Origin: Clostridiales bacterium
Lineage (GTDB): Bacteria > Bacillota > Clostridia > Christensenellales > Aristaeellaceae
NCBI GenBank assembly: GCA_017569285.1
Contig: CP069419.1
Coordinates: forward strand, 1,612,001-1,676,000
Direction: 5' to 3'
DNA length: 64,000 nt
Position numbers and translations under genes: made by a program. The notes beneath the pieces are model-generated. The model worked only from the letters and a program-made list of their open reading frames with translations. It did not search any database and was not told the DNA's origin. This document shows, piece after piece, positions 1-64,000 of the stretch (its first letter is position 1; each line of letters opens with the position of its first letter).

Positions 1-1163
1 TTGCAGGCGTACATGATCGGCGGGCATGCGCTGCGCATATGCACGCTCTTGGCGCCGCTTTCGTACAGGAACTCAACCGTTTCGCGCAGCTGTGTTCCGC
101 GGACGATGGAGTCATCCACAAACAGCAGGTTCTTGCCCCGGATCAGTTCGTTCACGGGGATCTGCTTCATCTTCGCGATCTTGTCCCGGTCCTTCTGGCT
201 GGCCGGCATAAAGCTGCGGCTCCAAGTGGGCGTGTATTTGATGAACGCCCGGGCAAAGGGAACGCCGCTCTCGTTGGCGTATCCGATCGCGTGGGGGGTA
301 CCGGAATCCGGCACGCCGCCGACGTAGTCGATCGGGTCATTCCGCCCGGCTGCCTTGTCGTTTTCCGCCAGGATCGCACCGTTGCGGTAGCGCATCTCCT
401 CCACGTTCACGCCCTCGTAGGTGGAGGTGGGATATCCGTAATAGCTCCACAGGAAGGAGCAGATCTTCTTTTCCTTCAAGGGCGGGGACAGCCGGGTCAT
501 CTTGTCGGGCGTCAGCTCCACGATTTCCCCAGGCCCAAGCTCGCAGACATCTTCAAATCCCGTCTTGTGATACGCGAAGGATTCAAACGCGACCGCGTAT
601 CCGTCTTCCCGCTTTCCAACCGCCACCGGCAGCCGGCCCATGCGGTCCCGCGCGGCAATCAGCGTACCCCGCTCCGTCAGGATCAGGATGGATGCCGTGC
701 CGACAATGGACTTCTGGGCAAAACGGATGCCCTCGGCGAAATTGCTCTTCTGGTTGATCAGCGCACTCAGCAGCTCGGTCTGGTTGATCTGGCCGCCGGT
801 CATGGAATCGAAATGACCGCCGCTGAAGCTCAGGTACTGCTCAATCAGCGCGTCCGCGTTGTTGATCACACCGGTCATGCAAATCGCGTACGTGCCCAGG
901 TTGGAGCGGATCAGCAGCGGCTGCGGATCTGCGTCCGAGATGCAGCCGATGGCCGATGTGCCGCGCATTTCTTCAAAGATGTGCTCAAATTTCGTACGGA
1001 ACGGCGCGTTGCAGATGTTGTGGATCTTGCGCTGCAGTCCGATTTCCTTGTCCCACGCCGCCATGCCGGCTCTCCGGGTGCCCAGGTGGCTGTGGTAGTC
1101 CACGCCAAAGAACACGTCCAGCATGCAGTCGTTCTTGGATGCGATTCCGAAATATCCTCCCAT
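1..1163 (-). CDS. PurF-like amidophosphoribosyltransferase lacking the N-terminal nucleophile cysteine (partial)
   Basis: This gene runs off the left edge, so its C-terminus is missing. Translating the minus strand from the ATG at 1161-1163 gives a protein starting MGGYFGIASKNDC, followed by a class II glutamine-amidotransferase-like domain (YHSHLGTRRAG at about residues 23-33) and a phosphoribosyltransferase domain with the PRPP-binding motif VDDSIVRGT near 90-140. Canonical PurF makes phosphoribosylamine from PRPP and glutamine, and its mature N-terminus is a catalytic Cys in the context CG(V/I)FGI; here that position is Gly. The ammonia-releasing half reaction should therefore be lost or changed. 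It lies 27 bases downstream of purE in the same direction, which supports a purine role. It could be an ammonia-dependent PurF or a paralogue with another function; similar Cys-less PurF-like proteins are, to my knowledge, found in other anaerobes. Confidence 0.8.
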   Translation of the reverse strand, partial: MGGYFGIASKNDCMLDVFFGVDYHSHLGTRRAGMAAWDKEIGLQRKIHNICNAPFRTKFEHIFEEMRGTSAIGCISDADPQPLLIRSNLGTYAICMTGVINNADALIEQYLSFSGGHFDSMTGGQINQTELLSALINQKSNFAEGIRFAQKSIVGTASILILTERGTLIAARDRMGRLPVAVGKREDGYAVAFESFAYHKTGFEDVCELGPGEIVELTPDKMTRLSPPLKEKKICSFLWSYYGYPTSTYEGVNVEEMRYRNGAILAENDKAAGRNDPIDYVGGVPDSGTPHAIGYANESGVPFARAFIKYTPTWSRSFMPASQKDRDKIAKMKQIPVNELIRGKNLLFVDDSIVRGTQLRETVEFLYESGAKSVHMRSACPPIMYAC

Positions 1164-1190
1164 ATTTCCCCGCTCTTTTCCTTATTGATA

Positions 1191-1691
1191 TTATTTGGCT
1201 TCCTTCAGCCTCGCCATGATCCCGGCGTCCTTCTCCAGCACGTTCCGGGCATCCTTTTCCCGCTTGGCTTCCAGCTTCTCCGCCAGTCCGGCGTCTTCCA
1301 GCGCCAGGATCTGGGCCGCCAGCAGCGCGGCGTTTCCGCCGCCGTTCACCGCCACCGTAGCCACCGGAATCCCCGTCGGCATCTGAACGGTGCTCAGCAG
1401 CGCATCCAGCCCTTCCAGGCAGGGACCCGTGCATGGAATCCCGATCACCGGCAGGGTGGTGTTGGCTGCGATGGCGCCCGCCAGGTGCGCGGCCATTCCC
1501 GCAGCAGCAATCAGCACACCGAATCCGTTTTCCCGCGCGCGGATCGCGAAGTCCCGCGCCTGGACCGGTGTACGGTGTGCTGAGTATACATGGGCTTCAT
1601 AGGGAATCCCCAGGCTGTCCAGCATATCTGTCGCTTTTCTGATCACCGGCAGGTCGCTGTCGCTGCCCATGATGATCCCGACCTTTTTCAT
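1191..1691 (-). CDS. purE: N5-carboxyaminoimidazole ribonucleotide mutase
   Basis: PurE (166 residues, the normal length) interconverts N5-CAIR and CAIR in cytoplasmic purine synthesis. The N-terminal nucleotide-binding segment MGSDSDLPV (residues 8-16), the SAHRTP motif (42-47) and the glycine-rich AAAGMAAHL (62-70) are the standard class I PurE signatures. The ATG is preceded by AAAGGAG with good spacing, so the start is secure. It is the first gene of a purE-purF-like unit transcribed leftwards from a strong promoter overlapped by a PurR box at 1765-1777, so purine control by a Gram-positive PurR is likely. Confidence 0.96.
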   Translation of the reverse strand: MKKVGIIMGSDSDLPVIRKATDMLDSLGIPYEAHVYSAHRTPVQARDFAIRARENGFGVLIAAAGMAAHLAGAIAANTTLPVIGIPCTGPCLEGLDALLSTVQMPTGIPVATVAVNGGGNAALLAAQILALEDAGLAEKLEAKREKDARNVLEKDAGIMARLKEAK

Positions 1692-1753
1692 CGATCCGTC
1701 GCTCCTTTGCTTTCCGCGGTGTCAGCCGCGCCAATCGCTGAATTTCCGTTATC

Positions 1754-1782
1754 ATAATAGTCCTAAATCCGAACATTGTCAA
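1754..1782 (-). promoter_or_regulatory. purE promoter with a PurR box in the spacer
   Basis: Reading the minus strand, TTGACA (1777-1782) and TATTAT (1754-1759) are separated by exactly 17 bases. The plus-strand sequence AAATCCGAACATT (1765-1777) fits the Bacillus-type PurBox consensus AWWWCCGAACWWT at every position and covers the spacer and the edge of the -35 box. A bound PurR would block RNA polymerase. No purR gene is in the window. Confidence 0.82.
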
Positions 1783-1815
1783 CGCAAAAATCATAAATAA
1801 TCCGGAAATAGACCC

Positions 1816-1853
1816 AAAAACACGAACGTTCGGTTTTGAACGTTCGTGTTTTG
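1816..1853. promoter_or_regulatory. Perfect 15-bp inverted repeat built from PurBox-like halves
   Basis: Two arms AAAACACGAACGTTC and GAACGTTCGTGTTTT face each other across the six-base loop GGTTTT. Each arm contains CGAAC, and the minus strand reads AAAACCGAACGTT across arm and loop (1825-1837), a near-match to the PurBox. The site lies about 50 bp upstream of the purE promoter box. It may be a second PurR site, or a hairpin acting as a weak terminator; its symmetry fits either. Confidence 0.55.
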
Positions 1854-1930
1854 TCCGTTCTGGTTGATACTTTTCCATTCTGCTATTCCCGGTTTTTTCC
1901 ATGCGGTGATGCAAAAATCCCGGATTGCGT

Positions 1931-1971
1931 GAAAAAAACCGCCCGGAAGGCATTTGCGCTTCCGGGCGGGG
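1931..1971 (-). terminator. Rho-independent terminator of the pyr operon
   Basis: On the minus strand an 11-bp stem (CCGCCCGGAAG with CTTCCGGGCGG) closes an eight-base loop and is followed by seven T residues. It begins about ten bases after the pyrI stop codon and ends the pyrimidine operon before the purE promoter. Confidence 0.92.
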
Positions 1972-1980
1972 ATGATTCTG

Positions 1981-2403
1981 TCAGATATCCGCAGCCTTGG
2001 CTTCGCACCATACGCAGCGGTATTCCCGCTTTTCGGGATCCGCCAGGTGGAAAATCTGGTCCAGCTCCTGTTCGCAGCAGGAGATGCACCGGGGGTTCTT
2101 GCATTTCAGCACGTTCACCAGCGTTTCCGGCATGCCGATCCGCTTCTTCTCCACCAGTTCGCCGTGCCGGATGATATTCACCGTGGCTTCAGGATCCACA
2201 TACCCGATCACATTGATGTCCACGGGAATTTCCGCGTCAATTTTGATGATATCCTTGCGGCCGCGCTTGGCGGAAACCACATTGGTGATCATCGCCACCG
2301 GCACGTCCAGCTCCGCCAGCCCCAGCAGGTCATACAGCTTCATGGCATTGCCCGGCGCGATATGGTCAATCACAATCCCGTCCCGGATGGAATCCACATT
2401 CAT
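1981..2403 (-). CDS. pyrI: Aspartate carbamoyltransferase regulatory subunit
   Basis: PyrI (140 residues) binds CTP/ATP and holds the catalytic PyrB trimers together, giving feedback control of the first committed pyrimidine step. The N-terminal allosteric domain is followed by a zinc domain with Cys101, Cys106, Cys130 and Cys133 in the expected C-x4-C...C-x2-C arrangement. It is the last gene of the pyr operon, 32 bases after pyrB, and is followed directly by a terminator. Its presence predicts a PyrB6-PyrI6 holoenzyme rather than the unregulated PyrB trimer of Bacillus. Confidence 0.95.
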   Translation of the reverse strand: MNVDSIRDGIVIDHIAPGNAMKLYDLLGLAELDVPVAMITNVVSAKRGRKDIIKIDAEIPVDINVIGYVDPEATVNIIRHGELVEKKRIGMPETLVNVLKCKNPRCISCCEQELDQIFHLADPEKREYRCVWCEAKAADI

Positions 2404-2435
2404 CGGAAAACCTCCCCTTTCGGTTGGCGTTCAGT

Positions 2436-3356
2436 TCACTTGGCTTTCAGTCCCAGCAGCATCAGGATCAGGGCCATGCGCATGTACTTCCCGTTCAGCA
2501 CCTGCTTGAAGTAGCAGGCCCGCGGGTCATCGTCCACCGCCACGCTGATCTCGTTCACCCGGGGCAGCGGATGCATCACGCTCAGGTCCGGCCGGGCTTT
2601 CTTCAGCTTCTCCGGTGTCAGGATATAGCTGTCACGCAGGCGCAGGTAATCCTCTTCGTTGAAGAAGCGCTCCCGCTGGACGCGCGTCATGTACAGGATG
2701 TCCAGGTCGCCGATCACCTGCATCAGGTCGGTGGTCTGCGTATAGGGAATGCCTTTTTTCTTCAGGGCATCGTTCTTCACGTAGCTCGGAACCTTCAGCT
2801 CCTCCGGGCTGATCAGCACAAAGTTCAGCCCCTCATACCGGCTCATGGCGTTGATCAGGGAGTGCACCGTCCGGCCGAATTTCAGGTCGCCACACAGGCC
2901 CACTGTCAGGTGGTCCAGGCGTCCCTTTTCCCGGCGGATCGTCAGCAGGTCCGCCAGCGTCTGGGTCGGATGGCAGTGGCCGCCGTCGCCGGCGTTGATC
3001 ACCGGTACGGAAGCGCTCCTTGCCGCCACCAGTGCCGCGCCTTCCTTGGGATGGCGCATGGCAATGATATCCGCGTAGCAGGATACAGTCTTGGCGGTAT
3101 CCGCCACGCTCTCACCCTTCGCGGCGGAGCTTGTTCCCGCGCCGGTCACGCTCAGCACGTTGCCGCCCAGCTCGTACATCGCCGCTTCAAAGCTCAGCCG
3201 CGTCCGCGTACTGGGTTCAAAAAACAGCGTTGCCAGTTTCTTTCCCCGGCAGGTATCGCTGTATTTCTCCGGCCGGGCAATGATATCCTCCGCCGTATCC
3301 ATCAGCGCGTCCAGCTCTGCCGGTGTCAGGTCCGGTACATCGATAATGCTGCGCAT
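2436..3356 (-). CDS. pyrB: Aspartate carbamoyltransferase catalytic subunit
   Basis: PyrB (306 residues) condenses carbamoyl phosphate with aspartate to N-carbamoylaspartate. The carbamoyl-phosphate loop [12 protein letters not shown] lies at about residues 46-57, and the HPLPR-type motif ([10 protein letters not shown]) is in the C-terminal domain; both are family hallmarks. The ATG follows a GGGAGGGAAACC ribosome-binding region. Unlike the other tightly packed genes of this operon it is separated from the upstream gene, pyrE, by 256 bases, almost all of which is a tandem 104-bp repeat. Confidence 0.97.
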
Positions 3357-3396
3357 TATGGTTTCCCTCCCGTCATTCAGTCTGTCTTCATTACAT

Positions 3397-3623
3397 GCGG
3401 GTTGTCAAAGGTTCGTTCCGCAACCTCAATGGTCGCGGCTCCCCACTGGGGAGACCGCTTCCTTTCGGTTGACCTCACCTTTGACAAAATTTCCCGCACA
3501 GCGGGTTGTCAAAGGTTCGTTCCGCAACCTCAATGGTCGCGGCTCCCCACTGGGGAGACCGCTTCCTTTCGGTTGACCTCACCTTTGACAAAATTTCCCG
3601 CACAGCGGGTTGTCAAAGGTTCG
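3397..3623 (-). repeat. Two perfect 104-bp tandem repeats plus a 19-bp partial third copy, able to fold as RNA
   Basis: Copies at 3397-3500 and 3501-3604 are identical, and the first 19 bases of a third copy (3605-3623) run over the pyrE stop codon. In the mRNA sense each unit contains ACCTTTGACAA paired with TTGTCAAAGGT around an inner CCCGC-TGT-GCGGG stem, then GCGGTCTCCCC paired with GGGGAGCCGC, and CAACC that can pair with GGTTG. The flanking genes are one operon, so the repeats are transcribed within the pyr mRNA. Similar core words occur at 18087-18294. I see no coding capacity. Confidence 0.93.
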
Positions 3624-4260
3624 CCCAACTGCCATCAGAGGGATTGTCCCGGAACCGGATCAGCCGGGAGATGTCCTCCGGGCGGATGTAGCCGGCCTTC
3701 GCGGCTTCCTCCGCAATCACGTCGAAGTTCGTCAGGGAAACGTTCTTCACGTTCGCCGCGCGCAGGTTGTCAATGCCCTTCTGCATGTTGTAGGTAAAGA
3801 TGCTCACGATGCCCAGCACGTCCGCGCCGGCCTTCCGCAGCACGTCCACCACTTCCAGGGCGCTGCCAGCCGTGGAGATCAGGTCTTCCACAACCACGAC
3901 CTTCTGGCCGGGCTCCAGCCGGCCTTCAATCTGGTTCTGGCGGCCGTGGTCCTTCGCGCCGGCGCGCACATAGCCCATCGGCAGTTCCATCAGGTGGGCG
4001 GTGATCGCCGCGTGGGCGATACCGGAGGTCGAGGTGCCCATCAGCACTTCCACTTCCGGATATTCCTCGCCGATGACCTTCGCCATGCACTGTTCAACAT
4101 CGGTCCGCACTTCCGGCGCGGTCAGCGTCAGGCGGTTGTCACAGTATACGGGACTCTTGATCCCGCTGGCCCAGGTAAAGGGGTCCTCCGGCCGGAAAAA
4201 CACGGCCTTGATTTTCAGCAGGTCCTGTGCGATCAGCTGGTTGATTTCCTGTCTTGTCAT
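3613..4260 (-). CDS. pyrE: Orotate phosphoribosyltransferase
   Basis: PyrE (215 residues) transfers phosphoribose from PRPP to orotate, giving OMP. The PRPP-binding motif VVVVEDLISTAGS covers residues 121-133, and the FxxASGIKSPVYCD segment near 30-41 is typical of the family. The start ATG is five bases downstream of pyrF. The C-terminal codons (WANL and the stop) lie in or next to a partial copy of the intergenic 104-bp repeat, so the present C-terminus may have been shaped by arrival of that element. Confidence 0.96.
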   Translation of the reverse strand: MTRQEINQLIAQDLLKIKAVFFRPEDPFTWASGIKSPVYCDNRLTLTAPEVRTDVEQCMAKVIGEEYPEVEVLMGTSTSGIAHAAITAHLMELPMGYVRAGAKDHGRQNQIEGRLEPGQKVVVVEDLISTAGSALEVVDVLRKAGADVLGIVSIFTYNMQKGIDNLRAANVKNVSLTNFDVIAEEAAKAGYIRPEDISRLIRFRDNPSDGSWANL

Positions 4261-4265
4261 CGGTT

Positions 4266-4970
4266 TTATTCTCCTTCCGTAAATTCACGCAGGCAGCGCT
4301 CATATGCCGCCACCGGGTCTTCCGCCGCCGTAATCGGCCGGCCGACCACGATGTAATCGCTTCCGACCTTCTTCGCCTCCGCCGGGGTCATCACGCGCTT
4401 CTGATCACCGACATCCCCGTCCGCGAACCGCACCCCCGGCGTCACCGTCAGGAAGTCCGCCCCGCAGGCCGCATGCACCTTGCCGGCCTCCAGCGGGGAG
4501 CAAACCACGCCATCCAGGCCCGCTTCCCGAGCGTTCCGGGCATAGTGCATTACTACTTCGTCAATCGGTTTCTCAATCCACAGGTCTTTTTCCAGCGCTT
4601 CCTGGTCCGTGCTGGTCAGCTGGGTCACCGCGATCAGCAGCGGCCGGGTGCCGTCCGGCCGGGTCAGGCCTTCCAGCGCGGCTTCCATCATCCGCTTTGT
4701 TCCCGCGGCGTGCAGGTTGCAGATGTCCACGTCCAGCCGGCTCAGGACCGCCATGGCCTTCTTCACGGTGTTCGGGATGTCATGCAGTTTCAGGTCCAGG
4801 AAAATTTTGTGCCCGCGGCGCTTCAGTTCCCGCACGATGGCCGGCCCCTCCGCGTAGTACAGCTCCATGCCGATCTTCACAAACGGCTTCCGTCCGGTAA
4901 ACCGGTCCAGAAACGCGAACGTTCTTTCGGCGCTGTCAAAGTCACAGGCGATGATTACGTCTTTTCCCAT
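4266..4970 (-). CDS. pyrF: Orotidine 5'-phosphate decarboxylase
   Basis: PyrF (234 residues) decarboxylates OMP to UMP, the last step of the pathway. The catalytic motif DLKLHD (residues 59-64) supplies the Asp-Lys-Asp constellation, with Lys32 in FVKIG upstream. The phosphate-binding end is seen in the YIVVGRPI segment near the C-terminus. Its ATG overlaps the pyrD stop codon in a TGATG arrangement, so the two are translationally coupled. Confidence 0.96.
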
Positions 4971-5878
4971 CAGTTCTTCCCTCCCAGCTCGCTCAGTTCC
5001 CGGATGCCGTACCGGTCCATGGCCTCCGGCAGTTCCTCTATGATCCGTTTGCAGGCCATCGGGTCTGTCAGGTTCGCTGCCCCGACCTCCACCGCGGCCG
5101 CACCGGCCATCATCATTTCCAGCACGTCCTCCGCGCTGCTTACACCGCCCATGCCGACCACCGGCACAGACACCGCGCGGGCCGTCTGGTATACCATGCG
5201 CAGCGCCACCGGGAACACTGCCGGGCCGCTCACGCCGCCCATCACGTTCCGCAGCACCGGCCTGCGCGTCCGCAGGTCAATCCGCATGCCCTGCAGTGTG
5301 TTGATCAGGCTGATTCCGTCCGCCCCGGCGTCCTCGCATGCCTTCGCGATGGCGGTGATGTCCGTCACGTTCGGGCTCAGCTTCATGATCACCGGCTTGG
5401 TGGTCACCTGCTTCACTGCGCGGGTCACCTCAGCCGCCGCCTTCGGGTCGGTGCCAAAGCTCATGCCGCCGCCGTGCACGTTCGGGCAGGAGATGTTCAC
5501 CTCCAGCCAGCCGACCTGTTCTTCCCCGTCCAGCCGGGCGCAGGTTTCGGCATAATCCGCCACGCTGAATCCGCTTACATTCGCCATCACCGGCTTACGG
5601 AAAACTTCCTTCAGCTTCGGCAGCTCCTCGCTGATCACCCGGTCCACGCCCGGATTCTGCAGTCCCACCGCGTTGATCATGCCCGCCGGGCATTCCGCGA
5701 TCCGCGGCGTCGGGTTGCCGAACCGGGGATCCTTCGTGGTTCCCTTGAAGGAGAAGGTCCCCAGGATGTTGATATCATACCACTGTGCGAATTCATATCC
5801 GAATCCGAAGGTGCCGCTCGCCGGGATCACCGGATTGTCCAGCTCGATCCCGCACAGCGTCGTTGTCAGTCTGCCCAC
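4970..5878 (-). CDS. pyrD: Dihydroorotate dehydrogenase, class 1B catalytic subunit
   Basis: PyrDB (302 residues) is the FMN subunit of the NAD-dependent class 1B enzyme that oxidises dihydroorotate to orotate in the cytoplasm. The active-site base is Cys131 in the [11 protein letters not shown] motif, the hallmark of class 1 enzymes (class 2 uses Ser). The adjacent pyrK, whose 3' end overlaps this gene by 13 bases, supplies the electron-transfer subunit and confirms class 1B. No membrane anchor is seen. Confidence 0.95.
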
Positions 5879-6600
5879 AGGATCTCCTCCTTTTCCAGCA
5901 CCGGGCCTTCCCGGCAGATCCGCTTGTATCCGGTAATGGTTTTGCAGCTGCAGCCCATGCAGGCGCCGAAGCCGCAGCCCATCCGTTCCTCAAAGCTGAA
6001 CTGCCCGCCGGTCTTTGTCGCGCGGTACACTGCCCGCAGCATCGGTTCCGGCCCGCAGGTGTAGAAGAAGCTGTATTCCTCCGGCAGCGCGTCCGTCACA
6101 AATCCGCGCTTTCCGTAGCTCCCGTCCGCCGTCGTCACGGTCACGTCACAGCCCAGCGCTTTGAACTCTTCTTCGCCGAACACCTCCGTCCGGGTGTTGA
6201 ACCCGAGCACCACGCTCACCGCGCGCCCCTGCGCCCGCAGCTGCTTCGCCAGCAGGTACAGCGGCGGCACGCCGACGCCGCCGCCCAGCAGCAGCGGCCG
6301 GTCCCCAGCCTTGTCCAGGTCATATCCGTTGCCGAGCCCGGTCAGCACATCCAGCTCCGCCCCGGGCTTCAGCCCGGTCATCTGGCGTGTGCCCTTCCCG
6401 ACTGCCTTGTAGATGATCATCAGGCGGCCTTCCGCCGAGTCGTACACGGAGATCGGGCGGCGCAGGAACAGTCCGTCCAGCCGAATGTTCACAAACTGCC
6501 CAGGCTTCTGCGCCTCCAGCGCTTCGCCGGCCAGCTCCATCCGGTATACGCTTTCAGTCAGCGCCCGGTTTTCCGTTACGGTCAGTTTTTGTTCCTTCAT
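5866..6600 (-). CDS. pyrK: Dihydroorotate dehydrogenase electron-transfer subunit
   Basis: PyrK (244 residues) carries FAD and a [2Fe-2S] cluster and passes electrons from PyrD to NAD+. An FAD-binding barrel with RPISVYD (residues about 53-59) precedes an NAD-binding part with LLLGGGVGVPPL. The cluster ligands are Cys209, Cys214, Cys217 and Cys229 in the usual C-x4-C-x2-C-x11-C spacing. It overlaps pyrD and starts seven bases after carB, so it is made together with both. Confidence 0.95.
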   Translation of the reverse strand: MKEQKLTVTENRALTESVYRMELAGEALEAQKPGQFVNIRLDGLFLRRPISVYDSAEGRLMIIYKAVGKGTRQMTGLKPGAELDVLTGLGNGYDLDKAGDRPLLLGGGVGVPPLYLLAKQLRAQGRAVSVVLGFNTRTEVFGEEEFKALGCDVTVTTADGSYGKRGFVTDALPEEYSFFYTCGPEPMLRAVYRATKTGGQFSFEERMGCGFGACMGCSCKTITGYKRICREGPVLEKEEILWAD

Positions 6601-6607
6601 CTTGTCC

Positions 6608-9600
6608 TCACGCGTCGATGGTCGAGATGGTCAGGGTCGTCTCCTCCAGCACGTCCAGCAGCACCCGCACCGTATCCAGGCTGGTGAAGATCGTCGCGTT
6701 GTTCTCGGTCGCCGTCAGGCGGATCTGCAGTCCGTCATGCTCGGAGTCCGTCGCCCCGATCTCCCGGGTGTTGATGATGTAGGCCACATGTCCCTGCCGG
6801 ATGCTTTCCAGGATCTCATTGCTGCCTTCGCTGATCTTCTTCAGCATGTGCGTGCGGATGCCGTTCTCCTTCAGGAACTTCGCGGTGCCGGGCGTCGCCT
6901 CAATGTTGAAGCCCAGGTTGTAGAACCGGCGGATCAGCGGAAGCGCTTCCGCCTTGTCGCGGTCCGCGATGGTCGCCAGCACCGTGCCGTAGTTCTGCAG
7001 GCGGGTTCCGCCGGCCTGCAGCGCCTTGTAAAGTGCGCGGTTCAGCTTGTCATCGTAGCCGATCGCTTCGCCTGTGGATTTCATTTCCGGGCTCAGGTAG
7101 GCGTCCAGGCCCTTGATCTTGTTGAAGCTGAATACCGGCACCTTGACATAGTAGCGTTTCTTCTCTTCGGGATACAGGTCGAAGATGCCCTGTTCCTTCA
7201 GGCTCTTGCCGAGGATGACCTCCGTGGCGATATCCGCCAGGGAGTATCCGGTGGACTTGCTCAGGAAGGGCACGGTCCGGCTGGAGCGCGGATTCACCTC
7301 AATGATATACACGTCTTCCTTCTCATCCACGATGAACTGGATGTTGTACAGGCCGATGATGCCGATGCCCAGGCCCAGCTTCTTCGCGTACTGCAGGATG
7401 ATCCCCTTCACGCGGTTGCTGATGGAGAAGGCGGGATACACCGAGATGGAGTCGCCGGAGTGGATACCGGTCCGTTCCACCAGTTCCATGATGCCGGGCA
7501 CGAACACGTCGCGGCCGTCGCAGATCGCGTCCACTTCCACTTCCTTGCCGCGGATGTACTTGTCCACCAGCACCGGCTTGTCCGCGTCGATTTCCACCGC
7601 AGTCTTCAGGTAGTGGCGCAGCTGATCCTCGTTCGCGACGATCTGCATCGCGCGGCCGCCCAGCACGAAGCTCGGGCGTACCAGTACCGGGTAGCCGATC
7701 TCCGCCGCGGCCTGCACACCGTCCTCAATCCGGGTCACCGCCCGGCCCTTCGGCTGCGGGATGTTCAGGTCCAGCAGGATCTTTTCGAAGCTGTCGCGGT
7801 TCTCCGCCTTTTCGATGGCGGCGCAGTCCGTTCCGATGATTTTCACGCCGCGGTCCATCAGCGGCTGGGCCAGGTTGATGGCCGTCTGGCCGCCCAGGGA
7901 GGCAATCACGCCTTCCGGCTGCTCAAAGTCGATGATCGCCATCACGTCTTCGGGCGTCAGCGGCTCAAAGTACAGCTTGTCGGCCGTGGTGTAGTCGGTG
8001 GAAACCGTTTCCGGGTTGTTGTTGATGATGATCGCTTCGTATCCGGCGCGGCGGATGGTCTGTACCGCGTGCACCGTGGAGTAGTCGAATTCCACGCCCT
8101 GGCCGATACGGATCGGGCCGGCGCCCAGCACCACAATCTTCTTCTTGTCCGTCAGGATGGAATCGTTTTTGTTGGTGTAGCTGGAGTAGAGGTAAGCGAT
8201 GTACTTGCCGGTATGCAGGGTATCCACCATGCGGAACACCGGCACGATTCCGTTCTGCTTCCGCAGCGCGTAGATATCGGTCTCCTTCATGTTCCAGAAG
8301 CCTGCGATGGCCTTGTCGCCGAAGCCCATTTCCTTGGCCTGCCGCAGCACCGCCGTATCTCCCGGCGCCGCCGCCAGGACCTTCTCCATCTCCGTGATCT
8401 TTTTCAGGCTTTCCAGGAACAGCCCGGTGATCATGGTCTTTTCGTGGACGGTCTCAATCGGCTCGCCGCGGCGCAGCAGCTCCGTCACCGCAAACAGGGT
8501 ATCCGCGCGGAATTCGGACACATAGTCCAGCAGCTCTTCGCGGCTCATTCCGTCGAATTTCGCCATGTGCAGGTGGCATACGCCCGTCTCCAGGCTGCGT
8601 ACGCTCTTGAGCATGCACTCTTCGAGGTTGCTGCCGATGCCCATCACTTCGCCGGTCGCCTTCATCTGGGTGCCCAGCATGTTGCTGGCGTCAGTAAACT
8701 TGTCGAAGGGGAACCGCGGGAACTTCGCCACAATGTAGTCGAGGCTCGGCTCCATGGCCGCGTTGCCGCCGGCCACCGGAATCTCCTCCAGCGCCATGCC
8801 CAGGGCAATCTTCGCAGTCACCCGGGCAATCGGGTATCCGCTGGCCTTGCTCGCCAGGGCGGAAGACCGGCTCACCCGCGGGTTGACCTCAATCAGGAAG
8901 TATTCGCTGCTTTCGGGGTTCAGGGCAAACTGCACATTGCAGCCGCCTTCGATCTTCAGTTCCCGGATGATGCGGATCGCGCTGTCGTTCAGCATCTTCA
9001 GGTCGTGGTCGTTCAGGCTCAGGATCGGCGCCACCACCACGCTGTCGCCGGTGTGCACACCTACGGGGTCCACGTTCTCCATGCCGCAGATGGTGATCGC
9101 CTTGTCATTGCTGTCCCGCATGACTTCGAACTCGATCTCCTTGTATCCGCGCACGCTCTTTTCAATCAGCACCTGGTGCACCGGGCTCAGCCGGAAGGCA
9201 TTCGTGCCGATCTCGATCAGTTCTTCCTCATTGTAGGCGAAGCCGCCGCCGGTACCGCCCAGGGTGAACGCGGGCCGCAGCACCACCGGATAGCCGATGT
9301 CCAACGCCGCCTTCTTCGCCTCTTCCAGGCTGTAGGTAATCTCGCTTGGGATCACCGGCTCACCGATGCTCTGGCACATTTCCTTGAACAGCTCGCGGTC
9401 CTCCGCCCGCTCGATGCTCCGGCTGGAGGTGCCCAGCAGCTCCGTGCCGCACTCCTTCAGCACACCCTTGCGTTCCAGCTGCATGGCCAGGTTCAGGCCC
9501 GTCTGTCCGCCGATGCCGGGCACGATGGCGTCCGGCCGCTCATAGCGCAGGATCTTGGCGATGTATTCCAGGGTCAGCGGCTCCATGTACACCTTGTCCG

Positions 9601-9781
9601 CAATGGAGGTGTCCGTCATGATCGTCGCCGGGTTGGAGTTGCAGAGCACGACCTCGTAGCCCTCTTCCTTCAGGGCCAGGCACGCCTGGGTGCCGGCGTA
9701 GTCAAACTCCGCCGCCTGGCCGATCACGATCGGGCCGCTGCCGATGATCAGTACCTTCTTGATATCTGTCCGTTTCGCCAT
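6608..9781 (-). CDS. carB: Carbamoyl-phosphate synthase large subunit
   Basis: CarB (1057 residues, close to the usual 1060-1070) uses bicarbonate, ammonia and two ATP to make carbamoyl phosphate. Two ATP-grasp halves are visible: the first begins with VLIIGSGPIVIGQAAEFD, the second with VVLGAGPIRIGQGVEFDY near residue 550. The C-terminal MGS-like allosteric domain lies after about residue 930. The glutaminase partner CarA is not encoded in this operon and must be elsewhere, or the enzyme must use free ammonia. The gene follows pyrC by 21 bases. Confidence 0.97.
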   Translation of the reverse strand: MAKRTDIKKVLIIGSGPIVIGQAAEFDYAGTQACLALKEEGYEVVLCNSNPATIMTDTSIADKVYMEPLTLEYIAKILRYERPDAIVPGIGGQTGLNLAMQLERKGVLKECGTELLGTSSRSIERAEDRELFKEMCQSIGEPVIPSEITYSLEEAKKAALDIGYPVVLRPAFTLGGTGGGFAYNEEELIEIGTNAFRLSPVHQVLIEKSVRGYKEIEFEVMRDSNDKAITICGMENVDPVGVHTGDSVVVAPILSLNDHDLKMLNDSAIRIIRELKIEGGCNVQFALNPESSEYFLIEVNPRVSRSSALASKASGYPIARVTAKIALGMALEEIPVAGGNAAMEPSLDYIVAKFPRFPFDKFTDASNMLGTQMKATGEVMGIGSNLEECMLKSVRSLETGVCHLHMAKFDGMSREELLDYVSEFRADTLFAVTELLRRGEPIETVHEKTMITGLFLESLKKITEMEKVLAAAPGDTAVLRQAKEMGFGDKAIAGFWNMKETDIYALRKQNGIVPVFRMVDTLHTGKYIAYLYSSYTNKNDSILTDKKKIVVLGAGPIRIGQGVEFDYSTVHAVQTIRRAGYEAIIINNNPETVSTDYTTADKLYFEPLTPEDVMAIIDFEQPEGVIASLGGQTAINLAQPLMDRGVKIIGTDCAAIEKAENRDSFEKILLDLNIPQPKGRAVTRIEDGVQAAAEIGYPVLVRPSFVLGGRAMQIVANEDQLRHYLKTAVEIDADKPVLVDKYIRGKEVEVDAICDGRDVFVPGIMELVERTGIHSGDSISVYPAFSISNRVKGIILQYAKKLGLGIGIIGLYNIQFIVDEKEDVYIIEVNPRSSRTVPFLSKSTGYSLADIATEVILGKSLKEQGIFDLYPEEKKRYYVKVPVFSFNKIKGLDAYLSPEMKSTGEAIGYDDKLNRALYKALQAGGTRLQNYGTVLATIADRDKAEALPLIRRFYNLGFNIEATPGTAKFLKENGIRTHMLKKISEGSNEILESIRQGHVAYIINTREIGATDSEHDGLQIRLTATENNATIFTSLDTVRVLLDVLEETTLTISTIDA

Positions 9782-9802
9782 TTTCTTTTCCTCCGCTTTC
9801 CT

Positions 9803-10981
9803 TTATTTCACCGTTTCTTCGTAAACCGTCTTTCCATTATGCACCGTCCGGACGCACCGGCCGAAAACCTTCCACCCCGCGAAGGGTGTTGCCTTGCCCA
9901 TGCTCAGGAACTCCGCCGGATCAATTTCGTATTCCCGGCCCAGGTCCCATTCCGTCCGGTCTCCCGCCGCCAGGGAGATCCCGAACCGTTCCCGGGGATT
10001 GAAGGCCATCAGGTCAATCAGCCGCTCCAGCGGCAGGATGCCCTTCCGCACCAGCCCGGTATACAGCACCGGGAAGGCGGTCTCCAGCCCCACAATCCCG
10101 AAGGCGCTTCCCGCCAGCCCGCGGCTCTTTTCCTCCGCGCTGTGCGGCGCGTGGTCCGTCGCAATCATGTCGATCGTTCCGTCCACCAGGCCTTCCAGGA
10201 GCGCTTCGCGGTCTTCCTTCGCGCGGATCGGCGGGTTCATCCTGAACCGGCCGTCCTCCTGCAGGTCGTTCTCATCCATCAGCAGGTAATGCGGCCCTGT
10301 TTCGCAGGTGATGTCCACCCCATCCCTCTTCGCCTGCCGGATCAGTTCCACGCTCTCCCTGCAGCTGATGTGGCATACGTGGTAGGCGCATCCGGTTTCC
10401 TTTGCCAGGCGGATATCCCGGGCGATCGGGCCCCATTCGCTCTCGCTGCAGATGCCCCTGTGCCCGTGCTCCCGGGCATACACGCCGTCGTGGATGTATC
10501 CGCCCCGCACCAGGGTTTCATCCTCGCAGTGGGCCGCGATGATCTTCCCCAGCTTCCGGCAGCGCTCCATCAGGCTGCGCATCATGCTTTCGGACTGGAC
10601 GCCCTTGCCGTCATCCGAGAAGGCAATCACTTGCGGAGCAAGCTCCTCCAGGTCCGCGGCCTCCTGTCCCTTCTCCCCGACGGTCAGCGCCGCATAGGGG
10701 TAAACCGCCGTGATGTCCCCCGCCGCGCGGATCAGCGCTTCTTCCTCTGCCAGGTGCGGCAGGCTGTCCGGCACCGGGTTCAGGTTCGGCATCGCGCACA
10801 CGGCGGTGTATCCGCCCCGCGCTGCCGCCCGGCTGCCGCTTTCGATCGTTTCCTTATAAGAAAAACCCGGCTCCCGATAGTGCACGTGCACATCGCAGAA
10901 GCCGGGAAAAATAAATACGCCGCCTGATTGCTGAATGGCATCCTTCCGCATTTCCGCGGTTATTACCTGTTTCACAGTCAT
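9803..10981 (-). CDS. pyrC: Dihydroorotase
   Basis: PyrC closes N-carbamoylaspartate to dihydroorotate. The metal motif DVHVHYREPG (His32 and His34) and the late ATDHAPH motif place it in the amidohydrolase superfamily, PyrC type I. The ATG at 10981 is chosen because AAAGGA lies eight bases upstream; the longer frame to 11077 reads through the leader hairpins and has no such site. Only about 23 residues precede PGFCDVHVH, so the N-terminal beta-sandwich strands seen in most type I enzymes are shortened. It is the first gene of the pyr operon. Confidence 0.93.
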   Translation of the reverse strand: MTVKQVITAEMRKDAIQQSGGVFIFPGFCDVHVHYREPGFSYKETIESGSRAAARGGYTAVCAMPNLNPVPDSLPHLAEEEALIRAAGDITAVYPYAALTVGEKGQEAADLEELAPQVIAFSDDGKGVQSESMMRSLMERCRKLGKIIAAHCEDETLVRGGYIHDGVYAREHGHRGICSESEWGPIARDIRLAKETGCAYHVCHISCRESVELIRQAKRDGVDITCETGPHYLLMDENDLQEDGRFRMNPPIRAKEDREALLEGLVDGTIDMIATDHAPHSAEEKSRGLAGSAFGIVGLETAFPVLYTGLVRKGILPLERLIDLMAFNPRERFGISLAAGDRTEWDLGREYEIDPAEFLSMGKATPFAGWKVFGRCVRTVHNGKTVYEETVK

Positions 10982-11166
10982 CGCGCGTTCCTTTCCATGT
11001 CCGTAAAAAAAGACCCTGCCGGTGAATCGGCAGAGCCCGGATTGCGTGACTGATGCGCCTGCCGCACAGCGGCACACGCCCTTCCGCCCGAATCTTGCCG
11101 ATATCCCGTATCGCCTTAAAGATCGGTACCGGTAGAGTTTTTACCATAATATCCCCCGTTTGTCAA
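10982..11166 (-). promoter_or_regulatory. pyr operon leader: candidate promoter and transcription attenuator
   Basis: On the minus strand a TTGACA (11161-11166) overlaps the stop codon of the upstream gene, and 17 bases later lies TAAAAA with an upstream TG, a modest promoter. Within the leader, CTCTGCCG pairs with CGGCAGGG around a short loop and is followed by seven T residues (about 11005-11040), an intrinsic terminator just before pyrC. An earlier hairpin TGCCGC-TGT-GCGGCA has a 3' arm (CGGCAG) that could instead pair with the terminator's 5' arm (CTGCCG). This makes an attenuation switch plausible. I cannot confirm a PyrR-binding loop. Confidence 0.55.
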
Positions 11167-12338
11167 GACGGGTTTTCGTCCTTTTTTTCGTCCTCCGCCG
11201 CTTCGTCCTCTTCGTCCGGAATCATCGTTTCCCAGGCGCGTTCTTCCACGCCTTCCTCCCGCTTTCCGCGCACGCGCTCCACCACGTTGCCGAAGCCCAG
11301 GGTCACCGCCTGCGCGGTCAGCCGGCTGAAAACCCGCCGCAGTTCCGGATCAATTTCTTTCCGGCTGCCGAACATTTTCCACATGCTGCGAAGTTTTTCG
11401 TTCGTGATGTCGCTCATCTTTGTGGCATTGATGCCGTCCGCCATCTGGAACATCGCGTCCACAAAGGCGCCCCGCTGTTCCGGCGTGCTGTTCTGCAGCC
11501 ATTCGTGCAGCGTCTCGCAGATCAGCCCGGCGGTCCGGTCAATCCCGGGCAGCTCCTCAAAGTGCTTTCCGTATACCTGCCAGGTCATGGGATCATGCTG
11601 GCTGATTCCGCCCGCAATCGATTTCACCACCGTGTACGGCTGGTAGTAATCCATCAGCAGGCCGATAATGCTCGTCTGGGGAATGTAGGACTGGATTTTG
11701 TCCCGGATCCTTTCGTAACCCTCTCCGGAGGAGATCTCCCGGTTCATGCCGGGGCCGTCATATACCTGCAGGCTCACAATCCGGTCCTGGACCTCCGGCG
11801 CCACGGACGCTGCCGCGTATACCGCCAGGTTGCCGCCCTTGCTGTGGCCGGTTACCCGCAGGGGCCGGTCGGTTGCCTGCGCCGCCCGGGTCAGGTAATA
11901 CTCCGCGGCGATCTGGCCCGGCACCCGGGTCTGGTACGCCATGTTGAAATCCTCGCGCCAGCCGATCATCGTATTGTCCGTTCCGCGGAACGCGACGCCC
12001 ATCGTGCCGTCCGGAAGGTCCACGCACATCGCGGAGAACTGCATGGTCTTGGTCTCATCGGTCATCGCGATGAAATGGTGCACCCGGCTTTTGCCGAAAC
12101 GGATGCTGTCCGCCATGCCTTCAAAGGCCTGCTTCCGCAGCGGATAACTGCTGCTCGTGGACGGAATCACGGCGTCCAGCCGCTTCAGCTCCTCCAGCGT
12201 CCATCCCTTCGGATGCTGGATGCCGTGAAAATTCAGGTAGCTCAGGGTCGCCAGCAGCAGGCCGTCCACCTCGTTCCACGGACTGGCCTCCAGCGTAAGC
12301 TCACCCCGCCATACCAGATAATCGATCATGTTGGCCAT
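11163..12338 (-). CDS. Mbeg1-like (DUF2974) lipase-fold hydrolase
   Basis: This 391-residue cytoplasmic protein has the alpha/beta-hydrolase nucleophile motif GHSKGG (Ser near residue 163) within VTGHSKGGNLAVYAAA, preceded by VAFRGTD as in class 3 lipase-like proteins. This pattern is that of the DUF2974/Mbeg1-like family of Firmicutes, whose substrate is unknown. The C-terminal 30 residues are a very acidic tail. It starts three bases after the ftsK stop codon and is probably co-transcribed with ftsK. No signal peptide or transmembrane helix is seen. Confidence 0.8.
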   Translation of the reverse strand: MANMIDYLVWRGELTLEASPWNEVDGLLLATLSYLNFHGIQHPKGWTLEELKRLDAVIPSTSSSYPLRKQAFEGMADSIRFGKSRVHHFIAMTDETKTMQFSAMCVDLPDGTMGVAFRGTDNTMIGWREDFNMAYQTRVPGQIAAEYYLTRAAQATDRPLRVTGHSKGGNLAVYAAASVAPEVQDRIVSLQVYDGPGMNREISSGEGYERIRDKIQSYIPQTSIIGLLMDYYQPYTVVKSIAGGISQHDPMTWQVYGKHFEELPGIDRTAGLICETLHEWLQNSTPEQRGAFVDAMFQMADGINATKMSDITNEKLRSMWKMFGSRKEIDPELRRVFSRLTAQAVTLGFGNVVERVRGKREEGVEERAWETMIPDEEDEAAEDEKKDENPS

Positions 12339-12341
12339 GGT

Positions 12342-15296
12342 TTACACTTCCGATACCTGTTTCATTTCTTCCCATTCTTCCCGGGTAATCAGGCACTTAC
12401 GGGGCTTGCTGCCGTCCTTGGCCGCCACAATCCCCCGTTCCTCCATCTCGTCCGTCAGCCGGCCGGCCCGGGCATATCCGATCTTCAGCCGCCGCTGCAG
12501 GGTGCTGGTGGAGATCTGTCCGTCAGCGATGGCGTATTCCACCGCCTGTTCAAACAGGCTGCCGTCGCTGCCGCCCATGTCGGCCGTTCCGCCGATCATG
12601 TCCGCGCCGGGCGCGTCATTGTTTGCGCCGTTCGCAATCTGCTCCAGCTTCTCCAGGATGTCGGGATCATACGTGCTCGGGTTCGCGTCCCGCACATGCG
12701 TCACGATCCGGTTGACTTCCTCGTCGCTCAGGAAACAGCCCTGCACCCGCGTCGGGGCAAAGGAACCCGTGGGCAGGTACAGCATGTCGCCCCAGCCCAG
12801 CAGCTGTTCGGAGCCGTTCCGGTCCAGGATCGTCCGGCTGTCCACATAGCTCGCGGTCTTGAAGGCGATCCGGCTCGGGATGTTTGCCTTGATCAGGCCG
12901 GTGATAACGTCCACGGACGGACGCTGCGTTGCCACGATCAGGTGGATGCCCGCCGCGCGCGCCAGCTGCGTCAGCCGGCAGATATATTCTTCCACGTCCT
13001 TCTTGCAGACCATCATCAGGTCCGCCAGCTCGTCGATGATGATTACGATCCGGCTCATGGGCTTCTCATGCTCGCCCAGCACCGCGTTGTATCCGTCCAG
13101 GTTGCGGACCTTGCGCTCCGCGAACTTGTCGTACCGCTCCATCATCTCCGCCACCGCCCAGGCCAGCGCGGCCGCGGCCTTGTGCGGATCGTTCACCACC
13201 GGGATCAGCAGGTGCGGAATACCGTTATAGCACTGCAGTTCGACCACCTTGGGGTCCACCAGGATCATCCGCACCTCGTCCGGGCTTGCCCGGTACAGCA
13301 AGCTGTTGATAATCGCGTTGATGCACACGGATTTACCGCTGCCGGTCTGGCCGGCAATCAGCATATGCGGCATCTTGGCCAGGTCGCACACGATCGGCGT
13401 TCCGGCAATATCCTTGCCCAGCGCCACCGTCAGCAGGGACTTGGCGTTCTGCATCTTCTCGCTCGAGAGCACCTCGCGCAGGGTAACGGTTGCCACCTTC
13501 CGGTTCGGCACTTCCACGCCGACCAGGCTCTTGCCGGGAATCGGCGCTTCAATCCGGATGGACGTCGCTTCCATATTATAAGCGATATCCTTCTCCAGCT
13601 CCGCCACCTTGTTGACCTTCGTGCCCGATGCCAGCTCCAGCTCAAAGCGGGAGATCGCGGGGCCGTGGGTCACGTTCACCACGCGCGCCTGTACCTTGAA
13701 GCTGGCCAGGGTTTCCTCCAGCTTCCGGGAGCGCATGAAATCCTCTTCGGCGGTATTTCCTTCTGGGGGTTTCGGCAGCGCCAGGTCGGTAATCGGCGGA
13801 TAGTTGTACGGCGTGGGCATCCAGATTTCTTCTTCCGGCTCTTCCGCCTCATCCCGCGGCGGCAGCTTCAGCGTCGGCTTGTAAGCCTGCTCCCCGATCG
13901 TCTGGGGTTTCGCCCCCGGTACCGGTGTCGCCGTTGCCGGTGCGGCGGTCCGCGCCGCGCGCGGCGTACGCGCCGTCTCCTCCGCGGGTTTTTCCGCGGG
14001 CCGCTGCTCCGGCATATCCATCGGTACCTGTGCCGGTGCCGCAGCGGGTTTCTTTTCCGCCGCCGGCTGCGGCCGCCGGTAATTGTCCATGTTTTCGGGC
14101 GCCGTCCGGATCTTCGCCGGCTGCGGCTTCTTCACCCTTTCGGCCGCCTCGGCTTCCGCTTCTTCCGTCACCGTGTTCCACAGGGTTTCCGGCTTCGTGA
14201 TCGGTGTATCCGTCACGGTGCGCCGTGCCGGTTTTTCCGTTGTCTTCTGCGCATGGCGGATGGCTGCCGCGGCAGCGGCCGCGGTGCTCTGGGTATCAAC
14301 CAGTCCGTCGTATTCCTCTTCCTTCCTGCCGAAAATCCGGCTGATGCGCGGGCGTTCCGCCTTTGCGGGACTGCCTTCATCCTTCCGGCCGAAAATCCGG
14401 CTCTGGTGACCCGCCTGATTGCCCGCCGCCTGGCGGTTGGTCAGCTGCTCCTGCCAGGCTTCCACGCCGGTATTGCCCGGGTACGCTCCGGGCTGCATGC
14501 CCGGCTGCGCATTCTGCGGATGCTCTCCGCCCGCCTGCGGCCAGGCATTCTGCTGTACGGCATAGGCCGTCTGGGCCTGCTGCTGTTCAATAATCCGGCG
14601 CTGCTGCTCCTGCTGCCACGCGGCCTGCTGTTGCTGCTGGATGGCCTGTTGCTGCTGCCATGCCAGCTGCTGCTGTTCCGCCTGCATCTGCGCCTGCTGC
14701 CGCTGATCGCGGAGTTTTCCCGCCCCGCCGGTCACCAGGTCTTTGATCCGAACGGGCGTCAGGTTCACCATCATCAGCAGGCAGAAAAGCGTCGCCAGGA
14801 AGATGATCACGATGGCCAGGGCCGGTCCCAGCGGTTTCCACAGCGGCCAGCCGAGCAGTACGCCCAGCGCCCCGCCGCCGGATCCGGTCATGGAGCAGTC
14901 ATAGAATGCCTTGCCGATCACCCCGTCGTAGGTCTTTCCCTGCCGGTCCAGCGCTTCCATGCCGCCCGGGCTGATCAGCATAATAAAGGTACAGATCCCC
15001 AGAAAGCTCAGGAGCGCAAACACCCACGGGCGCACCGGCGCCTGCCGCTGCGCGGACCAGATCACCAGTCCGCCGCCCCACACAAGCAGGATCGGCAGCA
15101 CCGCCGCCAGGCTGCCGCATATTCCGCGGCAGATCCGGCTCAGCCCGCCGAACACTTCGCCCTGCATCCGCAGCACCACCGCCATAAACACCATCACGCC
15201 CAGCGCGATCAGCGCAAGGCCGCCCATATACCGCAGGGCAATGGTATCCGCCGAATATGCAGGTGCCTGTTTCCTCCTGGTGCCCTTCTGAGCCAT
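12342..15296 (-). CDS. ftsK: DNA translocase FtsK/SpoIIIE
   Basis: This 984-residue membrane-bound motor pumps chromosomal DNA through the division or sporulation septum. Four to five transmembrane helices occupy residues about 25-190. A long linker follows that is Gln-rich (about 205-260) and then Pro/Ala-rich. The RecA-like motor has the Walker A motif GQTGSGKS near residue 648 and a Walker B region ILVDPKVVEL shortly after. The C-terminal winged-helix gamma domain, which reads the polar KOPS/SRS sequences, lies after about residue 915. The start ATG has GGAGG upstream. It sits between a secreted protein gene (18 bases upstream) and the Mbeg1-like gene. Confidence 0.95.
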   Translation of the reverse strand: MAQKGTRRKQAPAYSADTIALRYMGGLALIALGVMVFMAVVLRMQGEVFGGLSRICRGICGSLAAVLPILLVWGGGLVIWSAQRQAPVRPWVFALLSFLGICTFIMLISPGGMEALDRQGKTYDGVIGKAFYDCSMTGSGGGALGVLLGWPLWKPLGPALAIVIIFLATLFCLLMMVNLTPVRIKDLVTGGAGKLRDQRQQAQMQAEQQQLAWQQQQAIQQQQQAAWQQEQQRRIIEQQQAQTAYAVQQNAWPQAGGEHPQNAQPGMQPGAYPGNTGVEAWQEQLTNRQAAGNQAGHQSRIFGRKDEGSPAKAERPRISRIFGRKEEEYDGLVDTQSTAAAAAAAIRHAQKTTEKPARRTVTDTPITKPETLWNTVTEEAEAEAAERVKKPQPAKIRTAPENMDNYRRPQPAAEKKPAAAPAQVPMDMPEQRPAEKPAEETARTPRAARTAAPATATPVPGAKPQTIGEQAYKPTLKLPPRDEAEEPEEEIWMPTPYNYPPITDLALPKPPEGNTAEEDFMRSRKLEETLASFKVQARVVNVTHGPAISRFELELASGTKVNKVAELEKDIAYNMEATSIRIEAPIPGKSLVGVEVPNRKVATVTLREVLSSEKMQNAKSLLTVALGKDIAGTPIVCDLAKMPHMLIAGQTGSGKSVCINAIINSLLYRASPDEVRMILVDPKVVELQCYNGIPHLLIPVVNDPHKAAAALAWAVAEMMERYDKFAERKVRNLDGYNAVLGEHEKPMSRIVIIIDELADLMMVCKKDVEEYICRLTQLARAAGIHLIVATQRPSVDVITGLIKANIPSRIAFKTASYVDSRTILDRNGSEQLLGWGDMLYLPTGSFAPTRVQGCFLSDEEVNRIVTHVRDANPSTYDPDILEKLEQIANGANNDAPGADMIGGTADMGGSDGSLFEQAVEYAIADGQISTSTLQRRLKIGYARAGRLTDEMEERGIVAAKDGSKPRKCLITREEWEEMKQVSEV

Positions 15297-15314
15297 GTTT
15301 TCCTCCGTCTTTCG

Positions 15315-16478
15315 TTACTCGGTCAGCACAATGCTGCTTAAAATCCCGTCCCCGTTACAGTACAGGCGCAGCTGGTAATTACCGCAGTTATAGTAATCGC
15401 AGGCGCCCGGTTCCATCCGGTTCGCCTCCGCCTTGTCCGCGTCCAGTTCGGTCTCCGCGTCCGGTTCGCCCAGCGCTGTGCGCCAGTCTTCCCGCGCGGT
15501 TTCCCCGATGCACAGGCCCCAGGCGCATCCACGGTCCATCCGGATTCCCTGCACAATACTGTCGTCCCATTTCTCGCTCAGGAAATCCGTCATCAGGAAC
15601 ACGTTCCGGAAGCACGCGCCTTCCAGGGCAAACAGCCTTCCGCCTTCATACACGTCCGGATCCGTCAGCATGTGGTAATGATCCGTCAGCGCCTTCAGCC
15701 CTTCCCCGATTTCCACCGGGATATCCGGCAGCCGGCCGCTTTCCGCCATTTCCCGGATCCGTTCCGCGCTTTCATCGTCCAGCGTCATCATTTCCGCCGC
15801 GCCGATCCGCGCCGGAATGCCGTCTTCCCCGTCATCCAGGTATCCCCGGATTTCGTTCCAGCCGATTTTCACCGCTCCCGCCCGGTCCCGCAGGGTGCTC
15901 AGCCGGTTCACGGGATACAGCAGCGTCAGGCCGGTCCGTTCCAGCCGGAATCCGTCCGGCAGGGGCGTCAGCTCGCTGTTGGCCAGGTGGGCGCTCAGCT
16001 CCGGCGCCACTTCAAAGTCCAGGTATTCCTCCAGCGCCGCCCGGGCCGTCTCCCCGTCCGCAAACAGCTCGTCCAGGGTAATCTCATGCCCGTCGCGCAG
16101 GTCGATGTTGGTCCATGTCCACCGGTGGGTACTCCGGCTGTCCGCCAGCGCGCCTTCCGCGGAGACAACACAGCTGATCACATCGCCCAGCACTGCGCCT
16201 TCCCATGTGGTTTCAATCCGCAGGGTCTCTTCGGAAATCAGCGTCATCATCCGTCCCAGGTACGTATCCGTATCCAGGCCGGCTTTCATCTTTTCATCCA
16301 CGGCTTCCCGCAGGGTTTCATCCGCGATGCCGTCCGCGGCGGGATAGCGGACCACGCTGCTGCCCAGCGCCAGGGACATCTCGGTCAGCGACACATCGTC
16401 CGCCAGGGCCGGTCCGGCCGCCAGCGAAAGGATCGCCGCCACGCACAGGATCTTCCGTATGCATTCACGAATCCGCAT
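15315..16478 (-). CDS. Secreted protein of unknown function, DUF3298/RsiV-like fold
   Basis: A 387-residue protein with a clear signal peptide (hydrophobic core ILCVAAILSLAAGPALA, likely cleavage after ALA near residue 26) and no lipobox or anchor. The middle region resembles the DUF3298-type domain of extracytoplasmic proteins, where THRWTWTNIDLRDG is followed by an acidic ITLDELF segment. The C-terminal 120 residues contain paired cysteines (CGNYQLRLYC). The function is not known. It has its own promoter (16502-16530) and precedes ftsK by 18 bases, so it may be the first gene of that operon. Confidence 0.7.
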   Translation of the reverse strand: MRIRECIRKILCVAAILSLAAGPALADDVSLTEMSLALGSSVVRYPAADGIADETLREAVDEKMKAGLDTDTYLGRMMTLISEETLRIETTWEGAVLGDVISCVVSAEGALADSRSTHRWTWTNIDLRDGHEITLDELFADGETARAALEEYLDFEVAPELSAHLANSELTPLPDGFRLERTGLTLLYPVNRLSTLRDRAGAVKIGWNEIRGYLDDGEDGIPARIGAAEMMTLDDESAERIREMAESGRLPDIPVEIGEGLKALTDHYHMLTDPDVYEGGRLFALEGACFRNVFLMTDFLSEKWDDSIVQGIRMDRGCAWGLCIGETAREDWRTALGEPDAETELDADKAEANRMEPGACDYYNCGNYQLRLYCNGDGILSSIVLTE

Positions 16479-16501
16479 ATCATAGCCCTCCGTAACTATA
16501 T

Positions 16502-16530
16502 ATTGTACATCGTTTTCCTTTTGAGGGCAA
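16502..16530 (-). promoter_or_regulatory. Promoter for the secreted protein-ftsK unit
   Basis: Minus-strand TTGCCC (16525-16530) and TACAAT (16502-16507) are separated by 17 bases, with a GGAGGG ribosome-binding site just before the ATG at 16478. Confidence 0.65.
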
Positions 16531-16551
16531 CCCGTGCCCGTCTCCGGGCGT

Positions 16552-16580
16552 TTGACAGGTGTTTTTTCCCCCGTTATAAT
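16552..16580 (+). promoter_or_regulatory. Consensus sigma-A promoter
   Basis: TTGACA (16552-16557), 17 bases, TATAAT (16575-16580): a perfect match to consensus, diverging from the promoter at 16502-16530 and driving the gene at 16666. Confidence 0.85.
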
Positions 16581-16665
16581 AACGGAACAGACCCATGCCC
16601 GCCTTCCGCGCGGCAGCGTTTTTCACGAATACAGCCCCGGTCCGGCCGGATGAAAGGAGGATGCC

Positions 16666-17253
16666 GTGAAAGCCCCGAAAAAGGTCGTCACCCTGGTGCT
16701 CCGGATTATCTCCGGCATCCTTACGGCCATACTCTTTGCCGCGGTATGCTTTGTGCTGGTTATGGCGCATCCCAAACCGGACAAGGAAAAGACCGGTGCT
16801 CCCCAGCCGCTGCTCACCGCTTCTCCTGCTCTGGCGGTTTCTTCCATGGCTGATATGAAGCCGCTTGTCCAGTCTTTTCCCGTGCCGGTCATGACGTTCC
16901 TCGATACCGCCGGCATGACGTTCGACTGCGCCTCTTCCGAGGACGCGGCCCTTCCCGACGGTACCGGACGGATCGCGTCCATCTGGTGGAAAACCGAAGA
17001 CGGCGAAGAAGTGATCCTCCGGAGCATCTATCCGGCGGACGCCTGGTCCCTTCTGGAGGGCGGATACCATTTCAGCAATACCGGTGGACCGATGCTCTTC
17101 GGTTCCCAGTCTGTCCGAATGGAAAAAGCCGATACCGTGCGGATCCATGCCGCAGCCGATACCGGCCTGTATGTCATGATTGTCCCGAAATCCCTGGCTT
17201 CGAAGGTCGCCGCGCTCAGCCGCTCCCTTCAGCTTGTCTCCTATCCGGATTGA
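16666..17253 (+). CDS. Membrane-anchored extracytoplasmic protein, unknown function
   Basis: This 195-residue protein has a short positive N-terminus and one transmembrane segment or uncleaved signal at residues about 9-33 (ISGILTAILFAAVCFVLVM), then an extracytoplasmic domain with no motif I recognise. A GAAAGGAGG ribosome-binding site precedes the ATG. It is a single-gene unit with a consensus promoter, suggesting high or constitutive expression. No family assignment can be supported. Confidence 0.7.
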   Translation: MKAPKKVVTLVLRIISGILTAILFAAVCFVLVMAHPKPDKEKTGAPQPLLTASPALAVSSMADMKPLVQSFPVPVMTFLDTAGMTFDCASSEDAALPDGTGRIASIWWKTEDGEEVILRSIYPADAWSLLEGGYHFSNTGGPMLFGSQSVRMEKADTVRIHAAADTGLYVMIVPKSLASKVAALSRSLQLVSYPD

Positions 17254-17265
17254 TTCCCTTCGTTT

Positions 17266-17946
17266 TTACTGCCCGGCCCGCACCAGCATCCGGGTCACCG
17301 TCAGGATATCCCGGTGCTTCACTTTCCGGGGTTCAAAGCAGAGCAGGTTGTAAATCACCTGCATCACCAGCCCCGCGCCGAAGGCGCTGATCAGTGTTCC
17401 GATTCCGACTGGCCCGCCCAGCAGCCATCCTGCCAGCAGAACAGTCACCCACAGCATCATTCCCACAACCCCGATCGGAACCTTCGGCAGCCGTTTCCCG
17501 AGGCCGACCAGCAGTGAATCCCGCGGGCCGCAGCACTGCTCCCCGCGCATATAGATCCACATTCCAAGCGCCATAAACACAAATCCCGCAAGCATGATCC
17601 CGATTCCGAGGATCATGCTTTTGTTTTCCGGCAGCGAATCCACGTCATTGAACATCTGCACGAAATTTCCGGTCAGCAGCGCGTCGATCACCGTGCCGTA
17701 TCCGATCCGTTCCTTCAGCAGCAGGTCAATCCCCAGGATGATCACCGACATCACCGTCATCGCCAGCCCGTAATTCAGCGGTGTATGATTCGCAACACCC
17801 ATTCCCAGGCAATCCCATGGCGCCAGCCCGATATTGGCCTTGATTGTCAGATGCACCCCCAGGGAAAACACCAGCAGCCCCAGCACAATCCGGATCCACT
17901 GCCGGATAATCTTTTTCCTGTCCACAGTCGTTTCTTCCATTTCCAT
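17266..17946 (-). CDS. YczE/YyaS/YitT-family membrane protein
   Basis: A 226-residue integral membrane protein with about five hydrophobic helices. The early motif ANIGLAPWDCLGMG (about residues 31-44) and the later EQCCGPRDSLLVGLG motif match the YczE-like family of Firmicutes. The role of the family is unclear; it has been linked to peptide-antibiotic production in Bacillus. A possible promoter (TATAAT at 17988-17993 on the minus strand, TTGCGA 16 bases upstream) lies just ahead. The ribosome-binding site is weak, and the second Met (residue 3) is an alternative start. Confidence 0.82.
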   Translation of the reverse strand: MEMEETTVDRKKIIRQWIRIVLGLLVFSLGVHLTIKANIGLAPWDCLGMGVANHTPLNYGLAMTVMSVIILGIDLLLKERIGYGTVIDALLTGNFVQMFNDVDSLPENKSMILGIGIMLAGFVFMALGMWIYMRGEQCCGPRDSLLVGLGKRLPKVPIGVVGMMLWVTVLLAGWLLGGPVGIGTLISAFGAGLVMQVIYNLLCFEPRKVKHRDILTVTRMLVRAGQ

Positions 17947-18086
17947 AACCCGAAATTCACATCATTTCCAACAATTTGACGAAATCCATTATACTGTAAC
18001 CCTTCTGATTCGCAACTGCCTGAACAGAACAAGGACAAGTAAATCTCATTTGTTGCGAAACAATGTAATTAAGTTCGAAGGAGCCT

Positions 18087-18294
18087 GTGCTCCCCAGGGG
18101 GAAGGAGCTGAACGTCAGCACAGTGTGCTGTCGGCGCAGCCGAAGTGAAGCGAGTTCCTCAACCGAAAGGGAGGGCAAAGCGCGCTCCAAGCGCTTTGAA
18201 CGACCATTGAGGGTGCGAAACGGGCGAAGAAGAGCCCTACAGGCGGACGAAGTACGCCCAAATCGTAACATTGTTACGATTTGCTGGGGAGCAC
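18087..18294. repeat. 208-bp non-coding element bounded by 11-bp perfect inverted repeats
   Basis: GTGCTCCCCAG (18087-18097) and CTGGGGAGCAC (18284-18294) are exact inverses. The interior is rich in hairpins, including AAATCGTAAC with GTTACGATTT (18260-18281) and GCTGTCGGCGCAGCCG-type words common in intergenic repeats of gut Firmicutes. Twelve bases of the left end (GTGCTCCCCAGG) recur directly at 18325-18336 in the 3' end of tRNA-Asn. No ORF here looks real. It may be a miniature mobile element or a structured intergenic repeat. The rest of 17947-18294 holds only the promoter of the upstream gene. Confidence 0.65.
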
Positions 18295-18320
18295 AAAAAA
18301 GCCTGATCTTTCGATCAGGC
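18295..18320 (-). terminator. Terminator of the rRNA operon
   Basis: On the minus strand, GCCTGATC pairs with GATCAGGC across a GAAA tetraloop and is followed by six T residues. It lies directly downstream of tRNA-Asn and ends the rrn transcript. Confidence 0.93.
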
Positions 18321-18327
18321 TTTAGTG

Positions 18328-18399
<72 letters not shown>

Positions 18400-18407
18400 A
18401 TATTGGA

Positions 18408-18524
<117 letters not shown>

Positions 18525-18616
18525 AATGGTGAGCTATTTATTTCCGCACCCTGACAACTGCACAGCTTTCAGATTCAAGTTTTGCCTTTTACCAATTTGT
18601 CTCAAGATCACGCGTA

Positions 18617-21511
<2,895 letters not shown>

Positions 21512-21667
21512 TTTCGTCGCTGATCCTGAGACCAATTGTTTTGTGAAAATTTACATTTTCCTTACCTCAGCAGGTCTCCCTGCTGATGCAACTGGCCTTT
21601 CCTGAATCTTTCTTCGCTGTGCAGTTGTCAAGGTGCGCTTGCCGCATTCCCGGAAAGGGAATGGGTG

Positions 21668-21741
21668 TGGGTCGCAGTGGACTCGAACCACCGACCTCCC
21701 GCTTATCAGGCGGGTGCTCTAACCGACTGAGCTAGCGACCC
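21668..21741 (-). tRNA. tRNA-Ile (anticodon GAT)
   Basis: Minus-strand cloverleaf starting GGGTCGC and ending GCGACCC plus A, with anticodon loop CTGATAA. It lies in the 16S-23S spacer, as is typical. Confidence 0.96.
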
Positions 21742-21748
21742 ACGTGAG

Positions 21749-21821
21749 TGGAGATTAGCGGGATCGAACCGCTGACCTCCTGCTTGCAAGGCAGGCGCTC
21801 TCCCAGCTGAGCTAAACCCCC
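21749..21821 (-). tRNA. tRNA-Ala (anticodon TGC)
   Basis: Minus-strand cloverleaf with acceptor GGGGGTT and AATCTCC, anticodon loop CTTGCAA giving TGC. It is the first tRNA of the 16S-23S spacer. Confidence 0.95.
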
Positions 21822-22030
21822 CACATATTCGGCACTGTATAATGCCCGCGGCTCGGCGAGCCTTGAAAACGATACAGAGTTCAAACGCGTTAAGGTCAAC
21901 AGCTTAGATGCTGCAGACATCGTTGTGTCCGCATAATCACGCTTGGCGTGTATTTTTTATAAATGAAAGATTTCTCTTTCATATCGACCTCGGTTTCGGC
22001 GTCCGCCTTTCGGCTTCCGCTTTCTCTCCC

Positions 22031-23576
<1,546 letters not shown>

Positions 23577-23735
23577 TAATCCTTAACATCTCTCGATGCT
23601 AAACTCTTTGGAATCTTCGCTGTCTTCTCTGTGCATCTCTGCACAGTTCCTTTTGTTTGCGCGTTTCTTTCTCTGTATCGTTTTCAAGGTTCGCTTCGCT
23701 CTTCCGGGGATTATCTCCCGCAGGCGAGCTTGACT

Positions 23736-23764
23736 AATATACCAAACCCTCCCCCCTTTGTCAA
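23736..23764 (-). promoter_or_regulatory. rRNA operon promoter
   Basis: Minus-strand TTGACA (23759-23764), 17 bases, TATATT (23736-23741). It is about 160 bp upstream of the mature 16S 5' end and starts just after the terminator of the TIR operon. The remaining 23577-23735 is leader that would form the 16S processing stem. Confidence 0.88.
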
Positions 23765-23786
23765 GCACTTTTTCACTGTTTTTTTG

Positions 23787-23832
23787 AGAAAAAAAGAGGC
23801 CTTCAGGCAAGGAATTTCCTTGCTTCGGCCTC
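23787..23832 (-). terminator. Terminator of the HD/SLOG/TIR operon
   Basis: On the minus strand, GAGGCC pairs with GGCCTC and an inner GCAAGGAA pairs with TTCCTTGC; seven or more T residues follow. It insulates the operon from the rRNA promoter downstream. Confidence 0.92.
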
Positions 23833-23951
23833 CCGGTCAACATGTGGGGCCCCCTGCGGAATCCCCCTCCCAATATTTAGTGGAACGTTCAGTTGGTTTC
23901 TTCCGGAATAATATTTCAAAAATCCGGAAAAAGCAACGGAAATCCGGCAGT

Positions 23952-26492
23952 TCAGTCCGGCGCAGTATACTTCCGGGCTTTCTTTACCAGCGTATCCAGA
24001 TCCGGTGTCAGCAGCCCCACATCTGCTTTCCCGTCCGGGTGCAGGACAACCGCTTCCGTAACCTCCTGATTAAATCCAACAGTAAAACCATATGTCCTGC
24101 GAGCGGATTCCGGAACCGGAATTTTCATAATCACCGCTAGGTTTTCCATGCTGATTACCGTTGCCTGCTGTTCCAGGCCGGAAAGCGTGATAAGATGCTT
24201 CCCATCTTCGGAAAACTGCAGCAGCTGGCACATCGCCCCGGTATCCAGCGTCCCCATACATTCCCCGGTCTTCAGGTCATACAGCGACAGGTTCTCCACA
24301 TATGTACCCAGTACAAGCACATCCCCGTATATGGCGGCACACAGCCGATCATAATTGGTTCCCGGAATCGTCATTACCGGTTCAGGACCTTCCTTTGCGC
24401 GGAAGATATCCACATCCTGCCCCCGGATCAGCGCCTGCCATTCCCCGTCCGGGGAAATATAGATGAAGTTACCCATAATGCCGCGGGTCGGATAAATAAG
24501 GTACTCCTCATCATTGAAGAAATACACCAGTCCCGGTTCCTCCCGCTCAACTGTAACCATATGGCCGTTCTCATCAAAGTATCCGAAACTGCTCCAGTTC
24601 CAATTGCCCATCAGCGGATAATATAAGGTTGTTGAATAAATATCGTCCGGATTATAGCTTTCACGTTGTTCTACGACCACATGCGGCAGTGCGTTTTCAT
24701 CATCCGATGGGACCAGATTGATCTGGCATCCGCCGGAACGCAGGGGCATTACCAAACGGCCTGCTGCCATGTCAAACCCATAGGATTCCCGCGATTCCCC
24801 GGAATCATAGAGTATGGTTTTGCTGCTGATCGTGTAAATCTGCACCTGCCCGTGGGAGGCAATCAGAGTATCATTGTCCGCAAATGCCAGGCCGTAAATC
24901 GTATTTGAATTGTTAAATCCATCTTTCCACACCACTTCTCCGGTAGTCGTATCATACACGGTAAAACCACTGGTTCCATGACCCGATGCCAGCAGCTTCC
25001 CATCCGGGGAAAGAACACCGCCGTATTCACTCCGCAGGGCCTCCTCCGCAGTATCCCACCTGAGATAGACGTACGCGTCTTCTCCCGTATAGCGGAAATA
25101 AGGTCCTTCGTCCGTTACGTCCAGGAAAATATTGAAGAGGCTTCCTTCAGCCGTCCGGAGGATGGTTCCGTTTTCCAGGTCCACCATCCAGATCTTTTCC
25201 CCATTCGTCCATGCGCCGCGCCGGCCGGCCCGATGGATCACCACTTCATCGAATGTACCGCCCGACAGAATGATCCCTTCCAATATTTTCAGCTCTTTGC
25301 TGAACGGATCAAACAGCCCGACCGCTTTATCTTCTGTCCGTATTACCGGAATCCGGTTGTTCACCGTGAGTTTTCCGGCAGAAATCACCCAGCCCTCGGG
25401 GATTGCTTCCCTGACCAGCTCTGTTCCGTCTTCGCTGTTATAAAGGATGATTTCCGTATCTCCTTCAACACCCTGGCAGATATACCGGCAGTCCGGGGAA
25501 AACGCGGATGCCCAGTACCGGCCAAAGTTTCGGATGGAATATAGTTTCTCTCCGGTCACGGTATTGTAAACCGGCAGGCTGCTATCCGCCTGGTGGAATG
25601 TTACCAACATTCCGTCATTACTTATGGAAGCGCTTCCATGAACAACCCCGTTGTCCTTCAGGGTGCCCAGCTGCATACCTGCATCCGGATAAATTGCTGC
25701 CTCGATTGCCGCCGCAATGGATGTATCATACCGGGTATCAAAAATCCGGCTCCCGTCATAGGCCTGCAGCGCATAGGTAAGGCCTCCCATCAGGTCACCG
25801 CCCCTGGTTGCCTGAACCGACTTCTCAATCAGCAGCTCCGTGGCGTTGCGGGCTGTCGCGTTGCGCTCCTCGGTCAGCAGCCGATTCTGGTACAAGGCAT
25901 AGATGGCAAAGCCGAGCACCACCGCCAGGACGCATGAAACCAGGGCCAGGCCCCGCCGAAGTGCCTGTTCCTTCTCCCTCTTTTTCAGGTCGTTAAAGTT
26001 CAGGTTCAGCATGCGGGCGATAATCCGCAGCTTTTCCGTCTTCAGCTGTTTTTTCAGGTTCCCGCGTACATCCGCCGCCAGCGGCTCCACTTCTTTGGTC
26101 TCTTCTTCCGCATCCTCATGTGTGATCTGCGGTGGATAGCTATCCTTCGGTTCCCCGGAAATCAGTACCGGGATAATATGGTCCTTCCGGCCCAGGCTGA
26201 TGAAATAGTCAATCTCCCGCAGGCACCAGGTGGAACCCGGCAGGTCCGGAGAGCAGATCACGATCAGCCATTCGCTTTCCTGCAGTGCTTTTTCAATGCT
26301 GGCTCCCAGGTCATCCGCCAGCGGAAGCTCGTCCTGGTCCCGGAAGCAGCGGTTCAGTTTCTTTACGCCGGTCTTTTTGCGGATATCCCCCGGGATCCGG
26401 TAGGTTTCCAGCGCCCGCTGGACAGCCTTTGCCGCTTCAATGTCCGCCGGCAGATGGCGGTAACTGATGAATGCGCTGTAGGTGTAAGCCAT
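23952..26492 (-). CDS. TIR domain protein with a transmembrane helix and a beta-propeller
   Basis: An 846-residue protein. Residues 1-115 form a TIR domain: box 1 is AFISYRH (7-13), followed by RDQDELPLADDLG (51-63), WLIVICSP (75-82) and STWCLREIDYF (87-97), in which Glu93 sits where NAD-cleaving TIR domains have their catalytic Glu. A basic/charged linker leads to one transmembrane helix (about 180-201) and then some 600 residues of WD40/quinoprotein-like repeats with recurring DG(K)-type turns and hydrophobic strands. Topology predicts a cytoplasmic TIR and an outer sensor-like propeller. It is the last gene of a three-gene operon, 21 bases after the SLOG-like gene, with a GGAGGAG site. A defence or stress-effector role is inferred; no activity is proven. 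Confidence 0.85.
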   Translation of the reverse strand: MAYTYSAFISYRHLPADIEAAKAVQRALETYRIPGDIRKKTGVKKLNRCFRDQDELPLADDLGASIEKALQESEWLIVICSPDLPGSTWCLREIDYFISLGRKDHIIPVLISGEPKDSYPPQITHEDAEEETKEVEPLAADVRGNLKKQLKTEKLRIIARMLNLNFNDLKKREKEQALRRGLALVSCVLAVVLGFAIYALYQNRLLTEERNATARNATELLIEKSVQATRGGDLMGGLTYALQAYDGSRIFDTRYDTSIAAAIEAAIYPDAGMQLGTLKDNGVVHGSASISNDGMLVTFHQADSSLPVYNTVTGEKLYSIRNFGRYWASAFSPDCRYICQGVEGDTEIILYNSEDGTELVREAIPEGWVISAGKLTVNNRIPVIRTEDKAVGLFDPFSKELKILEGIILSGGTFDEVVIHRAGRRGAWTNGEKIWMVDLENGTILRTAEGSLFNIFLDVTDEGPYFRYTGEDAYVYLRWDTAEEALRSEYGGVLSPDGKLLASGHGTSGFTVYDTTTGEVVWKDGFNNSNTIYGLAFADNDTLIASHGQVQIYTISSKTILYDSGESRESYGFDMAAGRLVMPLRSGGCQINLVPSDDENALPHVVVEQRESYNPDDIYSTTLYYPLMGNWNWSSFGYFDENGHMVTVEREEPGLVYFFNDEEYLIYPTRGIMGNFIYISPDGEWQALIRGQDVDIFRAKEGPEPVMTIPGTNYDRLCAAIYGDVLVLGTYVENLSLYDLKTGECMGTLDTGAMCQLLQFSEDGKHLITLSGLEQQATVISMENLAVIMKIPVPESARRTYGFTVGFNQEVTEAVVLHPDGKADVGLLTPDLDTLVKKARKYTAPD

Positions 26493-26513
26493 GCTTCCAC
26501 TCCTCCCGTACCC

Positions 26514-28112
26514 TCAGATGTTCAGCTCCGGTGCGTTGTCCCGCTGGTAGGAACTCCAGTTGCCGTTCTCGGTCAGTTCCTCCCGTGCCAGCAGCTCCAT
26601 CAGTTCCTCCGTCTGGCCGAACTGCTCCATCTGGGCCCCCACCGTCCGGAAGAGCGCTTCCATCTTCCGGTGGTCCGCCTTTTTCCGCTCCAGGCTCATC
26701 TTGCCGTAATAGCTGGCCAGGAAAAGCGTCCCCAACGATACCGTGCCCAGCAGGATCTTGAAAACCATCCGCCAGGTTTCAATATTCCGCACCGGAAGGG
26801 GCGGGTGCGGGGTCAGCCCGCCGCACAGCAGCTCAAACAGGATCCCGCCGAAGTACAACACCACCGCGCAGATTCCGGCCAGGTGCAGCAGCCGGTCATT
26901 CCGCATGCTCTTCCCTTCCGTCCGCTGTCCGGCTTTCTCATGGTACATCCGCTGCTTTTCCACCCAGCAGTCCCGGATGTCCCGGATCTGTTCCGGCGCC
27001 TTCCCGGCATTCAGCGCGCACATGGCGCACAGAATCCACGGGGTTTCCTGCTGCTCGGTCCAGGTCATGATCCGCTGCGTCTCGGTCCGGCTTCCCGCGT
27101 ACCGCAGGAAAAGCTGCACCCGGAGCGCCTCTGCCAGCATCCGGTACTCAATATACCTCCGGTGCTGGTCCGACCGTTTGGCCCGGTTCAGGGTCACCAT
27201 CGCGGCCAGCAGGGCGATTCCGCAGAGAAGGATCATCCAGGTCAGGTTTGCTTCATCATATAAGAGAAACGTCAGCGCGACCGCGGTGCCCAGCACCGCC
27301 AGGATTCCCATTGTCCGCCGGTATCTCCGGGCAAACAGCAGGCTCAGGCTGTCCGCCGCCTGCATTACCGCTTCCTGCTTTTTCATCACCGGATCCGCGC
27401 TTTCCGTTTCCGGCAGCAGGCTTTCCCCGCCTTCCGGCGCCGTTTCCGCCAGCCGGTTGAACTCCTCGGTTCGCTTCAGGATTTCTTCCAGTTCTTTCCA
27501 GCCGCCCAGCACATTCACGGTTCCGGTGTCCGGATCCGCGCTTCCTTCGCGGGGGGTCAGCACATGGATCACCGCCAGGTTCTCCGCCCTCCGGCACGCC
27601 ATTCCCCGCTGCGGCTTCCAGGCTCCCCGCAGCGCCGCATCCACCATGGCGGCCGTCCCGCAGTCCGACTGGTTTTCGGTTTTTCCGTCCCATAAAGCCA
27701 GCAGGATATGGCTGTGCTCCGTGATATAGAGCCCGGCCTGCCGGAACAGGGCATCCCGGTCCTTTTCTTCCGCTTCTCCTGCTTCCGCGGGTATGGTGAT
27801 GACCGACTGGGCCCGTTCCAGCTGCCAGCGCAGCCGGGCCAGTTCCTTCGGCTCAAAATCCTTTTCATATACCGCCTGTTCCATCGGGAGAACCGCCCGC
27901 AGCGAAACCCCTACCTCCTCCGCCGCTTCCGCGCAAAGCAGGTCCGCGCCCTGGGCCAGGGAGCACAGCATCACCATCGGCGTATGCGGGCAGCGGGTTC
28001 GGAGCTTGGTCAGCTCCCGCTTCACCGCATCCCGCAGCGCAAGGGTATCCCGCATCCGTGGATTCAGGTGCCCGGTGATTCCGATTGTCAGCGGTATCTT
28101 CTTTTCGTTCAT
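26514..28112 (-). CDS. SLOG-like Rossmann domain fused to four transmembrane helices
   Basis: The N-terminal 200 residues begin with LTIGITGH and continue with a LCSLAQGADLLCAEAA motif, a pattern of the SLOG/DprA-LOG superfamily of nucleotide-binding Rossmann folds. Two hydrophobic helices (about 267-312), a basic cytoplasmic segment and two more helices (about 404-425 and 447-470) follow, resembling the SLATT-type membrane effectors that accompany SLOG sensors in conflict systems. The ATG at 28112 has GGGAG upstream and fits the domain start; a GTG at 28154 overlapping the previous stop codon by four bases is the alternative. A nucleotide-gated membrane effector is inferred. Confidence 0.75.
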   Translation of the reverse strand: MNEKKIPLTIGITGHLNPRMRDTLALRDAVKRELTKLRTRCPHTPMVMLCSLAQGADLLCAEAAEEVGVSLRAVLPMEQAVYEKDFEPKELARLRWQLERAQSVITIPAEAGEAEEKDRDALFRQAGLYITEHSHILLALWDGKTENQSDCGTAAMVDAALRGAWKPQRGMACRRAENLAVIHVLTPREGSADPDTGTVNVLGGWKELEEILKRTEEFNRLAETAPEGGESLLPETESADPVMKKQEAVMQAADSLSLLFARRYRRTMGILAVLGTAVALTFLLYDEANLTWMILLCGIALLAAMVTLNRAKRSDQHRRYIEYRMLAEALRVQLFLRYAGSRTETQRIMTWTEQQETPWILCAMCALNAGKAPEQIRDIRDCWVEKQRMYHEKAGQRTEGKSMRNDRLLHLAGICAVVLYFGGILFELLCGGLTPHPPLPVRNIETWRMVFKILLGTVSLGTLFLASYYGKMSLERKKADHRKMEALFRTVGAQMEQFGQTEELMELLAREELTENGNWSSYQRDNAPELNI

Positions 28113-28150
28113 ATGCTCCCGTCCCATCTCTCCGGCGTTGCGGCGTTCTG

Positions 28151-30187
28151 TCACTTCAGTCGGTAAATGCGGACTCCGTCATATTTTTTCAGCAGCCGCA
28201 GCAGGCTGTTGAAAGGCAGGGAATCCTTCCCCTGCACCTCCGGCGGCAGGGTGGAATAATGCTTCAGGATTTTCTCGTCACTGCTTCCCGCCGGCAGGGT
28301 ATTCCAGTGCATGCGCAGCTGCTCCCGCAGGTCGGCTTTTACGCTGTCATCCGCGCCGGGAATCAGCGTTTCATATCGGTCCCCGGCGCTCCAGCCCATC
28401 ATCTCATGGTCCCGCACCCAGCGCAGGTGCTCCAGCGGCGCGATGGCTTCGGCCATCTCCGGGGTAAACCGGCCCAGCATCTCATAGTCCACCGGCTGGT
28501 CCGTATAGAAGCAGCCGATTGCGTTCAGGTGCCGGTCAAAAGCCCGGACCTGGTTGATATTGCTGATTTTGTATTCCAGTGAAAGGCTGTTGAAATCCTT
28601 CTCCATCTTTTCCGGGGAAACGCTGCTGGTCCGGCCGCTGTACAGGTAGCGGCTGTGCAGCGCCACCGCGAAATTATAAATATGAAGGAAATTGCTCGTG
28701 GAAAGATAGGTATGCTTTTCCCGGTAATCCGCCCTGCGCGTCATGCAGGAAACCGTCAGCGGGCATTTCTCCAGGTCCACAATCTGCCGGATATCCCGGG
28801 TAAAGCGCTGTCCCTTCTCCGCCATGTCACTGTAAGCCTTCAGCCGCGGCATGGTTTTGGGGTTTCCGTCTTCCTTTTCCCACGTATCGTACAGCTTTTC
28901 ATATGCCCGGATCTTGTCCTGCTCTGCTTGGTCATAATAATACTTTGCGCGGATTTTCTGACCGGCGAAGGAGAAATCCACAGCCATCGGATGCAGCTCA
29001 TCCCGGGAATTCCGCCCGTATGCCGTCCGGTCCCAGCACTGCAGCTCATCGCAGAGCATCAGCAGCCAGGCCAGCGGATGCAGCTCCGCCTTCAGCGGCG
29101 CCTTCAGGTCGTCGGTTTTGTAGCCGACGATTGCGAACTTGAACAGGCTGTTGTGCAGCATGATGGCCGACAGCGCGTCAATATGGTACTTTTCGATTTT
29201 TTCCGCCTTCAGGATCCTGGCGAGCTCCTGGAACAGCCGCCCGGCGCTGAAGAACGCATGGTCCATATAGTAGTTGTTTTCCTCCGGACTTCCTGCCTTA
29301 CTGCGGATTCTCCGGTCCATCTCCGCTTCCGTAAATCCATAGGCGGCTCCCAGCTTTTCGGTGATCACGGCCGCCAGCAGCTCCGTCACATCCCCGAAGG
29401 CACGGTTGTGATACAGCGTTTTCAGCTTTTCCCGTTCCGCATCCTCAATCCGGATCAGCGGATAAACATTCCGGTAGGCGATATATACGCTCTCCGGCCC
29501 GCGCTTTTTCCGGTCCACCTCGAAGTAGGCCAGGATTTGTTCAAAGGGAATCTCGAACGGATATCCGACGTCATGGAACAGTGCCGTCAGTCCCCAGTAT
29601 TCCAGGAATGCACAGGCGCTCGCGTGTCCCCGGCCTTCGTCCGCAAATCCGTAGTACCGGCTGAACACCTGCCGAAACCATGCGTTCGTCTCATAGATCG
29701 CCAGCCCCAGTGCAAAAACATACACCGAGTGGGAGTAATGGTCCCGGTGGCTCATCAGCAGGGAGGATGCGTTGGATTCAAACTCGGAAAGCAGCTCCAC
29801 CATGGACTGGCTCTTTCCACCCTCCCCGATGAACATCTCGATGAACGCGTAATACACCGTATAGGCGTCCTCCGCCACGCCGGAGTCAATGAACTTCGCC
29901 ATTTCATTTTTCAGGCACAGCCGGTCCAGGTCCATCTGCATGTTGTACGGGATCTGCCCGGGCCGCAGGCTTCTTCCGGAATACTTCCGTTCTGTCCGCT
30001 CCGTTTTTTCCTTTTCCGTGTCATGGCGGAGCCCGGTGCAGCGCCTGTCCAGGAAGCGCAGCACGGCGCTCTTCAGGTCCATGCCCCGCGCTTCCCCGTC
30101 AAAAGACGCCGGAAGGAACGGCCCCAGGTCCTCCCCGAAGCGTTTCCGGTTCTGTCTGCGCATTTTTTCAATTGCCGTATAACTCAT
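28151..30187 (-). CDS. HD-domain protein with a C-terminal RyR domain
   Basis: A 678-residue soluble protein and the first gene of the three-gene operon. An HD-phosphohydrolase-like region has clustered His at 147, 150 and 153 followed by LFHDVGYPFE with His205-Asp206. The second half ends with EHLRWVRDHEMMGW (586-599), matching the RyR (ryanodine-receptor repeat) pattern of a His/Trp pair and a GW; prokaryotic RyR domains are predicted ligand-binding modules. The ATG is preceded by GGGAGGG. HD domains of this kind hydrolyse or sometimes sense nucleotides. Whether this one makes, removes or senses the signal read by its neighbours is unknown. Confidence 0.78.
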   Translation of the reverse strand: MSYTAIEKMRRQNRKRFGEDLGPFLPASFDGEARGMDLKSAVLRFLDRRCTGLRHDTEKEKTERTERKYSGRSLRPGQIPYNMQMDLDRLCLKNEMAKFIDSGVAEDAYTVYYAFIEMFIGEGGKSQSMVELLSEFESNASSLLMSHRDHYSHSVYVFALGLAIYETNAWFRQVFSRYYGFADEGRGHASACAFLEYWGLTALFHDVGYPFEIPFEQILAYFEVDRKKRGPESVYIAYRNVYPLIRIEDAEREKLKTLYHNRAFGDVTELLAAVITEKLGAAYGFTEAEMDRRIRSKAGSPEENNYYMDHAFFSAGRLFQELARILKAEKIEKYHIDALSAIMLHNSLFKFAIVGYKTDDLKAPLKAELHPLAWLLMLCDELQCWDRTAYGRNSRDELHPMAVDFSFAGQKIRAKYYYDQAEQDKIRAYEKLYDTWEKEDGNPKTMPRLKAYSDMAEKGQRFTRDIRQIVDLEKCPLTVSCMTRRADYREKHTYLSTSNFLHIYNFAVALHSRYLYSGRTSSVSPEKMEKDFNSLSLEYKISNINQVRAFDRHLNAIGCFYTDQPVDYEMLGRFTPEMAEAIAPLEHLRWVRDHEMMGWSAGDRYETLIPGADDSVKADLREQLRMHWNTLPAGSSDEKILKHYSTLPPEVQGKDSLPFNSLLRLLKKYDGVRIYRLK

Positions 30188-30247
30188 GCAATATCCCTCC
30201 CGGGGTTTTCATGATGGTTGTTGCTGTGTCCGGTTTTCGTTTGGGTT

Positions 30248-30277
30248 ATTATATCATACTGTTTGAATGCTTGTCAT
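30248..30277 (-). promoter_or_regulatory. Promoter of the HD/SLOG/TIR operon
   Basis: Minus-strand ATGACA (30272-30277), 18 bases, and a perfect TATAAT (30248-30253), about 60 bp upstream of the first ATG. No other strong promoter is seen inside the operon. Confidence 0.75.
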
Positions 30278-30295
30278 CTGCCCGTTTTCCGTTTA

Positions 30296-30324
30296 TGGAC
30301 AAGCGGGCCTTTCCCTGTTAGAAT
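30296..30324 (+). promoter_or_regulatory. Promoter for the rRNA methyltransferase gene
   Basis: TGGACA (30296-30301), 17 bases, TAGAAT (30319-30324). Transcription would start near 30331, back to back with the promoter of the TIR operon. Confidence 0.7.
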
Positions 30325-30369
30325 TGACCCGGAAATCATTTGCGGAAACAGCGGAAAGGCGGGATCCCT

Positions 30370-31794
30370 CTGCAGAAGAATGATATCTTCCCCATGCGGG
30401 CGGAAAACCTGGGTGCGGATATGGAAGGCGTATGCCGCCATGAAGGCATGACGGTCTTTGTTCCCGGCCTGCTGCCGGGTGAAGAAACGGATGTGCGCAT
30501 CGTCAAGGTGGAAAAGCGCTATGCCTTCGGGCGGATGGAGCGCCTGCCGGCCGTTCCCTCACCAGACCGGAAGGATCCGGACTGTCCCGCGTTCCCCCGC
30601 TGCGGTGGCTGCTCCTGCCGCCACATGCGCTATGAAGCCACCCTTACAGCCAAGCAGCGCCAAGTCGAAGACTGCTTCCGCCGGATCGGCGGCATGGAGG
30701 TGGAAGTCCTTCCGCCGCTGGGAATGGAGAATCCCCGCGCCTACCGGAACAAGACCGCGCTGCCGCTGGGCGGAACCGCCGCGGCTCCGGTGCTCGGCTT
30801 CTATGCACCCCGGAGCCATTCGGTCATCCCAATCGAAAACTGCCCGAATGCCATGGCGCCCTCGGATGAAATCGCCGCCCGCTTTCGGTCCTGGATGAAA
30901 CGTTTTTCCATCGCCCCCTATGATGAGACCACCCACCGCGGGCTGGTCCGCCACCTGATGGTCCGCGTCAGCCGCGCCGGGGAATGTATGGTCACCGTCG
31001 TCATCAACGGACCGTCCCTGCCGCACGAGCAGGAGCTGGCCGAAGCCCTGAAGCCGCTGGGCGTCGTCAGCCTGTTTGCAAATATCAACACCGCCCGGAA
31101 CAACGTCATCCTGTCCGACCGTTTCCAGATTATATATGGAAGCGAAACACTTTCCGATACCCTCTGCGGGCTGGAATTCCGGCTTTCCCCGGGCGCCTTC
31201 TTCCAGGTCAACCCGTCCCAGACGGAAAAGCTGTATGAAACCGCCCTGCGCTTCGCCAGCCTGACCCCGGAGGATACGCTGTGCGATGTCTACTGCGGCG
31301 CCGGAACTATCACCCTGATGATGGCCCCGTACTGCCGCTCTGCCGTCGGAATTGAAGTCGTCCCGGCTGCGGTGGAGAACGCCCGGGAGAACGCAAAGCG
31401 GAACGGAATCCCGAACGCCGAATTCCACGCCGGCAAGGCGGAGGAGCTGCTGCCCCGCATGGTCCGGGACGGCCTCCGCTGCAATGTGATCGTTGTGGAT
31501 CCGCCGCGGAAGGGGCTGGAACCGGAAGTCATCCGGGCAATTGCCGAAGCCGGTCCTGACCGGGTCGTCTATGTCTCCTGCAATGTCGCGACCCAGGCGC
31601 GGGATGCCGCGTTCTTCCGGGAAGCCGGATATAACGTGCAGAAGGTCCAGCCGGTCGATATGTTCTGCTGGACCTCCGGAATCGAGTCCGTCGCATTGTT
31701 CTCCCGGGATGAAAAAAAACACTGCCGGCTGGCAGGGAAGGACAGGCTGTATGAAGATAATCGACCATGTGGAAAAGCAGGACCAGACGATTGA
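30370..31794 (+). CDS. rlmD: 23S rRNA (uracil-C5)-methyltransferase, RlmD/RumA family
   Basis: A SAM-dependent methyltransferase that puts a methyl group on a 23S rRNA uracil. An N-terminal TRAM domain is followed by the iron-sulfur motif C-x5-C-x2-C (CPAFPRCGGC), the SAM domain with DVYCGAGTITL, the DPPRKG motif, and the catalytic Cys in YVSCNVATQARD. No ATG sits at the expected N-terminus: the family start corresponds to QKND, just after a CTG at 30370 preceded by AAGGCGGG. A TTG at 30340 has almost no leader after the predicted transcription start. An internal ATG at 30394 would cut the TRAM domain slightly. RlmCD specificity is equally possible. Confidence 0.88.
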   Translation: MQKNDIFPMRAENLGADMEGVCRHEGMTVFVPGLLPGEETDVRIVKVEKRYAFGRMERLPAVPSPDRKDPDCPAFPRCGGCSCRHMRYEATLTAKQRQVEDCFRRIGGMEVEVLPPLGMENPRAYRNKTALPLGGTAAAPVLGFYAPRSHSVIPIENCPNAMAPSDEIAARFRSWMKRFSIAPYDETTHRGLVRHLMVRVSRAGECMVTVVINGPSLPHEQELAEALKPLGVVSLFANINTARNNVILSDRFQIIYGSETLSDTLCGLEFRLSPGAFFQVNPSQTEKLYETALRFASLTPEDTLCDVYCGAGTITLMMAPYCRSAVGIEVVPAAVENARENAKRNGIPNAEFHAGKAEELLPRMVRDGLRCNVIVVDPPRKGLEPEVIRAIAEAGPDRVVYVSCNVATQARDAAFFREAGYNVQKVQPVDMFCWTSGIESVALFSRDEKKHCRLAGKDRLYEDNRPCGKAGPDD

Positions 31795-32074
31795 TTTTTC
31801 CAAGGTGACTGCCTGCGGGGAATGCTGCACGGGCTGTTCGAAAAAGCTCGCCGGGGAATGCCCCGGATGCCTGGAGGCGGACGGGGTCGTTCCGGAATGG
31901 GCCGGCTCCGGCCGGTGTAAAATCCACACGTGTGCCCGAGACCACGGGGTGCAGTTCTGCAGCCTGTGCAAAGAATTCCCCTGCAGCCGGATTCCGGACC
32001 TGATTCCGTGGAATCCCGATATCATTCCCTACCTGATGTACATGCGGGATGAATATAAACGGTACAATCCGTAA
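31751..32074 (+). CDS. Small cysteine-rich protein, DUF3795-like
   Basis: A 107-residue protein that overlaps the end of the methyltransferase gene by 44 bases, with GGAAGGA seven bases before its ATG. It has many cysteines in close pairs (ACGECCTGCSKK, ECPGC, HTCARD, CSLCKEFPC), the pattern of the DUF3795 family, which probably binds zinc or an iron-sulfur cluster. The function is unknown. The overlap implies translational coupling with the rRNA methyltransferase. Confidence 0.8.
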   Translation: MKIIDHVEKQDQTIDFSKVTACGECCTGCSKKLAGECPGCLEADGVVPEWAGSGRCKIHTCARDHGVQFCSLCKEFPCSRIPDLIPWNPDIIPYLMYMRDEYKRYNP

Positions 32075-32105
32075 TTCTTTGGTGCCGGACAGATGGAGGA
32101 ACAGC

Positions 32106-32933
32106 GTGAAAACACTGTATGTTTCAGATCTGGACAAAACGCTGATGCGGAGCGACAAATCGCTTTCGCCGTATACGGTCTCAACGCTGAACCGGCTGAT
32201 CCGGAAGGGCGTCCTGTTTACATATGCCACCGCCCGCTCCATCCAGAGCGCAAAAGAAATCACCGGCGGGCTGGAAATGACCCTGCCGGCCGTCATCCGG
32301 AACGGCACCACCCTGGCGGACAACACCACCGGAAAGCTGCTGTGGAAGGCGGTTTTTTCGGCGGAAGAAATGGAAATTCTCATGACCCGGCTGCCGGAGC
32401 TGGGCCCGTGCGGGTTTGTATCCACCTACTTCGGGGATGATATGTTGAAGCTCTGCCTGGAGGGAGAACATTCCCCCGGCATGCAGGCTTATATGGAGGA
32501 GCACCGGAACGATCCCCGGTTTGCCGCGGTCGGCACCCTGCGGGAAATGTTCGCGGGGAGTCCCGGATATGTCACCCTGGTCGACCGAAAGGAAAACCTG
32601 GAATCCGCCTGTGCGCGGATGAAGGAATACCGGGGCTGGGAAGTCGTTTTCCAGCAGGATGCCTACAGCCCGGATTACTGGCTGGAGATCTGCCCCGACA
32701 ACAGCACCAAAGCCAAAGCCCTCCTCCGCCTGAAGGCGGAGATCGGTGCGGACCGGCTGGTCGTGTTCGGGGATTCCGTCAACGACCTGCCGATGTTCGC
32801 CGCCGCGGATGAGGCATATGCCGTATCCAACGCCATCGATGAAGTCAAAGCGGCGGCCACGGGCATCATCGGCAGCAATGATGAGGACAGTGTGGCGCGT
32901 TTCATTGCCCGCGCGGAAGGGATCGGCGACTGA
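32106..32933 (+). CDS. HAD-superfamily phosphatase, Cof type
   Basis: A 275-residue cytoplasmic hydrolase with motif I SDLDKTL near the N-terminus (nucleophile Asp and acid/base Asp), a C2-type cap in the middle and motif IV VFGDSVNDLPMF near residue 215. Cof-type enzymes dephosphorylate sugar phosphates or nucleotides; the substrate cannot be read from sequence. The GTG start is chosen because GGAGG lies seven bases upstream and the HAD strand begins at once; the longer frame from 32049 has no such site. It ends the three-gene unit that starts at rlmD. Confidence 0.86.
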   Translation: MKTLYVSDLDKTLMRSDKSLSPYTVSTLNRLIRKGVLFTYATARSIQSAKEITGGLEMTLPAVIRNGTTLADNTTGKLLWKAVFSAEEMEILMTRLPELGPCGFVSTYFGDDMLKLCLEGEHSPGMQAYMEEHRNDPRFAAVGTLREMFAGSPGYVTLVDRKENLESACARMKEYRGWEVVFQQDAYSPDYWLEICPDNSTKAKALLRLKAEIGADRLVVFGDSVNDLPMFAAADEAYAVSNAIDEVKAAATGIIGSNDEDSVARFIARAEGIGD

Positions 32934-32961
32934 AGCAATCCGGGAAAACCGAAGCTGTCAT

Positions 32962-33001
32962 AAAAAGATCCGGCCGACAATCCTGTCGGCCGGACCTTTT
33001 T
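32962..33001. terminator. Bidirectional terminator
   Basis: TCCGGCCGACA pairs with TGTCGGCCGGA around a four-base loop and is flanked by five A residues on the left and five T residues on the right. It ends the HAD gene on the plus strand and the ABC permease operon on the minus strand. Confidence 0.92.
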
Positions 33002-33021
33002 GTCCCGGTTGGGTCATTTTC

Positions 33022-35022
33022 CTACATGGTAATTTCCTTTTTGCCGCTGATCTTGAAGAACAAGGCAAGGGCGATAATCGTGGAGAAGGTCAGGATAGCG
33101 GAGATTGCCGATGCCACACCGTCATTTCCGCGGATAACCTGGCTGTAGATTTCCAGCGTCATGGTTTTCGTGCTGGGATTGTACAGGATAATCGATGTGG
33201 ACAGCTCGGTAATGATCATGATCCAGCTGAGGATCGCGCCGGAAATCACACCGGGCATCATCATCGGGGTGGTAATCCGGAAGAACGTCTTGGTTGGACC
33301 GGTGCCCAGGCTCACCGCAGCTTCCTCAATGCTTGGGGAGATATTCCGGAGGATGGCCGCCGAGGAGCGGATCGTATAGGGCAGGCGCCGGATGGTGTAG
33401 CTCAGGATCATGATGAACATGCCGCCGGCCAGCAGGAGCGGGCGCTTGTTGAACGCGGTCAGCAGCGCGATGCCCAGGATGGATCCGGCCACGGTTTCCG
33501 GGAACATGCTCATCACGTCCACCGTCGCGTTGAAAACGTTCCTGCGCCGTACCACCAGGTATGCGATCATGCACGCGATCACCACAATCACGACAATCGA
33601 GATGGTGGACATCAGGTAGGTCATCCAGATGGAATTGCTCACGGTGTCGAAGGCCTCCACATAGCTCTTCAGCGAGAATCCCGGGGCAAACATCCGGCCG
33701 TTGGTATTCCGGAAGGAATTGAAGATCACCAGGCACTGGGGCATGATCGCGATGCCGACCATGATGTAGCAGTACAGGTGGGCCAGCACGTTCCGGACGC
33801 CTTTGGCCTTGTGTGCTTCCACCGGATGCAGGGCGCTGATGGAGAATACCTTCCGGTTGGCAATGTATTTCTGGAGCAGGAATACGCCGGTCGTAATGAC
33901 GATGGCGATAATGGAGATCGCCGCCGCCAGGTTTTCCGATCCGCCCAGCTCGCTGAAGAATTCCTTGTATACCAGCACCGGCAGGGTAATGTAATTTTCA
34001 CCGATCAGCATCGGCGTGCCGTAATCGGCAAACGCCCGCATGAACACCAGCAGGGCGCCGGCCAGCAGCGTCGGCAGCATCAGCGGCAGGACCACCTTGA
34101 ACACCTTGCGGATCCCCGCGCAGCCTAGGCTTTCGCTGGCTTCGATCAGGCTGTTGTCCATACTCTTGAAGGCGCCGGAAATGAACATGAACACCAGGCT
34201 GTACAGCTGGAAGCTCATGACAATGACACAGCCTTTAAATCCGTAAATATCCCCCAGCTGGATTCCAATCTGCGCCAGCAGGTTGGTCACAATTCCGTTT
34301 CTGCCGCACAGCTGGATCCAGGCGTATGCGCCGATAAACGGTGCGGACATGGACGATACGAGGATCAGGATCTGCAGGACTCCGGCTCCCCGGATCTTCA
34401 TCGTCGACATGATATAGGCCATGGGGGTCGCGATGAGGACCGATACCAGCGTCACCACGGCCGAAATCAGCAGCGAATGCCAGATAGCGTTGCTGTAATA
34501 GGCCTTGCTGAATATCTTTTCATACATTTCAAATGACAGCTGCCCCTCGCTGTTCAGCAGCGCCTGGCGCAGCAGCATATACAGGGGATAGATCAGGAAA
34601 ACCAGGTAGAATATGATCGCCAGGACGGTAATCATCGGCCAGACGTCATGGGAGATCAGCAGGAACGCGCCTCCCAGCACCGCCAGGACACCGATGATCA
34701 TCAGGACGTACCGCAGGGGCATCACGGTTTTGTCAAAGCCGGTCACCTTCTGCAGCTGTTCCAGCACAGTATTCTTGGCCCGGCCGGAAGCCGTCAGGTT
34801 CCTGCCCCGGTAATCCTCCTCCGTCAGTTCGGGAGCCGGCGTTTTCCCGGTGGCATAATCAATCCACTCCCCGTCTGACAGGTTCGTTTTCCGGGCGTAG
34901 TAATCCGCCTGGCTCTTTCCCATCAGTCCGCAGGCCGCCATCACGATGCCGAGCACCAGCAGCAGGATGCCGACAAGCATAATGCCGGTTTTCCGCGGAC
35001 GGATCGCATTACGCGTGCGCAT
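33022..35022 (-). CDS. ABC transporter permease, fused two-domain FbpB type
   Basis: A 666-residue membrane protein with two binding-protein-dependent permease domains joined head to tail (about residues 150-390 and 430-660). Each carries an EAA-type loop (EASESLGCAGIRKVF and EEAAVSLGTGPTKTFF) that contacts the ATPase. About 100 extra residues with a soluble loop between two helices precede the first domain, which is unusual. Fused permeases of this kind serve importers of ferric iron, thiamine or 2-aminoethylphosphonate. It overlaps the ATPase gene by 14 bases. The substrate is not determined. Confidence 0.88.
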   Translation of the reverse strand: MRTRNAIRPRKTGIMLVGILLLVLGIVMAACGLMGKSQADYYARKTNLSDGEWIDYATGKTPAPELTEEDYRGRNLTASGRAKNTVLEQLQKVTGFDKTVMPLRYVLMIIGVLAVLGGAFLLISHDVWPMITVLAIIFYLVFLIYPLYMLLRQALLNSEGQLSFEMYEKIFSKAYYSNAIWHSLLISAVVTLVSVLIATPMAYIMSTMKIRGAGVLQILILVSSMSAPFIGAYAWIQLCGRNGIVTNLLAQIGIQLGDIYGFKGCVIVMSFQLYSLVFMFISGAFKSMDNSLIEASESLGCAGIRKVFKVVLPLMLPTLLAGALLVFMRAFADYGTPMLIGENYITLPVLVYKEFFSELGGSENLAAAISIIAIVITTGVFLLQKYIANRKVFSISALHPVEAHKAKGVRNVLAHLYCYIMVGIAIMPQCLVIFNSFRNTNGRMFAPGFSLKSYVEAFDTVSNSIWMTYLMSTISIVVIVVIACMIAYLVVRRRNVFNATVDVMSMFPETVAGSILGIALLTAFNKRPLLLAGGMFIMILSYTIRRLPYTIRSSAAILRNISPSIEEAAVSLGTGPTKTFFRITTPMMMPGVISGAILSWIMIITELSTSIILYNPSTKTMTLEIYSQVIRGNDGVASAISAILTFSTIIALALFFKISGKKEITM

Positions 35023-36112
35023 CGTCGATGACTCCTTTCGTCAGGCTCTTTTCGCCGTCGGTGGTGTAGATGTTGATTTTTTCCTTTTCGAATCCCAGGC
35101 TGATTTCCGTCCCGTTGGGGATAATGTTCGAAATGGAGCTCTTCTCCGTGATTTCAACGGTTTCGCCGTTGAACAGCTCCACAAAATACGTGGTCATCAG
35201 TCCCAGGAAGATGCTGGATTTCACGGTGGCGGTTACGCCGGGCATGCCTTTCTCCTGGATGATAAACTCTTCGGGGCGGACCGATACCTTCACGTCCTGC
35301 GTTCCGTTAACCCCTTCAAAGTTGTCGTATTCCATCGTATAGCCATTCCCGAAGGTCAGCGTTCCCGCCGCGCCGTCCGCCGTCGCGCTGAGCGTGTTGC
35401 TGTGCCCGATGAAGTTGGCGACAAACAGGTTCGAGGGCCGCTGGTAAATGGATTTCGGCGTGGATACGTGCTGGATCACGCCGAAGTTCATTACGGCGAT
35501 CCGGTCGGATACCGCCATCGCCTCTTCCTGGTCGTGCGTCACGTAAATGGTTGTAATCCCGACGTCATTCTGGATCTGCTTGATGGCGTTGCGCATCTCG
35601 ATCCGCAGCTTCGCGTCCAGGTTGGAAAGCGGTTCGTCCATCAGCAGCAGGTTCGGGCGGATGACGATGGCGCGAGCCAGGGCCACGCGCTGCTGCTGGC
35701 CGCCGGACAGCCGTTCCGGCAGGCGGGAAGCATACTCGGTGATCTTGACAGTCTCCAGGATTTCATTTACACGCGCGTTGATCTCATCCTTGGGCAGCTT
35801 CCGGTTTTTCAGGCCGAATTCCACATTCTGCCGCACCGTCATATGCGGGAAAACCGCATAATTCTGGAAAACCATGCCGATGTTCCGCTTGGCCGGGGCA
35901 ATATCGTTGATCACCTGGGAATCAAAGGAAATCGTTCCGCCTTCAATGGTGTTGAAGCCGGCAACCATCCGGAGAAGCGTCGTCTTCCCGCAGCCGGAAG
36001 GGCCCAGCAGCGTAAAGAATTCCCCCTCCTTCACGTCCAGGCTCAGGTCGGGAATAATCGTATTGTTCCCGTATTTTTTTACCACATGGTCAAAATGAAT
36101 CCCAACGCTCAT
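35009..36112 (-). CDS. ABC transporter ATP-binding protein, FbpC/PotA type
   Basis: A 367-residue ATPase that powers the importer. Walker A GPSGCGKTT (about 37-45), signature LSGGQQQRVALARA and Walker B LLLMDEPLSNLD are intact. The C-terminal 130 residues form a TOBE-type regulatory domain as in iron, spermidine and phosphonate systems. It lies between the binding-protein gene and the permease gene. Confidence 0.93.
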   Translation of the reverse strand: MSVGIHFDHVVKKYGNNTIIPDLSLDVKEGEFFTLLGPSGCGKTTLLRMVAGFNTIEGGTISFDSQVINDIAPAKRNIGMVFQNYAVFPHMTVRQNVEFGLKNRKLPKDEINARVNEILETVKITEYASRLPERLSGGQQQRVALARAIVIRPNLLLMDEPLSNLDAKLRIEMRNAIKQIQNDVGITTIYVTHDQEEAMAVSDRIAVMNFGVIQHVSTPKSIYQRPSNLFVANFIGHSNTLSATADGAAGTLTFGNGYTMEYDNFEGVNGTQDVKVSVRPEEFIIQEKGMPGVTATVKSSIFLGLMTTYFVELFNGETVEITEKSSISNIIPNGTEISLGFEKEKINIYTTDGEKSLTKGVIDDAHA

Positions 36113-36162
36113 CTGTAAACAATCCTTTCCGATTTACTGGTCTCCGGTATGCTTCCTCCATA

Positions 36163-36215
36163 AACAGCCGGTGCGCAACCGGAAACCCCGATTGCGCACC
36201 GCCGGATACCGGGAT
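36163..36215 (-). other. Intercistronic stem-loop
   Basis: CGGTGCGCAA and TTGCGCACCG form a 10-bp stem between the binding-protein gene and the ATPase gene, without a T tract. Such hairpins often protect the upstream mRNA so that more binding protein than ATPase is made. Confidence 0.65.
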
Positions 36216-36217
36216 GA

Positions 36218-37246
36218 TTACTTGTTGATAATATCCGCCACGCGGGTCTTCAGTTCAGCGGTATGCGCGATCACATATTCGCTGTCTTCATAGGCCAGGA
36301 AGATGTCCGCCAGGGGCGTCATGTCTTCGTTGGTGTATTCCACGGGACGAATATTGCGGCTGGTGGTCTTCTCCGCCAGGAACTTCTGTGCTTCTTCGGA
36401 GAGCATGAAGTCGATGAACGCCATGGCCTCATCCACGTGCTTCGAGTTCTTCGGGATACCGATCTGGGCGGGCAGGAACACGGTGCCTTCCACCGGATAT
36501 ACGATATGGACGTTCTCCGCGCCGTCCTTGATCATGGTGACGCAGGGATCCTCATAGGTCAGGCCCACGGCGTATTCACCGTTGATAACTCCCTTGTATA
36601 CCGCGGAGGAGCCGGAGGTCAGCTTCACATCCTGGCCCTTCAGCAGGTCTTCCGTATACTTCCAGGCAGCGTCGCTCTCATACTTCTCCGCCGCGGTCTC
36701 GCCTTCGCCCATCACCAGCAGCCAGTTGGTCAGCTGGCAGAAAGCGGAAGAGGAAGCGGAAGGATCGGCGGAAACGATCTTGCCCTTCAGTTCGGGCTGG
36801 AGCAGGTCGGCATAGCCCTTGACCTCGATGCCCAGCTCGCCCAGCAGCTTGTCGTTCACCAGCAGCACGCTGCCGTCCACAGTATAGTTGGTGCAGAAGC
36901 CCAGCTTGTTGCGGTATGCTTCCATCAGGTAATCATCTTCCGGGGAATAGTATTCCTGGAACAGGTCGGCGTTGGCAACATAGTTGGCCAGGCTGCCGCC
37001 GTACATCAGGTCGAAAGAGCAGTATTCCTGTTCCTTTTCCGCCTTGATACGGGCCATGCAGTCGCCGGTGCCCAGGGATTCGGAATTGATCTTGATCCCG
37101 GTCGCATCTTCAAACAGGGGATAGATAGAGCGCAGGCCGTCACTGTTCGGGGTGCAGATATTCAGGACGCGTTCGCCTTCCGCGAAAACAGCCGAAACGC
37201 TCAGCACCATTGCCAGAACGAGAAAAATGGAAATAAATTTCTTCAT
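36218..37246 (-). CDS. ABC transporter substrate-binding protein, FbpA/AfuA-like
   Basis: A 342-residue exported protein, first gene of the importer operon. The signal peptide (MKKFISIFLVLAMVLSVSAVFA) ends in AxA-like sequence and has no lipobox Cys, so no lipid anchor is predicted. The mature protein starts with VLNICTPNSDG and has the type II periplasmic-binding fold of ferric-iron and phosphonate binders (segment GIKINSESLGTGD). The iron-binding Tyr pair cannot be placed with certainty, so iron is a guess. A candidate promoter (TAAAAT near 37308 with TTGTTT 16 bases upstream) lies about 60 bp ahead. The rest of 37247-37603 holds only this and the next gene's promoter. Confidence 0.85.
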   Translation of the reverse strand: MKKFISIFLVLAMVLSVSAVFAEGERVLNICTPNSDGLRSIYPLFEDATGIKINSESLGTGDCMARIKAEKEQEYCSFDLMYGGSLANYVANADLFQEYYSPEDDYLMEAYRNKLGFCTNYTVDGSVLLVNDKLLGELGIEVKGYADLLQPELKGKIVSADPSASSSAFCQLTNWLLVMGEGETAAEKYESDAAWKYTEDLLKGQDVKLTSGSSAVYKGVINGEYAVGLTYEDPCVTMIKDGAENVHIVYPVEGTVFLPAQIGIPKNSKHVDEAMAFIDFMLSEEAQKFLAEKTTSRNIRPVEYTNEDMTPLADIFLAYEDSEYVIAHTAELKTRVADIINK

Positions 37247-37537
37247 GGGGAAGCCCCTCCTTTGAATGAATATTTCGGACCTCGCTGTCCGTTTTCTTTG
37301 CTTTCATTTTACACCTTTTTTGCAAAAAAACAATCGCCGGTTTCGGCAGGGGCTGTATACAGCCGCTGCAAATCCGGACTATTTTCCGCCGGCTGTCCGG
37401 ATCGGCCGGTTCCAGCCGGAATCCGCTGCCATTCCGGAAGGAATACCGCCGGTTTTGGGGGCAAAACACGAATATTATGGAACTTTTCAGAATGTTTTGC
37501 CGGTTCTCCGTGTCCCGCAGCATCACGGTTTCCGGAT

Positions 37538-37566
37538 TTGCCGTTTGTCCCGATTGCCGCTATACT
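37538..37566 (+). promoter_or_regulatory. Promoter for the DNA glycosylase gene
   Basis: TTGCCG (37538-37543), 17 bases, TATACT (37561-37566), about 38 bp before the ATG. Confidence 0.65.
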
Positions 37567-37603
37567 GTTGCCAAAGCAGGGGATAACAGGAGGGAATCCG
37601 GCC

Positions 37604-38083
37604 ATGATCATTCATCCCATTCCGCCGGTATTTGACCGCAGTTCACGGGTCCTGGTGCTCGGCAGCTTTCCGTCGGTCAAATCCCGGGAAGCGAATTTCT
37701 TCTATGGTCACCCGCAGAACCGGTTCTGGAAGGTGGCCGCCGCCGTCTTCGGCGAAGTGCCTCCGGTCACCGTAGGGGAAAAGAAAGCGTTCCTGCTCCG
37801 GAACCGTATCGCCGTATGGGATGTCATCCGTTCCTGCGATATCACCGGTTCTTCGGATGCCAGCATCCGGAATGTAGTTCCGAACGACTTGTCCGTGATC
37901 CTTTCCGCGGCGGATATCCGGGCGGTATTCGTCAACGGGAAAACCGCGTACCGGTATTATCAGCGGTATACGGAGCCGCAGACCGGCCGTCCGGCGGTCT
38001 GCCTGCCGTCCACCAGCCCCGCCAACGCGGCGTGGAGCGTGGAGCGGCTGGCGGAAGCCTGGAAAGTCATCCGGGACCTGTAA
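37604..38083 (+). CDS. DNA-deoxyinosine/uracil glycosylase of the HDG family
   Basis: A 159-residue repair enzyme of the uracil-DNA glycosylase superfamily. LVLGSFPSVKSRE near residues 18-30 followed by FYGHPQNRFW (34-43) is typical of the hypoxanthine-DNA glycosylase branch (DNA-deoxyinosine glycosylase). The C-terminal LPSTSPANA motif is the counterpart of the active-site loop in the Mug/UDG group. It removes deaminated bases. GGAGGG stands nine bases before the ATG; a much longer frame from 36263 is read-through of the gene on the other strand. It is a single-gene unit with its own promoter and terminator. Confidence 0.88.
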   Translation: MIIHPIPPVFDRSSRVLVLGSFPSVKSREANFFYGHPQNRFWKVAAAVFGEVPPVTVGEKKAFLLRNRIAVWDVIRSCDITGSSDASIRNVVPNDLSVILSAADIRAVFVNGKTAYRYYQRYTEPQTGRPAVCLPSTSPANAAWSVERLAEAWKVIRDL

Positions 38084-38103
38084 ACCTTTTTTGGGGGATC
38101 TTC

Positions 38104-38136
38104 ACGGCAAACGGGAAAACCGTTTGCCGTTTTTCT
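38104..38136 (+). terminator. Rho-independent terminator
   Basis: ACGGCAAACGG pairs with CCGTTTGCCGT around GAAAA, followed by four to five T residues. It ends the glycosylase gene. Confidence 0.92.
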
Positions 38137-38280
38137 GTCCGGCAGGGAATTTCCGGCACAATCGTAAAGGTTTGCATTTTTGCGCGCATATCCGAAAATG
38201 TATGGTTGTTTCCACTCAACTTATAAGCTGTTAATTGGCTGTTTTGGCCATGTTTTTCCCTGTTTTTGCCAAAAAGCGTC

Positions 38281-38330
38281 TTGACAATGCGCATCTGTTG
38301 CCATATCATGATATTGCAATCGTTTACACA
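38281..38330 (+). promoter_or_regulatory. lacI-type regulator promoter with palindrome and LacI-family operator
   Basis: TTGACA (38281-38286), 17 bases, TATCAT (38304-38309). A 12-bp perfect palindrome ATATCATGATAT (38303-38314) covers the -10 box. Immediately after it TGCAATCGTTTACA (38315-38328) resembles LacI-family operators with a central CG and lies over the predicted transcription start. Autoregulation of the locus by the next gene is likely. Confidence 0.7.
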
Positions 38331-38367
38331 TATGCGTTCAGAGAAGGCTCATGGAGGGTCGTTCACA

Positions 38368-39372
38368 ATGGGTTTGGTTCGCCTGAAGGATATTGCGGAA
38401 GAGTGCGGGGTTTCAATCGCGACGGTCAGCCGCGCGTTGAACGGCCTGCGGCGGGATGACAGCAAAACCGCCGCGGTGATCCGCCAGGCCGCGCGGGAAA
38501 TGGGATACGTCCCGAACGCCGCCGCGCTGGCCCTCAAAACCAGCCGCTCCAATACCATCGGGGTCCTGTATGAGGACAAGCTGGATCATGAATACTTCAG
38601 CGCCCTCCTGGATGACCTCCGGCGGGAAGCCGGAAAGCTAGGCTACCACCTGGCCCTGATCGGCGGTCCCGATCCGACGCAGCCGGGCTATGTCGAGCAG
38701 GCCCGCTGCCGGAACCTGGACGGCGTCATCATTATCCAGGCGGATTTTGAGTCCCCCGAGGTCGCCCGCCTCGTCACCGGCTCCCTGCCCTCGGTCATCA
38801 TTGACCACCTGTATGAGGGGAGCATTTGCATCGGCAATGACAACCAGGAAAGCATGCGGCAGATCGTCCGCTACGTGTGGGAGCGCGGCCACCGCCGGAT
38901 CGGGTATATCACCGGGGAAGCCGGTGTGGTCACCCGGGAACGTCTTTCCGGGTTTTACAGGGCCTGCGCGGAGCTCGGGCTCTGCGTGCCGGAAGGTTCG
39001 GTGCGGGAGGGGCATTTCCGCGCGCCGGAAGAGTGCGCCGCCCTCATCCGGTCGCTGATGGCTGATCCCGTCGGTGCCACCTGCATCCTCTGCCCGGATG
39101 ACTACAGCTGCCTCGGCGCGATGTGGGCGCTGAAGGAAGTGGGGATCAGTGTTCCGGAGCAGGTCAGCCTCGTCGGTTACGATGGAATCCGGATGGGGCA
39201 GATGATTCGTCCCCGCCTCACCACCTACCGGCAGGATACCGCCGGAATCGCCGAAGAGTGCATGCGGCTCCTGTCCGGCGCGATCGAATCCCCGGACAAG
39301 TGGTACGCCCGGCAGGCAATCATCAGCGGAAAACTGGTGGAAGGCGAAACCGTTCTCGGACTTTCCCGCTGA
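38368..39372 (+). CDS. LacI-family transcriptional regulator
   Basis: A 334-residue regulator. The N-terminal helix-turn-helix with hinge (LKDIAEECGVSIATVSRAL) is the LacI signature, followed by a periplasmic-binding-protein-like effector domain (NTIGVLYEDK onward to the conserved SLVGYDGIRMGQ near 280). The ATG at 38368 has GGAGGG ten bases upstream and starts directly before the helix-turn-helix. It leads the polysaccharide locus, and the operator-like site in its own promoter suggests that it controls the whole cluster. The inducer is probably a beta-gluco-oligosaccharide (inference). Confidence 0.92.
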   Translation: MGLVRLKDIAEECGVSIATVSRALNGLRRDDSKTAAVIRQAAREMGYVPNAAALALKTSRSNTIGVLYEDKLDHEYFSALLDDLRREAGKLGYHLALIGGPDPTQPGYVEQARCRNLDGVIIIQADFESPEVARLVTGSLPSVIIDHLYEGSICIGNDNQESMRQIVRYVWERGHRRIGYITGEAGVVTRERLSGFYRACAELGLCVPEGSVREGHFRAPEECAALIRSLMADPVGATCILCPDDYSCLGAMWALKEVGISVPEQVSLVGYDGIRMGQMIRPRLTTYRQDTAGIAEECMRLLSGAIESPDKWYARQAIISGKLVEGETVLGLSR

Positions 39373-39427
39373 AAAGCGGTGGAGATAAAGAAATAAAGTC
39401 AAACCGACATTCAAAGGAGGAATCCCC

Positions 39428-41425
39428 ATGAAGAAATCCCTGTCAACCGTCCTGGCGCTGGTGCTGGCGCTGGTACTGTCCATCGGCTGCGTTGGATTCT
39501 CCGCGGCTGAAGAAGCGGCTGCTCCGGCCGGCCCCGTCGCGTACCTGATGTATGCGGACGCTGCCTGGGCCTATCAGTACTGGAGCGGAGACGCCCCGGA
39601 AGGCGTCACCCCCACGAATGTGGAAATCACCGGTCCCGGAGAATACACCGTCGGCCTGGAATTTGCTGAAGAAGCCCAGGGCCTGGCCTTTGCGGCCATC
39701 GGCATCAACGACGGCGAAATGAACCTGCCCGGCTACACCATCGAGCTGAAGGCGATCCGGGTCAACGGCGAAGCCATCGAAATCAAAAAGGGCTACACCT
39801 CTTCCGATGACGGAGTGGTCACCCGCATGAACATCTACAATGAATGGGTCGGCGAAGTCCCCTCCGATGCCCGTTCCTTTGACGGCAGCCTGTCGGATGC
39901 AGCCCCCATCATCGTGGATAAGGAAGCCTTTGCCGCGGTGAAGAGCGTGGAAGCGGACTTTGTCCTCCACCGCGCCACCGCCTATATCATGTACGCGGAT
40001 GCCGCCTGGGCAAACCAGTACTGGGGCGGCGCCGCTCCCGAAGGCATCACCGCGACGAATGTGGAAATCGCCGAACCCGGTGATTACACGGTTGCCCTGG
40101 AATTTGCCGCCCCGGCCGAAGGCCTGGCCTTCACCGCGCTGGGACTGACCAACGGCGAGCTTTCCTTCCCCGGCGCTTTCCTGAAGATCAACGCGATCCG
40201 GATCAACGGAGAGCCGATCGAATTCACCAAGGGCTATACCTCTTCCGATGACAAAGTCACCACCCGCATGAACATCTACAACGAATGGGTCGGGGAGCTG
40301 CCGGAAGATGCCCATTCCTTTGACGGCACCGTGGAAGACGCGAAGCCCGTCATTGTGGATAAGGAACTCTTCACCGGTGTTACGAAGTTCGAGGTGGACT
40401 TCACCCTGGTGCCCGTCACCGATACTGCCTACCTGATGTACGCGGACGCTGCCTGGGCCTATCAGTACTGGGGCGGGGACGCTCCAGAAGGTGTCACCGC
40501 CGCGAACGCGGAAATCACCGGCCCCGGAACCTACACCGTCGGCCTGGAATTCGCTGAAGAAGCCCAGGGCCTGGCCTTCAGCGCCGTGGGCGTCGTGAAC
40601 GGCGAAAAGACCTTCAACGGATATTTCATCAACGTCACCGATATCAAGGTCAACGGTGAGTCCATCGAAGTCGGCAAGGGCTACACCTCTTCCGATGACG
40701 GTATCTGCACCCGTGAGAACCTGTACAACGAATGGGTGTCCGAGCTGCCCGCCGACGCGCGCCGCGCGGACGGCGACCTGGAAGGCGCCGCTCCCATCGT
40801 TGTGGATAAGGAAGCTTTCGCCGCCGTGAAGAGCGTGGAAGTCACCTTCGACTACATTTACGGCAAGCCCGTCGTCAAGGATGACGACGCGCCGCTGACC
40901 GCCGAGGAAGCCGCCGAGCTCCAGAAGGTCGACTACAACGCCTACATCGGTGTGCAGAGCACCAGCTACATCTTCCGCAACACCTGGGACGAAGCCAACT
41001 ACGGCCGCGATTCCGAGAACGCCGAATTCTTCACCCACCTGGTGGGCTGGGATGCGGACAACAACGCGGTGGATTACGGCGGAACCTTTGAGGACGTGCT
41101 CCTGACCAAGGACGGCACCTACTCGGTCTCCCTCACCACCGGCGAGATGGGCTTCGGAACGGATGATACCTTCCGTATGCTGTTCGTCTCCACGGAAATC
41201 CCCTCCAAGCTGGTGAAGGACGGCTATGTCACCATCAGCGATGTCAAGACCAAGATCGGTGACGCAGCCACCCGGGACTACACGGATGTGGATGTCTCCG
41301 GCACCTATGCCCGCATCGTCATCATCGATGAATACAACCGCGGCGACGCGCCCTTCGGCTACACCGTTCCCGGCGCGAACACCGCCATCACCATTACCTT
41401 TACCGTCACCGGCCTGACCGAGTGA
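39428..41425 (+). CDS. Secreted protein with three tandem beta-rich modules, candidate carbohydrate-binding protein
   Basis: A 665-residue exported protein with a cleavable signal peptide (cleavage after about residue 27) and no enzyme motif. Three modules of about 145 residues repeat with strong identity; each starts with MYADAAWAYQYW and contains GYTSSDD and NLYNEWV/NIYNEWV motifs (starts near 38, 183 and 333). A diverged fourth module of about 160 residues closes the protein. The same module forms the tail of the GH5 enzyme at 45845. Conserved Trp/Tyr residues at the start of each repeat would suit sugar stacking. It is acidic and has no wall anchor. Function is inferred from context. Confidence 0.8.
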   Translation: MKKSLSTVLALVLALVLSIGCVGFSAAEEAAAPAGPVAYLMYADAAWAYQYWSGDAPEGVTPTNVEITGPGEYTVGLEFAEEAQGLAFAAIGINDGEMNLPGYTIELKAIRVNGEAIEIKKGYTSSDDGVVTRMNIYNEWVGEVPSDARSFDGSLSDAAPIIVDKEAFAAVKSVEADFVLHRATAYIMYADAAWANQYWGGAAPEGITATNVEIAEPGDYTVALEFAAPAEGLAFTALGLTNGELSFPGAFLKINAIRINGEPIEFTKGYTSSDDKVTTRMNIYNEWVGELPEDAHSFDGTVEDAKPVIVDKELFTGVTKFEVDFTLVPVTDTAYLMYADAAWAYQYWGGDAPEGVTAANAEITGPGTYTVGLEFAEEAQGLAFSAVGVVNGEKTFNGYFINVTDIKVNGESIEVGKGYTSSDDGICTRENLYNEWVSELPADARRADGDLEGAAPIVVDKEAFAAVKSVEVTFDYIYGKPVVKDDDAPLTAEEAAELQKVDYNAYIGVQSTSYIFRNTWDEANYGRDSENAEFFTHLVGWDADNNAVDYGGTFEDVLLTKDGTYSVSLTTGEMGFGTDDTFRMLFVSTEIPSKLVKDGYVTISDVKTKIGDAATRDYTDVDVSGTYARIVIIDEYNRGDAPFGYTVPGANTAITITFTVTGLTE

Positions 41426-41440
41426 CAGACTCTCCTCCTT

Positions 41441-41480
41441 GCGGCGGCGCGGATTCCGGCATCCCGGGAAGCGCCGCCGC
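41441..41480 (+). other. Intercistronic stem-loop
   Basis: GCGGCGGCGC and GCGCCGCCGC form a perfect 10-bp GC-only stem between the repeat-protein gene and the permease gene, followed by only a short mixed pyrimidine tract. It may stabilise the upstream mRNA or lower downstream expression. Confidence 0.65.
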
Positions 41481-41524
41481 TTCTTCCCTTTCCTGCGCAT
41501 TTGAAAAAGGAGTGACCCACCGCG

Positions 41525-43015
41525 ATGGGAGTTTCCGGAAATAACGTTCTTCCGGCAGGGGAAAAGCAGGGCTTCGGGCAGAAGGCCGCGCTCTGGATTT
41601 TCCGGGCCGCCGCCCTGCTTACCGGAATGGCCATGTTCTTCCCGCCGGCCAATCCCGGCCGGATCAGCGAGAAGATCAACCAGGCTTCCAGTCTCTTCAC
41701 CACCGGCGTCAGCCGGGGAACCATCACCAACAGCATGGGCCGGATCCTGCGGTCCCAGTGGATCCAGGATGCGGATATCACACTGCTGATGATTGCCTGC
41801 ATCGTTGTCATGGTGGGCGTCATCGCCTGCGCTGCCGGAGCCTGCATGAGCCTGGGCAACCGGAAGATGCGCCGCCGGGGCCTGCTGTTTCCGCTCTTCG
41901 GCGCGCCGGTCATGGCCGCCGGCCTGCTGCTGATCCACCGGGCGTATTCCAATATGCTCGCCCACGGGGAAGAAGTTGGAAAGCTGGATACCATCAAAAT
42001 CCTCCTGCCGGACGGCTTCACCGCCTTCTGTGTATTCGCCGGCCTCCTGTTCGTCTCGGCCCTGGTTGCCTTCCTGGCCACCCCGCCGGAGAAGAACCCG
42101 GAAGTCCGGATGGAAATGGAGGAAAAGTACCGCCTGTTCCTGATGATGCTCCCGGTCATCCTGCTTTCCTTCATCTTTGCCTACCTGCCCATCTGGGGCT
42201 GGCGCTTCGCGTTCTTTGACTACAAGCCCGGCGGCGCCATCGGGGCGGACAACTTCGTCGGCCTGAAGTGGTTCGCTTCGCTCTTCACCGATCCGGCCAC
42301 CGTCACCGACCTGGTGCGCGTCCTGCGGAATACGCTCATCATGTCCGGCCTGGGCATCCTCACCTCGTGGCTGCCCATCGCCTTCGCCGTGCTGCTGGCG
42401 GAAATCCGTTCCACCAAATTCCAGCGGACCGTGCAGACGCTGACCACCATCCCCAATTTCATCTCCTGGGTCCTGGTCTACGCCATCGCGATCTGTATCT
42501 TCTCCACGGACGGATTTGTCAACAGCTTCCTCACCAATGTGCTGCACCAGACCGGTGCGAACACCAACTACCTGCAGATCGCGGACCACACCTGGCTGAA
42601 GATGCTCCTCTGGGGCACCTGGAAGGGAGTCGGCTGGAGCGCGATCGTCTATATCGCGGGCATCGCCGGTATCGACCAGCAGCTCTATGAAGCCGCCCGC
42701 GTGGACGGTGCGAACCGTTTCCGCTGCATCTGGCATATCACGATTCCCGGCCTGGTCCCGACCTATATGGTCATGCTCCTCATGAGCATCGCGGGCATCC
42801 TGTCCAACGGTATGGAGCAGTACCTGGTCTTTGAAAACGCGATGAACAAGGATGTCATCGAGGTCCTGGACCTGTATGTATACCATATCGGTATCGGGCA
42901 GAACCAGATCCCGCTGTCCACGGTCGTCGGAATCTCCAAGTCCCTCATCGGTGTAACACTGCTCTTCGCCGCCAACGGAATCTCCCGGGCTATCCGCGGC
43001 GAAAGCATCATATAA
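41525..43015 (+). CDS. Sugar ABC transporter permease, LplB type, with extended N-terminus
   Basis: A 496-residue membrane protein. The C-terminal 300 residues form a standard LplB/YtcP-type permease with the EAA loop YEAARVDGANRFRCIWHI. The N-terminal 180 residues carry about three to four additional hydrophobic helices that ordinary LplB (about 310 residues) lacks. AAAGGAG precedes the ATG by 12 bases. It pairs with the LplC-type gene 14 bases downstream and the binding protein at 44015. Confidence 0.9.
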   Translation: MGVSGNNVLPAGEKQGFGQKAALWIFRAAALLTGMAMFFPPANPGRISEKINQASSLFTTGVSRGTITNSMGRILRSQWIQDADITLLMIACIVVMVGVIACAAGACMSLGNRKMRRRGLLFPLFGAPVMAAGLLLIHRAYSNMLAHGEEVGKLDTIKILLPDGFTAFCVFAGLLFVSALVAFLATPPEKNPEVRMEMEEKYRLFLMMLPVILLSFIFAYLPIWGWRFAFFDYKPGGAIGADNFVGLKWFASLFTDPATVTDLVRVLRNTLIMSGLGILTSWLPIAFAVLLAEIRSTKFQRTVQTLTTIPNFISWVLVYAIAICIFSTDGFVNSFLTNVLHQTGANTNYLQIADHTWLKMLLWGTWKGVGWSAIVYIAGIAGIDQQLYEAARVDGANRFRCIWHITIPGLVPTYMVMLLMSIAGILSNGMEQYLVFENAMNKDVIEVLDLYVYHIGIGQNQIPLSTVVGISKSLIGVTLLFAANGISRAIRGESII

Positions 43016-43028
43016 GGAGGTGCGGAAG

Positions 43029-43985
43029 ATGGGCAGGAAAGAAACTGAAGGCACCATGCACATCCGGCGCACCGCCGGCGACAGGATTTTCGAAACCTCC
43101 GTGATCATCCTGTTCGTGCTGTTTACGTTTATCTGCATATTCCCGTTCTACTATCTGCTGATCAACACGATCTCGGATAACGACCTGGTTACCAGCGGAC
43201 GGGTGAACTTCTTCCCGATGCTGAAGGACGCGGCCGGGAACGGCGTGTTCGGCGCTCATTTCAACAACTACACCGCGCTCCGTAATGTGCAGGACCTGGG
43301 CTCCAGCGTGCTGGTCACCGTCGCGCGCACCATTCTCGGCACCGCGCTGATGGTGATTACTTCCGCCTGGGCCGGCTACCTGGTCACCAAGCAGAAGATG
43401 TGGAAGCGCTCCTTCTGGTACCGCTTCCTGGTCGTCACGATGTATTTCAACGCGGGCCTCATCCCGTGGTATATGAACATGCTGATGATGGGCCTCACGG
43501 ACAACTTCCTGGCCTATATCATCCCCAGCATGGTGGCGCCCTACAACATCATCCTGGTCAAAACCTACATCGAATCCATCCCGTCTTCGCTGGAGGAAAG
43601 CGCGGTTATCGACGGCGCGTCCACCCTCACGGTCTGGCGGAAAATCATTGTCCCGCTGAGCATTCCGATCCTCGCGACCATCGCGATCTTCGGCGCGGTC
43701 GGCAACTGGAACTCCTTCCAGGATTCCCTGCTGCTGATGAACAACCGTCCGGACCTGTATACCCTGCAGCACCGGCTGTATATCTACCTCAATTCTTCCA
43801 GCAACCTCGGCGCGATGATGAGCCAGGGTGGAAACATCAGTGAGCAGGCTGCTGCCAGCATGCTGAACCAGCGGGTTATCCAGTACACGGTTTCCATGGT
43901 ATCCATCATCCCGATCCTGCTGGTATACCCCTTCATGCAGCGGTATTTTGTCAAGGGTATCATGCTTGGGGCGGTAAAAGGATGA
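43029..43985 (+). CDS. Sugar ABC transporter permease, LplC type
   Basis: A 318-residue permease with about six helices and the EAA loop EESAVIDGASTLTVWRKI. It is the second permease of a carbohydrate uptake type-1 importer for complex oligosaccharides. The ATG at 43029 is preferred over a GTG at 43020 because AAGGAGG (43013-43019) is then correctly spaced. No ATPase gene is in the cluster; as in many Gram-positives, a shared MsmK-type ATPase elsewhere would energise it. Confidence 0.92.
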   Translation: MGRKETEGTMHIRRTAGDRIFETSVIILFVLFTFICIFPFYYLLINTISDNDLVTSGRVNFFPMLKDAAGNGVFGAHFNNYTALRNVQDLGSSVLVTVARTILGTALMVITSAWAGYLVTKQKMWKRSFWYRFLVVTMYFNAGLIPWYMNMLMMGLTDNFLAYIIPSMVAPYNIILVKTYIESIPSSLEESAVIDGASTLTVWRKIIVPLSIPILATIAIFGAVGNWNSFQDSLLLMNNRPDLYTLQHRLYIYLNSSSNLGAMMSQGGNISEQAAASMLNQRVIQYTVSMVSIIPILLVYPFMQRYFVKGIMLGAVKG

Positions 43986-44014
43986 TAAAAAAACAGGAAA
44001 GAAGGAAAAAAACT

Positions 44015-45775
44015 ATGAAAAAATGGTTGGCACTGATCCTGGCCGCCATGATGGCGCTGGCCGTCCTGGGCGGAGCCTTCGCGGACGCAGAAGACGACGC
44101 GTATGCCCGCCTGGAGGAAGTCGGCGTCTATGACGGCGAACCGATCACTCTCAATGTCTACAGCCAGCTGGCGAACTATTCCGGACTCCAGGGTCACTGG
44201 AGCGCGGACCTCCTGCTGGACAAGTACAATGTACGCATCAATATCATCCCCGATTCCGACGGAACCTACGCCACCCGTATGGAAAGCGGCAACCTGGGCG
44301 ATATCGTCGTCTGGGGCGCGGACGGGGACCAGTACCAGGCCGCCGTGGCCCAGGGCCTGCTCCTGGACTGGGAAGAGGACGGACTGGCGGAAGAATACGC
44401 TCCCTATATCTGGGAAAACTACCAGACCGCGCTGGAGGCCAACCGGGCCAAGAACAGCGACGGGAAAATCCACGGTTTCGGCCACAATGTCGCGCTGAAA
44501 GCCGGCAGCCATGAAAATTTCTTCTACACCTGGGATATCCGCTGGGATCTGTACCAGCAGCTGGGATGCCCGCCCGTAAAGAACCTGGATGAGCTGGCGG
44601 ACCTCTTCGTGAAGATGAAGGAAATCTGCCCCGTTGACGAGAACGGAAATGAGACGTATGCCATCTCCATCTGGCCGGACTGGGACGGCAACATGGTCAT
44701 GTACGTCAAGGCCCTGGCTACCGCCTACTATGGCTGGGATGAATTCGAACTGGGCCTGATCAATACGGAAACCGGCGAGTTCCAGGGCTGCCTGCAGCCG
44801 GACGGCATGTACATTGAGATGCTGCGCTTCTTCAACAAGCTGTTCCGCGCCGGGCTGCTGGATCCGAACTCTGCCAGCCAGACCTATACCACCATGGGTG
44901 AAAAGGTCAAGGCCGGCGGCACCTTCTGGTCCATCTTCAATTATGCGGGTTCCCTGATCTTCAACACCCCCGAGCACCTGGAAGCGGGCAAGTATATGTA
45001 CACCTTTGTCCCGGAAGAGGCGACCCCCATTTCCTACGGCCTGTCCCTCTCCGGCGGCAACCGCATCTGGAGCATCGGCGCGGACGCGGAATACCCGGAA
45101 GTATGCCTGGCCGTCATCAACTGGCTGGCCACGCCGGAAGGCGCCCTCACCATGCTGTATGGTCCGAAAGGCCTGACCTGGGATTACAATGAAGAAGGCG
45201 GAACGTATTTCACTGCGCTGGGCCGCAAAACCAACAACGATCCCTCCTTTGACATGTCCGGCACCACCGTTATCGGACCGCGGACCGGAACCGCCTATCC
45301 GCAGACCGGCACCTACAATGACGGCGCGCTGCAGATCAACAACTCCACGCTGACCGCAAGCCAGCAGAACCCGGACAGCAAGCTGCAGGAAACCCTGGAC
45401 AAGGCCGGCTGGGTCAGCGTCCTGACCGATGACATATACCCGATCCAGCAGGCATGGTGCGACTGGGCCGGCGCGGCCGACACCCAGCAGTACCTGGAAA
45501 ACCATCCCTACAAGGTCATGCTGGATAAAGGCACCTATGCCCCGGCCACCCGGGACGGCGCGCTGGACGTAAAATGGAGCCAGATCCAGACGGCCGTCGT
45601 CACCTGGTCCTGGCGCGCGATCTATGCCGCCAACGATGGCGCGTTTGACGGTATGATCCAGCAGATGATCAATCAGGCCAACGGCTACGGCTACGCGGAC
45701 TGTGTCGCCTGGTGCGAAGAGCAGGCAGCGCTGTGCTGGGCTGCCCAGCAGGCGCAGGCTGCCGCCGCGGAATAA
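44015..45775 (+). CDS. Sugar ABC transporter substrate-binding protein, LplA type
   Basis: A 586-residue exported binding protein. The signal peptide (KKWLALILAAMMALAVLGGAFA) lacks the lipobox Cys normal for Gram-positive binding proteins. The mature part has the long LplA/LipO-type fold with many Trp and Tyr (WSADLLLDKYNV, FYTWDIRWDLYQQLG) suited to sugar stacking. AAGAAGGA lies nine bases before the ATG; the longer frame from 43982 overlaps the permease stop codon. It is followed by a strong terminator that separates it from the GH5 gene. Confidence 0.9.
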   Translation: MKKWLALILAAMMALAVLGGAFADAEDDAYARLEEVGVYDGEPITLNVYSQLANYSGLQGHWSADLLLDKYNVRINIIPDSDGTYATRMESGNLGDIVVWGADGDQYQAAVAQGLLLDWEEDGLAEEYAPYIWENYQTALEANRAKNSDGKIHGFGHNVALKAGSHENFFYTWDIRWDLYQQLGCPPVKNLDELADLFVKMKEICPVDENGNETYAISIWPDWDGNMVMYVKALATAYYGWDEFELGLINTETGEFQGCLQPDGMYIEMLRFFNKLFRAGLLDPNSASQTYTTMGEKVKAGGTFWSIFNYAGSLIFNTPEHLEAGKYMYTFVPEEATPISYGLSLSGGNRIWSIGADAEYPEVCLAVINWLATPEGALTMLYGPKGLTWDYNEEGGTYFTALGRKTNNDPSFDMSGTTVIGPRTGTAYPQTGTYNDGALQINNSTLTASQQNPDSKLQETLDKAGWVSVLTDDIYPIQQAWCDWAGAADTQQYLENHPYKVMLDKGTYAPATRDGALDVKWSQIQTAVVTWSWRAIYAANDGAFDGMIQQMINQANGYGYADCVAWCEEQAALCWAAQQAQAAAAE

Positions 45776-45787
45776 AACGGCCCCTGC

Positions 45788-45820
45788 GCGGCCTGCCCCG
45801 GCGGGGCAGGCCGCATTTTT
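45788..45820 (+). terminator. Terminator between the binding-protein and GH5 genes
   Basis: GCGGCCTGCCCC pairs with GGGGCAGGCCGC around GGC, followed by ATTTTT. The next ATG is only 25 bases further on, with no room for a separate promoter, so the GH5 gene depends on read-through. Confidence 0.88.
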
Positions 45821-45844
45821 ACCGGAAAGGCAGTGAAATATTAG

Positions 45845-47623
45845 ATGAGAACCTTTTTGATGATCCTGTGCGCCGCGATGTCGCTGCTCCTGGTCCTCTG
45901 CGGCTGTGCCGCCGCGGAAGAAGCGCCGGAAAACGCCATTGAAATGAGCCGGCGGATGGGCAACGGCATCAACCTGGGAAACACGATGGAGGCCTGCAAC
46001 AACGGGAAATACAGTTCCATGAACCTGCAGCCCCCGTCCTTTTATGAAATTTACTGGGGCCAGCCGATCACCACACCCGAAATGCTGCAGGGCATGAAGG
46101 CCTGCGGCTTTGATACCATCCGGATCCCCGTGGCCTGGATGACCAACGCCACCCACCTGGCCCAGGGGGACTACACCATCTCGGAAGCCTATATGGACCG
46201 GGTGGAGGAAATCGTGAACTACGCGCTGGACGCCGGCATGATCGTCATCATCAACGATCACTGGGACGGCGGCTGGTGGGGCATGTTCGGCTCCGATACC
46301 GAAGAAACCCGGAACCTGGCCATGGAAGCCTATACCGGCATGTGGAAACAGCTGTCCGAGCGCTTCGGCAAATACGACTGGCGCCTGGTTTTTGAAAGCG
46401 CAAACGAGGAGCTGGGCGCCCGGTTCGACGAGGACTCCCCGCTGTACTGCGATGACTCGATTGCCCATACCATGCCGGATGACCAGCGGTATGCGCTCAC
46501 CAACAAGGTCAACCAGGTTTTCGTGGATACCGTACGCGCCTCCGGCGGAAATAATGCGGACCGCTTCCTGCTTATCGCGGGATTCGGCACGGATATCGAC
46601 CGTACGTCCGACACCCGCTTTCAGATGCCGCAGGATTCCGCGGACGGCCGGCTGCTGCTCTCCGTGCATTATTACGGCCCCTGGAGCTACTGCGGCGCCA
46701 CTTCGGCCAAGGGCGCGACCCTGTGGGGAAAGAAGAAGGATTTCGAAGAAATGTATTCCATCCTCAGCCGCCTGAAGAAGTTCACGTCGGCCGGCTATGG
46801 AATCGTCATCGGTGAATACGGCGCGCTGACGGGCAGCGATGGCATCATGAAGAAGAACGCCCCGGCCTATCACGAAGCGTTCCTCAACTGCTGCGATGCC
46901 CTGGACCTGGCCAGCTGCCTGTGGGACTGCAGCGGGTTCTTTGTCCGCCGGGAACTCCGGATTCCCGAGGAAGAGATGGCGGCGGTCTATGCCGGCCGGA
47001 ACGCGGCATCCGAAGCCGGCCGGGATTACAGCGAAATCGCCGCGGCGGGAAAAGCCGCCTTTGACGCGATGGTCGCGGCCGCCCCGGATTCCCTCGTCGA
47101 AAACGCTCTGAACGTCACCCCGGACAGCTGTGTCGCCTGGATCATGTTCAGCGGCGGCGACTGGGCAGCCAGCTACAGCGTGGGCGATATCTATACGCCG
47201 GATTCTATCACCCCCGGTATCGTTCCAACGGACGTGGAAATCACCGGCCCCGGTGAATATACCGTCGCGCTGGATTTTACCGGCACGGACAAGGGATACG
47301 CTTCCAATACCGCCTTCTCCGCGATCGGTATCTCCAACGGGGAGCAGAAGTTCCCGGGCTACTGCATTTACTTCACGGAAGTCATCGTCAACGGGGAGCC
47401 CCTGAAGCTGAAAGGGCGCAACTATACCTGCTCCGATGACGGAAAGTGCACCCGCAGTAACCTGTACAACGAATGGGTGGACATCAAAAACGCCCGGAGC
47501 GGCGCGCGTGTCCTCTACGGGGACCTCACCGGCATCTCCGCCACGGTCCTGGACCGGGAAGCGCCGGCCATGCAGCAGATCCGAACCCTGGAGATCACCT
47601 TCCGCTACGAACCCCGGAAATAA
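45845..47623 (+). CDS. GH5 endoglucanase lipoprotein with a C-terminal beta-module
   Basis: A 592-residue enzyme predicted to cleave internal beta-1,4-glucan bonds. The signal peptide ends in LVLCGC, a lipobox, so the enzyme should be lipid-anchored. The GH5 barrel starts at MGNGINLGNTMEA; the acid/base is Glu188 in ESANEE and the nucleophile is Glu324 in VIGEYGAL, with conserved HYYGPW between them. Residues about 428-592 repeat the module of the protein at 39428 (GPGEYTVALDF, YTCSDDGKCTRSNLYNEWV). Mannanase or xyloglucanase activity cannot be excluded within GH5. It stands behind a terminator in the same operon. Confidence 0.9.
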   Translation: MRTFLMILCAAMSLLLVLCGCAAAEEAPENAIEMSRRMGNGINLGNTMEACNNGKYSSMNLQPPSFYEIYWGQPITTPEMLQGMKACGFDTIRIPVAWMTNATHLAQGDYTISEAYMDRVEEIVNYALDAGMIVIINDHWDGGWWGMFGSDTEETRNLAMEAYTGMWKQLSERFGKYDWRLVFESANEELGARFDEDSPLYCDDSIAHTMPDDQRYALTNKVNQVFVDTVRASGGNNADRFLLIAGFGTDIDRTSDTRFQMPQDSADGRLLLSVHYYGPWSYCGATSAKGATLWGKKKDFEEMYSILSRLKKFTSAGYGIVIGEYGALTGSDGIMKKNAPAYHEAFLNCCDALDLASCLWDCSGFFVRRELRIPEEEMAAVYAGRNAASEAGRDYSEIAAAGKAAFDAMVAAAPDSLVENALNVTPDSCVAWIMFSGGDWAASYSVGDIYTPDSITPGIVPTDVEITGPGEYTVALDFTGTDKGYASNTAFSAIGISNGEQKFPGYCIYFTEVIVNGEPLKLKGRNYTCSDDGKCTRSNLYNEWVDIKNARSGARVLYGDLTGISATVLDREAPAMQQIRTLEITFRYEPRK

Positions 47624-47678
47624 AGCTCTGTACGGTTTGCAAACTGCAAACGTTTAACTGCAGCGCTTTCATACCGAT

Positions 47679-47710
47679 CATCCCCCATGGAGTCCATGGG
47701 GGATATTTTT
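47679..47710 (+). terminator. Terminator after the GH5 gene
   Basis: ATCCCCCATGG pairs with CCATGGGGGAT around AGT, followed by ATTTTT. A few bases upstream (47646-47658) GCAAACGTTTAAC is a LacI-operator-like half-palindrome of uncertain meaning. Confidence 0.88.
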
Positions 47711-47813
47711 GCATATTCCGGTCAGTTTTTTTCCGGATCTGAAATCCGCTTCCTTTCTTGCTTTTCACGGTTTTATGCAGAATTTTTGTCAATATGCTTC
47801 CCTTTTCATTTTT

Positions 47814-47826
47814 TATACACTGTATA
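47814..47826. promoter_or_regulatory. Palindromic operator candidate upstream of the CE15 gene
   Basis: TATACA-C-TGTATA is a perfect inverted repeat around one base, 80 bp before the ATG, in an AT-rich stretch that also contains TTGTCA (47787-47792). No well-spaced -35/-10 pair can be fixed, but the palindrome lies where a promoter is expected. Confidence 0.45.
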
Positions 47827-47905
47827 CAACAAAAAAGGGGCCGCCCCGGATCTGGAGGAGCCGGTGCGGTCCGGGAAAACCAGATATGGAAAGGGAGAGG
47901 GAACC

Positions 47906-50900
47906 ATGAAAAAAGCAGGGGCTGCATTGCTTCTCGCACTGGCGCTGTGTATCGTCGTCTGCGCGGCGCTGGCGGACAACGCACAAATCACTTATGTGCC
48001 GGCATCCATCGTGATTGACGGCGAAATCGACGAAGCCTGGAACCAGGCTGAAAGCATCAGTCTGGATAAGGTATTTAATGTCAAGACTTCTTATTCCAGT
48101 GGCATAACTCTAACCCCACAGGAAGAAGCTCAAACCAATGTCTCCCTGCGTACACTTTGGAACGGCAGTGTGGTATATCTTTTAATTGATGTTTCCGATG
48201 ACTATATTCGAGATGAGGATAAAGTCACCATCGGCCTGGATCTGATGAATGACAAGCTTCCGCTGACCGAAGAGGACGATGCCGTCATCAATATCAACCC
48301 AAACAGCGGCGCTGCAACTGTTAGTTGGGGCGGTCTGGATACTCCAAAGTATCAGCGGCTTACTGGTACTTCTGTCAAAAAGAAAATCGACAATGAAGGA
48401 AAAACTGTCGGTTATACTGTAGAATTGGGATTCTTTATCAGTGACTTTGCATTCAAGGGCGGAGAATCATTGGGCTTTGATTTCAGTGTATTGAATTATG
48501 GCGCTCATGTTTACTCCGGAACGACCAATGAATTCCTGATCTATCATGCCGACAACGACTTCAGCAGCGGCGATAACAAATGCAACGTGTACGGCACGGT
48601 CTCTCTGGAAACCCCGACGGAGGAACAGTGGGCGCAGCGCCCCATGGACAAGAGCCTCCTGAATTCCCGCATCGGTATGGCAGAAGCCCTGCCCCATGGT
48701 ATCTGGGAAGACGAAACCGCCCTGGCGGACGCCCTGGCCGCGGCAAAAGCGGTATATGCGGATGACACGGCGGACCGGGATAAGGTGGACAACGCCACCG
48801 CCGCCCTGCAGGCCGCCATCGACAATATGCGCCATGTGGATGCGGTATCCGGCCATAACCTGCCGGACCTGCAGGATACTCCCGTGCTGAACAACCTGCC
48901 CGATCCTTTTACCTTCCTGAACGGAGACGGAGTTACATCCGGTAACTGGGCTGACCGTGCCGAGGAAATCAAGGCGATGGTCCAGTACTATGAATACGGC
49001 TTTATGCCGGATGACCCCGATGAAGTAACTGCTTCCTACAATCCTGCCACAGGTATCATCACCATAAATGTAACTGTTGGCGAAGTGACAAAAAGCTTCA
49101 ATACAAACTTATTCCTTCCTTCGGGTACAAAAGAGTTTTTCGAGGATGGAAAAATACCGGTCGTGGTTAATTACAGTACGTCAAACAATACCAATATCAG
49201 CAGCGCAGGCTATGCCCAGGTGGGAATTTCATACACAGATCTGGCCATGGACATCAACGACCATATAGGCTTATTTTATGACCTGTATCCATATGATGCG
49301 GAGCAGTATGCTGATCGCGGCACCATGATCGCCTGGGCCTGGGGGGCCAGCCGCGCACTGGACGCACTGGAATACCTGGATACACATGATGAAACCCTGA
49401 AAGGCAAACTGGACCTTTCCCGTATCGGCGTTACCGGTGCAAGCCGCCTGGGCAAAACCGCCCTGGTCGCCGGCCTGATGGATGAGCGCTTCGGTGTTAC
49501 CGCCCCGCAGGAGAGCGGCTCCGGCGGTGCCGGCACCTACCGGTATGTCAGCTATTCCACCGAGGAATTCCCCCTGCAGTACAGTTGGGCGGACAGCCCC
49601 GCTTCCGGCTCGGAAGTACTGCCCCATCGGCCGCGCAACCAGGGCTACCAGCACAACCAGATGCTGTACTACGCACTGGATGACCGCTGGTTCGGTGATG
49701 ATTACCCGGATACCTCCATGGGCGCCCGCCTGCCCTATGACAAAAACCTGATGCTCGCGGCGCTGGCGCCCCGCGGCGTATACGTCATCTGTTCCAATAA
49801 CGATGACGCGAACAACCCCTATGGCGATTCTGTCAGCTATGAGGGAGCCCGGCCGGTCTTCCGGGCCCTTGGTGTGGAGGACAACCTGGCGCTGGACGTG
49901 AACATGAAAAACCGGGGGCATCATACCTCCTCTGATCAGTTCCAGCGCCTGATGGAATATATGAACTGGTATTTCTACGGCATTGAAATGTCGGAGGAAA
50001 CCAAAACAAAGCTGCACACCAACCCCTTCAAGGACGAAGGCGCCTACGCCCGTTACGGCGGCCTGGAAACCATGATGGAAAACTATTCCGGCTTCCATTA
50101 TGTCATCACCTTTGATCCGGGCGAAGGTTCCGGTACAATGGACAACGCCTATGTCGTTGCCGGGGAAAAATACACCCTGCCGGAAAACGGCTTCACTGCA
50201 CCGGAATACAAGGAATTCGCCGGCTGGGACGCGGGCAGCCCCTTCGATGAAATTGAAGTGGACGGGGACACCGCCGTCACCGCCCTCTGGCAGGATATCC
50301 CCAACACCTACACCTTCATCACCGGCGGAGCGGGCACCTGGACCCGCGGCTGCGGAAAGAACATGGAATTCACCGTCAAGGGCAGCCCGAATGATACGAT
50401 CACCTTTGACCTGTTCGGCGGAATCAGTATGGACCGCAAACCCGTTCCCGCCGGCAGCTATACCGCCACACGCGGCAGCGTGAATATCTCCGTCAGCGCG
50501 GAATACCTGGACTCCCTGGAGGACGGCAGCCACACCCTTTCCGTCAAAATCGGGGAAAGCACCGCGGAAACCACCTTCACCGTCGCGTCCCCGGCCCCCG
50601 CTACTCCCACAGACCTGGGGCCGGTCGTTACGGATCCGCCCGCAACGCCCACCGACCTGGAGCCGACCGAAACTGACAAACCCACGATGACCGACCCGCC
50701 AGCCGCGACTGACAAGCCCACCGTCACCGATCCGCCGGCCGCGACTGACAAGCCCACCGTCACCGACCCGCCGGCCACGACCGACAAGCCTACCGTCACC
50801 GATCCGCCAGCCGCGACTGACAAGCCCACCGTCACCGATCCGCCGGCCGCGACTGACAAGCCCACCGTCACCGATCCGCCGGCCGCGACCGACAAGCCCA

Positions 50901-51586
50901 TGGTAACCGACCCGCCGGCTGCGACCGACAAGCCCACGGTGACCGATCCGCCGGCCGCAACCGACAAGCCTGCGGTAACCGACCCGCCGGCTGCGACCGA
51001 CAAGCCCACAGTGACCGATCCGCCGGCCGTGACCGACAAACCCACCATTACCGACCCGCCGGCCGCGACTGATAAACCCACAGTAACCGACCCGCCGGCC
51101 GTGACCGACAAGCCCACGGTAACGGAAAAGCCCGCCGTAACCGACAAACCGGCGCCCACCTCAAAGCCGGTTTCCCCGGATTCCGGTTCCTATGATTTCC
51201 GGTTCAGCTTCACCGTGCGCTGGGATGCCGACCCGGCTGAAAGCATCGACTGGGTGCTGTACAACGCGGACGGCTCCGTCGCCCACAAGAAGTTCAACAA
51301 AAAGGTGAGCGGCAGCGAATGGCGCTATGAAGCCTGGTTCTCTACCGCCGGGGATTACTACATCGTGGAAAATGTGCCCGCCGGCTATAAGGTACGCTAT
51401 GAGAACACCGGTACCCATGCTGGGGTTACAGACCGCTGTTACAACGGCGGTACCGTCATCAACTACAAGGTGCCCAAAACCGGCGACCCGGCCGATCCGC
51501 TCATCTGGGCCTGCGTGGCGGCGCTGGGCCTGGCTGCTCTGTTCCTCATGTGGCGCCTGCTGAAGGAAAGCAAGGACGACCGCTGA
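47906..51586 (+). CDS. Cell-wall-anchored multidomain CE15 glucuronoyl esterase
   Basis: A 1226-residue surface protein predicted to cleave the ester between lignin and glucuronoxylan. In order: signal peptide (1-25), a CBM9-like domain (about 26-230), a helical FIVAR-like segment (about 235-310), a CE15 esterase (about 320-700) with Ser513 in GASRLGK, Glu536 in PQESGSGG and His672/673 in NRGHHTSS, an InlB-type repeat (about 730-800), an Ig-like domain, twelve 12-residue TDPPAATDKPTV-type repeats (about 929-1072), a SpaA-like domain, the sortase motif VPKTG (1189-1193), a membrane helix and a positive tail. GGAGAGGG precedes the ATG. Parts of the CBM9 and early CE15 regions use much AT-richer codons than the rest. 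Confidence 0.88.
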   Translation: MKKAGAALLLALALCIVVCAALADNAQITYVPASIVIDGEIDEAWNQAESISLDKVFNVKTSYSSGITLTPQEEAQTNVSLRTLWNGSVVYLLIDVSDDYIRDEDKVTIGLDLMNDKLPLTEEDDAVININPNSGAATVSWGGLDTPKYQRLTGTSVKKKIDNEGKTVGYTVELGFFISDFAFKGGESLGFDFSVLNYGAHVYSGTTNEFLIYHADNDFSSGDNKCNVYGTVSLETPTEEQWAQRPMDKSLLNSRIGMAEALPHGIWEDETALADALAAAKAVYADDTADRDKVDNATAALQAAIDNMRHVDAVSGHNLPDLQDTPVLNNLPDPFTFLNGDGVTSGNWADRAEEIKAMVQYYEYGFMPDDPDEVTASYNPATGIITINVTVGEVTKSFNTNLFLPSGTKEFFEDGKIPVVVNYSTSNNTNISSAGYAQVGISYTDLAMDINDHIGLFYDLYPYDAEQYADRGTMIAWAWGASRALDALEYLDTHDETLKGKLDLSRIGVTGASRLGKTALVAGLMDERFGVTAPQESGSGGAGTYRYVSYSTEEFPLQYSWADSPASGSEVLPHRPRNQGYQHNQMLYYALDDRWFGDDYPDTSMGARLPYDKNLMLAALAPRGVYVICSNNDDANNPYGDSVSYEGARPVFRALGVEDNLALDVNMKNRGHHTSSDQFQRLMEYMNWYFYGIEMSEETKTKLHTNPFKDEGAYARYGGLETMMENYSGFHYVITFDPGEGSGTMDNAYVVAGEKYTLPENGFTAPEYKEFAGWDAGSPFDEIEVDGDTAVTALWQDIPNTYTFITGGAGTWTRGCGKNMEFTVKGSPNDTITFDLFGGISMDRKPVPAGSYTATRGSVNISVSAEYLDSLEDGSHTLSVKIGESTAETTFTVASPAPATPTDLGPVVTDPPATPTDLEPTETDKPTMTDPPAATDKPTVTDPPAATDKPTVTDPPATTDKPTVTDPPAATDKPTVTDPPAATDKPTVTDPPAATDKPMVTDPPAATDKPTVTDPPAATDKPAVTDPPAATDKPTVTDPPAVTDKPTITDPPAATDKPTVTDPPAVTDKPTVTEKPAVTDKPAPTSKPVSPDSGSYDFRFSFTVRWDADPAESIDWVLYNADGSVAHKKFNKKVSGSEWRYEAWFSTAGDYYIVENVPAGYKVRYENTGTHAGVTDRCYNGGTVINYKVPKTGDPADPLIWACVAALGLAALFLMWRLLKESKDDR
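50690..51121 (+). repeat. 36-bp tandem coding repeat, 12 copies
   Basis: Twelve successive near-identical copies encode the Thr/Pro/Asp linker TDPPAATDKPTV inside the CE15 protein, with a degenerate copy after them. Variation is mostly at third positions and in the last two residues. It is a wall-spanning stalk, and copy number is likely to vary between strains by slippage. Confidence 0.95.
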
Positions 51587-51615
51587 TCACCCGATAACCC
51601 TTCACTTTTCTCCCG

Positions 51616-51674
51616 GCCCGGGCGGGCGGATCCGCAGGATGGCGCGGATCCGCCCGCCCGGGCACATTTTTTGT
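51616..51674 (+). terminator. Terminator after the CE15 gene
   Basis: A 19-bp GC-rich stem (CCCGGGCGGGCGGATCCGC with its complement) closes an eight-base loop and is followed by ATTTTTT. Confidence 0.93.
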
Positions 51675-51745
51675 ATTTTGGTTGAAAAAGCCCGCCGCCC
51701 GGCATATGATTAGTGGGCAAACATCCCGAAGGAGTTGAATGATTC

Positions 51746-53002
51746 ATGGCTTTTGAACGTATCGGAATCCGCCCGGCGGAAATCCTGCTGCCGGCGCCCT
51801 CCGTAAATCCGGAAACCTGGGCCTGCATCGCCTGCGACCAGTACACCTCCGAACCGGAATACTGGCAGAAGGCGTATGAAACGGCAGGGGATGCCCCCTC
51901 CGCCCTGCGGCTGATCCTCCCGGAATATGACCTGAAACACGGGGAAGAACGGATCCCCGCCATCCACGCCGCCATGGCGGACTACCTGGCCAAAGGCCTT
52001 CTGGTCCCCGCAGTGGAAAACGGTTTTGTACTGTGCGAGCGCTCCGTACCCGGCGGCAGCCGCCTGGGCCTGGTCTGCACGGTAGACCTGGAGCAGTATT
52101 CCTTTGAAAAAGGCTCCCTGCCGCTCATCCGGCCGACGGAGCAGACCATCGCGTCCCGCCTGCCCCCGCGGCTGGTCATCCGCCGCGGCGCGCCGGTGGA
52201 GCTCACGCATATCATGATCCTGATCGACGATCCGGACCGTACGGTGCTGGAGCCCCTGCGCGCGCAGGAGGATTCCCTGCGGAAGCTCTACGATTTCGAC
52301 CTCATGATGAACGGCGGCCATCTGCGCGGCTGGGCCGTGGAAGGCGAAGCCGGCCTCGGCCATGTGGATTCCAGCCTGAACGCCCTGCTGGATACCCTGG
52401 GCGAAAACCCGCTGCTGCTGGCAGTCGGAGACGGCAACCACAGCCTCGCCACCGCCAAGGCCTACTGGAATGAAATCCGGGAGACCCTGCCGAAAGCGGA
52501 TCGGGAAAACCATCCCGCCCGGTATGCCCTGTGCGAAATCGTCAATATCCATGATACCGCCCTGCTCTTTGAGCCGATCCACCGGGTGCTCACCGGGGTC
52601 AAACCCGTGGAAGTGCTCGCCGCCTGGCGGGATTATGCCGCCGCCCGCGGCATGACGCTGACCTCCGGCGGCGAAGGCCATACGTTTACCGTGGTTTCCG
52701 CAGGCGGTGAAGCTCAGGTGGTAGTAGGGAATCCCGAAGGCGCAATCCCCTGCGAAACCGTCCAGAAGTTCCTGGATGATTTCCTGGCCGCCCATCCCGA
52801 AGCGGAAATCGACTTCATCCACGGCGAGCAGTCCCTGCGGACGCTCGCGGGTGCGGAAGGCGCCATGGGCTTCCTCCTCCCGGAAATCGACAAGAATACC
52901 TTCTTCGGCGATGTGGAGCGCCTCGGCGTCCTGCCCCGGAAAACCTTCTCCATGGGCGAAGCCGACGAAAAGCGGTATTATATGGAAGCCAAGCGGATCT
53001 GA
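51746..53002 (+). CDS. DUF1015-family protein
   Basis: A 418-residue cytoplasmic protein. The beginning (IRPAEILLPA, ACDQYTSEPEYW) and the central GDGNHSLATAKAYW motif are hallmarks of DUF1015, a widespread family of unknown function often found near serine-synthesis genes. No neighbouring serine gene is present here. The start ATG has GAAGGAG upstream. It is a single gene between two terminators. Catalytic activity is suspected from the conserved DGNH motif, but no reaction is established. Confidence 0.88.
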   Translation: MAFERIGIRPAEILLPAPSVNPETWACIACDQYTSEPEYWQKAYETAGDAPSALRLILPEYDLKHGEERIPAIHAAMADYLAKGLLVPAVENGFVLCERSVPGGSRLGLVCTVDLEQYSFEKGSLPLIRPTEQTIASRLPPRLVIRRGAPVELTHIMILIDDPDRTVLEPLRAQEDSLRKLYDFDLMMNGGHLRGWAVEGEAGLGHVDSSLNALLDTLGENPLLLAVGDGNHSLATAKAYWNEIRETLPKADRENHPARYALCEIVNIHDTALLFEPIHRVLTGVKPVEVLAAWRDYAAARGMTLTSGGEGHTFTVVSAGGEAQVVVGNPEGAIPCETVQKFLDDFLAAHPEAEIDFIHGEQSLRTLAGAEGAMGFLLPEIDKNTFFGDVERLGVLPRKTFSMGEADEKRYYMEAKRI

Positions 53003-53014
53003 TCCAAGGCATAA

Positions 53015-53047
53015 CAAAACTCCGCCGGAATGCTCCGGCGGAGTTTT
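53015..53047. terminator. Bidirectional terminator
   Basis: AAAACTCCGCCGGA pairs with TCCGGCGGAGTTTT around ATGC. It serves the DUF1015 gene and the converging XRE-S24 gene. Confidence 0.92.
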
Positions 53048-53055
53048 CATATCGG

Positions 53056-53784
53056 TCAGGCCTGCAGCTCGAAAGTCACCTGTACGGCGCGGGAGAGGAA
53101 TCCGATCTCGCTGATCGGAACGGTCTCCGCCTCGTATTCCCGGTCATAGCTCTGCAGCAGTACCTGCCGGTCATCCAGCACCTTCACCTTCCGCAGGTAC
53201 CGGTGCTCCTTGTAATTCATCAGCATGATCGCGCCGTCCACCGGGCTCTGCGCCGGTACGGTCAGCACGATGTCGCCCTTGTGGATCCGGAATCCGCGCA
53301 TGCTGTCATCCGGCGCCAGGTAGAAGAATACTTTGTCCGGGTTCGCGCCTTCGATGCGGCCGTTTTCCACGGGCACCAGCCGGTATGCCACCGGCTTCAT
53401 CACCGCGTTCATCACCGGCACGCGCTTCAGCACGCTCTGCAGGGCGTCCAGCCATACGCTGCCGGCCACGCCCTCATCCTCCGAGGAGGCGGCCAGTTCG
53501 GCTTCCTTCTTCGGCGGCTTCTTCACCGCTTCCGCAAGCCGGGGCTGCACCTGCGCCAGGTCCACGGTCGCCGCAATATCATCCAGCGTGAATTCCGCTT
53601 CCGTCTGCTGCTTCAGCCCGATCGCCTTCAGGATCCGGCGGGCCTGATCATCCGCGATAATCCGCGTACCGGCTTCCACCGCCACCAGGTAACTTTCGCT
53701 GACGCCGCATTTGCGGGCTACCTGCTTCGGGGTCATCTTCTGGCGGATCCGCTCCGTGCGGATCAGGTCTCCCAGTCGGCTCAC
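53056..53784 (-). CDS. XRE/HTH regulator with LexA-like S24 peptidase domain
   Basis: A 242-residue protein. The N-terminal helix-turn-helix (TPKQVARKCGVSESYLVAVE, about 18-37) is of the XRE type. A linker contains VAGS with Ala107-Gly108, the bond type cut in LexA and phage repressors. The C-terminal S24 domain has Ser161 in DDSMRGF and a Lys (199 or 201) in YLRKVK as the likely dyad. The GTG start is chosen because GTGA overlaps the stop codon of the upstream FakA-like gene. It could be a damage-responsive repressor; targets are unknown. Confidence 0.82.
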   Translation of the reverse strand: MSRLGDLIRTERIRQKMTPKQVARKCGVSESYLVAVEAGTRIIADDQARRILKAIGLKQQTEAEFTLDDIAATVDLAQVQPRLAEAVKKPPKKEAELAASSEDEGVAGSVWLDALQSVLKRVPVMNAVMKPVAYRLVPVENGRIEGANPDKVFFYLAPDDSMRGFRIHKGDIVLTVPAQSPVDGAIMLMNYKEHRYLRKVKVLDDRQVLLQSYDREYEAETVPISEIGFLSRAVQVTFELQA

Positions 53785-54032
53785 CCTTTCAGCCCCGCTT
53801 CCTGGCGTTCCATGTTCTCCACGACCACGTCGTAAATCTCGCCCAGCGTGGAGCAGTATTCCAGCACCTTCCACGGTTCGTTGGTGTGGTAGTGGATCTT
53901 GATCAGCTCATCATCGCCCACCGCCAGCAGGCAGTCGCCCTTGAAGTTGTTGGTGAAATAATCGTTGATCGCATCCTCGTCCAGGTTCTTGCCTTCAATC
54001 AGCAGCTGTGTGTCAAACTTAAACTCCAGCAT
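53781..54032 (-). CDS. Stand-alone FakA/YloV-like small domain
   Basis: An 83-residue protein. Its LLAVGDDELIKIHYHTNEPWKVL segment and the ending VVENMERQ closely resemble the region of the fatty-acid kinase FakA (YloV, DAK2 fusion proteins) that follows the kinase domain, where VVGDDxLVKVHVHT and KIENMxxQ are typical. Here it exists without a kinase domain. AAGGAG precedes the chosen ATG. It overlaps the XRE-S24 gene by four bases, so the two are co-translated. It might act as a FakB-binding partner or be a remnant; neither is shown. Confidence 0.75.
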   Translation of the reverse strand: MLEFKFDTQLLIEGKNLDEDAINDYFTNNFKGDCLLAVGDDELIKIHYHTNEPWKVLEYCSTLGEIYDVVVENMERQEAGLKG

Positions 54033-54121
54033 GATCTCTGTCGCTCCTTCCGTCTTATCCGCGGTTCTGTCAAAACCGTGCATAATTTACCATCGAATGC
54101 CGGAAAAGTCAATTCTCCCGG

Positions 54122-56710
54122 TCACTTCGCCTCGGCCCAGTTCTTCCCCTGGTGAACCTCCGCCACCAGCGGAACCCGCAGCTCCATCGCGCCTTCCATC
54201 GCTTCCCGCAGCAGTCCGGCAGCCTGTTCCGCTTCCTCCGGCGGGCATTCCAGCAGCAGCTCATCGTGCACCTGCAGGATCAGCCGGCTCTGCATCCCGG
54301 CTTCCCGCAGCGCCTTGTCCACCCGCACCATCGCCAGCTTGATGATATCCGCCGCGGTTCCCTGCACCGGCGTGTTCATCGCCGCCCGTTTTCCGAATTC
54401 GCGCACCGGCGCCTTCGGGGACTGCAGCTCCGGCAGGTACCGCCTCCGGCCCATCAGCGTGCGGGCATACCCGTTCTTCACGCCTTCCGCCGCGAATTCA
54501 TCCATGAACCGCTTCACCCCGGGGTATTTCCGGAAGTATTTCTCAATGAATTCCGCGGCTTCCCGGCGGCTCACGCCGGTATTCCGGCTCAGGCCGAAGC
54601 CGCTGATGCCGTAGATCAGGCCAAAGTTCACCGCCTTTGCGCGGCTGCGCAGCTCCGGCGTCACCCAGTCCTTCGGCACGTCGAAGATTTCCGATGCCGT
54701 GCGCGTATGGATGTCCTCGCCGTTGCGGAAGGCCTCCAGCAGCGCCGGATCGCCGGAGAAATGCGCCATCAGGCGCAGCTCAATCTGGCTGTAGTCGGCG
54801 TCCAGCAGGATCCATCCCTCCCGGGGGAGGAACGCCTCGCGGATTTCCCGCCCCTCCTCCGTGCGCACCGGAATGTTCTGCAGGTTCGGTTCCGAGGAGG
54901 AAATCCGCCCGGTAGCTGTCGCCGTCTGGTCAAATGTGGAATGCACCCGGCCTCCCGCGTCCACCAGGGGCAGCAGGCCTTCGACATAGGTGCCGTTCAG
55001 TTTCGCCAGCTGGCGATACCGCAGCAGCGGCTCAATCACGTCCGGCGCGTCCCACCGCAGGCTTTCCAGTACCTCCGCCGAAGTGGAATAGCCCTTGCTG
55101 GTCTTTTTCCCGTGGGGAAGACCCATCTTTTCAAACAGTACTTCGCCCAGCTGCTGCGGGCTGTTCAGGTTGAACGCCTCGCCGCCGGAGGCCGCAATCA
55201 CTTCATTCCGCCGCCGGTCAATTTCCGCGGCGTATTTCTTTCCCAGCTCCCGCAGGAACGCGGTATCCACCGAGAAACCGGCTTTTTCCATCCGGAACAG
55301 CACAAAGCTCAGCGGCATCTCCACATCCCGCATCAGGGGCATCATGCCGTCCGCTTCCACCTGGGCGCGCTGCCACGCCTGCAGGGAGCACAGCGTGGCC
55401 GCGTCCTCCGGCAGGTCCGGGCACAGCGCCTTCATGCGGTAGCTCTTTTCCTGCGGGTTCAGCAGGTAGGCTGCCAGCATCGTATCCCAGCCAAAGGTTT
55501 CCGGCAGGGGAAGGCCCGCCCGGTCCAGCCGCCGCAGCCAGGTCTTTCCGTCGTGCACCACGGCGGTGCCTTTGCGGATTTCCTCCGCCAGCAGGCCCAG
55601 CACCTCGCCCGGATCCATGCCGGGATTCAGCAGGTCGCCGCCGAGTGTGATCACCGCCCGCGCGCCGCTTTCCTTCGCCATGGAAACCGTCAGGTCATCC
55701 ATCCACAGGCACAGCGCGCCTTCTTCGCCGGCGGCCTTTTCCAGCCACGCGCGGATGGCCTCCGGGCTGTCCGGGGTGTCCGCCGCGCGGAACTGCAGCA
55801 TGGCCATCGCGGGGCGGGCTTCACCCGTTCCGCCCTGGGCCGCCGCGCCGCCTTCGCCGTCCGTTTCCAGGCGCTTGATAATGCTGTTCAGTTTCAGCTT
55901 CTGCAGCGCCGGAATGCCTTTTTTCAGGTCCGGCAGCTGGCAGTCCGAAAGCCGGAATTCCACCGGCGCGTCCCGCCGGATCGTCGCCAGCTGCTTGGAA
56001 AACCGGGCCTGTTCCGCCCAGGTTGCCAGCTTTTCGCCCAACTTTCCCTTGACGTTTCCGGCGTTGTTCAGCACATTTTCCAGCGTGCCGTATTCCTGCA
56101 GCAGCTTCACCGCCGTCTTGTCGCCGACGCCCGGAACCCCGGGGATATTATCGCTGGAGTCCCCGGCCAGGCCCTTCCAGTCCGTCACCTGCGCGGGGGT
56201 AAACCCGTATTCCTCATATACCTTTTCCGGCGTAAAGCGGATCGTCTCGGAGATGCCCTTCCGGGTAAACATCAGTTCCGTTCCGCCGCCCACCAGCTGC
56301 AGCGCGTCCCGGTCGCCGGTCAGCACCAGCGGCGCCGCGCCGGCATCCGCGCCCTTCAGGCTCAGCGTACCCAGCAGGTCGTCCGCCTCCCAGCCCTGCA
56401 GGGAATACCGGCGGATGCCCATATCGTCCAGCAGGGAATGGATCGTATCAAACTGCTGCCGAAGTTCCGGCGGCGTGGCGGCCCGCCCGGCCTTGTATTC
56501 CGCGTATACCGTGTGGCGGAAGGTCGGTCCGTGCTCGTCGAAGCATACGGCGGCATACTGCACGTTCTCCTCGCGGATCACCTTCAGCAGCATGCTCAGG
56601 AAGCCGTAAACCGCGTTGGTATATACCCCGTCCGCGTCCATCAGGGGCAGTGCGTGGAATGCCCGGTGCATCAGGCTGTTTCCGTCCACCAGCAGGAATG
56701 TATCTTTCAT
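54122..56710 (-). CDS. polA: DNA polymerase I
   Basis: An 862-residue repair and Okazaki-processing polymerase. The 5'-3' exonuclease occupies about residues 1-290 (LLVDGNSLMHRAF, GDSSDNIPGVPGVGDKTA). The middle domain (about 300-470) corresponds to the 3'-5' exonuclease but lacks the DxE metal ligands, so no proofreading is expected, as in many Firmicutes. The polymerase domain has DYSQIELRLMAHFSGD (motif A), RAKAVNFGLIYG (motif B) and VHDELLLE (motif C). It has its own strong promoter diverging from rimO. Confidence 0.96.
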   Translation of the reverse strand: MKDTFLLVDGNSLMHRAFHALPLMDADGVYTNAVYGFLSMLLKVIREENVQYAAVCFDEHGPTFRHTVYAEYKAGRAATPPELRQQFDTIHSLLDDMGIRRYSLQGWEADDLLGTLSLKGADAGAAPLVLTGDRDALQLVGGGTELMFTRKGISETIRFTPEKVYEEYGFTPAQVTDWKGLAGDSSDNIPGVPGVGDKTAVKLLQEYGTLENVLNNAGNVKGKLGEKLATWAEQARFSKQLATIRRDAPVEFRLSDCQLPDLKKGIPALQKLKLNSIIKRLETDGEGGAAAQGGTGEARPAMAMLQFRAADTPDSPEAIRAWLEKAAGEEGALCLWMDDLTVSMAKESGARAVITLGGDLLNPGMDPGEVLGLLAEEIRKGTAVVHDGKTWLRRLDRAGLPLPETFGWDTMLAAYLLNPQEKSYRMKALCPDLPEDAATLCSLQAWQRAQVEADGMMPLMRDVEMPLSFVLFRMEKAGFSVDTAFLRELGKKYAAEIDRRRNEVIAASGGEAFNLNSPQQLGEVLFEKMGLPHGKKTSKGYSTSAEVLESLRWDAPDVIEPLLRYRQLAKLNGTYVEGLLPLVDAGGRVHSTFDQTATATGRISSSEPNLQNIPVRTEEGREIREAFLPREGWILLDADYSQIELRLMAHFSGDPALLEAFRNGEDIHTRTASEIFDVPKDWVTPELRSRAKAVNFGLIYGISGFGLSRNTGVSRREAAEFIEKYFRKYPGVKRFMDEFAAEGVKNGYARTLMGRRRYLPELQSPKAPVREFGKRAAMNTPVQGTAADIIKLAMVRVDKALREAGMQSRLILQVHDELLLECPPEEAEQAAGLLREAMEGAMELRVPLVAEVHQGKNWAEAK

Positions 56711-56744
56711 GGTATCCTTGTCCTCACAGTGTTTTTCTTTACAT

Positions 56745-56773
56745 ATTATATGAAACGTCCGCTTTTCTGTCCA
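56745..56773 (-). promoter_or_regulatory. polA promoter
   Basis: Minus-strand TGGACA (56768-56773), 17 bases, perfect TATAAT (56745-56750), 35 bp before the polA ATG. Confidence 0.85.
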
Positions 56774-56776
56774 TTC

Positions 56777-56805
56777 TTTTCAAAAAGGGGGAATCATGGT
56801 ATACT
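56777..56805 (+). promoter_or_regulatory. rimO-pgsA promoter
   Basis: TTTTCA (56777-56782), 17 bases, TATACT (56800-56805) with an upstream TG (extended -10). Its -35 box is only three bases from that of polA, so the two promoters face away from each other. Confidence 0.75.
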
Positions 56806-56878
56806 TTGTTCCGGTTATATATGATAGAAACAGGCCGATGCCGCTTGCGGCAGGCGGCCGGGAAGGGGCGGATCCGGC

Positions 56879-58195
56879 ATGGCGTATAAAGTCGGTGTGG
56901 TTTCCCTCGGCTGCAACAAAAACCGGGTGGATACCGAGATCGCGCTGGGCCTGCTGAAGGACCGGGGCTATGTCTTCACGGCGGACCCGGCCGAGGCGGA
57001 TATCCTGATGGTCAATACCTGCGGGTTTATTGAGTCCGCCCGGGAAGAATCGATCAACACCATCATCGAGATGGGTGAATATAAAAAAACCGGCCGCTGC
57101 CGCGCGCTTGTGGTCACCGGCTGCCTGGCCCAGCGGTATGAAAAGGCCCTGCTGGAGGAACTGCCGGAGATCGATCTGCTCCTCGGCGTTAACCAGTATG
57201 CCTCCCTGCCGGACGCACTGGACAAGGTGCTGGGCGGAAGCCGCGTCAGCCGCTGCCAGGATGATTTCAGCTATCTTGAGCACGACCGCGTACTCACCAC
57301 CCCCGGTTATTCCGCCTATGTACGGATCGGGGAGGGCTGCTCCAACCGCTGTGCCTTCTGCGCGATCCCGCTGATCCGGGGTCCCTACCGCAGCCGGAAG
57401 GAAGCGGATATTCTCGCTGAAATCCGGTCCCTGGCTTCCCGGGGCGTGCGCGAGCATATCCTGGTCGCGCAGGATACCACCCGCTACGGAACGGACGGGG
57501 GAAAGCATTCCGCCCTGCCGGACCTGATGCGTAAGGCCGCCGCGATCGACGGGGTGGACTGGCTCCGCGTGCTCTACTGCTATCCGGACGAAACCAGCGA
57601 CGAGCTGCTGGACGTCCTTGCGGAGACGGATAATATCTGCCCCTATCTCGATATCCCGATCCAGCATGTCAACCGGGAAATGCTTCGGGCCATGCGCCGC
57701 CGCGGTACCCGGGAGGATATCATGCGCTGCGTCCGCGGCGCGCGGGAGCGCAGGCTGACCCTGCGTACCAGCCTCATCGTCGGCTTCCCCGGTGAAACGG
57801 AAGACCAGTTTAAGGAACTGCTGGACTTTGTGGAAGAAACGGAGTTCGACCGCATGGGCGCATTCATCTTCTCCCCGGAGGAGAACACGCCCGCCGCGGA
57901 TATGCCAAACCAGGTCCCGGAGGAAATCAAGCAGGAACGCTTCGACCGCCTGATGACGCTGCAGCAGTCCGTTTCCCTGAAGCGGAATACCGCCAGGATC
58001 GGCAGCATCGAACAGGTGCTGGTCACCGATACGGGCGAAGACGGCGTATGCCTGGGCCGGAGCAGCCGGGAAGCCCCGGAAACAGACGGGGAGATCGTTG
58101 TGGACTGCGGCGAAACAATGCCCGCCGCCGGTCAGATGATTCCCGTGGAGATTACCGGCGCGGATACCTATGACCTGAGGGGGAAAATGCTGTGA
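56879..58195 (+). CDS. rimO: Ribosomal protein uS12 methylthiotransferase
   Basis: RimO (438 residues) adds a methylthio group to an Asp of ribosomal protein S12. The N-terminal domain has cluster cysteines in LGCNKNRVDTE, NTCGFIE and VTGCLAQRY. The radical-SAM motif CSNRCAFC (C-x3-C-x2-C) follows, and a TRAM domain ends the protein. The LGCNKNRVD signature separates RimO from MiaB. It overlaps pgsA by four bases. Confidence 0.96.
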   Translation: MAYKVGVVSLGCNKNRVDTEIALGLLKDRGYVFTADPAEADILMVNTCGFIESAREESINTIIEMGEYKKTGRCRALVVTGCLAQRYEKALLEELPEIDLLLGVNQYASLPDALDKVLGGSRVSRCQDDFSYLEHDRVLTTPGYSAYVRIGEGCSNRCAFCAIPLIRGPYRSRKEADILAEIRSLASRGVREHILVAQDTTRYGTDGGKHSALPDLMRKAAAIDGVDWLRVLYCYPDETSDELLDVLAETDNICPYLDIPIQHVNREMLRAMRRRGTREDIMRCVRGARERRLTLRTSLIVGFPGETEDQFKELLDFVEETEFDRMGAFIFSPEENTPAADMPNQVPEEIKQERFDRLMTLQQSVSLKRNTARIGSIEQVLVTDTGEDGVCLGRSSREAPETDGEIVVDCGETMPAAGQMIPVEITGADTYDLRGKML

Positions 58196-58725
58196 ACCTG
58201 CCAAATAAACTGAGCATCATCCGGGTTGCGCTGATCCCGGTGATCGTAATCCTGCTGTACCAGCCATCCGATGCCTGCCGCATCATTGCCGGCGCGCTGT
58301 TCATCATCGCGTCGCTGACGGACTTCCTGGATGGATATATTGCCCGGAAGTACAACCTGGTCACCAATTTCGGCAAGTTTATCGATCCCGTGGCGGACAA
58401 GCTGCTGGTGCTCACCACGCTGATCATGCTGCTGCACCGCGGCCAGACGGAAGCCTGGATCATCATCATCATTCTCTGCCGTGAACTGGCGGTGGACGGG
58501 CTCCGCCTCGTGGCTGTGACCCAGGGAAAGGTCATTGCGGCCAGCCCCTTCGGCAAAATCAAAACCACCTGCCAGATGATCATGATCATTGCCGCCATCC
58601 TGCTGAACCAGTCGGCTTTCTCCACCTGGTATATGATCATCCTCACGGCCGCGGCCGTTGTCATGACGCTGTTCTCCGCCGTGGATTACTTCGTGAAGAA
58701 CCGCGCGGTTTTCAGCGAAAACTGA
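58192..58725 (+). CDS. pgsA: CDP-diacylglycerol-glycerol-3-phosphate 3-phosphatidyltransferase
   Basis: PgsA (177 residues, about five helices) makes phosphatidylglycerol phosphate in the membrane. The CDP-alcohol phosphotransferase motif D-x2-DG-x2-AR-x8-G-x3-D-x3-D is complete (Asp44, Asp47-Gly48, Ala51-Arg52, Gly61, Asp65, Asp69). The GTG start overlaps the rimO stop codon (GTGA), so expression is coupled. It lies directly beside the replication origin. Confidence 0.95.
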   Translation: MNLPNKLSIIRVALIPVIVILLYQPSDACRIIAGALFIIASLTDFLDGYIARKYNLVTNFGKFIDPVADKLLVLTTLIMLLHRGQTEAWIIIIILCRELAVDGLRLVAVTQGKVIAASPFGKIKTTCQMIMIIAAILLNQSAFSTWYMIILTAAAVVMTLFSAVDYFVKNRAVFSEN

Positions 58726-59045
58726 CTTTATCCACAGGTTTTTTATCCACAGCCTGTGAATTATGTGAGATTTGTGGATAAAATGTTTTCCTTCCGGATC
58801 ATTTTCATCCGGATACAGGTTCGGTCCCAGGGAGCCACCCGGTTTTCCGGTCCAAAAGAAGGAGTTTTTTCCGGGTAAATGGAATATACTCTGGAAGAAC
58901 TGTTGATAACCGGCGGGTTTGTCCACATATTCCGCAACACGGGAATTCCTTTGTTTTCGTTATCCGGGAGGGTTTTCCACAGGATTCACACCCCCTATAA
59001 CGATGACGAATATTGAATATATATATTAATAATAATTATCTCCAC
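58726..59045. other. Chromosomal replication origin (oriC)
   Basis: This gene-free stretch has three perfect DnaA boxes: TTATCCACA at 58728-58736 and 58743-58751 (plus) and TGTGGATAA at 58773-58781 (minus). Boxes with one mismatch are at 58901-58909 (minus), 58919-58927 (plus) and 58973-58981 (plus). An AT-rich unwinding region (59010-59042) lies next to dnaN. dnaN and recF follow directly and a parS site is 2.3 kb away. dnaA is not adjacent. Confidence 0.88.
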
Positions 59046-59072
59046 CGCAAACAGGGAAAGAGGTTGAACCGA

Positions 59073-60188
59073 ATGATTTTCAGCATGAACGCGCAGGATC
59101 TCCTGGAAGGCCTGAACACCGTTACCCGGGCATTGTCCGCCCGGCCGGCCAAACAGATTCTGGAAGGTGTATTGATTTCCGCGGATGACGGGAGGGTGCA
59201 GCTGACCTGCTCGGACGGTTCGCTGGTCATTGAATATACGAATGCCGCCGCCATCCAGGAGGAAGGCCAGGCAGTGCTTCCGGGCCGCCTGTTTACGGAG
59301 CTGATCCGTAAGATGCCTGCCGGCACGGTGAATATTTCCGTTACGGATAATCGTACGGCCACCATCCGCTGCATGAAGAACCGCAGTAACCTGGCGGTGA
59401 TGAACGCCGCGGAATATCCGGAAATCAATCCGCTGTCCGGCGGGTCCCAGGTCAAGATCCCCCAGAAGAAGCTGAAGGACATGATTTCCCATGTGGTCTT
59501 CGCGATTGCGACGGATGAAAGCCGCCAGATCCTGACGGGCAGCCTCCTGGAAGTCAGCCGGAACGAAGCGCGTCTGGTTGCGCTGGACGGATTCCGCCTG
59601 TCCATGCAGAAGCTGTTCCAGCCCTTTGAGCTGCCGGAAGGGAAGGACGTCGTCAAGGCGATCATTCCCGGAAAGGTGCTCAATGAGCTGTCCAGGATCC
59701 TGCCGGATGATGACGCGTTCTGCACCATGATGTTCAGCCAGAACCGCATGCAGTGCACCTTCGGGAATATCCGCCTGTCCAGCGTCCTGCTGGCCGGGGA
59801 ATACATTGATTACCGCCGGATCCTGCCCACGGACTTCAAAACGGAAGCCCGGGCCAACCGGACCGCGGTGGCGGATGCAATCGAGCGCGCGAGCCTGATG
59901 GCGCGTGAAGGAAAAAACAACCTCATCAAGATGAGCTTCCGCGGGAATGTACTCCGCATTACTTCCAACGCCGAGCTGGGTGATGTGGAAGAGGAGATGG
60001 AAGCTTCCCTGATCGGCGAGCCGGTGGATATCGCGTTCAATGCCCGGTATATTACGGATGTCATCCGCAACGTATCGGACGAGAACCTCTGCATGAAGTT
60101 CAATTCCAGCGTCAGCCCCTGCGTGGTGGTCCCGCAGACCGGTGACGAGTATATTTACCTGATTCTGCCGGTGCGTGTATTTCAATGA
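59073..60188 (+). CDS. dnaN: DNA polymerase III beta subunit (sliding clamp)
   Basis: DnaN (371 residues) is the ring that tethers DNA polymerase III to DNA. Three similar clamp domains are visible (segments starting MIFSMNAQDLLEGL, VKIPQKKLKDMISH and RTAVADAIERASLM), and the C-terminal YLILPVR is the classic clamp ending. The ATG at 59073 has GGAAAGAGG upstream; the frame opens earlier at 59013 inside the AT-rich origin, which is not credible as coding. It overlaps recF by four bases. Confidence 0.96.
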   Translation: MIFSMNAQDLLEGLNTVTRALSARPAKQILEGVLISADDGRVQLTCSDGSLVIEYTNAAAIQEEGQAVLPGRLFTELIRKMPAGTVNISVTDNRTATIRCMKNRSNLAVMNAAEYPEINPLSGGSQVKIPQKKLKDMISHVVFAIATDESRQILTGSLLEVSRNEARLVALDGFRLSMQKLFQPFELPEGKDVVKAIIPGKVLNELSRILPDDDAFCTMMFSQNRMQCTFGNIRLSSVLLAGEYIDYRRILPTDFKTEARANRTAVADAIERASLMAREGKNNLIKMSFRGNVLRITSNAELGDVEEEMEASLIGEPVDIAFNARYITDVIRNVSDENLCMKFNSSVSPCVVVPQTGDEYIYLILPVRVFQ

Positions 60189-61351
60189 TCATCCAGAATA
60201 TCACACTGCGTAATTTCCGGAATTACCGGGAGATGACACTCCTTCCGCACGAAGGAGTGAATCTCTTTTTCGGCCCAAATGGCTCGGGCAAAACGAACCT
60301 GCTCGAAGCCATCCATTACTGTGCCCTGGGAAAGAGCCACCGGATCACCGGGGACCAGAGTGCGGTGCGGATGGGTGAACCGTTCGGCGTGTGTGAAGTC
60401 ACAGTGATGACCGGCGGAGTGCGCCGGAAAATTACAATTCGTTTGGTACCTAACGAATTAAACAAGAAAACAATCCTGATTGACGGCAAGCGGATCCAGC
60501 GGTTTTCGGACATGATGGGCTGCCTGCAGTGTGTTATCTTTTCCCCGGAGGACCTTGGGCTGATCAAGGAAGGTCCGTCCCTGCGCCGCAGGTATCTGGA
60601 TATGATGATCAGCCAGATCAACCGGGGGTATTTTATTGCCCTGCAGCAGTACCGGTCCGGGCTGGAGCAGCGCAATGCCCTGCTGCGGAATCTGCGGGTC
60701 AATGGCGGAACCGGAAAAAACCTGCTGCCGGATTTTGAGCAGGCCATGGCCGGGCCGGCCGCCGCGATTGTGGCCGGGCGCATGAAAATCGTAGAGCTGC
60801 TCAGCGACCTGGGGGCGGAAACCTACCGCAATATTTCCGGGCTGGAGCGGGAAGAGTTCCGGGTCAGCTATCATTCCTCCCTGCGGGAAGCGGAAAACCC
60901 GGAGGAAGCGTTTCTCGCGCAGATGGCGGAAAACCGGGAAGACGATATCCGGACAGGGGTCACGTCCGTCGGCCCGCACCGGGATGATCTGAACCTGTCG
61001 CTGAACAAAAAGAACATGAAGGTATTCGCGTCACAGGGGCAGATCCGGACAGCCGCGCTGAGCCTGAAGCTGGCCCAGATGAAAGTCCTCCGGCAGGTCG
61101 GCGGGGAAACGCCGGTTCTGCTGCTGGACGATGTGATGAGCGAACTGGATAAAAACCGGCGGTGCCGGCTGGTATCGGAAATCAGTGATTACCAGACGTT
61201 TATCACCTGCACGGATGAAAGCGACCTGGAGCTGGACGGGGATTATCGGGTGTACCGCGTCAGCGCGGAAGACGGGGAAGCGAATATTGAGGAGACAAAC
61301 GCCGGCGAGTCGATTCTGCTTGCGGAACTGTCGGAACCGGATTTCAGTTGA
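60185..61351 (+). CDS. recF: DNA replication and repair protein RecF
   Basis: RecF (388 residues) is an SMC-like ATPase that helps load RecA at gaps. Walker A GPNGSGKTNLL is near residue 36, the ABC-type signature region lies around SQGQIRTAALSLKLAQ, and Walker B is LLLDDVMSELD near 318. The start ATGA overlaps the dnaN stop codon. Its C-terminus carries about 30 extra acidic residues beyond the usual end. A parS site lies three bases after the stop. Confidence 0.96.
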   Translation: MIIQNITLRNFRNYREMTLLPHEGVNLFFGPNGSGKTNLLEAIHYCALGKSHRITGDQSAVRMGEPFGVCEVTVMTGGVRRKITIRLVPNELNKKTILIDGKRIQRFSDMMGCLQCVIFSPEDLGLIKEGPSLRRRYLDMMISQINRGYFIALQQYRSGLEQRNALLRNLRVNGGTGKNLLPDFEQAMAGPAAAIVAGRMKIVELLSDLGAETYRNISGLEREEFRVSYHSSLREAENPEEAFLAQMAENREDDIRTGVTSVGPHRDDLNLSLNKKNMKVFASQGQIRTAALSLKLAQMKVLRQVGGETPVLLLDDVMSELDKNRRCRLVSEISDYQTFITCTDESDLELDGDYRVYRVSAEDGEANIEETNAGESILLAELSEPDFS

Positions 61352-61353
61352 AT

Positions 61354-61369
61354 TGTTTCACGTGAAACA
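61354..61369. other. parS centromere-like site 1
   Basis: TGTTTCACGTGAAACA is a 16/16 match to the Bacillus parS sequence bound by ParB (Spo0J). It lies in the 35-base gap between recF and addA and within 2.6 kb of the origin. Confidence 0.96.
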
Positions 61370-61386
61370 ATCACCGGGGTGAGAAT

Positions 61387-64000
61387 ATGACGCAGTGGAC
61401 AGAACAACAGAAAATGGTGATCAGTTCGGATGAGCGGAAGCTCATCTGTTCTGCTGCGGCTGGAAGCGGAAAAACCGCGGTGATGATCGAACGGGTCCTT
61501 CGGCTGATCCGGGAGGGTGCGGATCCGGAAGCATTCCTGATTGTAACATTCACCAACGCAGCTGCTGCGGAAATGAAGGAAAAAATCAGGAAGCGTATGC
61601 GGGAGGAGCGGAAGAATCCGAATATCCGGGAAGCATACAATAAAATTGACATGATGGAGATCTCCACCATCCACAGCTTCTGCCAGCGGCTGATCCGGCA
61701 GGAATTCCAGGCGGCGGGTGTGGATCCCATGTTCCGGATCTGTGAAGCCGGAATCCGGCAGAAGCTGTTTGATAACGCATTCAGTAATGCGTGCAATATC
61801 CTTCTGAAAAACAGCGACCCGGATTTTGAAATTTTCAGGAAGCGTTTTGAAAAGGATGAAACGCAGAAGATTGTCAGTTCGGTTTATACGTTTATGCTGT
61901 CCCTGCCGGATCCGGAAGAATGGCTGGAAATGGCATGCGGCGGAGTGCCGGAACAGATTGACAGCAGTCATCCATGGTTCCGGTATGCCGGGGAGATTGT
62001 CAGGGAAAAGCTGAATACGGCTTCGATCCTCCTTCGGCAGCAGTACCGGATGTTTGATGAGGACGGACACCTGGAGCAGTACCGGGATGTATGGGCGAAG
62101 GACAGCGAACTGTTTCACGTGAAACAATTGTGGACAGAAGGACAGGAAGTCCAGCCGGAACAGCTGGATATGCCTTTCTGCCGCATGCCGGGTATCCGGG
62201 GGCTGAACCTGATGGAATCCGGCTGGAAATCCCGGTATGAGGAAATCAGGAAGAAGCTGAAGAAGCTGAATGAGGATATTGGAAAACTGATTTTCCCGGA
62301 TCCGGAAAGAATCAGCGGGGAATTCAGGAACATGAAGGAATCGCTGGCGGCGCTTCGGAAGATCATCCTGCTGACGATGGAGAATTTTGAACAGGCCAAG
62401 CTGAAAATGCGGGTGCTGGATTTCCAGGACCTGGAGCATAAATCCCTGAAAATCCTGCGTTCGGCAGAATACCGGCAGTCGGTTCAGCAGCGCTGGAAGT
62501 ATATCTTTGTGGATGAGTGCCAGGATGTATCCGCGGTACAGGATGCGATTATCCAGGCGCTGCTCGGGGATGAAAACAGCCTGTTCATGGTGGGCGATGT
62601 CAAACAGAGTATTTACCGGTTCCGCCTGGCGGATCCGATGATCTTTATGCGGCGCTCCCGGGAATACCTGCAGCCAGATACAGAAGGCGACTGCCTTTCC
62701 CTTCAGATGAATTTCCGCTCCCGTCCGGAAATCCTGGAAACGGCAAATACCGTTTTTCGCGATGTGATGCGGGAATCCACCGCGGAGATGGATTATACTC
62801 CGCAGGAAGAGCTGATTCCCGGCCTTGAGGCGGAAGGAAACTTCCCGGTCATGGTAGACCTGCTGGAGCCGGTGCCGGAAATGGAATATCAGGACACGCT
62901 TGCGGAATATATCGCCGGGCGTGCGCGTGAACTCAGGAATGAAGGATTCAATTACCGGGATATGGTTATCCTGATGCAGAAGGTCAGCACGGATGCACCG
63001 AAGCTGGTGGAGGCGCTGGCCGCGCGGAATATTCCGGTGTTCTTTGATGGTGGTGCAGATTTCTATACGCTGGATGAGGTACAGTCTTTCCTACGGCTGC
63101 TGGAACTGCTGCAGAATCCATATCAGGATCTGCCGCTGATTTCATCGCTCCGGAATCCGCCGTTCATGTTCAGTGAAGAGGAACTGGCGGGAGTCCGCCT
63201 GTGCGCTTCCGGCAAGGTGCCTTTCTGGCAGGCGTTTGAGATGTGCGCCGGGAAGGACAGTCCCGTCGGAAAGCGCTGCGCGGCGGCGAAGCAGAAGCTG
63301 GATGAATGGCGGGAACTGTCCAAAGTGACGCCCCTGGGAACGTTCCTGTTCCATCTGGCGGGGGATTCAATGCATTATGCGATGGCCGGCGCTTCACCGG
63401 CCGGGCATACGGCCCAGAAGAATATCCGCCTGCTGTGCATGCAGGCGGATGCGGTTCAGGATGCGGGAATCTATACGATCCGGGATTTCCTTTCCTATGC
63501 AGCGGACCAGGCGTCCGGCGGGGATACGCGCGCGGCGGCGCCGCTGGCGGAAAATGATGACGTGATCCGGATCATGACGATGCACAAGTCCAAAGGCCTG
63601 CAGTTTCCGGTGGTGTTCTGCCTCGGGCTGGACAAGGAGATGAAGGGCCGTCCGGATGCGGCGGTTCTCACGGATGCGGAGCTGGGGATTGCCCTGCGGT
63701 ATAAGGATGCGGATCTGCGGATTTCCAGGAAGACTGCGGCGGATGAAATCTTCAGCTGGAAAAAGGAACGGGAAGAGCGGGCAGAACGGATCCGTCTCCT
63801 GTATGTGGCGATGACCCGCGCACAGCAGCGGATGTTCCTGGCCGGGATTACGGAAGACCGGCTGAACTGGCAGCTGCCGGCAGGTGAGCACCGGATCCAG
63901 TCGGCCCGGGATTTCCTGGACTGGATTGTGCCTGCACTGCGGGATGCGGAAAAATTGTCCACAGGTTGTGCACATCTCACAAACCACTGGAAAATAAGGG
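61387..64000 (+). CDS. addA: ATP-dependent helicase/nuclease subunit A (partial)
   Basis: The first 871 residues of AddA; the C-terminal nuclease is beyond the window. AddAB resects double-strand breaks for recombination. Superfamily 1 motifs are intact: AAAGSGKTAVM (motif I), FVDECQD (II), VGDVKQSIYRFR (III), RIMTMHKSKGLQFPVVF (V) and LYVAMTRAQQR (VI). The usual upstream partner addB is absent; recF precedes it instead. A second parS site lies inside the coding region (62111-62126). The ATG follows a GGGGTGAGA region. Confidence 0.92.
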   Translation, partial: MTQWTEQQKMVISSDERKLICSAAAGSGKTAVMIERVLRLIREGADPEAFLIVTFTNAAAAEMKEKIRKRMREERKNPNIREAYNKIDMMEISTIHSFCQRLIRQEFQAAGVDPMFRICEAGIRQKLFDNAFSNACNILLKNSDPDFEIFRKRFEKDETQKIVSSVYTFMLSLPDPEEWLEMACGGVPEQIDSSHPWFRYAGEIVREKLNTASILLRQQYRMFDEDGHLEQYRDVWAKDSELFHVKQLWTEGQEVQPEQLDMPFCRMPGIRGLNLMESGWKSRYEEIRKKLKKLNEDIGKLIFPDPERISGEFRNMKESLAALRKIILLTMENFEQAKLKMRVLDFQDLEHKSLKILRSAEYRQSVQQRWKYIFVDECQDVSAVQDAIIQALLGDENSLFMVGDVKQSIYRFRLADPMIFMRRSREYLQPDTEGDCLSLQMNFRSRPEILETANTVFRDVMRESTAEMDYTPQEELIPGLEAEGNFPVMVDLLEPVPEMEYQDTLAEYIAGRARELRNEGFNYRDMVILMQKVSTDAPKLVEALAARNIPVFFDGGADFYTLDEVQSFLRLLELLQNPYQDLPLISSLRNPPFMFSEEELAGVRLCASGKVPFWQAFEMCAGKDSPVGKRCAAAKQKLDEWRELSKVTPLGTFLFHLAGDSMHYAMAGASPAGHTAQKNIRLLCMQADAVQDAGIYTIRDFLSYAADQASGGDTRAAAPLAENDDVIRIMTMHKSKGLQFPVVFCLGLDKEMKGRPDAAVLTDAELGIALRYKDADLRISRKTAADEIFSWKKEREERAERIRLLYVAMTRAQQRMFLAGITEDRLNWQLPAGEHRIQSARDFLDWIVPALRDAEKLSTGCAHLTNHWKIR
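62111..62126. other. parS centromere-like site 2, inside addA
   Basis: A second exact TGTTTCACGTGAAACA, 757 bp from the first, is read in the addA frame as part of LFHVKQL. Exact conservation inside a gene points to a working ParB site rather than chance. Confidence 0.93.

Follow-up and report, generated by a model that had tools for sequence, protein, structure and literature searches.

The 64,000-nucleotide stretch of Clostridiales DNA analysed here (the window) encodes a unit of three genes, for HD-RyR, SLOG-SLATT and a TIR-membrane helix-propeller protein (Table 1), and we propose, at a probability of about one half, that it is a TIR-driven nucleotide-signalling module in which SLOG-SLATT and HD-RyR serve as two receptors. 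The gene content, domains, conserved residues, linkage and co-occurrence of this module are observed. The sequence-only reading, which took the three genes for a new nucleotide-signalling conflict system, survives in outline: its claims of an exact trio and of a defence association are weakened, and the link between RyR and TIR genes is strengthened.

Table 1. Features of the unit, in window coordinates
Feature	Position	Strand	Remarks
HD-RyR gene	28151-30187	-	678 aa
RyR domain of HD-RyR	28154-28714	-	H587, W590, H627, D655 match phage RyDEP ligand/catalytic residues, as given in preprint excerpts
SLOG-SLATT gene	26514-28154	-	546 aa from the listed start; ATG near 28112 more probable
TIR-membrane helix-propeller gene	23952-26492	-	846 aa
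Sigma-70-type promoter of unit	30248-30277	-	11/12 consensus bases, 18-nt spacer, TG before -10
Rho-independent terminator of unit	23787-23832	-	fold -23 kcal/mol, z -2.4

The unit and its three proteins

The three genes, their coordinates and strand, and the promoter and terminator that had been placed around them are all confirmed. The promoter boxes are identical in two relatives (L018 and L019), and the terminator directly precedes the promoter (23764-23736) of an rRNA operon that lies downstream on the same strand; upstream, on the opposite strand, are an RNA-methyltransferase-like and a HAD-like frame, both named by inspection.

Profile and fold searches bear out the predicted domains of HD-RyR, an HD phosphohydrolase part at about residues 49-483 and a C-terminal RyR repeat (PF02026), supported by sequence and fold, at about residues 492-678. 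Whole-protein Foldseek was uninformative, and the separate domains emerged only with VIA-align, in which, with domains taken separately, the HD part most resembles cyclic-nucleotide phosphodiesterases and may have their class I catalytic fold. In our HD-RyR alignment (A1), which was thinned at 88% identity and leaves out L017 and L071, an H...HD...H...H...D motif is formed by H153 (70 of 71 rows) and by H205, D206, H310, H345 and D380 (71 of 71 each). We take these six residues, assigned from the motif, to be the HD metal ligands, and they are kept in the four distant HD-RyR proteins that were aligned (L119, L143, L144 and L153). At one locus (L071, 9001-10999, in a genome shared with L008, L014 and L118) the HD-RyR frame is broken in two around residues 61-77.

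In the RyR part, H587 is conserved in 69 of 71 rows, W590 and D655 in all 71 and H627 in 70, the four occurring together in 69. They sit at the positions of H75, W78, H100 and D117 of RyDEP, a phage RyR protein that binds TIR-made 2'/3'cADPR and cleaves it (2026 preprint, PMC13232231, cited throughout from excerpts). According to these excerpts, six of eight RyDEP homologs bind 2'/3'cADPR, and the other phage homologs tested did not cleave. The HxxW spacing agrees between RyDEP and HD-RyR, and the RyDEP offsets of +22 and +39 residues past the Trp, counted manually, recur in the RyR chain 6uhi; H627 is the least certain equivalence, because an insertion in HD-RyR falls between W590 and D655. 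HD-RyR had been suggested to make, remove or sense a nucleotide: we found no support for a maker, and what is reported of a phage RyR protein is that it binds or cleaves such signals (PMC13232231).

SLOG-SLATT, whose true start is probably some 14 codons downstream of the listed one, has an N-terminal YspA/YpsA-type SLOG domain followed by four membrane helices (281-299, 304-322, 422-440 and 463-481). Both the SLOG domain and a SLATT-type membrane part are placed by profile and fold searches, as anticipated, the membrane helices being paired and the DUF4231 match reaching 26.5 bits against a cut-off of 24.7; matches to SLATT_1 and SLATT_4 (E 1e-4) lie below their cut-offs.

The same kinds of search place the TIR domain of the third protein (TIR_2, E 1e-10; about residues 8-117), which keeps the catalytic Glu93 and is followed by a membrane helix (182-200) and a beta-propeller whose GC3 is 59%, against 75-79% in the other genes measured. 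Among 89 linked TIR domains the catalytic-Glu column of one alignment holds E in 39, with shifted neighbours hiding it, and the column is gappy in the other alignment. A second TIR protein (G000:C1:1033342-1033998; L001, L160; 1080-aa frame) shares 47% identity with residues 4-217 of the TIR protein in the window. PADLOC and NCBIfam models applied to the three proteins gave no match that passed a curated cut-off or went below E 8e-6; the PADLOC ThsA model reached just E 0.02, over residues 271-336 of SLOG-SLATT, a membrane stretch.

HD-RyR and its partners in relatives

The nearest relative, L018, has an HD-RyR 95% identical to that of the window in the same flanking context, and about 12.5 kb comprising the flanks, HD-RyR and SLOG-SLATT aligns at 92-94% identity. 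At the position of the TIR gene it has 45 bases, the terminator being kept behind SLOG-SLATT, which rules out the exact trio as a fixed operon. As the L018 genome has one TIR_2 match elsewhere, the TIR gene need not be in cis. After the SLOG-SLATT stop the window and L018 have TACGGGAGG in common, as might be expected if L018 had lost the TIR gene; a gain in the window would be in keeping with the lower GC3 of the propeller. L018 also has about 536 bases (6896-7431), close to where the methyltransferase-like frame ends, that are missing at window positions 31759-31760.

HD-RyR relatives are encoded by 112 stretches in GTDB species genomes, of which the best 80 were kept; these are mostly MAGs, many of them ruminant-gut by title. 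Together with one viral-contig locus they give 81 loci, whose partner genes were labelled with our own profiles. Within 9 kb of HD-RyR in these 81 loci (the best 80 of 112 and the viral one), a TIR gene lies in 53, SLOG-SLATT or a half of it in 19, both in 14, and a protein kinase in 15; TIR without SLOG-SLATT nearby occurs in 39, that is, in 39 of the 53 TIR loci, and 22 loci are without any of TIR, SLOG-SLATT, kinase or LRR. Many loci end at contig ends, and 12 of the 52 that extend 3 kb or more to either side of HD-RyR are partnerless. The SLOG-SLATT label covers either half of the protein: at least L039, L052, L053 and L066 have the membrane half only (310-326 aa), and those of L040 and L043 are fragments at the stretch edge. 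On the same strand and as direct neighbours within 150 nt of HD-RyR, TIR genes are found in 31 and SLOG-SLATT genes in 12 of the 81.

The architecture of the TIR partner varies (TIR-LRR, TIR-TPR, TIR-NACHT-TPR and TIR-propeller), and Pfam matches of ten sampled partners include TIR-LRR, TIR-TPR, TIR-propeller, kinase-LRR and kinase proteins. This variety, the L018 locus and the 22 loci without the partners sought argue against the exact trio as a fixed system. Ten loci (L022, L025, L028, L030, L032, L045, L060, L063, L076 and L080) carry a tandem of a TIR-TM gene (about 275-300 aa), which seems to lack the catalytic Glu, and a TIR-TM-LRR gene (about 385-415 aa), which has it, often with large TM-LRR proteins; the tandem looks like a pseudo-enzyme/enzyme receptor pair. 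In one clade (L047, L055, L068, L069, L074, L079, L087, L091, L092, L095 and L096), 10 of 11 HD-RyR genes have none of the sought partners nearby.

Besides the window, the 80 rows of a quick HD-RyR tree, drawn from the best 80 of 112, come from Bacillota (72), Chloroflexota (6) and Actinomycetota (1), one having no phylum told. L084 (Chloroflexota) is nearly identical to L093 (Bacillota), reflecting either recent transfer or misbinning. On this tree, which includes L017, leaves out L071 and has 22 of 78 inner branches open, TIR changes state 16 times and SLOG-SLATT 12 times; the partners have therefore been gained and lost repeatedly.

The association extends to distant RyR proteins. Among eight distant HD-RyR loci, a TIR gene adjoins in L119 (TIR, HD-RyR, SLOG alone), L143, L144, L161 and L162, and none is present in L153, L163 (a contig end) or L165. 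A profile built from close and distant HD-RyR rows has matches in 27 of 291 genomes of the class, almost all of them over the RyR part, and of 28 loci fetched (L162-L189, three of the stretches being shorter than 5 kb) eight have a TIR gene (L162, L164, L166, L168, L170, L171, L172 and L189; on the opposite strand in L168 and L172, and weak in L168) and 20 have none. Short RyR-only ORFs of 93-105 aa share a stretch with TIR or TIR-LRR in L158, L164, L166, L168, L170, L171 and L172, and with no TIR gene in L169, L174 and L177; those of the first seven loci, at 93-103 aa, are close in length to putative bacterial RyR chains of known structure (100-103 aa). In L145 (5840-7633) and L146 (9330-11129) a RyR-TrkA_N protein without HD, having a hydrophobic N-terminal stretch, precedes a SLOG-SLATT gene, the SLOG label coming from our own profile and Pfam giving weak DUF4231 only; RyR may control an ion channel here. 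L145 also carries TIR-NACHT-TPR, in the gene order of the window.

Pfam RyR scores above its cut-off in 6 of 299 phylum genomes, the window's own being absent, and a TIR gene lies in the stretches of four of the six (G286, G435, G482 and G313; not G400 or G331). Plasmid records gave no HD-RyR match at E 1e-3, and phage records gave one, L161, on an unverified 'Bacteriophage sp.' fecal scaffold (MT836912.1, 2081-6509), where an HD-RyR gene (35% identical, 774 aa) overlaps a TIR gene (703 aa).

Genome background and defence context

For the TIR background, 40 of the 80 genome loci were used, mostly on longer contigs. TIR_2 is found in 39 of the 40 genomes, with 127 matches, of which 36 lie inside 31 of the 40 HD-RyR loci (39 less three coordinate coincidences on other contigs), against 0.96 expected for loci making up 0.7 of 92.3 Mb; Pfam TIR is thus about 38-fold enriched around HD-RyR.

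HD-RyR is patchy in the window's family, present in 11 of 150 genomes and, counting the window, in 2 of 7 of the genus, so that the locus is not a core one. Among the 11, G124 is weak and was not recovered by our own profile, and G107 is distant. TIR_2 occurs in 47 of the 150, namely 11 of 11 with HD-RyR and 36 of 139 others; SLOG-SLATT or a half of it at E 5e-30 or better occurs in 8, namely 7 of 11 and 1 of 139, both comparisons being uncorrected for shared ancestry. These eight include genomes with the membrane half only (G018 and G083) and with the SLOG half only (G107), and leave out G033, G080 and G103, with matches near E 1e-3. The genes sit on separate contigs in G018 and G083, and some 37 kb from each other in G091, so that co-occurrence exceeds what close linkage alone would give. 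The expected linkage of the three kinds of gene is therefore upheld: in relatives they are linked or co-occur far above background.

The association with defence genes did not emerge. PADLOC families are no richer among 125 sampled neighbours of HD-RyR (9 families, 9 member-matches) than among 113 control ORFs (9 families, 11 member-matches), so that the defence-island reading is set aside. The samples were drawn by length from 492 neighbour ORFs of 52 loci and from 275 control ORFs, both sets containing some antisense frames, and the 20 control stretches, on contigs of the locus genomes, were hand-chosen and so not random. Beyond the module itself, the neighbours sampled are ordinary metabolic genes. 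An immune role for the module is nevertheless plausible, favoured by its patchiness, spread and domain content, though not by its genomic context.

Readings of the module and known systems

The chemistry, ligand, pore opening, trigger and purpose of the module we infer as follows. The propeller would cue the membrane-anchored TIR protein, whose TIR domain would turn NAD+ into an ADP-ribose-type signal, 2'cADPR, 3'cADPR or a relative; TIR enzymes produce 3'cADPR, His-ADPR and N7-cADPR for Thoeris effectors (excerpts of PMC12847820). SLOG-SLATT would bind this signal and open a membrane pore, SLATT being a predicted nucleotide-responsive pore (excerpts of PMC7159879 and PMC9503650). HD-RyR would bind it in the RyR pocket and either control the metal-dependent HD hydrolase or deliver the signal to it. 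The likeliest purpose would be inducible growth arrest or an immune response.

HD-RyR might instead be an off-switch, a less likely reading of the module in which RyR captures the signal and HD or RyR hydrolyses it, setting a threshold or ending the response, with SLOG-SLATT and the TIR protein themselves as effectors and HD-RyR as a cell-encoded counterpart of RyDEP. Such a role would explain the match of H587, W590, H627 and D655 to the RyDEP catalytic/ligand residues (PMC13232231, excerpts), and it accords with the resemblance of the HD part to phosphodiesterases in the fold comparison and with the presence of HD-RyR in seven of the eight family genomes with strong SLOG-SLATT matches. However, the other phage homologs did not cleave in the tests excerpted (PMC13232231), and an off-switch alone leaves unexplained the TIR loci, 39 of 53 within the best 80 of 112 plus one, that have neither SLOG-SLATT within 9 kb nor an obvious separate effector. 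These loci are explained if HD-RyR is itself an effector, and because they amount to 39 of the 81 we lean slightly towards a receptor-effector.

The same chemistry could serve a non-immune end, the propeller or LRR behind the membrane helices sensing the envelope or surface and adjusting physiology in the gut community. TIR-TM-LRR and kinase-TM-LRR partners, the setting among ordinary metabolic genes without PADLOC enrichment and the rRNA operon beside the window's unit all suit such a sensor, which we nevertheless consider less likely in view of the patchy distribution over records from Bacillota, Chloroflexota and Actinomycetota (MAGs, some possibly misbinned), and of SLATT, SLOG and TIR being typical of conflict systems (PMC7159879, PMC9503650, excerpts). 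That the TIR gene came by chance to lie beside a pair of HD-RyR and SLOG-SLATT would agree with L018 and with the lower GC3 of the propeller, but is very unlikely, because TIR is enriched around HD-RyR, co-occurs with it and adjoins it repeatedly in distant lineages.

Returning to the two-receptor module, linkage and co-occurrence now connect bacterial RyR proteins with TIR genes, and the forms that these proteins take (HD-RyR, RyR-TrkA_N and short RyR-only ORFs) suggest several readouts. We tentatively extend this, short of even odds, to RyR domains as bacterial receptors for TIR-made cyclic ADP-ribose, with HD-RyR at the centre of an unnamed but widespread TIR signalling system in gut Clostridia whose TIR-TM-LRR and TIR-TM-propeller receptors are Toll-like in plan. 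The excerpts of PMC13232231 state no bacterial role for RyR domains. If the extended proposal is true, a bacterial ancestor would stand behind the disputed connection of cADPR with the ryanodine receptors of animals; the tie between RyR and TIR allows a clean test and is relevant to that old question.

The gene arrangement is real and recurrent, the literature searched gave no name for it, and we take it for a new form of TIR/SLOG (Thoeris-like) signalling. As in Thoeris (ThsB TIR with ThsA), a TIR protein with its catalytic Glu is encoded beside a nucleotide-binding receptor fused to an effector, the part that SLOG-SLATT would play here, a SLOG-type receptor is common to both, and the effector is membrane-bound as in type II. 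The ThsA effector types compared are, however, SIR2-SLOG, TM-macro and caspase-like, whereas here a YspA/YpsA-like SLOG is fused to SLATT, HD-RyR is added, and the TIR protein is membrane-bound and bears a propeller. The TRPM2 channel, whose MHR part has the SLOG fold, is gated by ADP-ribose; the likeness is one of plan only, and we claim no homology of the membrane parts. Nucleotide-centred conflict systems with SLOG and SLATT were reportedly predicted in a 2015 paper from the Aravind group. In the systems that this group describes, SLATT pore effectors go with SLOG, TIR and nucleotide-processing enzymes, as here, and TIR-SLATT neighbourhoods occur in firmicute phages; no HD-RyR hub is described in the excerpts of PMC7159879 and PMC9503650, and neither paper contains the words 'RyR' or 'ryanodine'. 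The four ligand/catalytic positions of HD-RyR recur in the RyR domain of RyDEP, but RyDEP is a phage-encoded Thoeris antagonist (PMC13232231, excerpts), whereas HD-RyR is cell-encoded, fused to HD and linked to TIR.
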